A stretch of 64,000 nt of DNA from Isosphaeraceae bacterium (GTDB lineage Bacteria > Planctomycetota > Planctomycetia > Isosphaerales > Isosphaeraceae): positions 1 through 64,000 of the forward strand of contig JANXSX010000194.1 in the NCBI GenBank assembly GCA_025356475.1. The letters run 5' to 3'. The notes beneath the pieces were generated by a model. The model worked only from the letters and a program-made list of their open reading frames with translations, made no database searches and was not told the DNA's origin. Made by a program: the position numbers and the translations under genes. Shown here one piece after another: positions 1-64,000 of this stretch. Position 1 is the first letter of the stretch; every line of letters starts with the position of its first letter.

Positions 1-159
1 TAAGCCGATCGAAGCAAGGGAGGTTCCCTCGATCTATGGGTGGATCAGCCAGAGGGTCATCGCCGAGGGGTTGGTACAAGCAATGTCTAATATAGTAGCG
101 ATAGGTGTCCGAGAGAAGTCCCGAGAATCTACGAGTCGAGCCCCAAATTCCACGAGGGG

Positions 160-381
160 ATGCCAGCGATCAGCCGGTGGTCGAGCTTCGATACAGACCC
201 GTTCCTGAATAAGACCGAACGCGAGATCAACAATTGCGAGCGACGTATTCGCGTCCTGGAAAAGGAACGGCTCTTGGCCACCAAAGAAGATCCTCAAGTT
301 GAAGTGAATCCGAGCGATTCCTCCGCTTCGACCGTTTCCGCCGACGCGGAAGAGGCCCCGGTCGCCTCGCCGCTCTTATAG
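160..381 (+). CDS. Small hypothetical coiled protein
   Basis: A 73-residue protein of unknown function. Residues about 15-45 are rich in Glu, Arg and Lys with heptad-like spacing and look like a short helix or coiled coil; the C-terminal third is Ser, Ala and Glu rich and probably disordered. ATG at 160 is the only start codon after the in-frame stop at 88-90, but a GAGGGG run abuts it with almost no spacing, so the ribosome site is poor. An overlapping frame on the other strand (34-297) is also open; I prefer the plus frame because its composition is protein-like. No family recognised. Confidence 0.42.
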   Translation: MPAISRWSSFDTDPFLNKTEREINNCERRIRVLEKERLLATKEDPQVEVNPSDSSASTVSADAEEAPVASPLL

Positions 382-702
382 ATGTTGCCCGAAGGCTCTT
401 TGACAATTCGGAAGACAGTTGACGGTGTGAGGCCGTTTTTGGGCGACGATGCGCTCCAGATCCAGCGGATCAACAGGGCGTTTCCAACCTCGCCGCTGGC
501 ACACCTCTGGAGTGCTTCTTATCGCGTTGCACGACCGGTGGTATCGCTCGTACCTCGCTCGACCACCGGCTAAGGGCTGACATCCCTGCGGGATGAAATC
601 CATCGAGAGCGAATCCCCCTCGTCCGGTGGTGTCGCTCGTTCCTCGCTTGCCCACCGGCTCATGGCGGGTATCCCTGCAGGAGGTAATCCCCCTCGGGCT
701 CC
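382..702. other. Gene-free stretch with tandem palindromic repeats
   Basis: No convincing gene. The right half holds two copies of a palindromic repeat (annotated separately). The stretch separates the small plus-strand gene from the 3' end of the minus-strand DUF4380-like gene, so it may also carry that gene's transcript end. No T-rich terminator is evident. Confidence 0.5.
535..660. repeat. Two tandem copies of a 37-bp palindromic repeat
   Basis: Copies at 535-571 and 624-660, 89 bp apart and differing at a few positions. Each opens with CCGGTGG and closes with CCACCGG, so each can fold into a hairpin. The similarity continues beyond the palindrome (ATCCCTGC around 582 and 671). This looks like a dispersed intergenic repeat family, but the copy number elsewhere in the genome cannot be judged from here. 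Confidence 0.65.
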
Positions 703-1734
703 TCACTTCAGCTTGGGACCAATCTTGGCATCGATCTCGGCCTCGTCCTTGACCTCGCCGATTCCTCCGAACAACTCCCAGTGTTCGACGTGCTCGGCGG
801 TTTCCCCAGGCTTCAAAGTCAGAACAGGTCCGAGGCTCTCGATTTCGAGCATGTCTTCATTCGTGAATGTCTCGAAGTTCACACCGGCGTCGGGGTAGGT
901 TTTGCCTTCGATGTAGTCAAACGAGGAGACGAAAAGCGTGCCGTTGTTCAGGTATCCGATCTTGCCTAAGCGATGAGCGATCCCGAGCTTGGTGGGACTC
1001 TTCTTGCTGTCCTGTTTGAGGGTGATGTACTTCGACCCCCAATGCCAGCGAGTGTCGCTGAAGTCGAGGTAGGACCAGATGGAGAAGAGCTGGTTGGGTG
1101 CAAAGTCCGCAGCACTCCGCGCGTTCTTGGGACTGCCGGGGTGGGGAGCTTTCGGGGGCAACGGGATGATCTCGGTTCCGCCGGGAGCCATGACGCTGAT
1201 GCCCCACACGCAGAGTTCAATTGGCTCCTTGCCAATATTGGTGATCCGGTGCGTGGCTTTGACCTTCGAACCGGTCGGGGCGAGGGCGAGATCTAGCTCG
1301 CGTTGCATCGAGTACTCGGTATCGGGTCCGGGGGCGAAACGGATCACTCCGGGGGCGATTTCCCGGCTGGTCACGGGGCTGTTGTCGAGGGCATAGGTCC
1401 GGGTCTTGTCTTCGGGACCGGCCCAAACGCGGTGTCCGCCACGAATCTGCCACTCGGACTCACCGGTCCTGCCCATCTGTTCGGCGTAGTTCTTGAAGAC
1501 GTTTTCACCATCGTTGAGGCGATAGCTGATGACGCGCGGACCGATGTCGAGCGTCACGATCAACTCGGCCTCGCCGTTGCTGATCTTGAGGTTGTTGGCC
1601 CAACCTTTGTAGGCGACCTTCTCCATGGAGAGCTTCCTCTGGGCGTTGACGGTGGGTTCTGCGGCGAAAGTAGAAGCGACACTAAGACTGAGGCCCACGA
1701 AGGCCACCAGCCCGAACCGAAAGGAGAGAGTCAT
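703..1734 (-). CDS. Secreted DUF4380-like protein
   Basis: A 343-residue exported protein. Residues 1-24 form a signal peptide with a hydrophobic core ending in an Ala-rich cleavage region. The rest is a beta-rich domain that begins with a conserved block (YKGWANN, then LDIGPRVISY) and continues with GGHRVWAGPED and LELGPV-like strands, the pattern of DUF4380/galactose-mutarotase-like beta-sandwich proteins. The role is unknown; it may bind a sugar or glycan in the periplasm (inference). It is transcribed alone, away from the repeats and with its back to the release-factor-like gene. Confidence 0.75.
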   Translation of the reverse strand: MTLSFRFGLVAFVGLSLSVASTFAAEPTVNAQRKLSMEKVAYKGWANNLKISNGEAELIVTLDIGPRVISYRLNDGENVFKNYAEQMGRTGESEWQIRGGHRVWAGPEDKTRTYALDNSPVTSREIAPGVIRFAPGPDTEYSMQRELDLALAPTGSKVKATHRITNIGKEPIELCVWGISVMAPGGTEIIPLPPKAPHPGSPKNARSAADFAPNQLFSIWSYLDFSDTRWHWGSKYITLKQDSKKSPTKLGIAHRLGKIGYLNNGTLFVSSFDYIEGKTYPDAGVNFETFTNEDMLEIESLGPVLTLKPGETAEHVEHWELFGGIGEVKDEAEIDAKIGPKLK

Positions 1735-1815
1735 ACGTGCTTCCTCACTGTCGAAATGCCTCGATACAACCGGACCCCTATTGCGTCGAGTCGGTCGCGC
1801 CGGGTCAAGAGGCCA

Positions 1816-2316
1816 TCATCGCAAAGGATGGAGTCCTCGCGTGAGTCTGCGATCATTCAGAGCTTTGAAAGCCCTCGGTTCGTCTTTCAAGAGCTTGACC
1901 AACTGCGTGGTGGAACAGCCCAGGATCGCGGAGGTCGCGGCCAGGTTGTCCTCACGTTCCTTGAGGACGTCAAGGACTTCCGACAAGAGCGAGGGGAAGT
2001 CCTCATGGGCAGGATTCACAAGGATTTTCCCCCCTCGGCAGCGTGATTTCCAGAGTTCTGAGGGCTCCAACTCCGCAGGATGACGGACTTCAAGTGCCAG
2101 CCGTAACCGGAGCCGAAACAGAGCCTGCTCGCGGTTTTCGGATTGGCTTCGCCGCTCGTTCGCTTCGGCCCTGATCCCTGTGGGCGTGTGGGTCAAGATC
2201 ACGGCCGTTTCGACCTTGTTGCGATTTTGTCCACCGGGGCCAGAGGCTCGGCTGAACTGGATCGAGCAATCGGTGAGAAGCGCTTCGGTGGTGCGTGCGG
2301 CGGGGTGAAGGCTCAT
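1816..2316 (-). CDS. Release-factor-like protein with GGQ motif
   Basis: A 166-residue protein with the class I release factor catalytic domain: the peptidyl-tRNA hydrolysis motif lies in the segment SGPGGQNRNK near residues 27-36. The stop-codon recognition domains of RF1/RF2 are absent, as in ArfB/ICT1-type rescue factors. The C-terminus is not the usual Lys/Arg-rich ribosome-entry tail but an acidic segment followed by a helix-turn-helix-like stretch (residues about 120-166). Its ATG (2316) overlaps the TGA of the upstream glycosyltransferase in an ATGA, which fixes the start and implies translational coupling. Likely role is hydrolysing peptidyl-tRNA on stalled ribosomes (inference); substrate not known. 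Confidence 0.78.
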   Translation of the reverse strand: MSLHPAARTTEALLTDCSIQFSRASGPGGQNRNKVETAVILTHTPTGIRAEANERRSQSENREQALFRLRLRLALEVRHPAELEPSELWKSRCRGGKILVNPAHEDFPSLLSEVLDVLKEREDNLAATSAILGCSTTQLVKLLKDEPRAFKALNDRRLTRGLHPLR

Positions 2317-3482
2317 GATTCGGGGAACCTCAGGCCGAGAACGCGTGCCCAGAGCCGCTCGTAAGTCTCGACAACTCGCGATGGGCTGAAGTCCGCCTCG
2401 ACTCGGTGTCGGCCAGCCTCTCCAAAGCGAGTGAGCCGGTCGCGATCGGAAGCGGCCTCCAACAAAGCATGGGTCAGAGCGTCCACGTCGTTGGGCGGGA
2501 CGAGCCAACCGGTTTCTCCAGGACGAACCAGGTCCTCAGTCCCTTCGATATCCGTTGCGACGACGGCCAGGCGCGCAGCCATCGCTTCCAGAACCACGTT
2601 CGGCATCCCTTCCCAGAGCGAGGGAAGCACGAGTAAATCCGCAGTTCGCAGCAGCGAAGGGACATCGCGCCGCCGTCCCAACCAGTGGACTCTCTCGCCC
2701 AATCCGAGCGATTCGGAGTGTTCGCACAAGCTTTCGCGGAGTGGCCCATCGCCAGCGAGTACTAGGTGCCAGTCGGGTCGAGCCTTGGTCAGCCTGCTCG
2801 CCGCTTCGAGCAAGATCGGCAACCCCTTCTGAGGATCGAGCCGACCGACATATAGCACAAGAAATGCGTCAGAAGCGATCCCAAGCGTGGCACGATCGAT
2901 AGGGCTGGCCGCGTCGAAGGGGCGAGGGGCGACTCCGTTGGGGATCACGGCGAGGCGGTCCGGGGGGAGGCGACCGACGAGTCGAGAATAGCGCTCCACC
3001 CCATGAGAAACGCAGACTTGACCGCAAGTGAGGTGCTGGGTCAATCCGTCGAGCATGAGATGCCACTCGCGCTGCTTTTCCGCGACTCGGAGGCCCCCGA
3101 GCGTCCAGGGGTGACCAGCCCAGGGAGCCGCCAACCTCGTGGCCAGGTTGGCGTGGAACAGGAAGCTTTGAACGAGGGCCGGCTCGAATCGCCTCAACGC
3201 CTTGACGAGTTGGGCAAGTCCCTGAAACGGTCGTTTGGTCCGAATATCCAGGCAGACCGTCTCGATTTCAGCCGTTTGGAGAGTCTGGACGAGTTCGGCA
3301 TCTGGACCGAGGCAAATGACCGATGGGCGCCAACGTGCCCGGTCGAGCCCGACGGCGAGTGCAACCAGAGCCCGTTCGGCTCCACCGACGTCAAGGTCGG
3401 TGATTGCCAGCGTGATGGGTATCGGCTTACTGGGCCAGGGATCGTGGGGGGCGAGGCGGACTCGGCGGGCGAGGGCTTGCAC
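2313..3482 (-). CDS. GT4-family glycosyltransferase
   Basis: A 389-residue GT-B fold glycosyltransferase. The N-terminal Rossmann-like half starts at the DVGGAERAL block near residue 31; the C-terminal half has the nucleotide-sugar binding region with YVGRLDPQKG (about 210) and the EX7E-type segment SLWEGMPNVVLEAM (about 310-325). No membrane segment is seen, so it is probably cytoplasmic and transfers a sugar to a lipid or surface glycan. GTG at 3482 is the first available start, with GAGG eight bases upstream. It overlaps the release-factor-like gene by four bases and is divergent from queA. Confidence 0.85.
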   Translation of the reverse strand: MQALARRVRLAPHDPWPSKPIPITLAITDLDVGGAERALVALAVGLDRARWRPSVICLGPDAELVQTLQTAEIETVCLDIRTKRPFQGLAQLVKALRRFEPALVQSFLFHANLATRLAAPWAGHPWTLGGLRVAEKQREWHLMLDGLTQHLTCGQVCVSHGVERYSRLVGRLPPDRLAVIPNGVAPRPFDAASPIDRATLGIASDAFLVLYVGRLDPQKGLPILLEAASRLTKARPDWHLVLAGDGPLRESLCEHSESLGLGERVHWLGRRRDVPSLLRTADLLVLPSLWEGMPNVVLEAMAARLAVVATDIEGTEDLVRPGETGWLVPPNDVDALTHALLEAASDRDRLTRFGEAGRHRVEADFSPSRVVETYERLWARVLGLRFPES

Positions 3483-3594
3483 GTCGGGGGCCTCGGCATG
3501 GCAGAATAGGGCGATCTTCGCCGAGGGGGATTGGTTTCCAGGCCAATTGTACTCCTTCCGGAATCGTTCTGACCACCAAACCTGGAGCCTTCGC

Positions 3595-4623
3595 TTGCTG
3601 ACCTCGGCCTTCGACTTCGATCTCCCCGTTGAACTGATCGCCCAGCATCCAGTCGTACCTCGTGATCAGTCGCGACTGATGGTCCTCGATCGGGTTCAAG
3701 GCACGATCCGCCACCATCTTTTCACCGATTTACCCGAACTGCTTGCTCCTGAAGATGTTCTGGTCCGGAACCGTTCGCGAGTGGTTCCCGCCCGCTTGCT
3801 CGGCCTGCGTGAGGAGACCGGTGGTGCGTGGGAAGGGTTGTTCCTGCGGCTCCTGGCCGACGGCTGTTGGGAGGTCCTGGCCACGACCAGGGGGAAACCT
3901 TCCCTCGGTGAGTTGGTTGATGTGAACGGCCTGAAGCTTCGGCTCGAGGCCAAGGGGGTGGATGGTCACTGGACGGTTCGGCCGATCTCGGATGAGACGA
4001 TGCCAGTTCTGCTCGAACGCTGTGGTCAGATTCCCCTGCCCCCGTATATTCGCAAGGGCCGAGAACAGCCGGAGGACCGCCTCCGCTACCAGACCGTTTA
4101 TGCCGTCGAGCCGGGCAGTGTGGCCGCCCCAACGGCAGGGCTCCACTTCACGAATCGGATCTTTGACCGCTTGAATCAGCGTGGGATCACCTGGGTCGAT
4201 GCCGTGTTGCATGTGGGCCTGGGGACGTTCCGACCGATCAAGGTCGATCAGATCGACGACCACGTTCTCCATGAAGAATGGGCGAGCCTCTCGCCCCAAG
4301 CGGTAGCAACGATCCGCCAACGTCGCGAGGCGGGTGGCAGGGTCGTGGCTGTGGGGACGACCTCAACTCGGACCTTAGAGACGGCGGCGGCGGCTTCGGG
4401 TGAGCTCGAGGCATTCGAAGGGCCGACCGCCCTTTACCTGAAGCCTGGACACGACTTCCGCGCAGTGGATGCGCTCATCACCAACTTTCACCTCCCCAAA
4501 AGTAGTCTGCTAGTTCTCGTTGCCGCTTTGGCCGGTTATGATCTGATGCGGTCGGCCTACGTCGAGGCGATCGCTCGGAAGTACCGATTCTACAGTTATG
4601 GCGATGCCATGCTGATTCTTTGA
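3595..4623 (+). CDS. queA: S-adenosylmethionine:tRNA ribosyltransferase-isomerase
   Basis: QueA moves the ribosyl group of SAM onto 7-aminomethyl-7-deazaguanine in tRNA, forming epoxyqueuosine in the queuosine pathway. The 342-residue protein matches the family length and shows the N-terminal FDFDLP and AQHP segments, the central QTVYA and GSVAAPTAGLHF signature, HVGLGTFRP, and the C-terminal NFHLPKSSLL block. I place the start at TTG 3595: GGAG at 3584-3587 is seven bases upstream and homology begins right after. The open frame continues upstream to 3235, but that part lies antisense to the glycosyltransferase and is not coding. Confidence 0.96.
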   Translation: MLTSAFDFDLPVELIAQHPVVPRDQSRLMVLDRVQGTIRHHLFTDLPELLAPEDVLVRNRSRVVPARLLGLREETGGAWEGLFLRLLADGCWEVLATTRGKPSLGELVDVNGLKLRLEAKGVDGHWTVRPISDETMPVLLERCGQIPLPPYIRKGREQPEDRLRYQTVYAVEPGSVAAPTAGLHFTNRIFDRLNQRGITWVDAVLHVGLGTFRPIKVDQIDDHVLHEEWASLSPQAVATIRQRREAGGRVVAVGTTSTRTLETAAAASGELEAFEGPTALYLKPGHDFRAVDALITNFHLPKSSLLVLVAALAGYDLMRSAYVEAIARKYRFYSYGDAMLIL

Positions 4624-4645
4624 TGTTTATGGGAGTAGTGAAACG

Positions 4646-5128
4646 ATGCAGGCCAAAGATGTAATTCGGTCGACAATCGCGTCAAGTGACCAGATCCTTG
4701 GTGCGTATCTGGACGGGCTCAGCGATGCCGATCTCCTCCTCATTCCAGTCCCCGGAATGAACCCGATGGCCTGGCAGCTTGGGCACCTGATCTCCGCTGA
4801 GCGTGGGATGCTCGAAGAGGTGCGTCCCGGCGTTTCTCCGGCGCTCCCTGCGGGCTTCGATGATGCGCACTCGACCGACGCAGCCAAAAAAGGGGAATTC
4901 ACGGGCATGCTCCCCCTGGCGGACTACCTCGCCCTGGCCAAGACGCAACGCGCCGCATCGTTGCAAGCGCTGGAGACGATGACCGACGCCGAACTCGAAG
5001 CCCCCACTGGCAAAGACTATGCGCCCAACGGCGCAGCCTTGATGAACATGCTAGGTGTTCATGTGCTCATGCATTTGGGGCAGTTCGTGGCTGTCCGGCG
5101 GATCTTGGGTAAGCCGGTCTCGATCTGA
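4646..5128 (+). CDS. DinB-like protein (copy 1)
   Basis: A 160-residue predicted four-helix DinB/YfiT-type protein. Histidines suited to metal binding lie in WQLGHL (about residue 46) and in HVLMHLGQF (about 140). Such proteins are often thiol- or stress-linked enzymes, but the reaction here is unknown. It follows queA by 22 bases and may be co-transcribed with it. A clear paralogue lies at 29756-30247: both share PGMN, AWQLGHL, MHLGQFVAVRR or close variants, and a KPV(S/T)I ending. Confidence is high for the fold and low for the function. Confidence 0.82.
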   Translation: MQAKDVIRSTIASSDQILGAYLDGLSDADLLLIPVPGMNPMAWQLGHLISAERGMLEEVRPGVSPALPAGFDDAHSTDAAKKGEFTGMLPLADYLALAKTQRAASLQALETMTDAELEAPTGKDYAPNGAALMNMLGVHVLMHLGQFVAVRRILGKPVSI

Positions 5129-5208
5129 TTGGCTTAGGAACGGGACGGAAATAAATTTTCGATTTCTCATCCATTCATGAATTACTCTGCCTTACGAATC
5201 ACACACCA

Positions 5209-5392
5209 AAACTCGTTCCCACGGTCCTCCGTGGGAATGCCGTCCGGGACGCTCCTGCTTCCCCGGTTGAGTCATGGAAGGACTCGTTCGCCTGACTGGG
5301 GAGGCACGATGATCTCACTTGCGACACCGGATGGAAGACGACGCAGGAGCGTCGCAGAGTGCATTCCCACGGAGGACCGTGGGAACGAGTTT
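5209..5392. repeat. Palindromic element with 32-bp perfect terminal inverted repeats
   Basis: Arms 5209-5240 and 5361-5392 are perfect reverse complements. Each arm contains its own smaller palindrome (TTCCCACGG ... CCGTGGGAA). A second inner pair, 5248-5258 with 5343-5353, extends the pairing. The roughly 120-bp centre encodes nothing visible. It sits between two convergent genes, the DinB-like gene and the kinase. It resembles REP/MITE-type noncoding elements and could act as a bidirectional terminator; no transposase is nearby. Confidence 0.8.
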
Positions 5393-5440
5393 CGTGAGCA
5401 GATCGGATGAAAAAGAGGGAAGTTATTCCCGTCTTGTTCC

Positions 5441-7858
5441 TTAGGCCGGGTTCCGGGGTCGGAACTTCTTGGTGAGGGCGACCCCGAGCTGGTCGGGAGC
5501 TTCCATCCCGCGCTGGAGGAGGTCATGGTTGAGAACGCCCGCATCCTCATAGTTGTTTTGATGGGATGTCGGGGCGTGCCAGAAGGTGTAAACCGTGTCG
5601 CCCTGGAAGTTGATATAAGCGACGACCAGACTTAGCTCCTCGTAAGTCCAGGCGGCGATGATCGGCTTTGAGGCGGAGCCGCCGACCTGGATCGATGCGG
5701 TGAGCATCTCGATCTGCTTGTTGCGCATTCCTTGAATGGCGACTGTTCCGGCCGATCGCCCACGGATCGACGGGATGACGGTGAGTTGATAGGGCCCGAC
5801 TGGCACGGGTTTGTGGGTCGCGCGGAGGTTTCCCGCCTGGCGGAGTGAGGTCATGGCCTCGTTCCAGAGGGTGCGTAGCTCCCCCATCGTGATTCGGATC
5901 GGGTCACGATTCACCAGCCTGATGAGTGCGGGCCCCTCGGCTCCATCGGCGAGCTTGACGTCCAGGTCATGAAAGCTGGCGGCATCGGACCGTCCGGAGA
6001 CCACGAGTCGATCGGCCTTCATCTCCGAGCCCGAGTATTCTGCGTCCTCGGCGGGAATGGCATCGAAGGCGGAGAGCGAAAGATCGAACTGGGCAAGGAC
6101 CGGGGCAGGGACGGAAACCCTGATGGCCGTGTCGAGCCGCAACCCCGCGTCGGGCAACCGCAACGTGGCGCAGAAGTTATCCCAGACCGCCTCGGAGGAG
6201 GTCCGTCGTCGGCGCTGCCAGCGGGCGCGTTCAATCAGCGGATAGACGACCTCGGGCCAGAGTTCCGCACTCGCAGGGTCTTTCCAGGAAGAAGTTGTTG
6301 CGTATCGCAGGACGGCCTGGCGGAAGTCGGGACGCTCGCGCCAGACCTCGGCCACGCGATTCCATCGTGCCACAAGTTCGTCATCAATCTCGGTGCGATC
6401 GGGAGCGAGCTGACGAAGGTCGTCGAGAGCTTGAGGCATTAACCCTGGGTTGAGGACCCCCTTCGCGTCGGTCATCTTGGTGGAGGCGTAACCACTCGCC
6501 GCTTGCAGATCCTTGCGGAGTTGGCGAAACCGCTTCCGCTTGGGGACTGTGTCTCGGCTTGTGAGATACTTCACAACGACCACGGGACTGAGGAGTGGGC
6601 GGACGTCTGGCTTGAGTTCCAACAGGTCGACTGCGGAGTCCATCGCATCCGATGAGCCATCGGCAGCCATCAGCCAGGTCATCGCGAGCAATAACCGAGC
6701 GCGATCGGCATTCAAGGGGTCAAGAGGTCGACGCTGGAGGATGCCGCGACGTCGCGAGCCCCCCAACAGGTAGGCGAGGTAGTGACCGCTCAGGTAACGT
6801 TCGTTCGCAGAGAGCTGAAGCGGGTCGGCGATCACGGCTTCGAGCAATCTTCGAGGCAACGAACGCGAAGCGCCCTCAGAGCTGGCGGCGACGACGGCGG
6901 TTTTGCTGTCGATGGAGGCGACCAGCCCTTCGGGGGGACTCTTGAGGGTCGCCCCTGTCACAGCCGCAGCAGGCTGATCTTTCGAGCCGGCTGCAACCTC
7001 TTCGGCCGGCACCGCCGCAATCGAATGATCAATCGCTACCGTGAAGGAGTTGAGCCCTGTGGTATTCGCGACCAGGAAGTCCTTGAGCTGGTGCGCGACT
7101 TCAAGACCCGTCGAGGGGCGTTCAACCGGCTCTTTGGCCAAGAGCCTCATGATCAAGGTGTTGAGGTCTTGGGCAACTTCCGGGTTCCGCGATCGAGGAG
7201 ACTCTGGCACGGTATTGGCGTGATTCTGGATCACAGCCAGGGTCGGCCCTTGAAAGGGGGTCGAGCCTGTACTGCATTCATAGAGCATAATTCCCAACGC
7301 GTAGAGGTCGGTCCGATGGTCGAGCCGCTTCCCCTTCGCCTGTTCGGGACTCATATAGTGAGGAGTGCCCCGGATGATCCCCGTATCTTGGGTATGATCG
7401 GCAAGCAGCGAGAGGCCGAAGTCGGAGAGCTTCGCCTGGTCGCCCGAGGTCATCAGCACATTGGCGGGCTTGACGTCTCGGTGGATCACCCCCTGGCGGT
7501 GGGCATAGTCGAGAGCCTCAGCCACCTGGATCAAGATCTTGAGCCGACCGAACAGGTTGACTTGACGCCACCGCTTTTGGAAGCTGGTCCCATCGACCTC
7601 TTCCATGACGAAGAAATAGAGTCCGTCACTTTCACCGAAGTCGTAGAGGCGAACAACGTTATCGTGAAGTAGCCTCGCGAGGATTTGGGCTTCGAGCCGA
7701 AGCTTCTTCCCCACCTGGTCGCCAGTCTGGTCTTTGAGGACCTTGATCGCGACCGACCGACCCAGCACTTGGTCGGTGGCCTGGTAGACCGCACCCATGC
7801 CTCCTTTGCCGAGCTCTTTTTCGAGCAGGAATCGCCCGTTGAAGGTCGTGCCGATCAC
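5441..7858 (-). CDS. Serine/threonine protein kinase with long unassigned C-terminus
   Basis: An 805-residue protein. Residues about 9-265 form a complete Hanks-type kinase: glycine-rich loop GKGGMGAVY, VAIKVL lysine, catalytic HRDVKPANVL, DFG, and SPEQA. The remaining 530 or so residues have no domain I recognise and no obvious transmembrane helix, unlike PASTA or many planctomycete kinases, so it is probably soluble. The start is GTG at 7858 with GAAGGA upstream. It is divergent from the NUDIX gene and converges on the DinB-like gene across the palindromic element. Targets are unknown. Confidence 0.92.
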   Translation of the reverse strand: MIGTTFNGRFLLEKELGKGGMGAVYQATDQVLGRSVAIKVLKDQTGDQVGKKLRLEAQILARLLHDNVVRLYDFGESDGLYFFVMEEVDGTSFQKRWRQVNLFGRLKILIQVAEALDYAHRQGVIHRDVKPANVLMTSGDQAKLSDFGLSLLADHTQDTGIIRGTPHYMSPEQAKGKRLDHRTDLYALGIMLYECSTGSTPFQGPTLAVIQNHANTVPESPRSRNPEVAQDLNTLIMRLLAKEPVERPSTGLEVAHQLKDFLVANTTGLNSFTVAIDHSIAAVPAEEVAAGSKDQPAAAVTGATLKSPPEGLVASIDSKTAVVAASSEGASRSLPRRLLEAVIADPLQLSANERYLSGHYLAYLLGGSRRRGILQRRPLDPLNADRARLLLAMTWLMAADGSSDAMDSAVDLLELKPDVRPLLSPVVVVKYLTSRDTVPKRKRFRQLRKDLQAASGYASTKMTDAKGVLNPGLMPQALDDLRQLAPDRTEIDDELVARWNRVAEVWRERPDFRQAVLRYATTSSWKDPASAELWPEVVYPLIERARWQRRRRTSSEAVWDNFCATLRLPDAGLRLDTAIRVSVPAPVLAQFDLSLSAFDAIPAEDAEYSGSEMKADRLVVSGRSDAASFHDLDVKLADGAEGPALIRLVNRDPIRITMGELRTLWNEAMTSLRQAGNLRATHKPVPVGPYQLTVIPSIRGRSAGTVAIQGMRNKQIEMLTASIQVGGSASKPIIAAWTYEELSLVVAYINFQGDTVYTFWHAPTSHQNNYEDAGVLNHDLLQRGMEAPDQLGVALTKKFRPRNPA

Positions 7859-8158
7859 TGTGGGGGAGTCCTTCTCAGTGCTTTGCTAGACTTCGCAATC
7901 TGTGGAGTCAACCGGCCCACCATCTTACGACAGCGAAACCGGACCCGACAATCGACCCGCGAAGCCTGTTTGCTCCACCAGACCGGTCGGTCGTCTTTGG
8001 GGTGGCGAGCAGATCGCCCACCCCCAATCGAGTCAAATCCTGAAGCTTGTGTTGTCGCAGAACATGCAAGGTACCATGAGTCTCGTCGGCCCGAGAAACA
8101 AATTCCGCCTCGTCTGTTCCAATCGAACGGTTCGGGCTTTCCTCAAGGACGTTTCGTG

Positions 8159-8761
8159 ATGTCGCAACGCGTTTTGGTCGTGCCGGGGTCCGAGTTCGAT
8201 CGGTTGGGACGATTTCAGGGCTTCTCTTCCGAAGCCGACCGGTACCTGAAGACCTTACTCGTTCCCGAGTTGGCCCATTTCGCCCCTCGGGCCGAGGTGG
8301 AGGACGACCCAAGTCTCAAGCAACTCATCCCTTACGTGATCTTTCGCGCGGGCGATCAGATCTTTTGCTACACCCGTGGCAAGTCCGGTGGCGAGTCTCG
8401 ACTTCGAGCCAAGCGCTCCTTGGGGGTCGGAGGCCACGTTGATGAAGAGGACGCCGACGGTCGGGGGACCTTCGAAGCCTACGAAATGGCGCTCAGCCGC
8501 GAGCTGGACGAGGAAGTGTCGGTTGGCTGTCCGGGCATCCTCACGTTGGTCGGCCTGATCAACGACGACTCGACACCGGTTGGTCAGGTCCACCTCGGCG
8601 TGGTCCATCTCTACGAACTCGATCGTCCTTCGGTGATACCTCGCGAGGATGCATTGGCCGACGCGGGTTTCCTATCCCTGGACGAAATCCGCGATCAAGT
8701 CGAGGGTTTCGAGACTTGGTCGCAAATCTGCCTTCGCGCGTTTCTTCTGACCAAGAACTGA
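8159..8761 (+). CDS. NUDIX-family protein
   Basis: A 200-residue protein. The NUDIX box region lies around residues 87-122 (GVGGHVDEED, then SRELDEEV), close to the G...REXXEE pattern; the stretch between G and REL is longer than in the classic box, so the catalytic loop is degenerate or expanded. Members hydrolyse nucleoside diphosphates linked to another moiety, or act as regulators; the substrate here is unknown. ATG at 8159 is preceded by AAGGA. The frame is open further upstream, but homology-like sequence starts at SQRVLVVPGSEF. It converges on the lipoprotein hydrolase gene with a 2-base gap. Confidence 0.8.
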   Translation: MSQRVLVVPGSEFDRLGRFQGFSSEADRYLKTLLVPELAHFAPRAEVEDDPSLKQLIPYVIFRAGDQIFCYTRGKSGGESRLRAKRSLGVGGHVDEEDADGRGTFEAYEMALSRELDEEVSVGCPGILTLVGLINDDSTPVGQVHLGVVHLYELDRPSVIPREDALADAGFLSLDEIRDQVEGFETWSQICLRAFLLTKN

Positions 8762-8763
8762 AA

Positions 8764-9924
8764 TCAATGCCTCTGGGGAGAGGCGACCGGCCCCTGACGA
8801 CCATCGAGCCATCGGGCGATGTCCGGGAAAATCTCCCGAGGGGCGTGTCGGCTCCAGACCAGGTCGCAATGGCCGTAGTCGTGGGCATTTCCATGGCCCA
8901 CGCCATATAAGGCTAGTGACTTGTCCTTCGTTCCCAAAGCCTGGAACGTGGCCTGCATCGAGGGGACATCGGCCATGATGTCCCCTTCGCCTGCCACGAG
9001 CAAGGTGGGGGTTGAGATCTCACCGAGATGATTGGCGTAATCATAAGTGCCGTCGGCTGAGAGCATGTGGCCGAACTCGAGGTAGGGATCGAGCTGCTTC
9101 ATGGCACCCCGGCCTGGATTCTCGAGCGTGTACCCATAGAACCGCGAGATCGTTCGTTTGTCAACATTCGACGCCGTGTAGTAGAACCTGTCGATCGCTT
9201 CGAGGCCCGGTATCCGAGCCACGGTCATCGGTCGGGCGATCCGTCCGGTGCTAATTAACGTCAAGAGACTTCGCAACTTCCGGCTCGCCATGAGCATCTT
9301 GGATTTCGGGGCCCCTTCGAGGATCGGTGTACTCCCCATGCCGACGAAGTTGGCGATCCGGTAGGCCTGCGGTGATGTTTCTAGGAATGCGAACATCAAC
9401 ATTCCGCCCAGACTATGGCCGACCCAGTTCACCCGATCCCTGCCGGTGACGTCGCGCACATGGTCAAGGACCGCCGGAACGTCGAACCGTACGAGGTCGT
9501 CCATCGTCCAAGTCGACTCGTCCCACTCATTGAACGGAGTCTGACGCAAGATCGAGTTGACCTGCCCGATCGTGCCAACGCGGTGGCTTGCCCCCGAACC
9601 TCGCAGGTCAACCACAAAGACTTCATACCCCCCCAACGCAAGTTGTTGAGGTAGGTGGTCGTCCGTGATCGTCCAGAACGTGCCGTTCAGGCCCAGCCCA
9701 TGACAGAGGACTACCGGGAGTTTGTCGGGGTCGGGGCGGACCGCTCGGTAGTGACGAATGCCAAGCTTCCAACCATCGTCGGTGGTCGTAAACGCTTCGG
9801 TGCAAGGTCGCAAGTCAAGTGCCGGAGCCCTGTTGCGCATTGATGCACACCCTGGCAACGTTGCCAGGACAATCCACAGGAATGCACCAAGAGCCTTACG
9901 ACGACTTCGCCAACCTTGGCGCAT
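8764..9924 (-). CDS. Alpha/beta-hydrolase lipoprotein (lipase-like)
   Basis: A 386-residue predicted lipoprotein: a hydrophobic N-terminal helix ends in a lipobox with Cys at about residue 25 (TLPGC). The hydrolase core has the oxyanion segment CHGLGLNG, the DLRGSG strand, the nucleophile elbow GHSLGG, an acid residue candidate in VAGEGDIMAD, and a late GHGNAHDYGH that can supply the catalytic His. Overall order resembles acid lipase/esterase enzymes. It is probably anchored in the cell envelope and cleaves esters or lipids. Divergent from the membrane glycosyltransferase. Confidence 0.87.
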   Translation of the reverse strand: MRQGWRSRRKALGAFLWIVLATLPGCASMRNRAPALDLRPCTEAFTTTDDGWKLGIRHYRAVRPDPDKLPVVLCHGLGLNGTFWTITDDHLPQQLALGGYEVFVVDLRGSGASHRVGTIGQVNSILRQTPFNEWDESTWTMDDLVRFDVPAVLDHVRDVTGRDRVNWVGHSLGGMLMFAFLETSPQAYRIANFVGMGSTPILEGAPKSKMLMASRKLRSLLTLISTGRIARPMTVARIPGLEAIDRFYYTASNVDKRTISRFYGYTLENPGRGAMKQLDPYLEFGHMLSADGTYDYANHLGEISTPTLLVAGEGDIMADVPSMQATFQALGTKDKSLALYGVGHGNAHDYGHCDLVWSRHAPREIFPDIARWLDGRQGPVASPQRH

Positions 9925-10317
9925 GAGCGAGGGAATCCTTCCCTGACGACGGATCTCACCGCAACCCGGAGAATCGCAAGAAAGACCAGTTTGAGATCGG
10001 CCTCTCGACGGTCCGACTTGAGTTGCCTCCTCCTGATGCCAATCCTTGGCTGAGGAGGAGTCGGTCGTATTCTTGCGACCTGCACGATTTACTCCATTTG
10101 GCGATCAATGACCAGTCCAGTCCTCGTTCGGTAGCGAATCTCGACTTGCGGAAGAGCCCCCTTCCTGAGAGATTCCCGCACCGTTTGGGCTAACGAGGGT
10201 TCGGAATCTGAACGGAGCAGACGCAAATCCCTGGGGATGCCCCGAGGTGATTGGGTTGTAGGAAGACGATTCCTGGGCAGTTTTCAACCTTGATCTCGAC
10301 TACAAACGGACTTGATA
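9925..10317. other. Gene-free divergent intergenic region
   Basis: 393 bases between the starts of the hydrolase (minus) and the membrane glycosyltransferase (plus). It must hold both promoters. I see a short inverted repeat of CTCCTCC/GGAGGAG type near 10028-10060 but no clear -35/-10 pair and no gene. Confidence 0.4.
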
Positions 10318-11892
10318 ATGAAGACATATTCGCTAATAAGAGTTGGTCGAGTCGTCATTCTTGTTGCATTCTTCTGTCTCGCCTTTTGGTGTCGATTGAC
10401 CAGCCTGAATACGTCCCCCATGGTCGGGCACGATGCCGATGGGGCGTTCTTTGGCGTTCAGGCGGAGCGGTTGGCTCACGGCCAGGCCGTCGAACTGAAA
10501 ACCGGTGGAGGTAAGATCGTCGATCCCCTCTATATGATGGTCGAGGCTCCGCTGCACCTGTTCTGGCAGCCCTCCTTCGTGATCCAGCGCCTTCCCGCAG
10601 TCTTTTTTGGCGTTCTGGCTGTGGTGCTTCTGTATCGGTTGGCGGCCCGATCACTCGACAGGACAACAGCCATCTTAGCCGCCGGGCTACTTGCCGCCAT
10701 GCCGATCGCCATCATCTATTCCAGGCTCGGGTGGGAGTACAGCGAGGTTCCCGCCGTTTGCGTACTCATTATCTTTGGTGCCTATACCAATCAACGCATT
10801 CTCTTATTCCTGTCATTCATGTTTGGGCTCCACATTAGCCCCACGATCGTCACCATGGCTCCAGTACCACTCTGCATTTTGGCGGGTCAGTGGGTCCGTG
10901 CCAAGCTTCAAAGGAATCATGACGAAGCACGAGGGTACTTCGAGAGCATCATTGTGCTTACAGGGGTGACGATCCTCTACGGATTGACGATCGCTGGTAG
11001 CCCACGGGTCAAGGCCTCGTTCGATTCTCCCGTGACCGCTGCTCTTGCCACTGCGGGGTGGGATACGTATTTGACGCTCTATATGCGGCTGCTGCTGGGG
11101 TTCTGTCAGGAGGTGCCGAGCGAGACGGGCCGCACACTGTTCTGGATCTTCTGGGGGTCGATCGGGACTCTGACGGTCGTGGGTTCCTATCGAATGATTC
11201 GCGAACAACGATGGGATCTCCTGGCATTCCCACTGGGTTGGCTCGCGAGTCTGGTCGGCTTCTACCTGGCGATTGGCCCGATTGGTCTTCACCCACTGAC
11301 TCCGCGTTATGGCTTGTTCCTGGTCGTTCCGGCCGTTGTGGCAGTCGCGGCACTGGCTAACGCAGTCCTTCTTCCAGTCGATACGAGATGGATGGAGCGG
11401 GGTCGCCGTGTTCAACTTGCGGCGATGCTTTTTGTTGGATTCACTCTCCTATTCTCTTATAAAACGAACTACTTTGATTACTGGCCCAAGGTTGCCGGCC
11501 AGCCCAACGAGTCCTTTTGGACGTTCAAATCGGAGACCCCCAACACGGTCCAGAGTGTTGCTACGATCATCAGGAAAGATCTTTCCTCGCGAACGAATCG
11601 CCCCCCAGTGACGAGCGTGCTCGCCCAGGATTGGTGGTCATACAAGCCGATCCAGATGTTCACGATGCGCCGAGCGGACCTCGAGGTCTCGAGTCTGGAG
11701 TCAATTCCACCCGACCAAAAGGCGACCAAGGTTCGTGAGGGACTCGAATCAGGCGGGTACGTGGTCGGGATTGAGGGCGAACAGATTGACCAAGCCGTTA
11801 AAGGCATGTACACCCCCGACCATCTTCAGCAGTGGCGCGTTCGGGAAACGGCATTCATTCCCACGTATATGCTCTACCGACTCCGACGCTGA
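10318..11892 (+). CDS. Polytopic membrane glycosyltransferase (PMT/ArnT-like)
   Basis: About 524 residues with roughly ten hydrophobic helices in the first 370 residues. After the first helix comes a periplasmic-type loop with the acidic pair HDADG (about residue 40), the position where GT-C enzymes such as PMT and ArnT keep catalytic Asp/Glu. A C-terminal soluble part of about 140 residues follows. Such enzymes transfer sugars from polyprenyl phosphate to protein or lipid outside the membrane. ATG 10318 is taken as start; a TTG six bases upstream is possible. It converges on the PI-PLC-like gene. Confidence 0.78.
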   Translation: MKTYSLIRVGRVVILVAFFCLAFWCRLTSLNTSPMVGHDADGAFFGVQAERLAHGQAVELKTGGGKIVDPLYMMVEAPLHLFWQPSFVIQRLPAVFFGVLAVVLLYRLAARSLDRTTAILAAGLLAAMPIAIIYSRLGWEYSEVPAVCVLIIFGAYTNQRILLFLSFMFGLHISPTIVTMAPVPLCILAGQWVRAKLQRNHDEARGYFESIIVLTGVTILYGLTIAGSPRVKASFDSPVTAALATAGWDTYLTLYMRLLLGFCQEVPSETGRTLFWIFWGSIGTLTVVGSYRMIREQRWDLLAFPLGWLASLVGFYLAIGPIGLHPLTPRYGLFLVVPAVVAVAALANAVLLPVDTRWMERGRRVQLAAMLFVGFTLLFSYKTNYFDYWPKVAGQPNESFWTFKSETPNTVQSVATIIRKDLSSRTNRPPVTSVLAQDWWSYKPIQMFTMRRADLEVSSLESIPPDQKATKVREGLESGGYVVGIEGEQIDQAVKGMYTPDHLQQWRVRETAFIPTYMLYRLRR

Positions 11893-11921
11893 TGGGATCG
11901 CGTTCATCAGGTCGTTGATCG

Positions 11922-13031
11922 TCATTGACGCTCAACATCGCCAGTGATGTTCAAGCTCCTGCCGTTGACGGGATTTGGCCTGGCGACGACCTTTCCCTCG
12001 AATTGGACACAATAGCTCGAGAAGTCGGGCCGGGGCTCGGGATAGTCGGTACTGACGAACTGGGCACCGCTGGCGAGTGCCTTGTCGCGCTGGGTGAGAT
12101 CGTTCGTCCGAGCTTGACGCGTGTCGGCATCGGCCCGCGTCCGGACGAGAAAGCCTTTCGACACGATCTCCTGGATCCGATCGAAGGACTTGATGGGATC
12201 ATTGATCTTAAACCAAGCGGCGGCAGGGTGATCTTCCTCAGGCGCGGTGGCGAACATCCTCCGGCCTGCAAGTGCGTGATGTCGTTCCAGATAGAGGTCC
12301 CGGGTCTTCCCTTCGTTATCGAGCCCGAACATCACCTTACCTCGCACCGTGTCGAGAATCGGCCAACCGTGTTCCTTGATGGCTTGAGGCAAGCTCTCAC
12401 ATCGACCACGAAGGTCGTCAGGCGTGAAAATCGCTTCACGTGCGAAAACTGCATCAATCTCACGATCGACACTGTCAAGAGCGACCCTGTCGAATGGGAC
12501 AAGCTTGGTGGGCAACGCTGGGACTGATCCATCCTTAACTTCAACCAGTACCATGATTGGCACGTGATTGGGATTCTGTTGAGACCATTCACGAATTTGC
12601 TGTAAAGCGATTGTGAACGTGCGAACTGTGCTGACATAATCAATGTCTTGAACATGAAGGACCTTCAAGCCAGGTCGACGAAGGACGCCATCGACATCAG
12701 GATCTGGCCCCGGATCTTTCCCCAACGCTTTGAGTGTCTTCCGCGAAGAAGGTTTGGCGAACAGGCCCCCTTGGGGATCGGCGAACACGTCGAGTTCGAT
12801 CTGGCGAATCCCTTGCCTGCCAAACTGCTCGCTCAGAGGCTTGTGGGTATAGTCGAGCCCCTCGGCCAACGTCTTCGAGGTCGCCTTCAATAACCCCATC
12901 AGGTCGGCATGTGGCGCGACATGGTACGAGTTGTGGGTGCCGATGACTTGAATCTGGTTCAGTCGGGGTTCGACTGCCAAGCAACACGCCGAGAACAGAG
13001 TCACAACGAGGAAAACGCGGAGGATCAACAT
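11922..13031 (-). CDS. Secreted Ca2+-dependent PI-PLC-like phosphodiesterase
   Basis: A 369-residue exported protein with a signal peptide in residues 1-20. The catalytic region opens with the first-His motif IGTHNSYH and continues with IRQIELDVFAD, the acidic metal-binding strand, and LHVQDIDY with the second His, the arrangement of the Ca2+-dependent PI-PLC family within the TIM-barrel phosphodiesterases. It would cleave a glycerophosphodiester head group; whether the substrate is phosphoinositide is unproven. The frame is open upstream to 13151, but ATG 13031 directly precedes the signal peptide. Confidence 0.85.
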   Translation of the reverse strand: MLILRVFLVVTLFSACCLAVEPRLNQIQVIGTHNSYHVAPHADLMGLLKATSKTLAEGLDYTHKPLSEQFGRQGIRQIELDVFADPQGGLFAKPSSRKTLKALGKDPGPDPDVDGVLRRPGLKVLHVQDIDYVSTVRTFTIALQQIREWSQQNPNHVPIMVLVEVKDGSVPALPTKLVPFDRVALDSVDREIDAVFAREAIFTPDDLRGRCESLPQAIKEHGWPILDTVRGKVMFGLDNEGKTRDLYLERHHALAGRRMFATAPEEDHPAAAWFKINDPIKSFDRIQEIVSKGFLVRTRADADTRQARTNDLTQRDKALASGAQFVSTDYPEPRPDFSSYCVQFEGKVVARPNPVNGRSLNITGDVERQ

Positions 13032-13089
13032 TCGCAGTAGTCTCCAACTTCGTGAGCGTGACGTACGAGGTCTCTTTGACCCTACCCGC

Positions 13090-14520
13090 TTAAACCCGCA
13101 CTTCCCGCTGGACGCCACGAATCTCGGGATAACGCCTGCGGATCGGTTCAACCTCGTTGGCGATGAAGGCCATCACTTGTTCGGGGGCTCGACCGATGAA
13201 TTTTTTGGGGTCAACCACAGCATCAATGTCGACGGCGGCGAACCCTGGGTCGGTCTTCATCCTCTGGAGGAGATCGTTGTCCGGGGCACCTGCCCTGAGT
13301 CTCGCTCCCGCCGCATGCGAATGGACACGGATCTGCTCGTGCAGAGTCTGGCGGTCGCCTCCTGCGCGGACGGCGGCCATCAACACGTTTTCGGTCGCCA
13401 TGAAGGGGAGTTCATCTGCCAACTTGCGTGCGATCACAGCCGGGTTCACGACCAGCCCGGGGATCACATTCAAGGAAAGCTGGAGCAACGCATCGGCGGC
13501 CAGAAATGCTTGGGGAATAATCAGGCGACGGACCGCTGAGTCGTCCAACGTCCGTTCCAGCCACTGCGTCGCGGCAGTCTGCGCCATCGGTGCCGGCATT
13601 GCCATCAAGAAGCGAGCGATCGAGCACATCCGCTCGGCACGCATCGGGTTTCTCTTGTAGGGCATCGCTGATGAACCGATTTGATCCGCTTCGAAGGGCT
13701 CCTCAACCTCACGCTCATGGGCCAGGAGCCGGAGATCCGAGCCGAACCGGTGCCAGGTTTCCCCAAGTCCCCCGAGAGTGGCAAGGATCTGGGAATCGAC
13801 CTTTCGCGTATAGGTTTGTCCCGAGACGGCATGGATCTCGTCGAACCCGAACGACTTAGCCACCATCTGGTCGAGGGCATCGACCTTGGCGTGATCACCA
13901 TCAAAGAGTGCCAGGAAACTCGCCTGAGTGCCTGTCGTCCCTTTGACTCCGAGGAACTTCAGGTCGTTAAGCCGACGCTCAACCTCGCGCAGATCCATCA
14001 CGAACTCGTAACACCAAAGGGTCGCGCGCTTGCCCACCGTCACGAGCTGGGCGGGTTGGTAATGCGTGTAGCCCAGGCAAGGAAGATCTTTCCACTTGAG
14101 AGCGAACTCAGCGAGACCATCGATCGCGGCGACGAGTCCATCGCGGATCATGGTCAAGCCATCGCGAAGCATAATCAGGTCGGCGTTGTCGGTGACATAA
14201 CAACTGGTCGCACCCAGGTGGATGATGGGCTTTGCCAGCGGAGCGACCTCGCCATAAGCAGTGACGTGCGCCATGACATCGTGACGGACGCGTCGCTCGT
14301 GAGCTTCGGCAGCGGCGAAGTCGATCTGATCGATGTTCGCCTTCAGCTCATCGATCTGCTGGGAGCTGATGTTCAAACCGACGCTTCGTTCCGCTTCCGC
14401 CAGAGCGACCCAAAGCCGTCTCCACGTCGAGAACTTCCGCCGAGGCGACCAGAGTTGCGCCATCGCCTTCGAGGCGTATCGAACAATTAGCGGGTTATCG
14501 TAGACGTCGTAGTCGTGCAT
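13090..14520 (-). CDS. purB: Adenylosuccinate lyase
   Basis: A 476-residue member of the fumarase/aspartase superfamily. PurB removes fumarate from SAICAR and from adenylosuccinate in purine synthesis. Visible signatures are the N-terminal YDNPL and RYAS, LGATSCYVTDNADL, GYTHYQPAQ and the superfamily signature SSAMPYKRNP near residue 290. Length fits the longer, eukaryote-like PurB group. It stands between gdhA and the PI-PLC-like gene on the same strand, about 60-100 bases from each, so co-transcription is possible. purM is elsewhere (61290-62378), so there is no purine operon here. Confidence 0.96.
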   Translation of the reverse strand: MHDYDVYDNPLIVRYASKAMAQLWSPRRKFSTWRRLWVALAEAERSVGLNISSQQIDELKANIDQIDFAAAEAHERRVRHDVMAHVTAYGEVAPLAKPIIHLGATSCYVTDNADLIMLRDGLTMIRDGLVAAIDGLAEFALKWKDLPCLGYTHYQPAQLVTVGKRATLWCYEFVMDLREVERRLNDLKFLGVKGTTGTQASFLALFDGDHAKVDALDQMVAKSFGFDEIHAVSGQTYTRKVDSQILATLGGLGETWHRFGSDLRLLAHEREVEEPFEADQIGSSAMPYKRNPMRAERMCSIARFLMAMPAPMAQTAATQWLERTLDDSAVRRLIIPQAFLAADALLQLSLNVIPGLVVNPAVIARKLADELPFMATENVLMAAVRAGGDRQTLHEQIRVHSHAAGARLRAGAPDNDLLQRMKTDPGFAAVDIDAVVDPKKFIGRAPEQVMAFIANEVEPIRRRYPEIRGVQREVRV

Positions 14521-14618
14521 GTTCTTCAGTTGACCAGTGCTTTGCGATGAGTGATGGCGATATATGGGGGGACTTTTTGGTGTCGTTCGAGGTCGGAATG
14601 ACGTGCCGACCGTAGATC

Positions 14619-15848
14619 TCAGATGCCCCCCAAAGCGCGAGCGCGGCCAACACGACCGATCGCGAGCATGAAGGCGGCGGTACGCATAGAGACTCCCTTA
14701 CGTTGGGACATCTCGTAGACCTTGGTGAAGCTATCGACCATGCGGGTCTCTTGCTCTCGCTGGATTTGTTCGAGCGGCCAGCGGAAGTGTTGCAGGTTTT
14801 GGACCCATTCGAAGTAGCTGACGATGACTCCGCCGGCATTGGCCAGGATATCGGGTACGACGACAATCCCTTTTGAAGAGAAGACCTCGTCGGCCTCGGG
14901 CCAGGTTGGGCCATTGGCCGCCTCGACGATCAGCTTGGCCTGGACCTCTTTGGCCATCGCCGCGTCGAAGACACCCCCGAGTGCGGCGGGGATCAGGACA
15001 TCGACCGGCATGGTCAGAAGTTGCTCATTGCTCCCCGCATCTCCTCCCTGGAATCCAACCACCTTTCGAGCAGCCGCGACATGGGCGTCGAGCGCGGCAA
15101 TATCGAGCCCATCAGGGTTACTGACTGCTCCAAATGCGTCGGAGACCGCAAGGATTTTCCCTCCCTGGGCAGCGAGGAAACGGGCGGTGTAGGAACCCAC
15201 GTTCCCATAGCCTTGGATCGCGAAGGTTGTGCCCGCGACCAGCCTCCCCAGGATCTTCAACGTCTCGCGCGTGATGATCGAGACTCCGTATCCGGTGGCT
15301 GCCTCCCGACCCGCCGAACCGTGGTACTCGACCGGCTTCCCCGTGACGCATGCGGGATGAAATCCGTGATACTTGGCGTATTCGTTCATGATCCAGGCCA
15401 TGACCTGGGCATCCGTACCCACATCAGGGGCGGGAATGTCTTTATCGGGACCGATGAAATCGTGAATTTGTTGGACAAACTTGCGAGTAAGTCGTTCGAG
15501 TTCACTCCGGCTAAGTTTACTTGGGTCGCAATTCATGCCACCTTTGGCACCACCGTAGGGAAGATCAACGACGGCTGTTTTCCAAGTCATCAAGCTGGCG
15601 AGCGATCGGGCTTCATCGACATCCACGTGAGGATGATAGCGCAGGCCTCCTTTGAAGGGACCACGGGCGTTGTCATGTTGAACTCGGTAGCCGATAAAGT
15701 TGCCGATCTGTCCCGAGTCCATCTCGATCGCGACTTCAACGCGAAGCTCTCGGTCGGGGGTGACCATCATCGTGCGCATGTTGCCGGTGAGGTCCATGCG
15801 CGCGGCAGCTTGATCGAAATAGTGGTTTGTTGCCTCGAAGGCTTGCAT
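14619..15848 (-). CDS. gdhA: Glutamate dehydrogenase
   Basis: A 409-residue Glu/Leu/Phe/Val dehydrogenase. It interconverts glutamate and 2-oxoglutarate plus ammonia with NAD(P). The substrate lysines sit in GPFKGGLRYHP and the signature LPYGGAKGG near residues 70-105; the dinucleotide fold shows QGYGNVG near 215. The size and GPFKGG context favour GDH over leucine dehydrogenase, which is shorter; coenzyme preference cannot be read with certainty. Divergent from the creatininase-like gene. Confidence 0.92.
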   Translation of the reverse strand: MQAFEATNHYFDQAAARMDLTGNMRTMMVTPDRELRVEVAIEMDSGQIGNFIGYRVQHDNARGPFKGGLRYHPHVDVDEARSLASLMTWKTAVVDLPYGGAKGGMNCDPSKLSRSELERLTRKFVQQIHDFIGPDKDIPAPDVGTDAQVMAWIMNEYAKYHGFHPACVTGKPVEYHGSAGREAATGYGVSIITRETLKILGRLVAGTTFAIQGYGNVGSYTARFLAAQGGKILAVSDAFGAVSNPDGLDIAALDAHVAAARKVVGFQGGDAGSNEQLLTMPVDVLIPAALGGVFDAAMAKEVQAKLIVEAANGPTWPEADEVFSSKGIVVVPDILANAGGVIVSYFEWVQNLQHFRWPLEQIQREQETRMVDSFTKVYEMSQRKGVSMRTAAFMLAIGRVGRARALGGI

Positions 15849-15949
15849 CGTCGGCCCGGTCTATGGTTAATGTGGGAATTCGGCGAGGCCTCGCGACGCC
15901 TCGCCCATGAGAGTGGTGATCGTACCGGACGAGCAACCCAGACCGCAAC

Positions 15950-16732
15950 ATGGAACGATTCCCCATGCGTCCTTGGATTCTCTCGGAACTGAATTATAGT
16001 CACGTTCGTGATCAGGCACCATTCGATGTCGCAGTCCTACCCCTCGGTGCGACCGAACCTCATAACCTCCACCTACCCTATGGAACCGACACGATCCAGG
16101 TCGAGGCGGTGGCCGAGAGGGCCTGTGCCCTCGCCTATGAACGCGGTGCCAGGGTCGTCGCTTTGCCGGCGATCCCGTTCGGCACCGAAACCAACATGAT
16201 GCGCTTTCCCCTGACCATGAATTTGCAACCGACCACGGTGGCTCGGATCATCACCGACCTGGTCGATTCGCTCGAAACGCACAAAATCCAGAAGTGTGTG
16301 CTCTTGAACGGGCACGGCGGTAATGACCTCAAATGGGTCTTGCGCGAGTTGAACCTGAAGACCACGGTTCACCTGTTCTTGTGCAATTGGTACCGTGTCG
16401 GCGCTGACCACCATGCAGAGATCTTCACCAAAGTGGGTGACCATGCCGATGAGCTTGAGACCAGTATGATCCTCCACCTGGCGCCCAACCTCGTTGAGCT
16501 TCAGAAGGCCGACCCTGGCACCGAGGCAATCAGTCGGTTCGACGCCGTGCGTCACGGTTGGGTCCAAATCACACGTCCCTGGCACCTGGCGACCACCAAC
16601 ACGGGTGTCGGTGACCCCCGGCCAGCCACCGCCCAGAAGGGCGCGGCACTGTTCGAGCTGGTCGTTGGTCGCATCTCCGACTTCTTGGTTGATCTGGCAC
16701 ATTCACCAATCGATGAACACTTTCCGTATTGA
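15950..16732 (+). CDS. Creatininase-family amidohydrolase
   Basis: A 260-residue protein of the creatininase/MftE fold. Metal ligands are expected in GATEPHNLHLPYGTD (residues about 33-47) and in NGHGGN (about 119-124), with another acidic ligand in HADELETS. These metal-dependent enzymes hydrolyse cyclic amides or trim peptides; the substrate is unknown. Either ATG 15950 or ATG 15965 may be the start, as both have weak ribosome sites. The stop is 8 bases from the next gene's ATG, so the pair is probably co-transcribed. Confidence 0.87.
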   Translation: MERFPMRPWILSELNYSHVRDQAPFDVAVLPLGATEPHNLHLPYGTDTIQVEAVAERACALAYERGARVVALPAIPFGTETNMMRFPLTMNLQPTTVARIITDLVDSLETHKIQKCVLLNGHGGNDLKWVLRELNLKTTVHLFLCNWYRVGADHHAEIFTKVGDHADELETSMILHLAPNLVELQKADPGTEAISRFDAVRHGWVQITRPWHLATTNTGVGDPRPATAQKGAALFELVVGRISDFLVDLAHSPIDEHFPY

Positions 16733-16740
16733 AGCTCCTA

Positions 16741-17700
16741 ATGCTTGCTCGCACGATTGCATTTGAACGTGTCTGTCCATCGGTCTTGCTGATGAGTCTG
16801 TTCGTTCTGTCAGGATGTGGTGGGAAGGAGGCCGCAGCCCCTTCGCAAGTGTCGCCCTCACGGCCAGTCGCCCTGGCCGAGCCTAAGGTCTACGCGATGA
16901 AGGGCGTCGTGCGCTCGATTGAAGTGAGTGAGGGGCTTGTTACGATTCGGCACGAAGAGATCCCAGGCTTGATGCCAGCGATGACCATGCCGTTCGGTGT
17001 CGCCGACAAAGCGATGCTCGAAGATCTGGAACCAGGCGACGAGGTCGAGGGCAAGCTAACGATCGGGAAAGGCTCGTCGCTTCTGACCGAACTCACCGTG
17101 ACCTGTCCGGCGCTAGTTCCGACATTGAGTCTAAGCCCGAAGGGCGGCCTGACCCGGCTCGACTCGAAACCCAAGGCGCTCACCATTGGCGGACTTGTCC
17201 CCGACTTCGCGATGACGACCCAAGAAGGGAAGGAAATCAAGCTCTCGGAATTACGTGGACAAGTCATCGTGTTGACTTTTATCTACACGAGATGTCCCTT
17301 GCCCGAATTTTGCCCGCTGCTGGACAAGAAGTTTCGGGAATTGGCCGAGATCGAAGGGCGATCGGCCGACCGAGCGAAAGCAGTCCGCCTGCTGTCGATC
17401 AGCTTCGATCCAGAACATGACACACCGACGATTCTGGCTCAGCACGCCAAAATTCAAGGGGCGAAGCCGCCGCTCTGGACCTTCGCAGTGGCCTCGCACG
17501 ACGAGTTGAGTAAGGTGGCGACCTGCCTAGGCTTGATGTATGGTCCGACCCCGAACGAAATCATGCACAACCGCGTCGTTGCTGTCATTGCCGCCGATGG
17601 GAAACTCGCCAGGCTGATCACCGGCCCTGAGGGGGGGACATGGACAGCCGTTGACGTGTCAAAGACCGTTCGCAGCTTGCTTCCAAATCCGTCAAAATAA
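16741..17700 (+). CDS. CusF-SCO1 fusion copper lipoprotein
   Basis: A 319-residue lipoprotein (lipobox VLSGC near residue 26) with two copper-type domains. Residues about 50-110 resemble CusF, with a His in TIRHEE and the MTM motif in MPAMTMPF. Residues about 145-315 are a SCO1/SenC thioredoxin-like domain with paired cysteines in TRCPLPEFCP and a late His in MHNRV. The cysteine spacing is CX5C rather than the classic CX3C. It likely handles copper for a respiratory oxidase or acts in envelope copper traffic. ATG 16741 is preferred over the TTG at 16729, which overlaps the previous stop. Confidence 0.88.
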   Translation: MLARTIAFERVCPSVLLMSLFVLSGCGGKEAAAPSQVSPSRPVALAEPKVYAMKGVVRSIEVSEGLVTIRHEEIPGLMPAMTMPFGVADKAMLEDLEPGDEVEGKLTIGKGSSLLTELTVTCPALVPTLSLSPKGGLTRLDSKPKALTIGGLVPDFAMTTQEGKEIKLSELRGQVIVLTFIYTRCPLPEFCPLLDKKFRELAEIEGRSADRAKAVRLLSISFDPEHDTPTILAQHAKIQGAKPPLWTFAVASHDELSKVATCLGLMYGPTPNEIMHNRVVAVIAADGKLARLITGPEGGTWTAVDVSKTVRSLLPNPSK

Positions 17701-17873
17701 CGTCAGATCCCACTTGCGACTCGCAAAAAAACTTCGGTCGGCTTGGGCAACATGAAGGCGTCTCCCTCATTTCAACTCGTCTTTGCCGTTGCCGGGTGGG
17801 ACAACCGATTCGGCAATCAAACGCAATCGTTTGCTCGCGTGAGGGTAAGATAGCGATTGGAAATAAACGACTC

Positions 17874-17903
17874 TTGACAAAATATTAAGAGTACTATTGT
17901 CAA
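17874..17903. promoter_or_regulatory. Candidate operator/promoter inverted repeat
   Basis: TTGACAA at 17874-17880 pairs with TTGTCAA at 17897-17903, separated by 16 AT-rich bases. The left arm also reads as a consensus -35 (TTGACA), with a weak TATTGT at 17895 as -10 at a short 15-base spacing. It lies 245 bases upstream of the ArsR gene, so autoregulation by that protein is an inference. Confidence 0.45.
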
Positions 17904-18107
17904 TAGGCCAAGGCATGTTACATTACAGTAGATCGACGGGTCTGAGTCTTTCAACTAACCACATACAAACTTACGAGTCTCCACGAGCTTTGGACATGGG
18001 ACTACACTCCCATCTCTAAACTGTGGTAATCGATGGCCGGATCGCGTAGATCCGGTCGCTCTGTCCCCTCCGTCATCCACCGGATGGTTACGGATATTCT
18101 TAAGTGC

Positions 18108-18133
18108 GCCCCGAAGCGAGGTCGTTTCGGGGC
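18108..18133 (+). promoter_or_regulatory. Hairpin just upstream of the ArsR ribosome site
   Basis: Arms GCCCCGAA (18108-18115) and TTCGGGGC (18126-18133) pair perfectly over 8 bases with a 10-base loop. GGAG of the ribosome site starts two bases later (18135). The structure could tune translation or processing. Confidence 0.4.
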
Positions 18134-18147
18134 TGGAGTTTCTTGGA

Positions 18148-18519
18148 ATGGCGAAGAAATCCGCAGTTGCAGCCGCCCCCGCCGCTGCTCCGAAGGCTGC
18201 TCCTAAGGCTGCTCCTAAGGCCAAGGCCGCCAAAGATGTCGATGCGCGGTTTAAGCAGGCCCGCAAGGCCTCGATCCTGCTCAAGCACGTCAGCGACCCG
18301 ACCCGGCTTCAGGTGATTTTAATCTTGTCTGATGGCGAACAGCATGTGGGCGCTCTGTGTGCACAGCTCAGCCAGAGTCAGCCTGCGGTGAGCCATCACC
18401 TCGCGTTGCTCCGCCACGGTGGCATCATTGCCCCTCGCCGTCAGGGTAAGAATAATTTCTACAGCCTGACCGACACCGGTACCGACCTCGCCAAAGTTGT
18501 CAAAGACCTGATGGCCTGA
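18148..18519 (+). CDS. ArsR-family regulator with basic Ala/Pro/Lys N-terminal tail
   Basis: A 123-residue winged-helix repressor. Residues about 40-120 carry the ArsR core: SDPTRLQVILIL, the recognition helix region SQSQPAVSHHLALLR, and the wing PRRQGKNNFYSL. The metal-box Cys pair of metal-sensing ArsR proteins is absent from the recognition-helix area, though one Cys lies in GALCAQL. Residues 1-30 are an unusual Ala/Pro/Lys tail made from a 12-base tandem repeat in the DNA, like histone H1 tails, which could add non-specific DNA binding. It stands alone, followed by a strong terminator. Confidence 0.88.
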   Translation: MAKKSAVAAAPAAAPKAAPKAAPKAKAAKDVDARFKQARKASILLKHVSDPTRLQVILILSDGEQHVGALCAQLSQSQPAVSHHLALLRHGGIIAPRRQGKNNFYSLTDTGTDLAKVVKDLMA

Positions 18520-18558
18520 GTCGATTCGTTAGAAAACCGAATCTCTCGCTTCGAACAC

Positions 18559-18593
18559 GCCGATACCACCCAATCTGGGTGGTATCGGCTTTT
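18559..18593 (+). terminator. Rho-independent terminator after the ArsR gene
   Basis: A 13-bp perfect stem (18559-18571 with 18577-18589), a 5-base loop, and then TTTT. It ends the ArsR transcript before the convergent TolC-like gene. Confidence 0.85.
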
Positions 18594-18637
18594 GTCGATC
18601 TCTGGACGTGAGTTCATACTGAGGCGTTGTCGCATTC

Positions 18638-20236
18638 TCACGGTAAGACACGTTGTCCGACTGCGGTGTTCAAGTTCAGCATACTTCTGCGATGCCGGAC
18701 CAGGGTATCTCGGTACTGTTTGACTCGGTCGTTGTAGTCGCGCTGAACTGTCAGGAAGGCGACGAGATCTTGTTCCCCACCAATGTAGAGTCGTTCGGTG
18801 GTATCAAGGACTTGCTTTGCTGCGGGGAGGAGTTCCTTCTCAAGGCGTTCGACTGCGGCTCGGGTGACTGCATACTCCCGCTCTGCGAGACGAACCTCGG
18901 TTCTGATCTGTTTTTCACGGGCGACCGTTTGGACCTGGGTCTGAGTCACATTCACTTTCGCACGCGCGATGTTTCCCTGGTTCCGGTTATAGACCGGCAA
19001 GGGGACCGTCAGCCCAATTGCCCAAGAGGTCGGGCTCTTAAGACCATTGGGAGTGTTGTTCTGGAACGTGTAGGGCTGGGCGAGTAGATAAAGGTCGGCA
19101 TAACGGTTCGCGTAGGCAAGTTTGACATCCGACTCTGCGCGCTGGATACCAAGTTTGTAAGCGTTGAAATCAGGTCGGGCCGTCAAGGCGATCCGTACTA
19201 ACTCCTCGCCCGAAACTGGCGTTGAGTAACGATCGTGAATCGAGCCCAAGAGGTCGATTGAATCGAGCTGCTCGTCGGGAAGATTCAAAAGGGTAGCGAG
19301 GATTCGTTTCGCGGCGCTCAGTTTTTCCTTGGAATCTGCTAGCCCCACTTCCGCCGCAAGCTGATCGACTCGGATTCGTTCAACATCGGCTTTGTTCTTG
19401 GTACCGCGCTTTTGCAAAGTCTCCGTGATCGTCAAGATTCGCGTCAGGCCTTCCACGCTCGCTTCGGCATATCGAACGGTCTCACGGGCCGCTAGAACAT
19501 CGACGTAGGCGATCCCAAGGTTGTCGATCGTCATACGAACGGCATCTTGAAATTGGGCTTCAACCACCTTCTTGGCTCGTCGAGCCACAATTGTTCTCGC
19601 TTGTCGCTTTCGCGAGGCATCAATGGGATAGGAAATATTCACGTCGTACTGCGTTTGTCCACCAGGGCGTTCTTTGGTGTACTGGCCATAAGGGATGAGC
19701 TGGGCATCTGCGTAAAAAATCGGGTTGGCGCGAAGGCTTGCCGTTAACACGTCGGCTTCGGCTTGAGGGATCTCGAAGAACTTGCTTCGAAGGTCGAGAT
19801 TCTCTCGGATCAAGTGATCGATGGCCAAGTCGAGCGTCAGTCCGTTGGCCGGACCCTCATCCTCTACGCCGTTTGGGAGCGAGAGCGAACCATAAATCGG
19901 CACGTCGGTCACAGGCAAAGGAACCGGCGCGGCGATCCCTTGAGATTGCGTCGCTTGAGTTCCCGCTCCGGGATTCGAAATCGAGGTTGGGACACGAGGC
20001 CCGAACGGTCCCGGGCTTGTACTCAAAAGCTGGCTACCGCCACCCGGTGAGCTATCCGATTGAAAAGCGCCACTACCTGGGGCTCGCCCCAGTAAGGACA
20101 TGCCGCTCCCAGGAGGATACGATTGCGGCGAGTCAATGGTTGCAGTTTGTCCGGCCGCATCGGGAGTTAACACGAGTCCGAGGGCAACAAGTGCCATACT
20201 CGCAACGAAGTACGACCTGATTCCACGAGATCGCAT
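18638..20236 (-). CDS. TolC-family outer membrane efflux protein
   Basis: A 532-residue exported protein. A signal peptide spans residues 1-30, followed by about 90 residues rich in Pro, Gly and Ser. From about residue 125 it has two repeated long-helix units typical of TolC/CusC channel proteins, including LTLDLAIDHLI, AKVNVTQTQV and a late RLYIGGEQDLVAFLTVQRDY block. It would form the outer channel of a tripartite exporter, but no inner-membrane pump or adaptor lies next to it. ATG 20236 has a GGAGG ribosome site; the open frame starts further upstream. Confidence 0.88.
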   Translation of the reverse strand: MRSRGIRSYFVASMALVALGLVLTPDAAGQTATIDSPQSYPPGSGMSLLGRAPGSGAFQSDSSPGGGSQLLSTSPGPFGPRVPTSISNPGAGTQATQSQGIAAPVPLPVTDVPIYGSLSLPNGVEDEGPANGLTLDLAIDHLIRENLDLRSKFFEIPQAEADVLTASLRANPIFYADAQLIPYGQYTKERPGGQTQYDVNISYPIDASRKRQARTIVARRAKKVVEAQFQDAVRMTIDNLGIAYVDVLAARETVRYAEASVEGLTRILTITETLQKRGTKNKADVERIRVDQLAAEVGLADSKEKLSAAKRILATLLNLPDEQLDSIDLLGSIHDRYSTPVSGEELVRIALTARPDFNAYKLGIQRAESDVKLAYANRYADLYLLAQPYTFQNNTPNGLKSPTSWAIGLTVPLPVYNRNQGNIARAKVNVTQTQVQTVAREKQIRTEVRLAEREYAVTRAAVERLEKELLPAAKQVLDTTERLYIGGEQDLVAFLTVQRDYNDRVKQYRDTLVRHRRSMLNLNTAVGQRVLP

Positions 20237-20527
20237 GGCCTTTACGTCCTCCTGACCCGCTCGAGGCCGATCGCCAACCATCCTGGGCGACGCTTACCAA
20301 TTGCGAACCTAATACCTGATTGGATCGGATCGATTCCACAAAGTTGGCGAGAGCAATTCCCAAGGACTGACGAGACGGAACCATGCAACCGGCAGAACCG
20401 ATGCATTGCGACCTGCCTCTTAACGGGCCAAGTTCTGGACTCGGTCCTTCACCTCGGGCGGGGCACGGATTACTTTATGAAGGACTTCCGTATATCGGCT
20501 CCTCCCCACGATCTGAGGCCAAGGACG

Positions 20528-21652
20528 ATGACGACATTAGAACAGCATGGGCCAAACTCGACTCGCCGCGACTTTCTCAAGGCGAGCGGCGTTGGGGCAG
20601 TTGGCTTCAGCCTCGCCCAATCGGGGGCTTTCGCACTCGCCCCGAGTGAGCGATCGGTCATCTTCCTCATGATGGTGGGCGGCCCCAGCCAGCTTGAAAC
20701 GTTCGATCCCAAGCCCTCGGCCCCCTCCGAGATTCGTGGCCCATTCCGGGCGATCGAGACCTCGGTGCCTGGGATTCGCATCAATGAATACCTGCCAAAA
20801 ATTGCTGCGCGGATGGATCGTTTGGCGCTCATTCGCACACTTCACCACGATTCTGCACCCATCCACGAAACAGGCTATCAACTTTTACAAACAGGTCGAC
20901 TTTGCCGACAAGGCAGCGAGTACCCTCACGTCGGTGCGCTCGCCGCTCGAGAACTTGGTGGCCGTGGTCCGTTGCCGTCCTGGGCGATCCTGCCAGGACC
21001 GATTGGCCCGACCGGGGTCGATATCCCTCATGGGCAGTCGGCGGCTGGTCTGGGTGCGGACTTTGAACCCTTGATCCTCAGTGGCGATGGAGCAAACGCC
21101 ACGCTCCTCGGCCTATCCAAAGAGAGCGATCGGGTCCGAGATTCGTTTGGAAAATCCAGCTTCGGCCGTAATTGTCTGCTCGCTCGGAAGCTCGTCGAGG
21201 CCGGTGTGCGCGTGGTGACCGTCAATATGTTCGAGACGGTGTTCCAGCACCTTTCCTGGGACTGTCACGGTCGCGAGCCGTTCAGCACACTCTCCGATTA
21301 TCGTCAGACCTTATTGCCGACGTTCGACACGGCCTTCAGCGGACTCATCGACGATCTCGAACGCGTTGGGCGGTTGGAGAGTACGTTGGTCGTCGCGACA
21401 GGTGAGTTCGGGCGCACACCCAAACTCAACAACCAAGGGGGCCGCGACCACTGGCCCTCCGCCTGGAGTGCGATTCTGGCCGGGGGTGGAATCTCGGGTG
21501 GCCAAGTCGTCGGCAAGACCGATGCACACGCCGGCGAACCCATCGACCGGCCTGTTGGTCCCGAAGAGCTGCTCGCAACGATCGGTCAACACCTGGGGCT
21601 CAGCCCCTCGTTCCTGGAAGGTTGGGGGCCGATCCGCGAGTTGTTCGCCTGA
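20528..21652 (+). CDS. DUF1501 Tat-exported protein
   Basis: A 374-residue protein of the planctomycete DUF1501 family, related to the alkaline phosphatase/sulfatase fold. A Tat signal (RRDFLKASG) lies at residues about 13-21, followed by the typical MMVGGPSQLETFDPKP and, later, VVATGEFGRTP and GRDHWP segments where metal ligands are expected. In planctomycetes this gene usually pairs with DUF1549/DUF1553 cytochrome proteins; none is present here. An upstream ATG at 20477 is possible, but ATG 20528 follows AAGGAC and sits closer to the Tat motif. Confidence 0.87.
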   Translation: MTTLEQHGPNSTRRDFLKASGVGAVGFSLAQSGAFALAPSERSVIFLMMVGGPSQLETFDPKPSAPSEIRGPFRAIETSVPGIRINEYLPKIAARMDRLALIRTLHHDSAPIHETGYQLLQTGRLCRQGSEYPHVGALAARELGGRGPLPSWAILPGPIGPTGVDIPHGQSAAGLGADFEPLILSGDGANATLLGLSKESDRVRDSFGKSSFGRNCLLARKLVEAGVRVVTVNMFETVFQHLSWDCHGREPFSTLSDYRQTLLPTFDTAFSGLIDDLERVGRLESTLVVATGEFGRTPKLNNQGGRDHWPSAWSAILAGGGISGGQVVGKTDAHAGEPIDRPVGPEELLATIGQHLGLSPSFLEGWGPIRELFA

Positions 21653-21751
21653 GAGGCTTGCTCCCCCGGCAAGTCTTACCCCTTTGTCGCAACCGGCTTG
21701 GTTCCTGTCCTCTGGGACGGGCGACGAGCCGGCGGCTTTTGAGGATTACTT

Positions 21752-23152
21752 TTACTTCGCGACTGCCACCGCTTTATATCCTGGAGCGGCCACAATCGTC
21801 TTGATCGGCTTGCCGTCATCGAGTGTCCAGAGCCGGACTTCACCATCCCAGCTTCCCGACGCGATCGTCTTGGCATCGGGTGAGACGGCAAATGTATAGA
21901 TCCAATCGGTGTGACCTGAGAGTGTCAGCTTGGCCTTGCCGTCGGTGGGGTCGAAGGTGCGAAGGGTCTTGTCCGAAGCGCAAGCAACGATCGTTTTGCC
22001 GTCGGCCCCAACATATTGAAGCTTGAACACAGGACCACCGAAGCCACCAATCTGACGGACCTGCTTGCCATCGTCATCCGGATTCCAGATGCGGATCGAG
22101 TTGTCTCCTCCTCCCGAGGCGATGAACTTGCCGTCCGGGCTGAAGCCAACGGTATACACCGTATCCGCATGACCTGGGAAGGTGACGAGCGACTCTTTCT
22201 TGACGACATCAAAAACCTTGCTCGTCTTATCGCGACTGGCCGAGGCGAGGCGTTTGCCATCGGGGCTAAAGGCAAGATCAAAGATCCAATCGGCGTGGTC
22301 TTCGATCAAGGCAACTTCTTTGCCGCTTTCGACCTCCCAGATTCGGATCGCCCGATCGGCACCGGCAGCGGCGAGTAGCTTATTGTCGGGGCTGAAGGCG
22401 ACGGCAAAGACGCTATCGGTGGTCTCCAGAAGGTCGCGAATCGGCTTACCTCCACCGTTGGGCTCGGCCAGCCAGAGCTTGACCGCTCCAAATTGACCCG
22501 GCGTACCGCTCGCTGTGGCGAGCCACTTGCCATCACTGCTGTAAGCAATCTCATAGATCCGTTCCGCGACCCCACGTAGTCGACGGGTCACTGCGCTGGT
22601 CTCTGACTTCCAGAGATTGACCTCATGATAACCCGAGGCCGCGACTTCGGTTCCATCAGGACTGAACGCCAACGCAGTGATCGGAACGGTGACTGGATAG
22701 GATTCGGGAATGTTCACTACGGCATTCTTGCGTAGCACGGTCGGCCAGTCTTCGGTGGGGGCTGCGCCATCGTACTTGGCCCCCTGCTTGACCCAGGTTT
22801 CGACGAGCGCAATCTTGTCGAGTGGCAGTGGATCTTGCTTCCAAGGCATACGCGGGCTGGCGTCGTGACGGATCAACTCGACGAGGTAGCTGCCATCGGG
22901 ATCGCCAGGAGTGAGGGTTACCCCGTCGCCTTGTTGCCCACCTTTGGCAAGTTGGGCGAACGTGGTCATGATGTACTTACTCTCCGACTTCTTGGCATTA
23001 TGGCACGCGATGCAGTTCTGGACCAAGATCGGCGCGACATCTTTGAGGAAGCTCACGCGAGCGTCGGCAGGCTTCGGATCGTCCCCCATCGCCGGTCGCG
23101 GCAGCACCAGAAACAACGCAACGATCAGAATGAGACGAGTCATGGTGTGCAT
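21752..23152 (-). CDS. Exported cytochrome c / WD40 repeat protein
   Basis: A 466-residue protein with a signal peptide in residues 1-23. Residues about 30-125 are a planctomycete cytochrome c-type domain with one heme motif, CIACH. The rest holds about seven WD40 repeats, seen as recurring AFSPDGK and IRIW/VRLW endings, forming a beta-propeller. It probably sits in the periplasm and couples electron transfer to a binding propeller (inference). It lies 66 bases downstream of the PPC-domain gene on the same strand, so the two are likely one unit. ATG 23143 is an alternative start. Confidence 0.9.
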   Translation of the reverse strand: MHTMTRLILIVALFLVLPRPAMGDDPKPADARVSFLKDVAPILVQNCIACHNAKKSESKYIMTTFAQLAKGGQQGDGVTLTPGDPDGSYLVELIRHDASPRMPWKQDPLPLDKIALVETWVKQGAKYDGAAPTEDWPTVLRKNAVVNIPESYPVTVPITALAFSPDGTEVAASGYHEVNLWKSETSAVTRRLRGVAERIYEIAYSSDGKWLATASGTPGQFGAVKLWLAEPNGGGKPIRDLLETTDSVFAVAFSPDNKLLAAAGADRAIRIWEVESGKEVALIEDHADWIFDLAFSPDGKRLASASRDKTSKVFDVVKKESLVTFPGHADTVYTVGFSPDGKFIASGGGDNSIRIWNPDDDGKQVRQIGGFGGPVFKLQYVGADGKTIVACASDKTLRTFDPTDGKAKLTLSGHTDWIYTFAVSPDAKTIASGSWDGEVRLWTLDDGKPIKTIVAAPGYKAVAVAK

Positions 23153-23218
23153 CCTCGGAATATGGAGAGATCAGGAGAGACTCTGATCCGTAGGGATCAT
23201 GCGACAACTAACGTTTGA

Positions 23219-25534
23219 TCACTTGGGCACAACCTTGACAGTCAGCTCAATGGGTGGCACCGCGTAGTCTTTCTTGTTGATCTGAATGGCGGGGAGGACC
23301 TTGGCCGCCGCCATTCCGGGCGCGGCGTTCTCGTCGGCGATCAGTTTGAGCGTGAATTCGATCTCTTCCGGCTTCAAGGTCACCGCATCCGCCTTGGTTC
23401 CAGCGGGGAGTCCATCGATCTTGATCGTGACTGGCTCCTTGTAGGTCCCTTTACGAGTAATTTTGCCCTTCACGTCCAGGGTCTGGCCGGGCTTGATGTC
23501 GATCGTGGCGATTGCGACTTCGATGGTCACCGGTCGGACGATGTTGAGTGTGATCGCCGGGATGTACAGGGTTCGATCTTCGTTGGCGAGCTTCCCCTTG
23601 GCGGTGAACGCAACGGTCATCAGGCCGAGTGGAACCTCGGGGGCTGCATTGACGGTGATGGTCGCTTCGTTGATCTTCTCTGCCATCGTGACAGCGGGAG
23701 CAGTCAGACCGGCAAGGAGAACCTGACCTGGAACGAGTGGGAGTGGGGCAATCGCGAGTGGTCCGTTGGCATCTTCGCCCCGCTTTGCCGTTACGACAAA
23801 CGTCCCCCCTGCGCCGTGGGGGACCTCAATGGGGGTGGCAGGTGCATCAAGGTTGGCTGGCTGGGCGAGAGCCGTGACGGCGAACAATCCCTGCTGGTCC
23901 ATGCTGTTGGTGGGCAAGGTTGCCTGTTGCGAGAAGATCACCGTCTTCGAGGCGGATTTCTTGAAAGTCCCGCCCTCGCCAATCACGTTTAAGATCAAAG
24001 GCCCGAAGTCGGCGGCTTCCGTGGCGGAGACGGTGAAGACCCCTTGGAGTTGCCCTTCGTTGATCGTGCCGGGCCGAACCGTAAGGCCGGCAGGTGGGTT
24101 GATCACGTTGAGTGTGATCGGACCGGTATATCCTGATCGGATGACTGCGACAGGGATTGCGACAACACCCCCCTTAGGGATGCTCACCTGAGCATCAGCG
24201 GTCGAAAGTTCGAATCCAGACCCCGAGGGCTCAACTCGGATTCGGTACGGGTAGCCGATCCCCCCACGATTCTGAAGGTCTCGCAGGGCAAGGGTGATTT
24301 CGGTGGTGTCGGCGGGGACGGTGAAATCGAGCGCAGGGTCGGGCGAGACGATCGTCGGAACGCGGCGATTCTTGGGACCGGCGGGGTTCGCCGTCGTGTC
24401 GTCGGCTGTGGCGAGGACAGCATCCTTGGCACCGAGGATCTGGAGCGTACCATCGATCGACGAGCCGAGATCGGCGGCTGTCACATCAATCCTCAGCTTC
24501 TGACCGGGCACTACAACTAACGTGAACCGATCTTCATCCCCTTTGGGATCGATCCGTCCGTTGAAGATCACGGGTGGGACCGCTCTTAGGGGTGGCGCAT
24601 CCGGGTCGGTGGGTTCGCGAAGCTCGGGGAGATTCTCAACCACAAGGGGTGGCAGTGATTCGATGTCGAGATTACCGAAGCCCACCGCGCGAATCCGAAC
24701 TTGCGACGAACCCGTGGGGGGATTCAAGGCGGTTGCCGCTGTGGCCATGCCATCGAGGGTTCCCCCGCGAAGCTCAACACCGAGCGTCTCACCCAGGCGC
24801 CCCCCCTGGGGATAAACCTCCTCCGCAATCGGGATCGCTCCAATCAGGAGACGATACACAGGTCGATTCGAGCCCTGATACCGCGAGTCCGAGAGTTCGA
24901 TCACATAGTCGGTGTCCTCGGGCAGGACGGTCACGAGTCGGGCGTCGGTCAAGAGGCCGGGCGTATCATCGGCTGAGGCGACATAGGCACGCGCGGAGGT
25001 CGTCAGCCGAATGGAAGGATCGACCCCCGACCCGATCCGAGCGCATTGGGCATCCACGACAATTCGCTGGCCCTTCTTGCCCGGAAACTTGAAATAATCG
25101 ACATCGTTGCCCGCAACCTGCCCCTCGATTACAGCCGGAGACGGCACGGTTTGAGCGGTTTCGAAGGTGCTATTGTCTTCCTTCTCTTGAACTTGCTCCA
25201 CCTGGCCGATTGCGAACAAAAATGGGTTCGAGAGCCCATCGGCGGTCCGGACCCGGATCGGGTAGATCCCAAGTGGAACATCGGGTCCGACATTAAGCTT
25301 GAAGGTAAACTTTCCCGCCTCGGCCTTAACCGACTCGACCGTCCCCGCGAATGGGGCGATCCACTTGGGATCGGTTCCCAACCGGGCTCCGTTGACCTGG
25401 ATCTCGGTGACTTCTCCCCTTCGGATACCCAATGGACTGATTGAATCGATCTTGGGGGCCTCTGCTCGGAGAGTCGACGTTGCCAGGATGGCACTGATGA
25501 CGCACAGGAGCGTCAGGGATCGGGTGAGTCTCAT
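23219..25534 (-). CDS. Secreted PPC-domain protein
   Basis: A 771-residue exported protein with a signal peptide in residues 1-24. The N-terminus holds an IPT/TIG-like beta domain (ISPLGIRRGEVTEIQVNGARLG), then a PPC domain around 115-225 (NDVDYFKF, IVVDAQ). A second PPC-like unit follows around 330-430, and the C-terminal half is a run of Ig-like beta modules. No catalytic motif is visible, so it is probably a structural or binding partner. It is upstream of and co-directional with the cytochrome c/WD40 gene, an association common in planctomycetes. Confidence 0.85.
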   Translation of the reverse strand: MRLTRSLTLLCVISAILATSTLRAEAPKIDSISPLGIRRGEVTEIQVNGARLGTDPKWIAPFAGTVESVKAEAGKFTFKLNVGPDVPLGIYPIRVRTADGLSNPFLFAIGQVEQVQEKEDNSTFETAQTVPSPAVIEGQVAGNDVDYFKFPGKKGQRIVVDAQCARIGSGVDPSIRLTTSARAYVASADDTPGLLTDARLVTVLPEDTDYVIELSDSRYQGSNRPVYRLLIGAIPIAEEVYPQGGRLGETLGVELRGGTLDGMATAATALNPPTGSSQVRIRAVGFGNLDIESLPPLVVENLPELREPTDPDAPPLRAVPPVIFNGRIDPKGDEDRFTLVVVPGQKLRIDVTAADLGSSIDGTLQILGAKDAVLATADDTTANPAGPKNRRVPTIVSPDPALDFTVPADTTEITLALRDLQNRGGIGYPYRIRVEPSGSGFELSTADAQVSIPKGGVVAIPVAVIRSGYTGPITLNVINPPAGLTVRPGTINEGQLQGVFTVSATEAADFGPLILNVIGEGGTFKKSASKTVIFSQQATLPTNSMDQQGLFAVTALAQPANLDAPATPIEVPHGAGGTFVVTAKRGEDANGPLAIAPLPLVPGQVLLAGLTAPAVTMAEKINEATITVNAAPEVPLGLMTVAFTAKGKLANEDRTLYIPAITLNIVRPVTIEVAIATIDIKPGQTLDVKGKITRKGTYKEPVTIKIDGLPAGTKADAVTLKPEEIEFTLKLIADENAAPGMAAAKVLPAIQINKKDYAVPPIELTVKVVPK

Positions 25535-25732
25535 GGGAGAGGAGTCCTCGGTTCAATGTCGTCGGATCGTGTCCACACACCAAGCAATCTTGGTAGGTGT
25601 TCGACACGGTCGAGGGCTTCGGCACCTGGTCTTGGGGAGGAAGGCGAGCTTGTGGGCAGGCGGGATTGAACAAGTCGACGCTCGCATGGTCTTCACCATT
25701 TGTCAAGCATTCAAGACGCCAGGGGACGACAA

Positions 25733-25769
25733 AGTCCCCCGCGATGCTCTCCGAGCTTCGCGGGGGACT
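25733..25769 (-). terminator. Terminator of the PEP-CTERM gene
   Basis: A 12-bp perfect stem (25733-25744 with 25758-25769) with a 13-base loop, followed on the minus strand by TTTGTC. It lies between the PEP-CTERM gene's stop and the next gene's start and separates their transcription. Confidence 0.7.
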
Positions 25770-25825
25770 CTCGATTTTTCCTGGGTTCATTGTCGGCTGG
25801 CTGACGTGGCACCTTCTGCGTCGGG

Positions 25826-27010
25826 TCAGACCGGCTTGCGACGGCGAGCAGCGTATCCAACCATGACGGCGATCCCCAACCCAGTGAGTGCGAAGCTCGC
25901 CGGCTCGGGAACCGAGGCAGGAAGTAAGTCCCCGCCACCTGGCCCCTGAGGAATTGCTGGGAAGAAAGTCATGTAAATCGGACCATCCAACCCGCTGAGA
26001 GCAGCAGCCGAGCTCGATACAAACGGAGTTGAATCAACCGTGTAACTTTCCTGACCGCCAATCCCTGAGAGGTGGGCCGTCACGATCTGATTGTTATCGA
26101 AACTGCCGACCAAGAGGTCATTCAAAGGCTGCCCTGAAGGATCGTTGGCTGGCGAATTCGGGTTGAATGCCAACCCTGCAGGACCCCGAAGCAAGGGCGA
26201 GACAAAGCTCGAAACCCCGTTCGGATTCGTGGCTGGTGCCGTGGGATCCTGGATTGTTACCGTCAGGCCGACGGTTGTAGTACCCCCAATTCCACCCCTT
26301 CGATAACTACTAATAGCCACGTTACCACTGATAGGGTTCGTGGCAATGTCGGCCGGTCCATTGAGAGGATTCGCGCTTCCGGCTCCCGAGTTATAGATTG
26401 AGCCCAGGAAGACACCCGTTGAGCTGAACTTTGAGACGCTATTATTCAGAGAGGACGAAACGTAGAGAACGCTTGAGCCGTTCTCGACGCCGAACGAAAG
26501 ACCCGTCGGGCCAAAACAATTGTTGTTGTTATTGTTTGCAACGAATGTCCCCAGAAGTGTGGGGTTGGCACCGGTACTAAATCGCAGGATAGAATTTGTA
26601 CCGTAATTGGAGACATACAGATTGCCGTCCGGCCCAACCGCTAGATCGTTCGGCAAGAAGATCCCGCTGGCCGAATTGGCGATTGTGCGCTGGTAGGCTC
26701 CGGTCGCTGCGCTGTACTGAAGGATACTCGCGGTTCCTAAACTCGCAACAAAGAGCTTCGATCCATCCTGGCTAAATGCCATTCCGAATGGATTTGCGAG
26801 TGGGTTGTTTGGGCCGACATAGTTGTCGAATTGGGTTCCGACCAGCCCGGTCGTCGTGCCCAGAATGCCATCAAAACGAATAATGTGGTTGGAGCCGATG
26901 CTCGAAACCAGCAGGTCATAAGGGGCGGCCGATGCTCTATCCGGGAGGAATGTCGCCGCCAAGCCGATGCTCAACATCAGACCGAAACGGATCGAAAGCG
27001 AGCGAACCAT
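25826..27010 (-). CDS. PEP-CTERM NHL/YncE-like beta-propeller protein
   Basis: A 394-residue exported protein. It has a signal peptide (residues 1-30) and a beta-propeller built of repeats such as PFGMAFSQDG, DLAVGPDGNLYVSNYG and GPTGLSF. The C-terminus is a PEP-CTERM sorting signal: VPEPAS, a hydrophobic helix and an RRR end, the substrate signature of exosortase systems. A run of Asn codons sits at about 26521-26540. ATG 27010 directly precedes the signal peptide; the open frame continues to 27397 but is antisense to the oxidoreductase. Exact function unknown. Confidence 0.88.
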   Translation of the reverse strand: MVRSLSIRFGLMLSIGLAATFLPDRASAAPYDLLVSSIGSNHIIRFDGILGTTTGLVGTQFDNYVGPNNPLANPFGMAFSQDGSKLFVASLGTASILQYSAATGAYQRTIANSASGIFLPNDLAVGPDGNLYVSNYGTNSILRFSTGANPTLLGTFVANNNNNNCFGPTGLSFGVENGSSVLYVSSSLNNSVSKFSSTGVFLGSIYNSGAGSANPLNGPADIATNPISGNVAISSYRRGGIGGTTTVGLTVTIQDPTAPATNPNGVSSFVSPLLRGPAGLAFNPNSPANDPSGQPLNDLLVGSFDNNQIVTAHLSGIGGQESYTVDSTPFVSSSAAALSGLDGPIYMTFFPAIPQGPGGGDLLPASVPEPASFALTGLGIAVMVGYAARRRKPV

Positions 27011-27272
27011 GAGATGACTCCGTCGTGTCTTGTCTAAGGCACCGATCAGTTCTGTGGAGAGCGGATTCCCCGTTCGACCACGGTTTTGGTAAGATCGCCA
27101 GTACGTAGGCCTTGACGTTGTGATTCCAACGTGAAGGTTAACGTCCTTGTCAGATTCAAGCAACGCCCATGCCGAAACGATCAGACAAGAAAACCTGATG
27201 CTTCCGTCGTTAGTCTCGTAGTGTATCCCACAAAGATGGATTTGTCCACTTTTGTTGACGGAGGACAACATC

Positions 27273-29408
27273 GTGACCGTGATACACAGCCCGCAGACCA
27301 TCACCAAATCCGTCTGCCCGCTGGATTGCCCGGACACGTGCCAGATGGTCGTTACGGTCGAGCATGGGAAAGCTGTCACCCTTAAAGGTGATCGCAATCA
27401 TCCATTCACGCGTGGTTTCCTCTGTCAGAAGATGGCCAAGTACCTCGATCGTGTTTACAGCAATGAGCGACTGTTGCATCCACTACGTCGTGTAGGCCCA
27501 AAAGGGACAGGCGAATTCCAAACAATTTCATGGGAGATGGCAATCCGAGAGATCGCCGACCGCTTCGGGGCGATTTCCGACTCCGCAGATGGTCCGCAAG
27601 CCATTCTCCCATATAGCTATTACGGCACGATGGGCAAGCTCCAGGCATCGAGCCTTGACCGGAGGTTCTTTCATCGTCTGGGAGCCTCAACGCTCGACCG
27701 GACGATCTGCGCCTCGGCCGGCTCGCTCGGTTATGAGTACACGATGGGGAGGGGGCGTCTCGGTGCCGATCCGCTGGGTGTGCCCGGTTGCAAGCTAATT
27801 ATCAACTGGGGATCGAACACAGTTCACACCAACAGCCACCTCTGGAGCCTGATGATCAAAGCCCGCCAGGCGGGCGCGACGATCGTCACGATTGACCCCT
27901 ACCGAAGTGCGACCGCCACCCGATCCGACTGGCACCTGGCCATTCGTCCTGGGACCGATGCCGCGCTCGCCCTTGGGCTGATGCACGTTATCTGGCGCGA
28001 CGGCCTCCAAGATGATGATTATTTGCATCGCTCAACCGTTGGGGCTGGCCAGCTTCGGCAACGTGTTCTCGATGAGTATCCTGTCGACCGCGTCGCGGCG
28101 ATCACCGGGTTGCCCCCGTCCGAGATTGAGTTGCTGGCGAAACGATATGCCACCGAGCAACCGTCATTGATCCGGCTCAATTACGGCCTCCAGCGCCACT
28201 TTGGCGGCGGAATGGCGGTCCGGACGATCGCATGCCTACCGGCTCTCGTGGGAGCGTGGCGTCACCACGGTGGCGGATCGTTGCTGAGTACCAGTGGCTC
28301 CTACGACTTCAACATGGATCGGCTGACCCGTCCAGATCTCTCTCCGCCAGGGACGCGCTGCATCAATATGAATCAGTTGGGGGAAGCTCTTCACGGCGAA
28401 CTCCCCGGCCCACCGGTTCGGGCCTTGTACGTTTACAACTGCAATCCGGCAGCGGTCGCGCCCGACGGGGCCAGAGTCATCAATGGCCTCAAGCGTGAAG
28501 ACCTGTTCACCGTGGTTCATGAACAATTTGCGACCGATACCGTCGACTATGCCGATATTGTGCTTCCCGCGACCACTCAGTTGGAACATGCCGACATCCA
28601 TAGTTCGTACGGGCATCACTTCGTGATGTACAACGCCCCGGCAATCGCTCCGATCGGTGAGTCTCGTTCGAACAATGATGTCTTTCGTTTGCTGGCCGAT
28701 CGGCTTGGTTTTGAGCCCGAGCTCTTCCCCGACGACGAGACGTTGATCCGGGAGTGCCTTGACGGCGGCCCGAGTGTCTCGGGGATCAGCTTGGAACAGC
28801 TCAAGCTGGAGGGTTCGATCCGCCTGAACCTTCCCGAGCGATATGCCCCTTTTGCTGAGGGGGTCTTCCCCACTCCAACTGGCAAGTGTGAGTTCTATTC
28901 CGAGCGGATGAAGCAGGCTGGCCTCGACCCCCTGCCCACTTATACTCCTCCTCGGGAAGATCCCATTTCACATCCGGAGCTGGCAGCGAAGTATCCACTT
29001 CAACTGCTTAGCCCGCCTCGGGCTCAGTTCCTCAATTCGACGTTCGCCAACTCCGAGAGTCATCGTCGCGCAGCGGGCGACCCCACAATCGAACTCTCCG
29101 CCCAAGATGCCAGCGCCCGAGGACTTCACGATCGCGACTGGGCCGAAGTCTTCAACGATCGGGGTAAATTCCTCGCCAGGGTCGACCTGAGTGGCTCGGT
29201 TGGGTCCGGGGTCGCCGTGGCCCAGAGCGTCTATTGGAATAAGTTCAGCCCGGGTGGCACGAACGTCAACGCCACAACCTCAACCGCACTTACGGACATG
29301 GGGGGCGGTGCGACGTTTTTTGATAACCTCGTGGAAGTTCGCAAGGTTCTTCACAACGAAGAAACGTCATCCAACGGCAAGAGTTCCCTTGCAGAGGTTG
29401 AGTCATGA
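27273..29408 (+). CDS. Molybdopterin-containing oxidoreductase
   Basis: A 711-residue protein of the DMSO reductase superfamily. The N-terminal [4Fe-4S] motif is visible as CPLDCPDTC followed by GFLCQK. Further along are the bis-MGD binding regions, for example NWGSNTVHTNSH, TIDPYRS, YNCNPAAVAPD and PATTQLEHADIH. No Tat signal is seen, so it is probably cytoplasmic. Substrate unknown; the family includes formate dehydrogenase-like and thiosulfate/polysulfide-type enzymes. GTG 27273 is favoured because GGAGG at 27260-27264 sits eight bases upstream; TTG codons at 27252/27255 lie before that site. Its stop overlaps the glutaredoxin-like gene. Confidence 0.88.
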   Translation: MTVIHSPQTITKSVCPLDCPDTCQMVVTVEHGKAVTLKGDRNHPFTRGFLCQKMAKYLDRVYSNERLLHPLRRVGPKGTGEFQTISWEMAIREIADRFGAISDSADGPQAILPYSYYGTMGKLQASSLDRRFFHRLGASTLDRTICASAGSLGYEYTMGRGRLGADPLGVPGCKLIINWGSNTVHTNSHLWSLMIKARQAGATIVTIDPYRSATATRSDWHLAIRPGTDAALALGLMHVIWRDGLQDDDYLHRSTVGAGQLRQRVLDEYPVDRVAAITGLPPSEIELLAKRYATEQPSLIRLNYGLQRHFGGGMAVRTIACLPALVGAWRHHGGGSLLSTSGSYDFNMDRLTRPDLSPPGTRCINMNQLGEALHGELPGPPVRALYVYNCNPAAVAPDGARVINGLKREDLFTVVHEQFATDTVDYADIVLPATTQLEHADIHSSYGHHFVMYNAPAIAPIGESRSNNDVFRLLADRLGFEPELFPDDETLIRECLDGGPSVSGISLEQLKLEGSIRLNLPERYAPFAEGVFPTPTGKCEFYSERMKQAGLDPLPTYTPPREDPISHPELAAKYPLQLLSPPRAQFLNSTFANSESHRRAAGDPTIELSAQDASARGLHDRDWAEVFNDRGKFLARVDLSGSVGSGVAVAQSVYWNKFSPGGTNVNATTSTALTDMGGGATFFDNLVEVRKVLHNEETSSNGKSSLAEVES

Positions 29409-29704
29409 CCTCCCTACTTGCTCGTCTGTTCCAACCCAAGCCCAAGGTCGACCACCTCAGAGTTGCGGTCTACACTCGCAAGGAGTGTTGCTGCTGTCAT
29501 ACGGCGATCGACTTCTTGAAAGGTTACCAGCGTCGGCTGAAGTTCCGTCTCGACCTGATTGACGTCGATTCCGATCCCGAACTGGTTGCGGCCTATGGGC
29601 TGACGGTCCCGGTGGTGACGATCAATGACAAGGTTCGCTTCCGAGGGGTCATCAATAAAGTCCTCTTTGACCGAATCCTCAACGCCGAGGATGTCCGCAA
29701 CTGA
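29405..29704 (+). CDS. Glutaredoxin-like protein with four-cysteine cluster
   Basis: A 99-residue thioredoxin-fold protein of the glutaredoxin-like DUF836 type. The active-site loop reads KECCCCHTA, with four adjacent cysteines instead of one CXXC pair, and the cis-proline segment is TVPVV. Its ATG overlaps the TGA of the molybdopterin enzyme (ATGA, 29405-29408), so the two are translationally coupled. A role in reducing a thiol of the oxidoreductase or passing electrons to it is an inference. Confidence 0.82.
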   Translation: MTSLLARLFQPKPKVDHLRVAVYTRKECCCCHTAIDFLKGYQRRLKFRLDLIDVDSDPELVAAYGLTVPVVTINDKVRFRGVINKVLFDRILNAEDVRN

Positions 29705-29712
29705 TCGTGGAT

Positions 29713-29742
29713 CGGGTCTCCGGTGTGAGCACAGGAGACCCG
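29713..29742. terminator. Bidirectional terminator hairpin between convergent genes
   Basis: Arms CGGGTCTCC (29713-29721) and GGAGACCCG (29734-29742) form a 9-bp stem with a 12-base loop. It lies between the stops of the glutaredoxin-like gene and the DinB-like gene. T-runs are weak on both sides. Confidence 0.55.
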
Positions 29743-29755
29743 AAGTCTTCCCCGC

Positions 29756-30247
29756 TCAGATCGTGACGGGCTTCTTGGCCAAACGGCGGACGGCCACAAA
29801 CTGGCCGACGTGCATCAGCAGATGGAGCCCCATCATGTTGATGACCTCTCCTGCGGTGGGGGCCATTTTTGCCATCCGCTCGGGGCCGGGCTTGGCAAGA
29901 TCTTCCTCCGACATGGCTTCGAGCGCAGCGAGGGTTGCCTTGCGCTGCTCACGCATCAGTTCGATGTACGTCTGCATGGTGTCGAACTTGGTCGGGTCGT
30001 CGATCAGCGACGCTTCCTTGTTGTGCGCATCGGCGAATCCGTCCGGGAGAGGCGGTGAAATGCCTGGATGGATCGCTTCAATCATACCGTGCTCAGACAC
30101 TAGCAGGTGGCCGAGCTGCCATGCGATTGTGTTCATGCCAGGTATAGGTCGAACGAAGAAGTCGGCCTCCGAGAGGTCGCCAACATAATTGTCGAGGATG
30201 CGACTGCTCAGGTTGAGCGACTGTCGGATCGGTGTTTTGATGTCCAT
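29756..30247 (-). CDS. DinB-like protein (copy 2)
   Basis: A 163-residue four-helix DinB-type protein, paralogous to 4646-5128. It keeps PGMN, AWQLGHLL, the HGMIEAIHPG segment and the terminal LLMHVGQFVAVRR with KPVTI. The predicted metal-binding His positions are shared between the copies. Function unknown. It is 30 bases downstream of the TolB-like gene on the same strand and probably co-transcribed with it. Confidence 0.82.
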   Translation of the reverse strand: MDIKTPIRQSLNLSSRILDNYVGDLSEADFFVRPIPGMNTIAWQLGHLLVSEHGMIEAIHPGISPPLPDGFADAHNKEASLIDDPTKFDTMQTYIELMREQRKATLAALEAMSEEDLAKPGPERMAKMAPTAGEVINMMGLHLLMHVGQFVAVRRLAKKPVTI

Positions 30248-30277
30248 GTCATGAGTTCCTGGGTGAGATCAAATCGG

Positions 30278-31384
30278 TCAACGCGACGCAGTCTTGTCGG
30301 TGGTCATCACGAAGTCAGCAATCCAGAGCTGGCTGGTATTCTCGGGAGTACGCCCCTTTGAGGTCCACATCATCTTGGTCCCGTCCGGGCTGAAGACGGG
30401 CAGGCCGTCGAACCCCTCGCGGAAGGTGAGCCGTTCCTGGGTTCCGGTTTGCACGTCCATGAGGTAGACCTCGTAGTTTGCGTGACCGTGCAGGCTGGTC
30501 GAGTAGGCGAGATGCCGTCCGTCCGGATGGAAGTATGGCCCCCAGTTCACAGCGTCGTTCTGGGTCAGGGCGTGCTCGGCGGTTCCCTCGGTGTTGTTGA
30601 TGTAGAGCTGGAGTAAGTCGTTCTCCTTGCGATCACTCCGGTAAATGATCGACTTGCCATCGGGCGAGAAGAAAGGGCCGCCGTCATAACCCTTGCTCTT
30701 GGTGATCCGGCGCACGTTGGAACCATCGGAGTTCATGATGTAGATGTCGGCATCACCATCTCGGAAGGAAGTGAAGATGATCTGCTTGCCGTCGGGCGAG
30801 TAACTTCCCTCGGCATCATATCCGGAGGTGTCGGTGAGTCGGACGAGGTGGGATCCGTCGGGGTCCGCCTTGAAGAGATCCATGCCGATCGGGAACTCCC
30901 ACTTATAGCGATCGGTCCGGCTATAGGCTGGCCCCTTTCGGCCTGGAGTCGGGTTCAAGTGGCTGGAGGCGAACAGGATCGACTTTCCATCGGGGTGATA
31001 GAACGAGCAGGTGCATGCGCCCCGGCCCGTGCTGACCATCTTGGGCTTGGCCTCGGGGGTCAGCTCGGCGGTATAGATCTGATAGTCGTCCTGATTCTCG
31101 GCGGGTGTGTGAAAAATCGATGGGCTGACAAATGGGACCGCCTGGAAGATGATCGCCTTACCATCGGGTCGGAAGTAGCCTTCCCCTGCTCGACCGAATC
31201 CGAACGTGATCTGGCGGATGTTCTTGAGGTGTTTGGCTTCGAGCCGATCGGCTTCAGCGATGGCCTCGGGGCTAGGTGCTGCGGATGTCGCTGGACCGTG
31301 CGGTGAGGCGGGCTTCTGCTGGGGGCTGGGGTCATCGAAGGTCGTCAAGAGGCTCAAAGTGGCCACCAGCAGGGTCGTCAGCAT
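30278..31384 (-). CDS. Exported TolB-like beta-propeller protein
   Basis: A 368-residue protein with a short hydrophobic N-terminal segment (residues 1-15) that could be a signal peptide. The rest is built of six or so TolB/PD40 repeats, recognisable as FSPDGKxIIF/MMWTS with DIYIMNSDGSN and YEVYLMD between them. It is probably periplasmic; such propellers bind proteins or glycans. No enzymatic residues stand out. Confidence 0.85.
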   Translation of the reverse strand: MLTTLLVATLSLLTTFDDPSPQQKPASPHGPATSAAPSPEAIAEADRLEAKHLKNIRQITFGFGRAGEGYFRPDGKAIIFQAVPFVSPSIFHTPAENQDDYQIYTAELTPEAKPKMVSTGRGACTCSFYHPDGKSILFASSHLNPTPGRKGPAYSRTDRYKWEFPIGMDLFKADPDGSHLVRLTDTSGYDAEGSYSPDGKQIIFTSFRDGDADIYIMNSDGSNVRRITKSKGYDGGPFFSPDGKSIIYRSDRKENDLLQLYINNTEGTAEHALTQNDAVNWGPYFHPDGRHLAYSTSLHGHANYEVYLMDVQTGTQERLTFREGFDGLPVFSPDGTKMMWTSKGRTPENTSQLWIADFVMTTDKTASR

Positions 31385-31571
31385 GGTTCGGCTCCGTATT
31401 GGGTCAGTGGAAAGAGTTGGATGTTATTGAGGACGATCTCGCGTCTCGTCGTCAGGCGGTCCCGAGGGTTCGCGGACCCTCCCCGACCGCTTAGCATGGG
31501 TGTAGTATAGGGGGGGGCTTACTCGTCGCCAATGGCTGGGCGGCATCGCACGTGACGGAGGATCGGACTGG

Positions 31572-32120
31572 GTGAAGATTTACACGAAAACCGGCGACGA
31601 CGGTCTCACCGGTTTATTGGCCAACCGTCGCGTCCCGAAAGACGATGCTCGGATCGAGGCTTATGGAACGGTCGACGAACTGAACGCGCTCTTGGGCCTG
31701 GTTCGTTCGGGTGGGGTGGACTCGGCTGCGGATGCTCTCCTGACTTCGATCCAGAACCAACTGTTCGTGGTCGGTTCAGCCTTGGCCGACCCTGTCACCG
31801 ATGGTCCGTTCCACAATTTGGTCACTCCGCTGCATTCGAAGGGTCTTGAGGTTGCAATCGACACCATGGAAGCGGAGCTCGAACCGCTGACCCGGTTCAT
31901 TCTGCCGGGCGGTACGCAGGAAGCGTCGCGGGTTCACCTGGCGAGGACCGTTGCTCGCCGGGCAGAGCGTCAGGTTGTTCATCTCGCCCGTCAACCCGGC
32001 GAGCATGTGCCCCCCGACCTGATCATTTATCTGAATCGGCTTAGCGATTTACTGTTCGTCCTGGCCCGGGCCTTGAATCACCGAGCTGGGGTGGCCGACG
32101 TACCCTGGAGTGGCGTATGA
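31572..32120 (+). CDS. PduO-type cob(I)alamin adenosyltransferase
   Basis: A 182-residue enzyme that transfers the adenosyl group of ATP to cob(I)alamin, making coenzyme B12. The N-terminal ATP loop KIYTKTGDDGLTGLL, the central YGTVDELNA and the C-terminal RAERQVVHLA with YLNRLSDLLFVLAR are all family signatures. GTG 31572 is the start, with GGAGG upstream. The stop overlaps the next ATG (32117-32120), so the SDR gene is translationally coupled. No cobalamin riboswitch is apparent upstream. Confidence 0.94.
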   Translation: MKIYTKTGDDGLTGLLANRRVPKDDARIEAYGTVDELNALLGLVRSGGVDSAADALLTSIQNQLFVVGSALADPVTDGPFHNLVTPLHSKGLEVAIDTMEAELEPLTRFILPGGTQEASRVHLARTVARRAERQVVHLARQPGEHVPPDLIIYLNRLSDLLFVLARALNHRAGVADVPWSGV

Positions 32121-32881
32121 ACCTGACCGGCAAGACAGTCCTGATCACCGGCGGCCGCCGTGTCGGCTCCGCATTGGCCCTTTTACTCGCCGATCGGGGG
32201 GCCAATATTGCGTTGACTTACCATACCAGCCGAGAGACGATCGAAGCGACCGCACGTCGGGTTCGGGAGTTCGGTGTCAGTGCTCGGACACTTCAGGCCG
32301 ATCTTTCCCAAGCTGCCCAAGCTCAGGCCGTGGTCGCTCAGACCGTCGACACCTTGGGGAAGCTCGACGTTCTCGTCAACATGGCGAGCATTTACAAGCG
32401 AACACCTTTCGACACCTTAGAGTCGGCGGATTTCGACGCGATGATGGCTGCGAACTTGGCGGCCCCCTATCACGTGGGGGTTGCCGCCGGCAAGCAGATG
32501 CGGACTCAGCCGAGCGAAGGGGGGCTCAAGGGTAAGATCATCAACATCGGTGACTGGGCGACCGAGCGACCTTACCGGAACTACCTTCCTTACCTGGTGG
32601 CGAAGGGAGGGCTGACGACGTTTACACTGGCGTTAGCCCAGGAGCTGGCACCGGACATCACCGTGAACATGATTCAACCGGCGACGATCGACCCTCCCCC
32701 GACGTTCTCCGACGCGGACAGAGCGGGCGTGATCGCCGCCACTCCTCTTGGGCGAATTGGTTCGGCTGAGGACGTCAATCGGCTGATCCTCTACTTGCTC
32801 GAAGGGACCGACTATGCGACGGGGTCATGCTATCGCGTCGACGGAGGACGTTTCCTCGGAGATGGGACACAGGGATCGTGA
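32117..32881 (+). CDS. Pteridine reductase-like SDR (FolM/PTR1 type)
   Basis: A 254-residue short-chain dehydrogenase. The cofactor loop reads TGGRRVGSALA, the TGxRRxG form found in pteridine reductases. The usual catalytic Ser is replaced by Asp146 in NIGDWA, 13 residues before Tyr159 and 17 before Lys163; this Asp-Tyr-Lys triad with the same spacing is characteristic of PTR1 and FolM. It may reduce a biopterin, monapterin or folate compound with NADPH (inference from family). Coupled by ATGA to the adenosyltransferase gene. Confidence 0.86.
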   Translation: MNLTGKTVLITGGRRVGSALALLLADRGANIALTYHTSRETIEATARRVREFGVSARTLQADLSQAAQAQAVVAQTVDTLGKLDVLVNMASIYKRTPFDTLESADFDAMMAANLAAPYHVGVAAGKQMRTQPSEGGLKGKIINIGDWATERPYRNYLPYLVAKGGLTTFTLALAQELAPDITVNMIQPATIDPPPTFSDADRAGVIAATPLGRIGSAEDVNRLILYLLEGTDYATGSCYRVDGGRFLGDGTQGS

Positions 32882-33026
32882 TCTCGATGGAAAAGTGTAT
32901 GTGAACACGGCCTAGTTGGTTGTGGCTTTCGTGCAACTTCTGTTAAGCTTTTTTGGCAGATGGCTCTGCATCGACCGTTCGTTTCGATGCGGCCTCAACA
33001 TGACGAACACCTGACGGAGTATCTCC

Positions 33027-34703
33027 ATGCGTAGCGGCTCACTTGGCCTGGCGGCTGTCGCCTTGGCCCTGGCCTCGACCTTCAGTCCGGTGGTCCGCGC
33101 GGCCGACGAGGTCACCTGGAAGCTTGTCGCCGTCCAGCTTTCCGATCAAGACTTGTTCCTGATCAAGACCAAGTCCGAAGATGGTAAGACCACCGCCGAA
33201 GTGACCAAGTCGGGGATCCCCCAACTCGGCGACGTGAAACTTACCGCTTTTGAGCAGAAGGGCGATAAGGTCACCTTGACCTTGACACTTCAAGGTGGGA
33301 GCACCTTCACCGGCACGACGGCCAAAGACGGTAAGGTCTATGGCACGTTGAAGTTGCCCGGCGGCGTGGTCCCTGTTCGGCTTGAAAAGGGGGATAGCCT
33401 CGCCCCCACCAGTCAGCCGGCATACATGCCCAAACTGATGGCAGCAATGCAGAATCAGACGGCTTCTCCCAAGGAACGCGTTGCCAGTCTTGTTGAGATC
33501 CTCAAGGGTGCCGACGGACCAGGTTATGCAATGCTCTTCGGTCAGGTTCTCAGCCTGGCCCCCACCGCAGACGTTCCCGCCGATGAAGTCAAAGGATATG
33601 TCGAGAAATGGCTCTCACTCTCGAAGCCATACGGCGTGGCTCTCGTCAATGACGTCCGGATCCAGGTTGTGAAGGCTCTTGGGACCAAGGCGACCTATGC
33701 TCCGCTCGCGTTTGAACTCGCGCTTGAAGCAGAGAAGACTCTGCCGCCGGAGTCCTCTCCAGACCAGCAAGCCGAGATCGTTGGGATCCTCGCTCGGTCG
33801 GCCAAGGCTGTGGGCAAAGTGGATATCGCCAAGACGGCCGAAGAACGGCTCGCCAAGCTTGAATCAAAGCTCGACGCCGAGTATCACGAGAAGGTCCCCC
33901 CCTTCAAGCCGGCTGCATTCGAGGGTCGTACCAATAAGAAAGCCGACAAGGTTGTGTTGATGGAACTGTTCACAGGTGCCCAGTGCCCTCCGTGTGTGGC
34001 CGCAGACGTGGGCTACGACGCCTTGCTGACGTCCTTCAAGCCAACCGAGTTCATCGGTCTCCAGTATCACTTGCATATCCCAGGTCCTGATCCTCTGACG
34101 AACGCCGCTAGCGAAGCTCGCGAGGAGTATTACAAGGAGTCCGTCCGGGGCACTCCCTCGACCTTCTTCAACGGTAAGTCCGAAGCCGGCGGCGGTGGTG
34201 GCATGGCCAACTCCGAGGGCAAGTATTCGGAATTCAAGGAAGTCATCGAGAAGATCCTCGGTGAGTCGAAGACCGCTTCGATCGACCTGACCGCAACGCG
34301 TGCAGGCGACGTGATCAAGATCACCGCCAAGGCCAGCACCGACGCGAAGGTCAAGGACGCCAAGCCAACCTTGCGACTCGTCCTTGTCGAAGACGAGGTC
34401 AAGTACACCGGCGGCAACAAGCTCCGGTTCCATCACCACGTCGTTCGCTCGTTCCCTGGCGGAGCTGCAGGCGTGGCCCTCGAAGCAGGCGAAGCGAAGC
34501 AGGCTTTGACGGTGAACCTCGTTGATGTTCGTGCCGCCCAAGATGAGTATAACAGCAACTTTGAGAAGAAGGGTCGCCCTTACCCGAACCCCCTTCCCCA
34601 GGTCAAACTTGAAGGACTCTCGGTCGTTGCCTTTGTCCAGGACGACGCGGACAAGTCCGTCTGGCATGCGGTAACTGTGCCCGTCACTGAAGCCAAGCCT
34701 TGA
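33027..34703 (+). CDS. Exported thioredoxin-like protein
   Basis: A 558-residue protein with a signal peptide in residues 1-25 (Ala-rich cleavage region). The N-terminal 280 residues form a beta module followed by a helical repeat-like region with no family recognised. From about residue 305 there is a thioredoxin-fold segment with the redox motif QCPPCVAAD, followed by a glycine-rich loop and a beta-rich C-terminus. It probably acts in the periplasm on disulfides, but the partner is unknown. A terminator follows closely. Confidence 0.72.
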   Translation: MRSGSLGLAAVALALASTFSPVVRAADEVTWKLVAVQLSDQDLFLIKTKSEDGKTTAEVTKSGIPQLGDVKLTAFEQKGDKVTLTLTLQGGSTFTGTTAKDGKVYGTLKLPGGVVPVRLEKGDSLAPTSQPAYMPKLMAAMQNQTASPKERVASLVEILKGADGPGYAMLFGQVLSLAPTADVPADEVKGYVEKWLSLSKPYGVALVNDVRIQVVKALGTKATYAPLAFELALEAEKTLPPESSPDQQAEIVGILARSAKAVGKVDIAKTAEERLAKLESKLDAEYHEKVPPFKPAAFEGRTNKKADKVVLMELFTGAQCPPCVAADVGYDALLTSFKPTEFIGLQYHLHIPGPDPLTNAASEAREEYYKESVRGTPSTFFNGKSEAGGGGGMANSEGKYSEFKEVIEKILGESKTASIDLTATRAGDVIKITAKASTDAKVKDAKPTLRLVLVEDEVKYTGGNKLRFHHHVVRSFPGGAAGVALEAGEAKQALTVNLVDVRAAQDEYNSNFEKKGRPYPNPLPQVKLEGLSVVAFVQDDADKSVWHAVTVPVTEAKP

Positions 34704-34751
34704 TCCATTCTTAAGCAGGCGACTGTCCACCCCAGAGAAGAGAATCAACGA

Positions 34752-34782
34752 GCCCCGAACGATCCCCTTGGTCGTTCGGGGC
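34752..34782 (+). terminator. Rho-independent terminator
   Basis: An 11-bp stem (34752-34762 with 34772-34782) of the form GCCCCGAACGA / TCGTTCGGGGC, followed by CTTTGTGTTT. It ends the thioredoxin-like gene's transcript. Confidence 0.75.
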
Positions 34783-35033
34783 CTTTGTGTTTCTGGACTT
34801 CGGATGGATTGATCAAAGTCTCCCAATCGTGTTGACGCCGAGGGGTTCGATCGCGGAACATCTTGGAACGTAAGAACTAACGGGAAGTCGCCCCGTTTTG
34901 AGCAGTCGAGAATCCACGATCGATCCGGGCATATCAAGACGCTGTATCACATAGGCATATGTGTTGTTCAGCTTTTTGTACGTCAAGAGCATCTCTTCAC
35001 AACCTGATTTCTAAGACTAGGGAGACTCCCGAA
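34783..35033. other. Intergenic region before the HdeD gene
   Basis: No gene. It runs from the terminator to the HdeD start and carries that gene's promoter; no convincing -35/-10 pair seen. The frame of the HdeD gene is open back to 34959, but that part is not protein-like. Confidence 0.4.
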
Positions 35034-35633
35034 ATGTCAGCACCTCTGCCGATGGAACGTATGGCAAGACCACCGCTTCGACACGAACTCCAAGCCCTTC
35101 GTGGAAGCTGGATTTACTTTCTGGTCGCGGGGATCTTGCTCGTCGTCATTGGAACAATTGCCATAGGCTCGTCGATCTTGGTGACACAGGTCGCAATGGT
35201 CTTTTATGGAATATTGATGCTCATGGGAGGTGCGATTCAAGTTGCGAGCGCGTTCTGGGCCCGCGATTGGTCCGGAGTCTTCGGTGGTTTGCTCACCGGC
35301 GTGCTTTACTTGGTTGTCGGACTCTTCTTCGTCCGAGATCCCGGCGACGCTGCTGTGGGGCTCACACTTCTGATCTCTGCGTTCCTGATGGTCGGTGGCC
35401 TTTTTCGGATCATCGCCTCGATCTCCCACCGGTTCCATCATTGGATCTATGCGTTGATCGGAGGCGTGATTAACCTCGCACTCGGGTTGATGATCTATGC
35501 AGAGTTGCCCTTCTCCGGTCTCTGGGTGATTGGCCTCTTCCTGGGGATCGAAATGATCTTCAGCGGATGGACCTGGATCATGCTCTCCTTGGCTCTTCGT
35601 CAAATCACTCGCAACGTGGCGAAGCCTCTCTAA
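35034..35633 (+). CDS. HdeD-family membrane protein
   Basis: A 199-residue polytopic protein of the HdeD/DUF308 family, linked to acid or general stress resistance in enterobacteria. About six hydrophobic helices arranged as repeated pairs are visible, with the family's glycine-rich helix starts (ILLVVIGTIAIG, GVLYLVVGLFFV) and the charged RDPGDAAVGLTLL loop. ATG 35034 is preferred; the upstream extension is Cys/Ser-rich and not membrane-like. 43 bases separate it from the P450 gene, so they may share a transcript. Confidence 0.85.
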   Translation: MSAPLPMERMARPPLRHELQALRGSWIYFLVAGILLVVIGTIAIGSSILVTQVAMVFYGILMLMGGAIQVASAFWARDWSGVFGGLLTGVLYLVVGLFFVRDPGDAAVGLTLLISAFLMVGGLFRIIASISHRFHHWIYALIGGVINLALGLMIYAELPFSGLWVIGLFLGIEMIFSGWTWIMLSLALRQITRNVAKPL

Positions 35634-35676
35634 CGAAGCACTTTACGATTCCGATCATCCCCGAAAGACCTGTGTT

Positions 35677-37014
35677 ATGGCTATCGCTCAGCCGCCGTTG
35701 CCCAGCCCGAAAGGCCAGTTTCTGGTCGGGCATACGCTCAACTACATGCGCGATCCGCTCGGCTACATGACCCGTGTTGCACGCGAACACGGCGACATGG
35801 TGCGATTGAAGCTGGGCGGCACAACGGCGGTGCAGCTTGCCCATCCCGATGATATCAGTGAAGTTTTGCGCAATCATCCTGAAGACTTCATCAAGGATAA
35901 GCTAACGCGAATCCTTGAACCTGTCATTGGTCAGGGATTGCTCACCAGCGAGGATACGTTCTGGAGGCGGCAGCGAAAGCTGATCCAGCCGGCCTTCACA
36001 CACCAAGCGATCCAGCGCTACGGCCAAGTCATGGTCGACCTCGCCGAGGAGCGAGGGGCAACTTGGAAGCTTGATCAAACCATCGACGTCCATACCGAGA
36101 TGATGGGCCTGACCCTGGCCATCGTCGCCAAGACCCTGTTCAACGCCAACGTCGAGGAGGAAGCCGTCGAGGTCGGCAGCTTGATTGAGATCATTATGGA
36201 CTATTATCTCGACCCGACGAAGTGGCTGCGGATTCGCGAGTGGATTCCGACCCCGTCGACCCTACGCTTCAGGAAAGCGATCAAGCGGCTCGACCAGATT
36301 ATGTACGGCATCATTCGCGACCGGCGTGCGAGTGGATCCGACCCCGGCGACTTCCTGAGCTTTCTGCTCAAAGCCCTCGACGACGAGGGCTCGGGTATGA
36401 CCGATAAGCAACTCCGCGACGAGGCGGTCACCCTCTTCCTCGCCGGGCACGAAACGACCGCACTTGTCCTCTCCTACACCTTTTTTCTGCTCGCCGAACA
36501 CCCCGAAGTCGATGCAAAGCTTGCCGCCGAACTCGATCAAGTTCTGGGCGATCGGGCCCCCACTCCTGCCGACGTGCCGATGCTCAAGTATGCCGACTGG
36601 ATCATCAAAGAGTCGATGCGGCTCTACCCACCCGCCTGGGGAATTGGTCGCGAACTGACACATGATGCCGAGGTCGGCGGCAAGATGTTTCCCAAGGGGA
36701 CCCAGTTCCTGATGATTCAGTGGGTCACCCACCGCGACCCTCGCTGGTTCGAGAATCCCGAATCGTTCACGCCCGAACGATGGGATCACGACCTGATCAA
36801 GAAGCTCCCGAGAGGTGCGTACTTCCCATTCGGTGATGGGCCTCGCGTTTGTATCGGCAACCATTTCGCAACGATGGAGGCGATCTTGCTCCTCGCCTCG
36901 GTCGCCAGACGATACCGCCTCGAACGCGCTTCCGAAGGAACGCTCCATCTCTCGCCGAGCATCACCCTTCGACCAGAAGGGGGCGTGCCGATGTGGGTTC
37001 GTCCCCGGCGGTGA
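35677..37014 (+). CDS. Cytochrome P450
   Basis: A 445-residue P450 monooxygenase. The oxygen-binding helix I motif AGHETT (about residue 263), the ExxR motif in KESMRLYPP (about 310), the PERW segment, and the heme-binding loop FGDGPRVCIG (about 388) with the axial Cys are all intact. The substrate is unknown; the helix and heme motifs are of the bacterial CYP102/CYP4-like class that often acts on fatty acids or terpenoids. No ferredoxin or reductase gene is adjacent. It converges on the sigma-like gene. Confidence 0.96.
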   Translation: MAIAQPPLPSPKGQFLVGHTLNYMRDPLGYMTRVAREHGDMVRLKLGGTTAVQLAHPDDISEVLRNHPEDFIKDKLTRILEPVIGQGLLTSEDTFWRRQRKLIQPAFTHQAIQRYGQVMVDLAEERGATWKLDQTIDVHTEMMGLTLAIVAKTLFNANVEEEAVEVGSLIEIIMDYYLDPTKWLRIREWIPTPSTLRFRKAIKRLDQIMYGIIRDRRASGSDPGDFLSFLLKALDDEGSGMTDKQLRDEAVTLFLAGHETTALVLSYTFFLLAEHPEVDAKLAAELDQVLGDRAPTPADVPMLKYADWIIKESMRLYPPAWGIGRELTHDAEVGGKMFPKGTQFLMIQWVTHRDPRWFENPESFTPERWDHDLIKKLPRGAYFPFGDGPRVCIGNHFATMEAILLLASVARRYRLERASEGTLHLSPSITLRPEGGVPMWVRPRR

Positions 37015-37067
37015 GAAATCTACGACGTATGTGACCCTGGGAATGAGTCATTCCGGTCCAGAGTGTG

Positions 37068-37850
37068 TTACTGATCCAGTTCGGCGGTCAGGGCTTCGCG
37101 GAGCTTCTGGATTGCCCGGCTCTTCTCGTTGCTGACCGTCTTGGGAGCGACCCCCCAGCGGGCTGCGATCTCGGCGGGAGTCTCGCCTTTGAGGGTCGAG
37201 TCGATCAGGTCGCTTTCGCGAGCGTTGAGCGATTTCGTCATTGCCTCGCGAAGGGCACCCCGCCAACTGGCGGCGGCATCAACCCCATCCTCACCTGCGG
37301 CTAGGTCATAATTGTCGATGGGCTGGAACGAACGCTCACGCTGGGCTCGCTTCTTGACCGCGCCGATAGCGCGGAAGAAGTCGGGTCCTTCGCTGGTTTC
37401 TCGACTCAAGACTTGGGGGATTCCCGACTGGCCGATCTCACCGGCAAGTTGATCAAACTTGTCCCGACCGAGGTTCTGCAACAGGCTCGTGTAAACCGCC
37501 TGAGTGCAATCATCATGAGCTTGAGGTGTAATTCCCGCCCGATACCACGTGCTCGTCAGGTATTTGTCCAGTTGCCTGAGTCCACTCGCAATCTCGGTGG
37601 CGTTGGGGGCAGAGCGAGTCGTCGATAACCAGTCGGAGAGTCGGACCGTTTGATCAAGGGCGAGGTCCCACGCAGCGTCGTTCTGGTGGGCCGAAACGAT
37701 TGGGCCGGGAGGGGTCGTCGGTAGCGTCGTGATTTCAGCGACCAACCCCGGCAGAGCCAACGGGGCAGCGTCAAGAAGCCGAAGCGCTTCTAACGCCTCG
37801 ACCGCCGGTCGGTATCGTCGCTTACCCAGATCGCGTCCCTTAACACTCAC
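37068..37850 (-). CDS. Sigma-70/ECF-like protein with planctomycete LExLE motif
   Basis: A 260-residue protein. Residues about 195-258 look like sigma region 4: TPAEIAARWGVAPKTVSNEKSRA is a helix-turn-helix, preceded by a region-2-like helical part around 85-160. Residues 13-26 read RPAVEALEALRLLD, close to the LExLExRxLL motif seen at the N-termini of exported planctomycete proteins. It has no hydrophobic signal. It may be an ECF-type sigma factor whose anti-sigma factor is not in this window. ATG 37850 is the only good start. Confidence 0.72.
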   Translation of the reverse strand: MSVKGRDLGKRRYRPAVEALEALRLLDAAPLALPGLVAEITTLPTTPPGPIVSAHQNDAAWDLALDQTVRLSDWLSTTRSAPNATEIASGLRQLDKYLTSTWYRAGITPQAHDDCTQAVYTSLLQNLGRDKFDQLAGEIGQSGIPQVLSRETSEGPDFFRAIGAVKKRAQRERSFQPIDNYDLAAGEDGVDAAASWRGALREAMTKSLNARESDLIDSTLKGETPAEIAARWGVAPKTVSNEKSRAIQKLREALTAELDQ

Positions 37851-38185
37851 AGCGGCTACCCCTTTAAAGAAAACTCGCCCTACAGCATACTTATCACCAT
37901 CCAGAGCCCAAAAGCGCCACCTTTGAACGTACTTCTATCGGAATTACGCAATCAAAGCGAGATCAGTTCGCAAGGTCTGCATGCATGATATTGTTTTCTC
38001 GTCGCAAGACCAGGTCTGGGCATTTTTTCGACCCGTCTTGCCTTGTAATTGTTGGAGAGGAGAAATGCTCCGGGTCTGGAGATTTGGGTCGTTTGCTCAT
38101 CAGTGAAGACGCACCCTCTCCGTGGGGAGGAGAGGGTGGAATACATCGATTGGCCGAGACGCAGAGAGGCTCGACCCCAGCGAGA
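37851..38185. other. Gene-free intergenic region with GC-rich hairpin
   Basis: 335 bases between the start of the sigma-like gene and the stop of the oxidoreductase gene, both on the minus strand. It carries a 9-bp hairpin ACCCTCTCC/GGAGAGGGT (38113-38121 with 38129-38137), probably a transcript end, with no clear T-run. No gene seen. Confidence 0.45.
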
Positions 38186-39460
38186 CTAGACAACAGATGG
38201 CATCTCGAACCGAGGTCCGTATTCCCGGGCGAGTAACGCGTTCGCTTCCGTATCGGTTCCAAAGTTCTCAGTCGCCGGGTTGAAGGTGTGGAGCTTGCGA
38301 CCTGTCCGGTAGGCGATATTACCCAGGTGGCAGAGTCGGGTGCTCAGGTGGGCGATCTCGACTTCCGCGTTGGGGGCTTTGCGACTCTTGACGCACTCAA
38401 CGAAGTTCTTGACATGGTCAAGTGCCCCGTCGGTCGGCTTCCCGGAGGCGGGCTCACCATCTTCGACCCGCCAGCCTTTATCGTCGATCAAGAGGGTCCC
38501 CTTGTCGCCGTAAAAGGCGATCCCGAAGCCTGAGCCCTCGGTTCCGTGCTTGGACCACATCCGATGTTCCCAGCAGATGACCGCCTTGGGAAATTCATAG
38601 GTCACAAGCTGCGTGTCAGGAACTTCTCGATCGTCGTCGAGCAGGAATTTCCCGCCGCCTGACGTAATCGCGGTTGGCGCTTCGACCCTCAGCCCCCAGC
38701 GAGCAACGTCGAGCCCGTGGATGCCGTTATTGCCGATCTCTCCGGTTCCCCAGTTCCAGAACCAATGCCAGTCGTAGTGGAAGCGGCTGGGCATAAAGGG
38801 ACGATCGACAGCGGGCCCTTGCCACAGGGCGTAATCGACTCCTTCGGGGACCGGGCCTTCCTTGCCGAGCTGAATCTTGGGCCTCACCTGATGAATCCAT
38901 GCCCGGGCCATGCCAACCTGGCCAATCTTGCCCTCGTGGACATGGGAGATCGCATCGATCACATGCGGAGTACTCCGCCTCTGAGTCCCCGCCTGAACGA
39001 TCTTATTGTACTTGCGTGCGGCTTGGACAATCCGCCTCCCCTCGACGACATTGTGGCTGACCGGCTTCTCGACATAGACATCCTTCCCCGCCTGGCAAGC
39101 CATTACGGCCATGAGGGCATGCCAGTGGTCGGGGGTCGCAATGGCGACGGCGTCGATCGATTTGTCGTCGAGCAGTTTCCGAAAATCCTGTTCAAGCCTG
39201 GGCTTATTGCCGGCAATCTTCTCGACGCTTGCCGCTGGTTTTGCCAGTTGGTTGGTGTCCGCGTCGCAGAGCGCGACAACCTCGACCTCATCTTTGAGCC
39301 CCGCGAACATTCTGGCCAGGTCGTGCCCTCGACTTCGGACGCCGATCACACCAATCCGGAGTCGTTCTGACGGGGCCGCCGACCAGACGGATCGGCTTGC
39401 CACTGATGCGGCCGCCGCCGTTCCCAAGAACGTCCTACGATTGAAGTCCCCCCGTGTCAT
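38186..39460 (-). CDS. Gfo/Idh/MocA-family oxidoreductase, Tat-exported
   Basis: A 424-residue NAD(P)-dependent oxidoreductase. A Tat signal (RRTFLGTAAAA) sits at residues about 6-16. The Rossmann motif IGVIGVRSRGHDLARMF (about 34-50), the EKPVSHN segment and DWHWFWNWGTGEIGNNGIH define the family as the large planctomycete exported group. It likely acts on a sugar or sugar derivative in the periplasm; the substrate is unknown. ATG 39460 has AGGGGG upstream; the earlier frame is not homologous. Divergent from the MscS gene. Confidence 0.92.
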   Translation of the reverse strand: MTRGDFNRRTFLGTAAAASVASRSVWSAAPSERLRIGVIGVRSRGHDLARMFAGLKDEVEVVALCDADTNQLAKPAASVEKIAGNKPRLEQDFRKLLDDKSIDAVAIATPDHWHALMAVMACQAGKDVYVEKPVSHNVVEGRRIVQAARKYNKIVQAGTQRRSTPHVIDAISHVHEGKIGQVGMARAWIHQVRPKIQLGKEGPVPEGVDYALWQGPAVDRPFMPSRFHYDWHWFWNWGTGEIGNNGIHGLDVARWGLRVEAPTAITSGGGKFLLDDDREVPDTQLVTYEFPKAVICWEHRMWSKHGTEGSGFGIAFYGDKGTLLIDDKGWRVEDGEPASGKPTDGALDHVKNFVECVKSRKAPNAEVEIAHLSTRLCHLGNIAYRTGRKLHTFNPATENFGTDTEANALLAREYGPRFEMPSVV

Positions 39461-39843
39461 GGCGTCCCCCTTAGGCGTGTTGCGTTCGAGATCGATATGG
39501 CTGAACAAGCGACATAGACCAGTCTCATCAAAATAGAATGATAGTCCTTCCAGAGCAAGGGGCTGGAGTTTGTCGTGCCCGAATTTCCCAAGATTTGGAG
39601 CCCTTGGAATCCTTCCCACCTAGATCATGAATCCGCTGAGTACTTACGTTGCGACAATCCGTTGAGCTACGTTTCCTGGGGGAAGAATAGAAAAGATACG
39701 CAACTTGGGGGCGAGAGACAGGTAAATCAACATCCGTCGAGTCGGGCTTCCTCGAATCGAAGCTGACCGCTATAACGCGGGATCTCTCCGGCGACTGATG
39801 GATCAGGCCGGCCCCCCCACCGTCGGACGATGGAGCGGCACCG
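39461..39843. other. Gene-free divergent promoter region
   Basis: 383 bases separate the oxidoreductase and MscS starts. No promoter elements could be called with confidence and no gene is present. Confidence 0.4.
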
Positions 39844-42036
39844 ATGCGTTTGACAGTTTCACCCCTAATCGTCTTGCTCGCTGTTCTGTTCCCGGCCCTG
39901 AGCGCGGCCCAGGTCGCTGAAGCTCCTCCGAAAGCGGACTCTCAAGACAAACCGAGCGAGATCGACCTCAGGTTTAGCTCGCCGAGGGCGACCGTTCGGA
40001 CGTTCTTGAACGCCATAACTCAGGCGGAAGATACGCCCAGCAAGATCGAAGAGGCAGAAGAGTGTCTCGACCTCTCCGGGGTGAGTAACGAGACTGAGAA
40101 TGGGGGCAATCTCGCGGTCCAGCTCGAGGCCGTTCTGCGCTCGCTCGGAATGATCACTGACCTCATGCCCGACAAACACGCTCCACGTTTGTATGTATTC
40201 GCAGATCAACCCGATCAGTATATCGCACTCGAACGGACCAGGGACGGCCGCTGGCGGTTCGATGGGCGGACCGTCCAGATGATCCCGAAGATGCGGAACG
40301 CACTGACCCGAGGTACGTTGAAAGGGGCTACCGTCGGCAGGGCTCAGGGTTCTTCGCCACCGGTCGATATCCCCAGTCAGTTCGGCTCGCCTCGCGCGAC
40401 GTTTCGTACTTTCTTAACGTCAATTCACGATCATAACATGTCTGAGGCCGCGAGCTGTTTTGACCTCAGTGAGATCAGTCCTCCTGCGCGCCAGTCGTTG
40501 GGTCAGGCGTTGGCGGTCAAGCTCAGAGAAGTCGTCGACCGCTATGCACTCGTGCTTTACCAAGATCTTCCCGACTCTTACGACGGCGATTCATTCGCGT
40601 GGATGACCGTCGAGCAGGGCCGGGTCGAGATCGCTCGCCAAGTCGCAGGCCATCGCAAGGGGCAGTGGCTTTTCACCAAGGATACGGTTCGCCAGATCGA
40701 GCCGCTTTACGACTTCTACAAGAAGAAGCCGGTCGTTCGCGAAGCGGCTGAGTTCGAGGACCATACGCTTTTCGCCGAGTTCTGGACCTCACCCGGCCTA
40801 TGGGTTCGGAGTCGAATCCCTGACGTGTTAGAGCGGGGCTTCAGCTTTTCGCCAAGCGTGCGAATCGAGATCTATCAGGTGGTAGGATTGGTCCTGATGC
40901 TTCTGATGGCCGTGGCAGCGGAGCGGACCGTCGCTCGGCTGAGCATGGCCTTGATCGTGCGTGTGTTCGCGTTCCGTTCGCTGGAACTCGACTCGGAAGC
41001 GGCGATCGATCGGCTCCGACCGGTGGGCTGGATGGCCGCATTGGCGGCCTCGCAGTTTGGAGTCGCTCTGCTGGACTTGAGGAGGGATGTCGCCGGCCTG
41101 GTGCTATCTGCTTTGAACTTATGTTTCTGGATCATGACAGCTTACGCGTTTTATCGACTGATTGATCTCGTGGCCGATTACGCTCGCCAGCGAGGCGTTG
41201 CCACAGGGAGGCACTCGGCGATGACCGAGATGCTGTTACCGGTCCTGTCGTTGCTCCTGAGAGTGACGGTCATTGTCGTGGGGTTGATGATCGTTCTGCA
41301 ACTCTTCGAGCTCGACGTCGCGGCGGTTCTCACCGGCCTGGGCATTGGCGGTTTGGCATTCGCTCTCGCCGCGCAGGATACACTTAAGAACTTCTTCGGC
41401 TCGTTCACCCTGATCGCAGATCGAACGTTCTTTGTGGGCGACCTGGTCAAAATCGGTGCCAATGAAGGGACAGTTGAGTCGGTCGGGGTCCGAAGCACCC
41501 GGATTCGAACTCCCGATGACTCGCTTCTAACGATTCCCAACTCGGAACTCACCACGGCACATATCACGAACTATGGTTCGAGGCGCTTCCGCCGCAACAA
41601 GTTTGAGATTGGTGTCAAGTACTCAACACCGATCGATCGCTTGCTCGCGTTTCAAGAGGGGATTCTCGAACTGGTCAAGAACCACCCCCATTCACGTCAC
41701 CAGGGGGAAGAGGTCGCTGTTCATGAACTCAGCGAGATTGCGATCAAGTTGGTCGTGAATATTCAATTCTTGGTGAAGGACTGGCACTCTGAACTCGAGG
41801 CGAAACAGACCCTAGTCGTCGGAATCTTGAAGCTTGCGGACCAGCTCGGAATTGAGCTTGCGGTTCCCATCCAGACGGTTCAGTTTGAGGCCCATGAGCC
41901 ACGAACCGCGACCTCATTGTCGCCGGTCTTGGATCAAGAGAAGCCGGCCCGCGCCTTGTCGGTCCCCCATGGGCCCCACCCGAGTCGGTTCGTGAGGGCG
42001 CATGATCCCGAACAACGGTTCTTGGAAAAAGAGTGA
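39844..42036 (+). CDS. MscS-family mechanosensitive channel with duplicated N-terminal module
   Basis: A 730-residue exported/membrane protein. A signal peptide (1-22) is followed by two similar modules, each opening with SPRATxRTFL (residues about 45-145 and 180-295). Four or five membrane helices follow; the last, pore-lining helix carries the GLGIGGLAFALAAQDTLKN pattern of MscS (about 495-515), and the beta domain shows VESVGVRSTRIRTPDDS and IPNS. It should open under membrane tension to release solutes. The C-terminal tail from about 690 is polar. Confidence 0.93.
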   Translation: MRLTVSPLIVLLAVLFPALSAAQVAEAPPKADSQDKPSEIDLRFSSPRATVRTFLNAITQAEDTPSKIEEAEECLDLSGVSNETENGGNLAVQLEAVLRSLGMITDLMPDKHAPRLYVFADQPDQYIALERTRDGRWRFDGRTVQMIPKMRNALTRGTLKGATVGRAQGSSPPVDIPSQFGSPRATFRTFLTSIHDHNMSEAASCFDLSEISPPARQSLGQALAVKLREVVDRYALVLYQDLPDSYDGDSFAWMTVEQGRVEIARQVAGHRKGQWLFTKDTVRQIEPLYDFYKKKPVVREAAEFEDHTLFAEFWTSPGLWVRSRIPDVLERGFSFSPSVRIEIYQVVGLVLMLLMAVAAERTVARLSMALIVRVFAFRSLELDSEAAIDRLRPVGWMAALAASQFGVALLDLRRDVAGLVLSALNLCFWIMTAYAFYRLIDLVADYARQRGVATGRHSAMTEMLLPVLSLLLRVTVIVVGLMIVLQLFELDVAAVLTGLGIGGLAFALAAQDTLKNFFGSFTLIADRTFFVGDLVKIGANEGTVESVGVRSTRIRTPDDSLLTIPNSELTTAHITNYGSRRFRRNKFEIGVKYSTPIDRLLAFQEGILELVKNHPHSRHQGEEVAVHELSEIAIKLVVNIQFLVKDWHSELEAKQTLVVGILKLADQLGIELAVPIQTVQFEAHEPRTATSLSPVLDQEKPARALSVPHGPHPSRFVRAHDPEQRFLEKE

Positions 42037-42090
42037 AGGGATGTCGGGGTGAATGGGGATGTCACTCCCAGAACTCAACGAATAACTAGA

Positions 42091-42200
42091 CTTCCTCACG
42101 GTTGGCGAACGCCCGCGAGTTGTGAGGAAGTCGAGGGCGAACTAACCACGAGCGAGAAACGCTGATGAATCAATTTCTGTGAAATCAACACTTCGCCCTC
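42091..42200. repeat. Nested inverted repeats between convergent genes
   Basis: CTTCCTCAC (42091-42099) pairs with GTGAGGAAG (42122-42130), and GAGGGCGAA (42133-42141) pairs with TTCGCCCTC (42192-42200). Located between the MscS stop and the stop of the convergent unknown gene, they may form a bidirectional transcript end. Confidence 0.5.
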
Positions 42201-42271
42201 CCGAAATCGGGAAGTCACGTCGTCCGCGTTCCAAGCTCGCCTAGTGAACTTTGACGGATGATTCGAAGCTC

Positions 42272-43621
42272 TCAGTAAGCGACGATCAGGCCGGAATTCG
42301 CAGGGTTGTCACTTGGCAGAGTGATCCCGAAATTACGGTTAGTGTTGGTCACGACTGTATTAAATTGTGTCGAAAAATTTGTGTTGAAGTCGGGCGGGGT
42401 CTGCCCAAATCCCAGGAAACCGCTTCCAAAACCGTTGTTGAACCCGACATTGGTTCCGTCGGTCCTGAGCGTGGTATTGAAGAAGTTTTGCCCTGCGGAT
42501 GGCAAACTGAACCGACTCGTTGGCAGCACAAGAGTCTGGTTGGGTGAAGTGCTCATTCCGAAGAATTGATTGAGCGAACTCGCCACTCTCGTGGCAGCCT
42601 GATTAAAGGAATTGTAAGCATTTGAGCTCATGCTGACGTCTGTGAAATTCAATCCCTTAAGGCTCTGGAAAAGACCAGTGATCGATCCTGGGCCCGTAGA
42701 GGTCGCATCGCCTGCTCCCGATAAAATGGAGGACCGAGGCGAGTTTCCGTAGAACGCAGTTTGAACTTGCGAGCTGACGACCGACCTCCCCCCTCCGAAT
42801 AAACTCAGATCGTTGCCGAGTTGAGCGGTCGCGATTTGCAACGCCTGCCCATACTGAGATTGAAAGGCGGTCAGTGCTTCGACAGTCGGAGTCGTCGCCG
42901 TTCCTGATCCAGTCCGTGGAAAGAGAACCGTCGTAGCAACAGTTGAGAAACTGTTTGCCAGGGCGCCGAGGGTGTTTGTGAATTGGCGAATCACTTGCTG
43001 GCCCAGGTATTGCTGGAACGGGATGCGGGCTCCACTCTGGTCCACCGAAAGGCGATTCACAGACGTGGTCTTGAAATAGTTGTTGATCTGTCCAAGATTC
43101 GCGGACATCGTGCGGGCGACTTGCGCATTCACTGCGGCATTGAATGTATTCGCAGAACGCATCGCCCGAGCATTGGTCCCGAGTGCATTGAGACGACTGA
43201 CAAGACTCTTTGAGCCGTCAGAGAGGAGCGAATTCTGGATATTTTGAACAAGCTTTTGGCTGTTCGGCAACAATTCGCCCTGGCTGGAAAGTCGGAAGGA
43301 GGTCGCATTCAGCGTTCCACCCAGGCCAGCAGCGAAGTCATTGAGCTGCTTCTGAGTGGGGGTTCCGTTGGCAAACAGTTGCTGAACTTGGGTGTTGATC
43401 GAGGTTTGGAGATCACCTCTCGCCGCCCGGAACGCCTGTAAATAATCGGCTTGGATCTGTCGGACCCCGAATCCCACGTTTGATGAGCTGATGGGCGGAG
43501 GTGCCGGTAGCGGAGTGAACAAGCCGGAAACGGCCATCACCACTCGCTCTTCCAGGGTTGATGTCGATCCTGAGAGAACTGGGCGAAACGCCAACCGATT
43601 CTTGCGAATGTTGATGCTCAT
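42272..43621 (-). CDS. Unknown Asn/Ser/Thr-rich protein with LExR motif
   Basis: A 449-residue protein with no family recognised. Residues about 14-32 include RPVLSGSTSTLEERVVM, a form of the planctomycete motif found near the N-terminus of exported proteins. The body is rich in Asn, Ser, Gln, Thr and Phe, with amphipathic helical stretches (residues about 55-215) and a glycine-rich, Asn-rich C-terminal part. No hydrophobic signal sequence is evident. It is probably extracellular or envelope-associated (inference). Convergent with MscS, divergent from the S41 peptidase. Confidence 0.7.
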   Translation of the reverse strand: MSINIRKNRLAFRPVLSGSTSTLEERVVMAVSGLFTPLPAPPPISSSNVGFGVRQIQADYLQAFRAARGDLQTSINTQVQQLFANGTPTQKQLNDFAAGLGGTLNATSFRLSSQGELLPNSQKLVQNIQNSLLSDGSKSLVSRLNALGTNARAMRSANTFNAAVNAQVARTMSANLGQINNYFKTTSVNRLSVDQSGARIPFQQYLGQQVIRQFTNTLGALANSFSTVATTVLFPRTGSGTATTPTVEALTAFQSQYGQALQIATAQLGNDLSLFGGGRSVVSSQVQTAFYGNSPRSSILSGAGDATSTGPGSITGLFQSLKGLNFTDVSMSSNAYNSFNQAATRVASSLNQFFGMSTSPNQTLVLPTSRFSLPSAGQNFFNTTLRTDGTNVGFNNGFGSGFLGFGQTPPDFNTNFSTQFNTVVTNTNRNFGITLPSDNPANSGLIVAY

Positions 43622-43993
43622 GATGAAGTCCTTTTGAGCGGAGTCTAGACAGACTTGCGTCTGTTGCGGGATGGGATTGCTTTCAGGTAAACCTCGATAT
43701 CCATATTGAGGGAGCCCAAAGCGTCTGCTAGCAATGAGGAGTTAAACCAGATTGCAACAGTATGCCGGTCTATTCAGGAGCAAGATCCGTGCCAAATCCT
43801 CGCTGAAAAGACCCCACAAATAATCAGAGCATCGAACTATCGATCGGACCCCGAATTCCTTCGCCCCTTGCCACTTCGGCGGAACGTCCACTAGGATTGA
43901 GGTATGAGGAATGGGTCCGGCTCACCAAAGACTCTTTCCTCCCCCTGTTCACCATCCATGCATCTTGCTCGCCGATGAGTTCCAGGAGGGCGT
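43622..43993. other. Gene-free divergent promoter region
   Basis: 372 bases between the unknown gene and the S41 peptidase gene, transcribed away from each other. No gene or firm promoter call. Confidence 0.4.
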
Positions 43994-45337
43994 ATGATGT
44001 CGACCCGCAAGCTTTACGCGATCGCAATGATTGGGGCAGTTGCTCTCCTGGGGTGGCAGACCACCCGAGGTCAGGGCCCTAAGCCCAAAGACGAGATGAT
44101 GGAGCTTTATGGGCTCTTTGTTGATGCCGTGGAACAGGTTGAAGAGAACTACGTCCGTCCGGTCTCCCGCAAAGAGTTACTGGAGAGCGCGTTACGTGGG
44201 ATGCTCAACGATCTCGACCCGCACTCGTCCTACATCAACACCTCACAGTGGAAAGACTTTCGCAAGACGATCGAGGGTCGGTTCGGAGGAATCGGTATCA
44301 GTGTCGGCATGGATCAGGAACTGAACCGGCTCAAGGTCATGGCCCCGATGGTCGGTACTCCAGCCTATGCGGCAGGAGTGATGGCTGGTGACGTTATCCT
44401 CGACATTGATGGGAAGTCAACCGAGGGCCTCGACCCTGAGAAGGCGGTCGAAGTCCTTCAAGGTCGGCCCGGTACCGAAGTCAAGCTCAACGTGCTCCAC
44501 GAGACCAACGGCAAGACCGAAGTCCTCACGATGAACCGGGCAATTATCGAGATCCCCAGCGTTCTGGGCGACTCTCGCAAGCCCGACGATACCTGGGACT
44601 TCATGATCGAGAAGGATCGCAAGATCGGCTACGTGCGGATCGCCCAGTTTGTCCAGAACACGACCGAAGAAGTCCGAGGCGCGTTGGCAGACCTGACTGC
44701 CCAAGGGATGAAGGGGCTAATCCTTGACTTGCGAGACGATCCGGGCGGGATGTTGAGTTCGGCCGTTGAGGTCTCGGACCTGTTTCTGGAAGAGGGTCAG
44801 ATTGTCAGCACCAAGGGGCGAAGTGTTCCCCCGAGGACTTACCAAGCCGAGAAGCCTGGCACGTTCACCGGGTTCCCGATGGTCGTGCTCGTGAATCAGA
44901 ATTCGGCCTCGGCGTCGGAGATCGTCTCGGCCGCGCTTCAGGATCAGAAGCGGGCCCAAGTTGTCGGCCAGCGTTCGTTCGGCAAGGGCTCGGTCCAGAA
45001 CATCATCGACCTGGACGATGGCAATAGTGTGCTCAAGCTGACCGTCGCGACCTACTGGAGGCCGTCGGGTAAGAACATTCACAGGTTCAAGAATGCCAAA
45101 GAGACCGACGAGTGGGGTGTAAAGCCCAACGACGGCCTCGAAGTGAAGCTGACACCGGAAGAGTACGTTACCTGGGCGATGGGTCGCCGCGACCGCGACC
45201 TGATCACCTCCAAGGGGGGCAAGCTCAAGGAGAAGTCGGGAGCGAAGCCGAAGCGGGAATACTCCGACAAGCAGCTTATCAAAGCGCAAGATGTCGTTAA
45301 GGCTGAGATCGAGAAGCTTGCCGCCGCCGCCGAGTGA
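43994..45337 (+). CDS. C-terminal processing peptidase (S41 family)
   Basis: A 447-residue exported serine peptidase. A signal peptide or membrane anchor spans residues 1-26; a PDZ domain lies about 95-180 (GGIGISV, AGVMAGDVILDIDG). The S41 catalytic core follows: RDDPGG, the nucleophile Ser in NQNSASASEIV (about 310) and the general base Lys in RSFGKGSVQ (about 335). CtpA-type peptidases trim envelope proteins at their C-termini. AGGAGG at 43984-43989 serves ATG 43994 or 43997. A basic tail ends the protein. About 115 bases upstream of tsaD. Confidence 0.95.
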   Translation: MMSTRKLYAIAMIGAVALLGWQTTRGQGPKPKDEMMELYGLFVDAVEQVEENYVRPVSRKELLESALRGMLNDLDPHSSYINTSQWKDFRKTIEGRFGGIGISVGMDQELNRLKVMAPMVGTPAYAAGVMAGDVILDIDGKSTEGLDPEKAVEVLQGRPGTEVKLNVLHETNGKTEVLTMNRAIIEIPSVLGDSRKPDDTWDFMIEKDRKIGYVRIAQFVQNTTEEVRGALADLTAQGMKGLILDLRDDPGGMLSSAVEVSDLFLEEGQIVSTKGRSVPPRTYQAEKPGTFTGFPMVVLVNQNSASASEIVSAALQDQKRAQVVGQRSFGKGSVQNIIDLDDGNSVLKLTVATYWRPSGKNIHRFKNAKETDEWGVKPNDGLEVKLTPEEYVTWAMGRRDRDLITSKGGKLKEKSGAKPKREYSDKQLIKAQDVVKAEIEKLAAAAE

Positions 45338-45451
45338 TTGAGTGAGTAATTTCTCCGACCTGGGCCCGGACTCTCCTGAGTGTCGGGCTCCCGTCGGGGA
45401 TGGAGCGGCCCCAGAGATGGTAGCCCGAGCCTACCTATGAACGAATAAGAT

Positions 45452-46504
45452 ATGCTGCTCCTGGCGATCGAAACGACCTGTGACGAGACCGGGGCCGCCG
45501 TACTTGAGGGGCCTCGGCCCCCGGATGTCGGGGTGCCGACGATCCGGTCGAGTGTGGTTGCCTCCCAGATCGAGATCCATCAGCGATTCGGAGGGGTGGT
45601 CCCCGAGATCGCTGCTCGGGCCCACGTCCGCCAGATCTTGCCAGTGATCGACGAGGCCCTGAAACAGGCGAATGTCACGCTCGCGGATATCGAAGCCATT
45701 GCCGTCGCAACGAGACCCGGCTTGGTCGGAGCCTTGATCGTTGGTCTGACTGCGGCAAAAGCCTTGGCGCTGGCGCTCGATGTTCCACTGATCGCGATCG
45801 ATCACCTCGAAGCCCACCTCTACGCCTGTCAGCTTTCGCATCCGGACCGTGAGGTTTACCCCTGCGTCGGAATGGTCGTTTCCGGGGGTCATACGCATCT
45901 GTTTGAGTGTGTTGGGCCGCTGGAGGCGATCCCGCTCGGAGGTACCATCGACGATGCAGCAGGCGAGGCTTTTGACAAGGTGGCGAGCTTGTTGGGACTG
46001 GGCTATCCCGGTGGTCCCGAAGTGGAACGAATTGCCAAAGGGGGCAACCCTAAGGCCTTCGCCTTCCCACGTGCCTTTCTGCACGACGAACGGCTCGACT
46101 TCAGTTTCTCCGGGCTCAAGACGGCGGTTCTGTACGCTCTCCGCGGTCAGAAGGGGCTGGATCTGACCCCCCCCTCAGCCCAACTTGTGGCCGACCTGGC
46201 AGCAAGCTTCCAGGTGGCCGTCGTCGATATCCTGGTCAGCAAGGCTCGCCAGGCGCTTCGTCAGAAAGGGCTAAATCGACTCGGGATCGGCGGCGGGGTC
46301 GCAGCCAATGGTGCCTTCCGCGATCGACTGACCACAATGGCTGTCGCAGACCGAATCGAGCTCTTTATCCCGCCGATGTCTCTCTGTACGGATAACGCCG
46401 CAATGGCGGGCGTCGCCTTCGCCAAACTAGCGGCAGGACAGATCGCCGACGATGACGTCGACGTGCTCGCAGGTCTGGTCCGCGCTGGACGCCGGACCCC
46501 CTGA
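45452..46504 (+). CDS. tsaD: tRNA N6-threonylcarbamoyladenosine synthase subunit
   Basis: A 350-residue Kae1/TsaD ATPase-fold protein that transfers threonylcarbamoyl to A37 of tRNAs reading ANN codons. Seen are the N-terminal AIETTCDETG, HxEAH metal motif in DHLEAHLYA, VSGGHTHLF, FSGLKTAV, and the C-terminal GGGVAANGAFRDRL with DNAAMAG. Length and order are as in the family. tsaB/tsaE are not in the window. Possibly co-transcribed with the S41 peptidase gene. Confidence 0.97.
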   Translation: MLLLAIETTCDETGAAVLEGPRPPDVGVPTIRSSVVASQIEIHQRFGGVVPEIAARAHVRQILPVIDEALKQANVTLADIEAIAVATRPGLVGALIVGLTAAKALALALDVPLIAIDHLEAHLYACQLSHPDREVYPCVGMVVSGGHTHLFECVGPLEAIPLGGTIDDAAGEAFDKVASLLGLGYPGGPEVERIAKGGNPKAFAFPRAFLHDERLDFSFSGLKTAVLYALRGQKGLDLTPPSAQLVADLAASFQVAVVDILVSKARQALRQKGLNRLGIGGGVAANGAFRDRLTTMAVADRIELFIPPMSLCTDNAAMAGVAFAKLAAGQIADDDVDVLAGLVRAGRRTP

Positions 46505-46775
46505 AGCAAATCCGACGATGACTCCACCACGCCGCTCGGGCGTTTGTGTCCGAAAATACTCACCCAAAAATCATTCTTCACCAATTCGATCAAGATAGAC
46601 GATAAGCAACTTGACAATATCGCACGAGGTAGTGATGATTGCCTCTGTTGACACCTGGAACAGAGGGTGTCCTGGTTTTGGCGTTGTTGGGACACAGGAT
46701 CACCAAATCAATTAGCGGTCGAGTTGACCTCTGACCTGGATCGTTCCACGCGCACTTGCAAAGGAGTTTTCTTAA

Positions 46776-47870
<1,095 letters not shown>

Positions 47871-48007
47871 GTCTCAGCCGATTTTGCCAGCTACCTCGCT
47901 TCGCCGAATCCCGGGAGCAGCCGGTCGAGGGCGATGCGAGGGGCTGGATAGGCGAACGGTTGAGGTCGAATCCCACGATCGAATGGGCACAGAGTCAAAT
48001 CGGCGTC

Positions 48008-49447
48008 CTAGAGCAAGGTCGCTGCCGCGATGATCGCCGCGACCACCACTCCAGCGACCAAGCTGGTCGGGTCTCGAAGAGCGAAAACCACGGGGTCGGA
48101 GTGCATCCGGCCTCGCTGGGCGAGGAACCAAACTCGCGAAATCCAGTAGAGCATCACTGGACACAAGAGCCAGAGCCAGCGAGGGTTCCGGTAAAGCAAC
48201 ACACTCTGCCCATCATTTAAGTAGAGGCAGACAACCAAGACCGCGATGTAGCCACTGGCAGGCCCTACCGACCGAATCATATCGAGATCGATCGCCTGAT
48301 AACCTCGACCAGGCAACCAAGCTCCATTCTCGGTCGTATGTGTGATCAGTTCCGTAAACCGCTTCAAGAACGCAAGGCTCAGGAAGAGGAACATCGCGAA
48401 CGCCATCAACCATGTTGAGATCTCGATTCCGGTCGCTGCACCCCCCGCTAGGATGCGAATCGTATACAGTCCGGCAAGACATAAGACATCAATCAGCATA
48501 TAACGCTTGAAAATCAACGAATAGCTTATGGATGCCATGAGGTAGACAATTAAGGTGCCCACAAAGCTGGGCGATACGGCTGTTGCCAAACTCAGCGCCA
48601 ACGCGAACAGCACGAGTGAGGCCGCCATCGCAGCCTGAATTGAGATTGAGCCTGCTGCGATCGGTCGATTTCGTTTTCGTGAGTGGACTCGATCCGAGGG
48701 AAGATCGACCAAGTCGTTCACCAGGTAGATTGCCGAGGCCCCGAAGCTGAACGCGAAAAAAGCCGTCAGGCACTTTAGAACCAAGGCGTTCTCCGTCACT
48801 CGATGCGACGTCACGAGCGGAACGAACAGGAGCAGGTTCTTCGCCCATTGATGAAGTCGAAGCAGCTTCACCCACGCGTCGAGGCCTCCCGACGATGTTT
48901 CAATGATCTGGACCTCGCCCCCGAGAGTCTCAACTTGGCGACGGAGCCGGTCGTTGGGCCCAACGACGATCGCCGCGTGTGCGGATTTCCAGATCGGCAG
49001 GTCTTCCGGGCCGTTCCCCACGTAGTCGAACCCGTGTTTGCCGAACCGAGCTTCAATTGCTATAAGTTTGGCCGGACCGCGTAGATTCACAGTCCCATCG
49101 CTCGCCAGAACTTCATCAAAGAGCCCCAAGTAATCGGCCACCGCCCGAGCGAGTTTCTCATTTGCGGCCGTAGCCAGGACGATTCGGTCACCTCGTTCCC
49201 TGCGGCTCTTGATCAGAGCGATCACCGCATCGTGATAGGGGAGAGTCGCCGGGTCGATCATCGTCCGCCTGGCGAGTTCCTGCTTCAGCGAGGCGAACCC
49301 CTTCGCCAGCCACCCAACCACCAGAGGGAGTTCCCAGGGCCGCGACCGTATTAACTCTGCGAACGACTCCCAGAGTAGATCCGTCGCCAGAAGACTCCCA
49401 TCAAGATCGACACAAAGGACAGGAACGAGTGTTGACGATTCCGGCAT
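48008..49447 (-). CDS. HAD-UbiA fusion prenyltransferase
   Basis: A 479-residue fusion. Residues about 8-185 are a HAD phosphatase domain with the nucleophile motif DLDGSLL; residues about 195-479 form a UbiA membrane prenyltransferase with eight or so helices. The UbiA signature YLVNDLVDLPSDRVHSRKRNRPIA holds the diphosphate-binding Asp residues. The UbiA half resembles decaprenyl-phosphate phosphoribosyltransferases, so it may attach 5-phosphoribose to a polyprenyl phosphate and the HAD half may remove the phosphate (inference). No dprE genes are adjacent. Confidence 0.87.
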   Translation of the reverse strand: MPESSTLVPVLCVDLDGSLLATDLLWESFAELIRSRPWELPLVVGWLAKGFASLKQELARRTMIDPATLPYHDAVIALIKSRRERGDRIVLATAANEKLARAVADYLGLFDEVLASDGTVNLRGPAKLIAIEARFGKHGFDYVGNGPEDLPIWKSAHAAIVVGPNDRLRRQVETLGGEVQIIETSSGGLDAWVKLLRLHQWAKNLLLFVPLVTSHRVTENALVLKCLTAFFAFSFGASAIYLVNDLVDLPSDRVHSRKRNRPIAAGSISIQAAMAASLVLFALALSLATAVSPSFVGTLIVYLMASISYSLIFKRYMLIDVLCLAGLYTIRILAGGAATGIEISTWLMAFAMFLFLSLAFLKRFTELITHTTENGAWLPGRGYQAIDLDMIRSVGPASGYIAVLVVCLYLNDGQSVLLYRNPRWLWLLCPVMLYWISRVWFLAQRGRMHSDPVVFALRDPTSLVAGVVVAAIIAAATLL

Positions 49448-49930
49448 ATGTGACTCAGTTATTGCTTGCGAGAACCTCCTGCCCTTGCTCTGTCACTCAA
49501 CTCCTCAGGGGCTCAGACCGTTCAATCTCGCGAGATGACTCTACAAAACGTGATCGAAATCAGACAGGGGATTCCGGGCAGAAGGATTGCAAATTCTATT
49601 CCTTCTCCCACCGGTCAAGCTTGCAGTCGACCCCCTCAAACACCGCTACACACCCACTTGGGTATAGCTCATGCCCGGGTGATGGTGGGGTTCCGAGTCC
49701 TAGTCGTAGACGCCGTCACCCTTGGCAAGTTCCGTTTCCTCGGCTAGTCTTGATTTCTTGTACTAAGAGTTGGAAGGAGAGGTACTGCGGCGGTGTCGTC
49801 CGACCAACCAACCGGCATTCGGCCCGACGAGAGTTCGTGTCCATGTGATACGGGCGAGATCGTGGAAGTTGCGTCCAACGGCCTTTTCGAAAATCTCGCC
49901 AAGGTCGATTTTGAAAAAGTAGGATGAAGC
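49448..49930. other. Gene-free divergent intergenic region
   Basis: 483 bases separate the HAD-UbiA and beta-helix genes, transcribed in opposite directions. No gene, hairpin or promoter pair stands out; it must carry both promoters. Confidence 0.4.
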
Positions 49931-52900
49931 ATGAATGAATTCCATCGCGTGAATCGCATCAAAACAAGCTTCTCAAAAGAGCTTACACCTTCGAAGCGTC
50001 GGTCGCCCGTTTGCTCGGTGCTACGTGGCCTTGAGGTCCTGGAACGCCGGGAGCTCTTGGCCACATTCATGGTGACGAACCTCGGTGATTCTGGAGCAGG
50101 TTCACTCCGTCAAGCAATCCTCGCTTCCAATGCGCGAGCAGGTGCCGACACGATCGATTTTAGCGTCGCCGGTACGATCCGGATTGGCCGGACTTCCCTC
50201 CCTTTCATCAGTGATACCGTGACTATCGACGGTTCCTCGTCGCCGACATTTGTCGGATCACCCGTTGTGACCGTAGATTTTCAGGGCTCCAATGGACTCC
50301 AATTCAATCCTGGAGCCGATGGATCGACCCTCAGATCTCTTGCGTTGGTAAGCGCTGGCGATGCGGGAATCACCCTTGCGGCGTCGCGAGTGACGGTCCA
50401 GGGCAACGACATCGGTCTTCGTTCGGATGGGAACACTGTCGCCGGCAACCTGGGAGATGGCATTCGAATCAACGCGGCGTCGCATGACAACCTGATCGGT
50501 CGTAGCAATCCAGTGACGAGTATCAGCTATGCGAACGCATTAAACGTGAGTCCCCTGCCGGTTTCGGTCTGGCAAGGCATCCGTGGTGCCGACACGCCGG
50601 GGCAATACTTGATCTCCGGCACATCGAGCTCAAACGGCCTATTCTTCGTTGGTACGATCAATGGCCAGGGAACAAGCTATTCTGTCAATTATCCCGGGGC
50701 AGCGAGCACCAGCGTTTACGGACCGGACAATCTCGCAGGCGACCAAGTGCGGCTCGTGGGTAGCTACAAGAACGGCGAGGACGTGGTTCATGGCTTTGTC
50801 TTCGAGGGAACGACTACCGATCTCTCGACCAGCGGTAACTATCGCACGATCGACTACCCAGGTGCAAAATTCAACTACGTTCACAGCACGATGGGCGGTC
50901 TTGCCGTAGGGAACTACGATGGACCGACCGCAAATGGACAGCCGCTGGGTGTGGGCCACGCCTACATCTACGACGTCGCGAAGGGCACGTTTCTGACCGA
51001 TCTGGTCTTCCCAGGCTCAGTCAGCAATACCGCCTATGGCATCTGGGACAACGGCAAGGGTAACTATACGATCTGCGGTGGGTACAGTAATCTTCCTCTC
51101 AATAATCTCAACGATCAACGCCGACCGATCGGCCAGGCGTATCTCGTCGATTATGATGCGGCCACAGGTCGGTTCACCAACTGGAAGTCGTTCAACGATC
51201 CTAACGGGCTCGTCGGTCACGACTACGTCACGCACTTTGAGGGTATTAGCAGCGTGGAGAAGGGTGTCTACACCCTCAGCGCAGACTCTCTCCAGACCGG
51301 TTCCACTAACCCTGCGCAGGGCTCTTGGGTAAGCGTCCGCCGCAACCCGAACGGCACGTTCGGCGATGGTGTCTGGGTTGATCTCAACTACCCGGATTCC
51401 ACAGGGATCACCAGTTCGAATGCCGTCTACGGCAACCAAGTGGTCGGCGTGGTCTTTTCCCCCGCAGGCGCGATCGCCTATGAGTCGACGGTCAATATCG
51501 GCTTCCAACTCTCCAACGTCATCAGCGGCAACGGTGGTAACGGGATCGGAATTTACGGGTCAAGTGGCAATCAGATTGCCATGAATGAAATCGGTACCGA
51601 TATCACAGGTACTCTCATCAGGGGCAACGCCAAGAACGGCATTCTTGTCACGAACGGAGCAGCGAGAAATTTCATTGGCGGTCAGGCGACCGGGGGAAAC
51701 GATCCCACGTCGAGCGTGTTCGTCCGACCTCCTCAAGGCAACCTGATCTCGGGAAATCAAGGCAACGGCGTTCTGATCAACAAGGGGGCAACTCAGACGT
51801 TGCTGAGCGGGAATTTCGTCGGAACGTCGGGATCGGGTAATTCGGCCTTGGGCAACCGATTGGACGGCGTCGCGATTGAGAACGCCAACGGCAATCAATT
51901 GATAGGTTGCACATACCAGCAGAGTCCGTTCGTCTTTTACAACGTGCTCAGCGGCAATGGTGGCAACGGCCTGCGAATTACCAATGCCAATAACACGACC
52001 GTCCAAGCCAACTTCATCGGTGTCGGGGCGAATAACGGGACCGTTGTGGCCAATGGTGGCGACGGCCTCTTGGTCTCAGGTGCGTCGAAGAATATTCAGG
52101 TTGGTGGCGTGATCCCCCTGGGAAACGTCATCTCAGGCAACACCCGCAACGGCATTGAGGTGCGTGACTCGGCCAGCGGATTCATTTCGTTCAACACGTT
52201 CGCAGGGATCTTTGCCTTTTTGGGAGCAGCACCCAATCAACTCGATGGAATCTTGATCACCTCGACTGGCGGAAACAACCTGATTCGGACCTGTATCGTC
52301 TCAGGGAATCTCGGGAATGGCATCGAGATTGGGGGCGATGCCACCGGCGTTCAAGTGACCGACACGGCGATCGGGACGAACACCAATATCCAGACAGCCA
52401 TCCCGAATCAGGGGAGTGGAATCCTGATTTCTGGAAGGGCGCACGGGAACTTCATCGGTGGCGTTCAGCCCTCGGTCGAACCCCAAGTGACGGTTTCGTC
52501 GAATCGCAGGTACGGGATTGCGATTGTCGGTTCAGCCCACAACAATCGCGTTGCCCACACTTATCTAGGAACGAACTCGTCGGGCACTGCCGCTCTGGGC
52601 AACGTTCTAGGGGGGATCTATCTTGGACCTGGAACGGCTTCGAACACGATCGGAGGTTCATCAGCCGCCTTGCAGAACAAGATTCTCAATAGTGGTGGCA
52701 ATGGCGTGACGATCCAGTCGTCTAGCGGCAACGAGGTGATCGGGAATGACGTCGAGAACAATGCCAAAGCCGGGGTCGTGGTGACCGGCGGGCTGAACAA
52801 CCTGATCGGCTCGGCGACCGCCGGAAACACGATTGCGGGGAATGGTCTGTCCGGCCTTTACGTCTCCGGCTCTGTGCCAGGCACGCGGATCTTTGGCAAC

Positions 52901-53146
52901 CAGATCCGCCACAATACCGGAAACGGCGTGACACTTCAGAGAGCTAAGAATCTGACCGTCGGCAGCCGATCTGGAAGAGCCGGCAACTGGATCCTCAATA
53001 ACCAAGGCTACGGCCTTTATGCCTCGGGATTATCCAATGGCACCGTGGTGCAAGAGAACAGGATCGGGGCAAATGCCCTCGGAAATGTCAACCTGACCGA
53101 TTCTCGCGGAATCGTCTACATTCCCAGGAGGGCCATTGGGGTGTAA
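49931..53146 (+). CDS. Giant right-handed beta-helix surface protein
   Basis: A 1071-residue protein. Residues about 28-45 carry the planctomycete motif LRGLEVLERRELLA, followed by TNLGDSGAGSLRQAI, a common opening of planctomycete beta-helix proteins. The rest is a parallel beta-helix with recurring NVISGNGGNGI-type coils, like pectate lyase and CSLREA-linked proteins. Residues about 190-515 interrupt the coils with a different beta-rich domain with VYGPDNLAGDQVRLVG and YPGA repeats. It is probably extracellular; substrate or adhesion role unknown. Confidence 0.88.
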   Translation: MNEFHRVNRIKTSFSKELTPSKRRSPVCSVLRGLEVLERRELLATFMVTNLGDSGAGSLRQAILASNARAGADTIDFSVAGTIRIGRTSLPFISDTVTIDGSSSPTFVGSPVVTVDFQGSNGLQFNPGADGSTLRSLALVSAGDAGITLAASRVTVQGNDIGLRSDGNTVAGNLGDGIRINAASHDNLIGRSNPVTSISYANALNVSPLPVSVWQGIRGADTPGQYLISGTSSSNGLFFVGTINGQGTSYSVNYPGAASTSVYGPDNLAGDQVRLVGSYKNGEDVVHGFVFEGTTTDLSTSGNYRTIDYPGAKFNYVHSTMGGLAVGNYDGPTANGQPLGVGHAYIYDVAKGTFLTDLVFPGSVSNTAYGIWDNGKGNYTICGGYSNLPLNNLNDQRRPIGQAYLVDYDAATGRFTNWKSFNDPNGLVGHDYVTHFEGISSVEKGVYTLSADSLQTGSTNPAQGSWVSVRRNPNGTFGDGVWVDLNYPDSTGITSSNAVYGNQVVGVVFSPAGAIAYESTVNIGFQLSNVISGNGGNGIGIYGSSGNQIAMNEIGTDITGTLIRGNAKNGILVTNGAARNFIGGQATGGNDPTSSVFVRPPQGNLISGNQGNGVLINKGATQTLLSGNFVGTSGSGNSALGNRLDGVAIENANGNQLIGCTYQQSPFVFYNVLSGNGGNGLRITNANNTTVQANFIGVGANNGTVVANGGDGLLVSGASKNIQVGGVIPLGNVISGNTRNGIEVRDSASGFISFNTFAGIFAFLGAAPNQLDGILITSTGGNNLIRTCIVSGNLGNGIEIGGDATGVQVTDTAIGTNTNIQTAIPNQGSGILISGRAHGNFIGGVQPSVEPQVTVSSNRRYGIAIVGSAHNNRVAHTYLGTNSSGTAALGNVLGGIYLGPGTASNTIGGSSAALQNKILNSGGNGVTIQSSSGNEVIGNDVENNAKAGVVVTGGLNNLIGSATAGNTIAGNGLSGLYVSGSVPGTRIFGNQIRHNTGNGVTLQRAKNLTVGSRSGRAGNWILNNQGYGLYASGLSNGTVVQENRIGANALGNVNLTDSRGIVYIPRRAIGV

Positions 53147-53326
53147 GGCTCGCGAGGCTTGGCGCTTCGAGCGCCTGAAGATTCGGCTGCTCCTCGACTG
53201 AAATGTCGACCAGGTTGATCACCTGATCCGTTTTTCTTTTGCATGCCGGGCCATTTCCGAGCATGCTGGGAGACCCAATGGAATGGGTTGTCGTGTACCC
53301 AGAGACATTTCACCGAGGTCCTGCCC

Positions 53327-54046
53327 ATGCACCGCTCGATTCGTCCGTGCGCCTTGCTGACCAGCCTGTCCGTCGCCCTGGGATTTGCCGGGTTTGCCTC
53401 CACCGCCAATGCTCAGGGGACAACCCCGGCCCCCGCCGCAATCGTCCCGCCCAAGACGGGCGTGAATGAAACGATCAAGCCTTTCGATGGCAAGACCTTG
53501 AATGGCTGGGCGGGCCACTTCAAACATTGGTCGGTCGAGAATGGCGAGATCGTCGGCAAGAACACCGAGCCTGTTCCCGTCAGTACCTACTTGCTCACTG
53601 AGAAGAACTACACCGACTTCCGCCTAACCGCCAAGGTCAAGCTCGTCGAATCCGAGATGCACTCTGGAATCGCCTTCTGGGGACGGGTCGCCACCGAGCA
53701 GAATGATCCCTCAACCTATGCCGGGCACCTTGTGATGTTCCCCTCAGGCTGGGGAATGTACGACCTCTACGGTCGCAACGGGCTACCCGTCGACGGAGCG
53801 CCAGCGAAAAAGGTCGGCAAGCAGCACGACTGGAACGACCTGGAAATCCTGGCCCAAGGCAACCGAGTCCGAGTTGCCGTCAATGGAGTTGCCGTCGTCG
53901 ACTACATCGACCCCGAACCCAACCGCATCAAAGCCGGACCGATCGCCCTTCAACTCCACTCGAATAAGGTTCCCCAGGAAGTTCGCTTCAAGGACCTCGT
54001 GATCGAGACCTTCCCGAAGGAAGAAAAGCTCATCACGGTTAAGTGA
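53327..54046 (+). CDS. Exported DUF1080 protein
   Basis: A 239-residue protein with a signal peptide (residues 1-30, Ala-rich cut site). The DUF1080/3-keto-disaccharide hydrolase-like domain shows FDGKTLNGW, DFRLTAKVKL, HSGIAFWG, the HDWNDLEILAQGNRVRVAVNG strand pair and GPIALQLH. This lectin-like beta-sandwich is abundant in planctomycetes and has been linked to sugar binding or hydrolysis. ATG 53327 follows GAGG; the upstream open frame is unlike a protein. Confidence 0.9.
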   Translation: MHRSIRPCALLTSLSVALGFAGFASTANAQGTTPAPAAIVPPKTGVNETIKPFDGKTLNGWAGHFKHWSVENGEIVGKNTEPVPVSTYLLTEKNYTDFRLTAKVKLVESEMHSGIAFWGRVATEQNDPSTYAGHLVMFPSGWGMYDLYGRNGLPVDGAPAKKVGKQHDWNDLEILAQGNRVRVAVNGVAVVDYIDPEPNRIKAGPIALQLHSNKVPQEVRFKDLVIETFPKEEKLITVK

Positions 54047-54077
54047 GAGTACGCTATTCCAAGTCGAAGTTCTGATG

Positions 54078-54111
54078 CGTCAGCTCCCCGCATAACTTGC
54101 GAGAGCTGACG
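54078..54111 (+). terminator. Candidate terminator after the DUF1080 gene
   Basis: CGTCAGCTC (54078-54086) pairs with GAGCTGACG (54103-54111) across a 16-base loop, then TTTCG. The T-run is short, so this is tentative. Confidence 0.45.
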
Positions 54112-54129
54112 TTTCGAAGTCAGTAGAGA

Positions 54130-54373
54130 TTGGAAGCATCGGACATCCGCGAACTGCCCCGGCTCCGGCGGTTCTACGGCGGAAGTCGCTGGCTGAAGCG
54201 GAAGGGGAATGCCCACATCCGTCTTCAAGATGGCTCGCTTAGCCGGGCGGAGGTTCACTGGTACGAGGCCCACGGGAGATGAGTCCGGCGAAGACTACCT
54301 CTATCCAGCAGCCTGTTTTGTTGTCGTTGACTTGCCGCTCGCGGCGCTGGGCGTCTTTGCTAACGTCTCCTGA
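54130..54373 (+). pseudogene. Broken small gene (frameshifted)
   Basis: A 50-codon frame from TTG 54130 to TGA 54282 reads like a real small protein: IRELPRLRRFYGGSRWLKRKG, then AEVHWYEAHG. Sequence then continues in the +1 frame from about 54275 to TGA 54373 with GEDYLYPAACFVVVDLP, which again looks coding. This suggests one gene broken by a single-base change near 54275. An in-frame stop at 54124-54126 also cuts the 5' side, and no good ribosome site is seen. I have a sense of similar short planctomycete proteins but cannot name the family. Confidence 0.5.
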
Positions 54374-54617
54374 TTCGTAGCCGCGTTTCAGCAGTTTGAG
54401 TCCGTTCACCGACGATGAAAGCGAGTAGGACCACTGCTCGGTCGGCATGCCTTACCAGTTTATCGACGAGCTGGCGTTGTTTGACTCCCCCGCTTCCAGA
54501 GCGTTGTCGCCTGCGGGAAAACAACCCATTATGCAGAAACCTGTTCGCTTTTGTTGCATTTAACATTTGCTCACTTGAACCACTCAAATTGATCTTGAAG
54601 CCTCAAGGAGGTGCTCC

Positions 54618-55100
54618 TTGGAATCGCCTGTTTTTGAAGGTCCGGACGGCGAACTGACCTTGAATCCATCACTAGAGATGATGCGTACACTTCTCAACAC
54701 GGAATCAGACTATTGGGATGGCGGGTCGGGTTCTGCCTATCTCGGCTGGGTAGAACTGAGGGATCCAGGTTATCGCAACATTTGGGAACGTCCCAGCTTG
54801 CATCTCATCGTCCACGACCCTTATGGAATCAACATTAGTTACCAGATCATGAACTATCAGCCTCACACATCGAATGTCAAGCTCATGGTCTATCGCGAAG
54901 ATGTGCTTGGGGATTTTCTGGTTGAGCATTATCTCGGTGGAGAGCCTGCGTATTTCCCTGGAAGGAGCTTTGTCACCCGGGACGTTGCTGTTCAGGTGAT
55001 CCATGACTTCCTGCAGACCGAGAAGCCCTCCTCCTCGGTGGTGTGGAGGCCTCAGATCCAATCGGAATATTCTGGGTTCGGGTATGGCAAGCTCGATTGA
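54618..55100 (+). CDS. Small protein, possibly Imm1-like immunity protein
   Basis: A 160-residue protein starting at TTG 54618, where a near-perfect AAGGAGGTG ribosome site (54605-54613) lies five bases upstream. It has no signal or membrane helix. The segment YWDGGSGSAYLGWVEL and the beta-rich centre resemble Imm1-type immunity proteins that neutralise polymorphic toxins; this is a weak resemblance and another role is possible. Its base composition is less GC-rich than its neighbours, and it follows a broken gene, which suggests an accessory segment. No toxin gene is adjacent. Confidence 0.6.
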   Translation: MESPVFEGPDGELTLNPSLEMMRTLLNTESDYWDGGSGSAYLGWVELRDPGYRNIWERPSLHLIVHDPYGINISYQIMNYQPHTSNVKLMVYREDVLGDFLVEHYLGGEPAYFPGRSFVTRDVAVQVIHDFLQTEKPSSSVVWRPQIQSEYSGFGYGKLD

Positions 55101-55142
55101 GCATTAGCAGGAGATTCCCCAACCAATCACGCCCGGGAAGGG

Positions 55143-55172
55143 TTAACTCGGTCTTCTGGTTTCTGCTATACT
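55143..55172 (+). promoter_or_regulatory. Candidate promoter of the histidine kinase gene
   Basis: TTAACT (55143-55148) and TATACT (55167-55172) are separated by 18 bases. They lie about 165 bases before the kinase start. The -10 is good and the -35 weak. Confidence 0.35.
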
Positions 55173-55336
55173 CGATTGTCACCTAGGACCGGTCGTTGTC
55201 CAGAATGCGAGTCTGCAGGTTTCGCCTGAGCACCAGTACGATTCGCACTTGCCGTCTGTTCCCGACTCCAGGTCAGATGAACCCAACGACGAAGGCTGAG
55301 TCGTAGCGGCTAATCGCTCGCATATAGGGCCGCAGG

Positions 55337-57754
55337 ATGGAATTTTTCGCTCGGCTTTTCGATACTTCGGATTTCACCGCCCGATGGACCTGTGGCCTCT
55401 GGTCTGCAGGCCATGGCTGGCTGCACATTCTCTCCGACCTGGGCGTGTGGTCGGCCTATTTCACCATTCCGCTGGTCCTTGCCTACTTCCTTGCGCGTCG
55501 CAAAGACCTGCCGTTCCGTGGCCTGTTCGTTCTGTTCGGGGCGTTCATCCTGCTGTGCGGAACGACGCACTTGATGGACGCAGCCCTCTTCTGGTGGCCC
55601 GCGTATCGGCTTGCCGGTGTCTTGAAGTTTGTTACCGCCGTCGTCTCGTGGACAACCGTCCTCGCCCTCTTTCGTGTTGTGCCGGTCGTCCTGACGATGC
55701 GGACTCCCGAGGAGCTAGAGCGCGAGATCGCCGCCCGTAAACAGGCGGAGGAATTGTTGCAGCGGTCCAACGCCGACCTCGAGCGCCGGGTGGAAGAGCG
55801 GACAACCGACCTGACGAACGTCATGATCGCCCTCCGCGACGAGCGGGAACTGCTCGGTACCACGCTCGCAAGCATTGGCGACGCCGTATTGACCACGGAT
55901 GCCGAGGGGCGGGTGACGTTTCTCAACGATGTCGCGGTCACCTTGACCGGCTGGACTCAGGAAGAGGCGGCTGGCCAGCCCGTTGATCACATCTTCAATA
56001 TCGCCAACGAGCGTACCGGCGAGCGGGTTGAGAGTCCGGTCGAAAAGGTGTTCCGAGAGGGAGTGAGTGTTGGGCTGGCCAACCACACGATTCTGATCAA
56101 CAAGGATGGGAGCAGTCGCCCTATCGAGGACAGCGCTTCGCCGATCCGAGAAGCGGGGGGCAAAATCCTCGGCGTGGTCTTGGTGTTCCGAGACGTGGCC
56201 GAGCGTCGACAGTCCGAACGCAGGCTCGAGCAGAGCGAAAAGCGGTTGCGGTTCGTGATGGACTCGATGCCTCAGAAAATCTTCACCGCCACACCCGGCG
56301 GTGATGTGGACTACTTCAACTCGTTCTGGACCCAGTTCACAGGCCTGTCGTTCGAGCAGATGAGAGATTGGGGCTGGACACAGTTCGTCCACCCCGAAGA
56401 TGTCGCCGAAAACGTACGAAGCTGGAAACACGCACTCGCAACGGGCGAGTCGTTTCAGTTCGAGCATCGGTTCCAGCGCGCCGATGGCGAGTACCGCTGG
56501 CACATCAGCCGGGCAGTTCCCCTGAATGAGCCTGAAGGCAAAGTTCTGATGTGGGTTGGCTCGAACACCGACATCCATGAGCAAAAACAGACTGCGGAAG
56601 ACTTGCGCATGCTATCTGCCGAGTTGTCCGAGGCCAACCGCCGCAAGGACGAGTTCCTGGCGACGTTGGCCCACGAACTCCGCAACCCCCTGGCTCCAAT
56701 CCGCAACGGCTTGCAAATTATGCGGCTGTCTAACGCGTCTGGAGAGGCCGTCGACAAGGCTCTCACCATGATGGAGCGGCAGATTGGTCAAATGGTACGA
56801 CTTGTTGATGATCTGCTCGACGTCAGTCGGATTAGCCGGGGGATCCTGGAACTTCGTATGGAACGGGTCGATCTAGCGACGGTGGTGAATAACGCTGTAG
56901 AAACCAGCCGGCCCCTCATCGACTCCAGCGCCCATGAACTCACAGTCAGTCTTCCCACCAGGCCCGTCTTCGTGTACGCCGACGAAACCCGCCTCGGACA
57001 GGTTTTCGCCAATCTGCTCAACAACGCCGCCAAGTATAGCGAGCGCGGGGGACGGATCTGGCTGATCGCCGAGCGTCAGGGGAGCGATGTCGTCGTCAGC
57101 GTCAAGGACTGCGGGGTAGGCATCCCGCCCGAAATGTTGCCCAGAATCTTTGACATGTTCACCCAGGTGGACCGGTCCTTGGAGAAGTCTCAGGGGGGGT
57201 TGGGGATCGGATTGACTCTTGTGAAGCGGTTGGTCGAGATGCATGGCGGGAGTGTCGAAGCTCGCAGCGAAGGCCTCGGAACAGGCAGCGAGTTCGTTGT
57301 GCGTCTGCCGATCGTGTCGTCAGCGCTCGAGGAAGTCGATCCGCCGACCCAGGCCATCGAGTCAGTCCCGCCCTCTCCGCTCCAGTGTCGGATTTTGGTC
57401 GCCGACGACAACGAGGACGCAGCGACGAGCTTGGCGATGATTCTCACAATCATGGGCAACGAGGTTCGTACAGCAAACGACGGTTTGGAGGCGGTCGCGG
57501 TCGCGGCGACGTTCCGGCCGGATGTCATCTTCCTGGACATTGGGATGCCAAAGTTGAACGGCTACGAAGCCTGCCGACGAATCCGAGAACAGGCTTGGGG
57601 CAAGAAGGCCGTCCTCGTCACCCTGACAGGATGGGGCCAAGACGAGGATAAGCGCCTGTCGGAACAAGCTGGCTTCAATTACCACCTGGTCAAGCCAGTA
57701 GACCCGGCGGAACTCGTCAGGCTCTTGGCCGGCTTGAAGCCGACCACGGAGTGA
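55337..57754 (+). CDS. Hybrid histidine kinase with ethylene-receptor-type membrane domain
   Basis: An 805-residue sensor. Residues 1-115 form three membrane helices of the ethylene-binding type: Asp34, Tyr41, Ile44, Pro45, Cys74 and His78 match ETR1 Asp25, Tyr32, Ile35, Pro36, Cys65 and His69 in identity and spacing, so a copper site is plausible. Then come a coiled coil (about 118-165), two PAS/PAC domains (about 170-290 and 300-420), the HisKA segment with LAHELRNPL (about 440), the HATPase with GVGIPPEM, and a receiver with Asp in [10 protein letters not shown]. It would pass phosphate from His to its own Asp. Target unknown. Faces the LodB-like gene. Confidence 0.93.
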
Positions 57755-57824
57755 GCCAGCCCGTCGATACTCCCAACATAAAAGGTCTGCTTTCTCTCCG
57801 CCGAAAACGACTTGTCCGGAGGGT

Positions 57825-58862
57825 TCACGTCGAGACGTTGGGGTGGTCAACTGGCGAAAGGCTCACCGCATGAGGATGAGTCGCATAAAGCGATCTCAAT
57901 GCCTCAACATCATGGTCATACTGCTGATGCAGCCAATTCCGGTACTCCTGAGCGGCAATCGGCTCGGGGAGCCCGTTGGCCACGGAACCGCCCAGCAAGT
58001 GAGCGCAGAGGATGCCGCTCATCAGGGCTCGGAGCGTGCCGTGTGACGAAGAGGGGTCAAGCACCGCCGCTGCATCACCCAACAAGAAATATCCAGGTCC
58101 AGCGCACTCGCGATGAATCCGCCATGCCAGGTCGAGTCCCCCATCCTTATGAGATGGAGCAGGTTCAGAGGCGTTTGCAACCCGCAGGGTCGCCCAGGCC
58201 GAACGCCGCTCGCCGAGCGGAGCGGTCCAGTCCCACCCTTGAGGGTGGGCTTGAAACAACGGTTGGTCATCGAGTTCGCTAAGATCATCGTCCGTATTCC
58301 AGCCAAATCGGACATGGAGTTGCGGAGAGTCCCGTTGTTCAACGAGCTTGAGTCCCTTCGCCAGCCACGAGCGACGGCCCGTGGCGTCGGCGGTCCAGCG
58401 CGCGAAGATCTCCGAACCGTTCACGACCACCCCTACAACCCGGCCATTCTGCTGGAGCAGAGCCGTTGGTGACGCGGGCCGGAGCCACTCGACCCCGGCG
58501 TCTTCCGCAGCCTTCTCAAGGAGTCGGTGGAACCGCTGACGATCGGCCTGAAAACCGAGCCAGGGCCCTCGCTCATCCTGCCCATACGCTTCAAACCGGC
58601 GAGGACCGTCCCACTCGACCCAGACGCCGCGATGTCGGTGAAATCCTTCCGCAAGCACAGCCTGGCGAACGCCAAGCTGGTCCAGGATCGGCTCGATCCC
58701 CGGGTGCAGGGTCTCACCCGGGGCAACGCGAGGAGCGGGGCTTCCCTCAATAATCAGCACACGCAGCCCCGCCGACCGCGCACGGATCGCGGCGGAACAC
58801 CCGGCGGGGCCTGCACCTAGGATCAAGAGATCAACTGTCGGGGAGGTCATCGGATCGGTCAC
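57825..58862 (-). CDS. FAD-dependent oxidoreductase (LodB-like)
   Basis: A 345-residue flavoprotein of the halogenase/geranylgeranyl-reductase superfamily. The N-terminal dinucleotide motif GAGPAGCSAA lies at residues 16-25, with VAPGETLHPG (about 46) and the second FAD motif YFLLGDAAAVLDP (about 260). LodB-type proteins help form the cysteine tryptophylquinone of LodA; that role here is inferred only from the neighbouring gene. GTG 58862 overlaps the preceding TGA by four bases; ATG 58850 is an alternative. Transcription is coupled to the large protein before it. Confidence 0.85.
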   Translation of the reverse strand: MTDPMTSPTVDLLILGAGPAGCSAAIRARSAGLRVLIIEGSPAPRVAPGETLHPGIEPILDQLGVRQAVLAEGFHRHRGVWVEWDGPRRFEAYGQDERGPWLGFQADRQRFHRLLEKAAEDAGVEWLRPASPTALLQQNGRVVGVVVNGSEIFARWTADATGRRSWLAKGLKLVEQRDSPQLHVRFGWNTDDDLSELDDQPLFQAHPQGWDWTAPLGERRSAWATLRVANASEPAPSHKDGGLDLAWRIHRECAGPGYFLLGDAAAVLDPSSSHGTLRALMSGILCAHLLGGSVANGLPEPIAAQEYRNWLHQQYDHDVEALRSLYATHPHAVSLSPVDHPNVST

Positions 58863-61171
58863 TCCGCAGCGACCGCAGTCCAGTGACTGTCGATCTCGCG
58901 GCGACGCAGGGCCTGAGTGTCCTTAGCCGAGACGAAGAAGAAATTTTGACGTTGGAGCGGGAGCAAACGAAATCGCGGGCCTCGGGGTGAATCTACGGTA
59001 GGGTGATCGCCCAGGCCAGTGAAGCAGGCTTCGATACGATAGACCCGTCCGGTCAGGGTCCGAGCCGACTGGGTTTGGGCCTGGTGCAGTTCCAGATCTC
59101 CTGCCGAGACGGGTCGGAAAGATAGGATTAGCCATTCCGTACGGGCGGGCCATACATTCATCCCGCCCGAGAGCACAAAGTGGGCCCGGGCAACAGCCAG
59201 CATTCGCCGCTCGTATTCCTCTGCCGTAATCTGCGATGTCAGACGAAGGCTGAACCGGTTCTCAACCGCATTGATCACATAATCAACGTTGAGAAAACTC
59301 GCCATTTCGACAAATGAAGTGCCATTGACCTGTACGATTTTAGGACCAGGCACACCGTCCCAGGGAAGCGCCCCCGTCTGGCCGATTTCCTCGTCGGTCA
59401 GCGGGGCGACCGTGCCTCGAAGCTGCTTATTACCGGTGTGCAGTGACATCGTGCGGTAGACGTCGGGTGCGACAGCCGGCCAGAATGTGCTCAACGCGGC
59501 GCAGAGCTTCGAGTCCTCTGGGAACGGGCTCCCCAGCGCGTAGGCTGCCATGTGTGTCGTGCCTGTCGGGGTCGTGTCTGTGGAGACATCCCAGCCGGGA
59601 GCGAAGATGCCTGCTGCGTCGTCGGGGAGGGTGGAAGCCCGAACCACGTCGCTCCTCGGCAAACCCAGTGCGGCGGTCCCCGGAACGGCTTTTCCCATCC
59701 CGATCACCGCAGGCATGGAGTCGTCGTTATCAAATGGGTTGTCAATCAGTTGCAAGTTCGCAGGCAAGCGAACTTCGCTGAGGGGTTTGGGGGCAACCCC
59801 CCAAAGCTGATCGCCTCGGAAACTCCCAGGAATTTGGGGCGATTGGCTCCAACGACTGAGCTCAAACTGTCCGGTCGAAGGGAAGAAATCGGGGCCGCTC
59901 AGGAGCACGTAGGCAGAACGGGGTTCCGCAGAAATCTCGTGTCGACCTGCAAGTTGAGGGACCTTCACCGTCAGCCAGCCCTCCCCCGTGAAGTCGAGAT
60001 AGTGCAACGCCTCGTAGCCGCCCGCGTTGACCTGATCATTGACATCGGGGAAGTCATTGAGATCGATCTCGATCTGTTGCTTATCTACGATTTTGATTTT
60101 GGTTCGAGCATGAACATAGGCTGGGTAAGGACTTCCTTTGTCGTCGGGTCGAGGTTCAGGCGGTTTAGGCTCATAGGAAGCGAATCGACTCTTCCCACCG
60201 ATGGGCACCTGGTAGGTCAGGGCCGTTCCATTGATGATCGCGGGCTTGACCAGGCTCTCCTGCACCACGGGAACGACCGACAGTCGGCCGAATTCGGTCC
60301 GCTCCTTCAACTCGGCGAGCTGTGCGTCCACGATCACGAAGGGAAATCCGGTCGGCTGGGTGCCATCCACCGATGTTCGGACTCGTTTCAGCTTCTCATT
60401 GAAGAACTTGGTCGAGCTATTAAACGTAAGGTCGAGGCCTGCGTCTGAGAGACATTCGGTCCCTTCGAACAGCTTATGGACCGGGACCAAAAACTTGCGA
60501 GTGGTCTCTTCCTTGTCGGGTTGTCCCAGCCGCATCACTCGAGCCTCGGCTCCGGTTACCGTTGCTGCGAGCCAGACTGTGAATCGCGCTGGGATGACCC
60601 GGAAACCGTTCCCATCGTCGACAGGCCAGAAGCCACGGACCTCGGGAAGATACAAGGCCCGCGAGGTGCCAACCCGCGTGATTCCCGTGCGTGAGAACAC
60701 GAGATCAGCGTGGGCTCGGTCGGGGGTATCAGGAGCCGGTCGATACTCCGTCGCATAAACGACGATTGAAAGATGGGCCGTTCCGGCCGCCTTGAGAACC
60801 TTTGCCAGATCGCGGGGTGCGACCCCGAAGACGTAATTCTCGATCGTCTCAAGTTCGGCAAGCGTGGGGAACCCTCCCAGAACTCTGCCATTGGCGCCAC
60901 GCACCACGTTAGGGCTCGCGAACGCGTGATAGAGCAGGCTTTGAGCAGGATTGTAGGCAGTGATTCCTTTTTGACCTTTTGTGTCGAAGTCTTCAAATCC
61001 AACAAGCGTACGATCAATTTGTCCCAGATTGTCCGTAAGGGCTGTCTTTAGTTTTGTGGTCGTTGTTTGCTGGATATCGAGCGCATCATGACTCACTGCC
61101 TTGAACAGGTCTCGCCAACCGAGTGGCCCAAGACGATCGCAAATCGCCTTCACATCTTCGATCAAGGACAT
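58859..61171 (-). CDS. Large protein of unknown function, possibly LodA-like quinoprotein
   Basis: A 770-residue protein without signal peptide or membrane helix. Its best-conserved looking region is the C-terminal half: APGWD (527), PEDSKLCAALSTFWPAVAPD (551-570) and TGALPWDGVPGP (599-610), reminiscent of LodA/GoxA-type amino-acid oxidases that carry cysteine tryptophylquinone. It has only four cysteines (11, 240, 557, 716), and none stands about 65 residues before Trp564, the LodA spacing. The N-terminus (AYNPAQSLLYHAFASP) is not LodA-like. It is coupled by GTGA to a LodB-like flavoprotein. ATG 61171 has a GGAGA site. Confidence 0.6.
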   Translation of the reverse strand: MSLIEDVKAICDRLGPLGWRDLFKAVSHDALDIQQTTTTKLKTALTDNLGQIDRTLVGFEDFDTKGQKGITAYNPAQSLLYHAFASPNVVRGANGRVLGGFPTLAELETIENYVFGVAPRDLAKVLKAAGTAHLSIVVYATEYRPAPDTPDRAHADLVFSRTGITRVGTSRALYLPEVRGFWPVDDGNGFRVIPARFTVWLAATVTGAEARVMRLGQPDKEETTRKFLVPVHKLFEGTECLSDAGLDLTFNSSTKFFNEKLKRVRTSVDGTQPTGFPFVIVDAQLAELKERTEFGRLSVVPVVQESLVKPAIINGTALTYQVPIGGKSRFASYEPKPPEPRPDDKGSPYPAYVHARTKIKIVDKQQIEIDLNDFPDVNDQVNAGGYEALHYLDFTGEGWLTVKVPQLAGRHEISAEPRSAYVLLSGPDFFPSTGQFELSRWSQSPQIPGSFRGDQLWGVAPKPLSEVRLPANLQLIDNPFDNDDSMPAVIGMGKAVPGTAALGLPRSDVVRASTLPDDAAGIFAPGWDVSTDTTPTGTTHMAAYALGSPFPEDSKLCAALSTFWPAVAPDVYRTMSLHTGNKQLRGTVAPLTDEEIGQTGALPWDGVPGPKIVQVNGTSFVEMASFLNVDYVINAVENRFSLRLTSQITAEEYERRMLAVARAHFVLSGGMNVWPARTEWLILSFRPVSAGDLELHQAQTQSARTLTGRVYRIEACFTGLGDHPTVDSPRGPRFRLLPLQRQNFFFVSAKDTQALRRREIDSHWTAVAAE

Positions 61172-61289
61172 CGGTGTTTCTCCCAGAGATCCGCATAGGC
61201 GACATAACGTCACACAGCTCAAGGCAAAAGCCCTGAGCTGTCGACGTTCGATAGCTTATCCAAGCGGTCCAGGCGACACCAGCATCCGC

Positions 61290-62378
61290 TCAACTTGCGG
61301 ACTTGGCCCAGGAGACGGTGCGGTCTCCTTCGATCACATCGCCGATGATCCAAGCCTGGGTGTTGGCTTCTTCACGGAGGTAACGTGTGATCGCGTCGGC
61401 ATAGTAATCGGCCACAATCAAGACGAGTCCGATGCCCATGTTAAAGACACGGAACATCTCATCATCGGGGATGTTGCCAAGTGACTGGAGCCAGGGGAAG
61501 ACCTTGGGGATATCCCAGGTCTTTGTGAGAGCAAGGGCGCACCCTTCGGGCAAGACACGGGGCGGATTATCGATCAGTCCGCCACCCGTGATGTGGGCGA
61601 TCGCGTGGACGATCTTCTTGACGCGGTAGTGCCGCCAGACGGTCTTCATCGACCTGGTGTAGATCTTGGTCGGTGTGAGGAACTCATCGGCCAGGGTCCG
61701 CCCCAACTCGGGGACAAACGAGTCGATGCCGAGGCCGGCGACTTCGAAAGCTAGCTTTCGCGCAAGGCTATAGCCATTCGAGTGCAGCCCCGAGCTGGCC
61801 AGACCGATCACCTTATCGCCGGGCCGGACGTCTTGGCCTTTGAGGACGTGCTTTCGCTCGACGACCCCGAGGCAGAAGCCCGCAAGGTCGTACTCACCAG
61901 GATGGTAGAAGTCGGGCAGGATCGCGGTCTCACCACCGAGCAACGAGCACTCAGCCTCGATACAACCGTCGCTCACCCCTTGGACGATCTGCTTCGTCAG
62001 AGCGGGGTCGTCGCGGCTCATGCCGACATAGTCGAGGAAAAGGAGGGGCTCGGCCCCCGCGCACAAGCAGTCGTTCACCGACATCGCGACCAGGTCAATC
62101 CCCACGGTATTGTGCCGACCGGTCTGGAACGCGAGCTTGAGCTTAGTCCCCACACCGTCGGTTGAGGCAACGAGAACGGGGTCTCGGTAGGTTCGCGACA
62201 AGAGGCCAATCTTGTCGTCGAGGTGGAACAGCCCCGCGAAACCGTCCTTCCATTCGAGCACCCGCGAGCCATAGGTCCGCCGCATCAACGGGGGCAAGGC
62301 GGCCATGGTCTGCTCGTAGGTGTCGAGGTCGACCCCAGCGGATTTGTAACTGATCGGCGTCGTCGGCTGCTCAGGCAT
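61290..62378 (-). CDS. purM: Phosphoribosylformylglycinamidine cyclo-ligase
   Basis: A 362-residue AIR synthetase that closes FGAM to aminoimidazole ribotide with ATP in purine synthesis. Motifs seen: YKSAGVDLD at the N-terminus, LVASTDGVGTKLKLA, VNDCLCAGAEPLLFLDY, LLGGETAILPDFY, and the C-terminal ITGGGLIDNPPRVLP with FNMGIGLVLIV. ATG 62378 is the start; a TTG at 62396 is possible. purB is about 47 kb away in the window, so purine genes are dispersed here. Confidence 0.96.
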   Translation of the reverse strand: MPEQPTTPISYKSAGVDLDTYEQTMAALPPLMRRTYGSRVLEWKDGFAGLFHLDDKIGLLSRTYRDPVLVASTDGVGTKLKLAFQTGRHNTVGIDLVAMSVNDCLCAGAEPLLFLDYVGMSRDDPALTKQIVQGVSDGCIEAECSLLGGETAILPDFYHPGEYDLAGFCLGVVERKHVLKGQDVRPGDKVIGLASSGLHSNGYSLARKLAFEVAGLGIDSFVPELGRTLADEFLTPTKIYTRSMKTVWRHYRVKKIVHAIAHITGGGLIDNPPRVLPEGCALALTKTWDIPKVFPWLQSLGNIPDDEMFRVFNMGIGLVLIVADYYADAITRYLREEANTQAWIIGDVIEGDRTVSWAKSAS

Positions 62379-62620
62379 GGAATGGTCGCGGGCCAAGGGG
62401 TTTCCGGACTCGAAGATCGAAACGAAATTGTACCTGGCAATCGTCTCCGACGGAACCGGGCCGCGACTAACGCTTGATCGGGAGGGATATCAATCGTATG
62501 GTAAAGGGAACCTGCCGAGGGTATCGGGGTACCGTGCAACGCTACGGGCTTCCCCTGAACACTGAGCCATGGTGTGTGATCCCACCCCAACGATGTTTCC
62601 ATCCCGAGGAACGAGCGACG

Positions 62621-63058
62621 ATGAACCGCAAATGGACCCTAATGGCCGTGGTTTCGCTGTCAACCGCCCTGGTGGCTTCAACCGCCTCCCTGGCCGCGAA
62701 TGATGATGAGGGCCCGCTCCACGTCTTGATGGAGAAGGTCAACAAGAGCAACGGCGTTCTCCGTAAGGGAACCCGCAACGCCATCGAGTACAAAAAGACC
62801 TTCAAGAAGGTCGAAGAAGAGGCGAAGGAACTCGCCAAGCTTGGCAAGGAAGCTCGTCCCCTCAAGGACGCCATCACGAGCAAGACCCCGCCGCACGACA
62901 AGTGGGTCAAGCTCGCCGATGAGTTCATCAAGGCGTCTGAAGACCTCGCGACTATCGCCGCCAAGGGCGACTCACAGCAGGTTCAGGCCAAAGAAGCCTT
63001 TAACGTCCTGACAAAGACCTGCACCAACTGCCACAACGACTACAAAGTCGAAGAATAA
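62621..63058 (+). CDS. Exported class II-like cytochrome c
   Basis: A 145-residue protein with a signal peptide (1-26, Ala-rich cut). The mature part is almost entirely charged helix, as in four-helix cytochrome c'/b562-type proteins. A single heme motif CTNCH sits close to the C-terminus (about 134-138), where class II cytochromes place theirs. It would carry electrons in the periplasm. ATG 62621 is preceded by GAGGAA; the upstream open frame is not protein-like. A strong terminator follows. Confidence 0.87.
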   Translation: MNRKWTLMAVVSLSTALVASTASLAANDDEGPLHVLMEKVNKSNGVLRKGTRNAIEYKKTFKKVEEEAKELAKLGKEARPLKDAITSKTPPHDKWVKLADEFIKASEDLATIAAKGDSQQVQAKEAFNVLTKTCTNCHNDYKVEE

Positions 63059-63084
63059 CAGATCAGGTCTGTCAAAATGTTCAA

Positions 63085-63117
63085 CGAACCTCCTTCGCCG
63101 TACGCGAAGGAGGTTCG
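63085..63117. terminator. Strong bidirectional terminator
   Basis: A 14-bp perfect stem (63085-63098 with 63104-63117) with a 5-base loop, then CTTTGTTTC. On the opposite strand the stem is followed by TTGAACATTTTG. It serves the convergent cytochrome c and DUF1559 genes. Confidence 0.85.
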
Positions 63118-63131
63118 CTTTGTTTCCTGCC

Positions 63132-64000
63132 TCAATAACCGTCGGAACTCACGACTTCATTCCCGCTGCGGGTCGACAGCCACTGATAGATCTTCGGTTG
63201 GGCAGTACCCAGCTTGTACTCGCCGCATGTGCCGCCGTAATCGATTCCAACCGGATCACCGCCGTTATTGATGTCGGGTTGCCAGGTGGCAATCGTTTCC
63301 TTGAGGAACTTCACCGAACCGTCAACCATGGCAAAGTTCACACCACCAGGGTGGAAACTCGATGCCGCCTGGAGAGGCACCCACCACCAGCCTGAATTCG
63401 CGATCTCGCCGCCGAACTTCCGATGGGCATTGATCGGGTAGTTGGTGTCGAGCATCGTGTCGGACCACCAGCCGGTCTGCCACCATCCCAGATAGGCGAG
63501 GTCGGCTGCCGCGAGGATTCCTCGCGCTCGCTCGCCGAAGAGCATCGTGTTACTCGTCCCGTCGGTGATCTCGGCCAGGCGAACACTGCTACCGTCGAAG
63601 ATGACGCCTGTCATCGCGGCCCGCCATGGCTGGAAGCAAAGGTCGGTCTGGTCGTAGTACGTGACGCCGTAGTATTCGCCTCGATTGCCAGCGTAGCTCA
63701 CGTGCTTCTGCTGGATGTTACCCGGGTTGAAGACGTAGACGGTTGGATCAAGGTCGGTGGCGGCGCTCGACTGAGGGTCGCTGGGGCACCAGAGGGCAGT
63801 CATGCCGACCCCCGCGATCGTCACGTTGGCACCATCGCGAATTGCTAGACTAAAGTTGTAGGCGTTGGCGACCTGGGACTGTTCGAGTTGGGGGAGTAAG
63901 AGCGTGAAACAACCGATTCCAAGGCTAAACTTCGTTGCGGTGATCCGCCGTCCTGGAATGTGTCCGGAGGGCAAGCACGCGTAGGACGATTCATAGTTGG
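63132..64000 (-). CDS. DUF1559 protein, partial (5' end outside the window)
   Basis: The C-terminal 289 or so residues of a second planctomycete DUF1559 protein. The frame stays open to the window edge and begins there with NYESSYACLPSGH, the usual segment after the prepilin-like leader, so the leader lies beyond 64000. Preserved are EITDGTSNTMLFGER, WWWVPLQ and the C-terminal FHPGGVNFAMVDGSVKFLKE signature. Likely the same envelope role as 46776-47870, but the two are diverged. Confidence 0.92.
   Translation of the reverse strand, partial: NYESSYACLPSGHIPGRRITATKFSLGIGCFTLLLPQLEQSQVANAYNFSLAIRDGANVTIAGVGMTALWCPSDPQSSAATDLDPTVYVFNPGNIQQKHVSYAGNRGEYYGVTYYDQTDLCFQPWRAAMTGVIFDGSSVRLAEITDGTSNTMLFGERARGILAAADLAYLGWWQTGWWSDTMLDTNYPINAHRKFGGEIANSGWWWVPLQAASSFHPGGVNFAMVDGSVKFLKETIATWQPDINNGGDPVGIDYGGTCGEYKLGTAQPKIYQWLSTRSGNEVVSSDGY

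Follow-up and report, generated by a model that had tools for sequence, protein, structure and literature searches.

An overlapping gene pair of an Isosphaeraceae bacterium encodes a remote LodA/GoxA homologue and its presumed flavin-dependent maturase

The gene pair and its features

The window, which is the whole stretch of DNA analysed here (64,000 nucleotides from an Isosphaeraceae bacterium), contains two overlapping genes on the reverse strand. The upstream gene encodes a large protein of 770 residues with an ATG start at position 61171; a TTG located 51 bases upstream of this ATG is an alternative start, from which the protein would contain 787 residues. The downstream gene encodes a 345-residue protein that carries a GxGPAG FAD site and has an internal ATG at 58850 as another possible start. 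The two genes are joined by a GTGA overlap, in which the GTG of the FAD gene (58862) shares bases with the TGA of the large gene (context ...GCG GAG TGA CCG...). The large protein contains both FWPAVAPD and LPWDGVPGP and exactly four cysteines (residues 11, 240, 557 and 716). The open reading frames and the sequence thus confirm the preliminary description of the locus as regards the 770-residue protein with these two motifs, its overlap with the FAD gene and its cysteine count. The features of the pair are as follows (CTQ, cysteine tryptophylquinone).

58859–61171, minus strand: LodA/GoxA-like protein of 770 residues, presumed CTQ-dependent amine or amino-acid oxidase (open reading frame, conservation, model, structural and profile comparison)
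57825–58862, minus strand: FAD-dependent monooxygenase, presumed tryptophylquinone maturase, with a GTGA overlap with the upstream gene (family, profile and tree evidence)
60773–61171, minus strand: N-terminal helical domain, residues 1–133, absent from LodA/GoxA and matching no known fold (model and fold searches)
60644–60688, minus strand: residues 162–176, TGITRVGTS..., matching the LodA N-terminal motif GIARVGNS (profile score 31.3)
60452–60454, minus strand: Cys240, invariant (84 of 84 sequences)
59870–60004, minus strand: residues 390–434, matching LodA W-x-DDTSDG...AWVVxxPPDFAP (profile score 39.4)
59588–59605, minus strand: residues 523–528, FAPGWD, counterpart of LodA FxPGxE (alignment and profile comparison)
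59462–59536, minus strand: residues 546–570, LGSPFPEDSKLCAALSTFWPAVAPD, presumed cofactor segment, counterpart of LodA PWQxDxxxC...WWPAxxPxxV (alignment and profile comparison)
59513–59515, minus strand: Asp553, counterpart of LodA D512, GoxA D678 and QhpC D33 (alignment; PMC7876137)
59501–59503, minus strand: Cys557, presumed thioether partner (alignment and profile comparison)
59480–59482, minus strand: Trp564, presumed quinone-forming tryptophan (alignment and profile comparison)

Residues 1–133 are extra relative to LodA and GoxA. They are modeled as a helical domain with a confident fold (pLDDT 95), and fold searches returned no match to any known structure. A haem-less cytochrome c, suspected from an IxPGxPxxSLLY motif, gained no support for this domain: no CxxCH, Pfam cytochrome or fold match was found. 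Two relatives of the large protein (L066 and L082) have Tat-type N-termini, which suggests that some members may be exported in a folded state.

Relation of the large protein to LodA and GoxA

LodA/LodB and GoxA/GoxB are a CTQ-dependent lysine-epsilon-oxidase and a glycine oxidase, respectively, each with a flavin maturase. The large protein matches no family in Pfam or NCBIfam, with no model passing its cut-off, and is annotated as hypothetical in the one annotated record looked at. The Pfam LodA_N and LodA_C and the NCBIfam LodA models gave no match above their curated cut-offs, and one of 64 members reaches LodA, with an E value of 0.057. Sequence searches of the PDB, with the single sequence and with a profile, gave no relevant match to the large protein, and a search of BFVD returned nothing. 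The best BLASTP E value against 14 planctomycete LodA-like proteins was 6e-4. A 2015 survey defined LodA-like proteins by BLASTP to GoxA/LodA with an E value of 1e-10 or better (PMC4417212), a level that the large protein does not reach, the comparison set here being the 14 planctomycete proteins and not the queries of the survey.

A structure model of the large protein was built from 64 relatives. Its mean pLDDT is 90.2, with values below 50 at residues 565–569. The preliminary description had hinged on a LodA-like fold, and the 14 best solved structures found by the structural aligner are all GoxA or LodA, with Z scores of 6.3–8.5 against 2.8 for the next row. Model residues 134–725 align with essentially the whole of GoxA/LodA, although a Z score of 8.5 is middling, and GoxA/LodA were not among the top rows of Foldseek alone.

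Comparison of the family profile with that of the 14 planctomycete LodA-like proteins gave three collinear matches, at residues 162–176 (score 31.3), 390–434 (39.4) and 502–574 (27.8), each of which is weak alone (E 0.001–0.03). In a control with sixty shuffled profiles, the best score had a mean of 20.2 and a maximum of 30.4, and the third score was at most 20.1. All three real matches are more than two standard deviations above the mean shuffled best score, and the top match exceeds it by six.

Fold, collinear motifs and partner gene are each modest evidence alone; in combination, they identify the large protein as very distantly homologous to LodA/GoxA across residues ~134–725. The N-terminal half had earlier been thought unrelated to LodA, which holds for residues 1–133 but not from residue ~134 onward, where the structural and profile matches begin. 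Of the traits of the LodA/GoxA superfamily, the fold, the alignment of the Cys and Trp, an Asp four residues before the Cys, a Trp-Pro at the cofactor site and an adjacent LodB-like gene, placed directly downstream as in the lod and gox operons (PMC4417212), are all found. The large protein differs from LodA/GoxA in that it lies below the detection level of Pfam, NCBIfam and BLASTP, has SPFPEDxKLC in place of PWQxDxxxC and FAPGWD in place of FxPGxE, has a Cys-Trp spacing fixed at seven, and contains the additional N-terminal domain of ~133 residues.

The cofactor site and the flavoprotein

The third profile match (residues 502–574) aligns D553, C557 and W564 with the Asp, Cys and Trp of LodA. 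Cys557 is located seven residues ahead of Trp564, within a D-x3-C-x6-W motif. These three residues with their exact spacing, and W604-D605, are invariant in 83 of the 83 relatives covering the region, which is far beyond chance, although the count is biased because the scan pattern for most loci included the Cys. Eight relatives were found without the Cys pattern (L004–L007 by plain similarity; L013, L015, L059 and L069 via a different pattern), and the D/C/W segment is kept in all seven of these that have an intact open reading frame in the alignment. In the eighth (L007), the reading frame is split by a frameshift, and the same segment is visible in the second frame.

The cofactor residues of LodA, C516 and W581, are 65 residues apart. 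An equivalent cysteine had been reported missing from the large protein, and indeed there is no cysteine between residues 240 and 557 and hence none ~65 residues ahead of W564; the presumed cofactor cysteine is nevertheless present, as Cys557. The Cys-to-Trp spacing is 5, 15, 16 or 18 in ordinary LodA-like proteins, so that LodA, with 65, stands at one extreme and does not set a family rule. Four of these LodA-like proteins (L095, L096, L101 and L105) have five residues from Cys to Trp (C-x4-W), far tighter than LodA. In quinohemoprotein amine dehydrogenase (QHNDH), CTQ is formed from Cys37 and Trp43 of QhpC, with Asp33 (D33-x3-C37-x5-W43), and tryptophylquinone enzymes share a strictly conserved Asp close to the cofactor (PMC7876137). 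Within one fold, the CTQ Cys-Trp spacing would range from 5 to 65 with D-x3-C fixed, which bears on how the maturases find their tryptophan. Weak matches to the QHNDH gamma family (E 0.06–0.17), covering the Cys-Trp stretch in L020, were at chance level and were set aside; no match to this family was above cut-off.

Cys557, one crosslink residue proposed in the preliminary description, is the best-supported of the options. Cys240 is also invariant, and no LodA counterpart of it was identified. It could take part in a different modification, in which the FAD protein turns Trp564 into a product other than CTQ, such as hydroxytryptophan, a halogenated tryptophan or a crosslink elsewhere, for example to Cys240. 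We consider this quite unlikely, since C557 aligns with the CTQ cysteine of LodA, and known CTQ sites have in common a D-x3-C with a Trp a short way downstream (PMC7876137).

The FAD protein bears on the same question. Its top Pfam match is Trp_halogenase, and the best matches of its profile to solved structures are halogenases, with CmlS second, a resemblance that would suit halogenation of Trp564. However, QhpG and GoxB are likewise most similar to CmlS in structure (PMC7876137), and the FAD gene, unlike those of CmlS-type halogenases, is tied to a LodA-like protein and not to a biosynthetic cluster. The profile matches the QhpG structure (PDB code 7ctq) at 7e-24, and all 47 tested FAD proteins match QhpG, LodB, GoxB and CmlS. 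The preliminary description had proposed searching both proteins against LodA/LodB family models; such models detected the FAD protein but not the large one. In NCBIfam, the FAD protein matches QhpG best (2.4e-30), followed by GoxB (1.2e-23) and LodB (1.1e-17), all below the equivalog cut-offs (105.8 of 240 bits, 83.8 of 400 and 64.2 of 400, respectively). In a tree with long branches, the FAD proteins group in a single clade that excludes the flavoproteins beside planctomycete LodA-like genes.

Distribution, gene neighborhoods and presumed function

A scan of public genomes found the large protein at no fewer than 151 loci in many phyla; 80 of these were retained, and 84 loci were fetched in all. 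The loci occur in Nitrospirota, Cyanobacteriota, Pseudomonadota, Actinomycetota, Bacillota, Acidobacteriota, Verrucomicrobiota, Bacteroidota, Planctomycetota, Gemmatimonadota and one archaeal metagenome-assembled genome. The archaeal copy (L044) comes from a contig assigned to a Nitrososphaerales bin and could be contamination; the 2015 survey had no LodA from archaea (PMC4417212). The large protein is present in only 3 of 392 genomes sampled from Planctomycetota, a patchy occurrence that is consistent with horizontal spread. Three plasmids bear relatives, and a search of viral contigs found none.

With few exceptions, the 84 fetched loci have a homologue of the FAD gene next to the large-protein gene, which answers the concern that the two genes might not be linked elsewhere. 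The FAD gene aside, no neighbor cluster occurs in more than ten fetched loci. Across 67 loci, the distance matrices of the large and FAD proteins have a correlation of 0.88, against at most 0.24 after permutation; as proximity alone favors co-inheritance, this value reflects the stability of the pair and not contact. Together with the LodA/GoxA fold and the relation of the partner to QhpG, GoxB and LodB, the tight linkage upholds the lodAB/goxAB-like arrangement originally proposed.

In two cases (L004 and L005), the large-protein gene is not accompanied by a maturase gene, as might be expected if the large protein were a LodA relative with a structural or binding role and no protein-derived cofactor, and the FAD protein acted on a small molecule. 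The L004 copy belongs to the genome of the window (L124:6256–8577, on another contig), is 43% identical, and keeps every cofactor residue. This Isosphaeraceae genome, with its two copies of the large protein, has a single such FAD gene, which could serve both. Moreover, D, C and W and their spacing are absolutely conserved across many phyla, linkage is near-universal, and the large and FAD proteins have diverged in step. A protein lacking any quinone, which had been left as an option, is thus not supported, and we regard it as very improbable.

We consider it likely that the large protein carries CTQ and belongs to a deep, hitherto undescribed branch of the LodA/GoxA superfamily, with its maturase encoded by the overlapping FAD gene; we infer the cofactor, chemistry, substrate and acceptor. 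The pair is probably a CTQ-dependent amine or amino-acid oxidase (C557–W564) with a dedicated flavin maturase. Translational coupling would bring the two proteins together; reduced flavin would then activate O2 and hydroxylate Trp564. A thioether would form between Trp564 and Cys557, seven residues upstream, and oxidation of the crosslinked Trp564 would give the o-quinone. A primary amine or amino acid would form a Schiff base with the quinone, with Asp553 as the base, and the reduced cofactor would be re-oxidized, most likely by O2, yielding an aldehyde or keto acid, ammonia and H2O2.

H2O2 is released by LodA and GoxA, both of them amino-acid oxidases. A DyP-type peroxidase gene is located close upstream of the pair in three loci (L010, L046 and L070), and an animal-type haem peroxidase gene in two others (L018 and L019); these adjoining genes, small in number, fit H2O2 production. 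Further peroxidases are found near the pair, of the DyP type in L005 and L059 and of the animal haem type in L083 and L084.

Alternatively, CTQ might be formed in a dehydrogenase with an acceptor other than O2, as in QHNDH, with little H2O2 released. The best NCBIfam score of the FAD protein is to QhpG, the QHNDH maturase, and most neighborhoods are without a peroxidase. The cofactor motif resembles QhpC in having D-x3-C followed by Trp at short spacing. QhpC is a small peptide that the radical-SAM enzyme QhpD crosslinks and that joins cytochrome c subunits in the assembled protein, whereas here a single 770-residue polypeptide has the LodA fold. No small gamma subunit, QhpD or cytochrome c gene is conserved nearby, nor any other carrier gene, the FAD gene being the sole conserved neighbor. 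The matching folds, LodA and GoxA, are those of oxidases, and the close upstream peroxidase genes occur in several phyla. A dehydrogenase is therefore unlikely.

The chances are about even that the pair represents a third, hitherto undescribed CTQ class with a dedicated maturase, next to LodA/GoxA proper and QHNDH. This class, found in nitrifiers, cyanobacteria, pseudomonads and planctomycetes, would have its own N-terminal domain of unrecognized fold and would act on a new substrate or use a new electron acceptor. Protein-derived quinones are uncommon, with only a few known systems; if the assignment is correct, it adds a large family, for which Pfam and NCBIfam have no model. It would also place enzymes of this kind in Nitrospira and further groups that yielded none in the 2015 survey (PMC4417212).

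In five Pseudomonas loci (L053, L054, L055, L062 and L063), the pair has sarcosine oxidase/glyA on one side and a threonine-aldolase-like gene on the other (sarcosine oxidase identified by Pfam, the other two by eye), a gene order that hints at glycine-related substrates. A family of ~340–410 residues is encoded ~55–210 bases from the start of the large gene in Nitrospira and others (L011–L016, L056, L060, L067 and L069). It had no Pfam match in the one member scanned and is a possible third component. In Burkholderia and Cupriavidus (L006:2989–5759 and L007:2930–5700), divergent genes beside the pair resemble, by eye, a two-subunit molybdenum hydroxylase.
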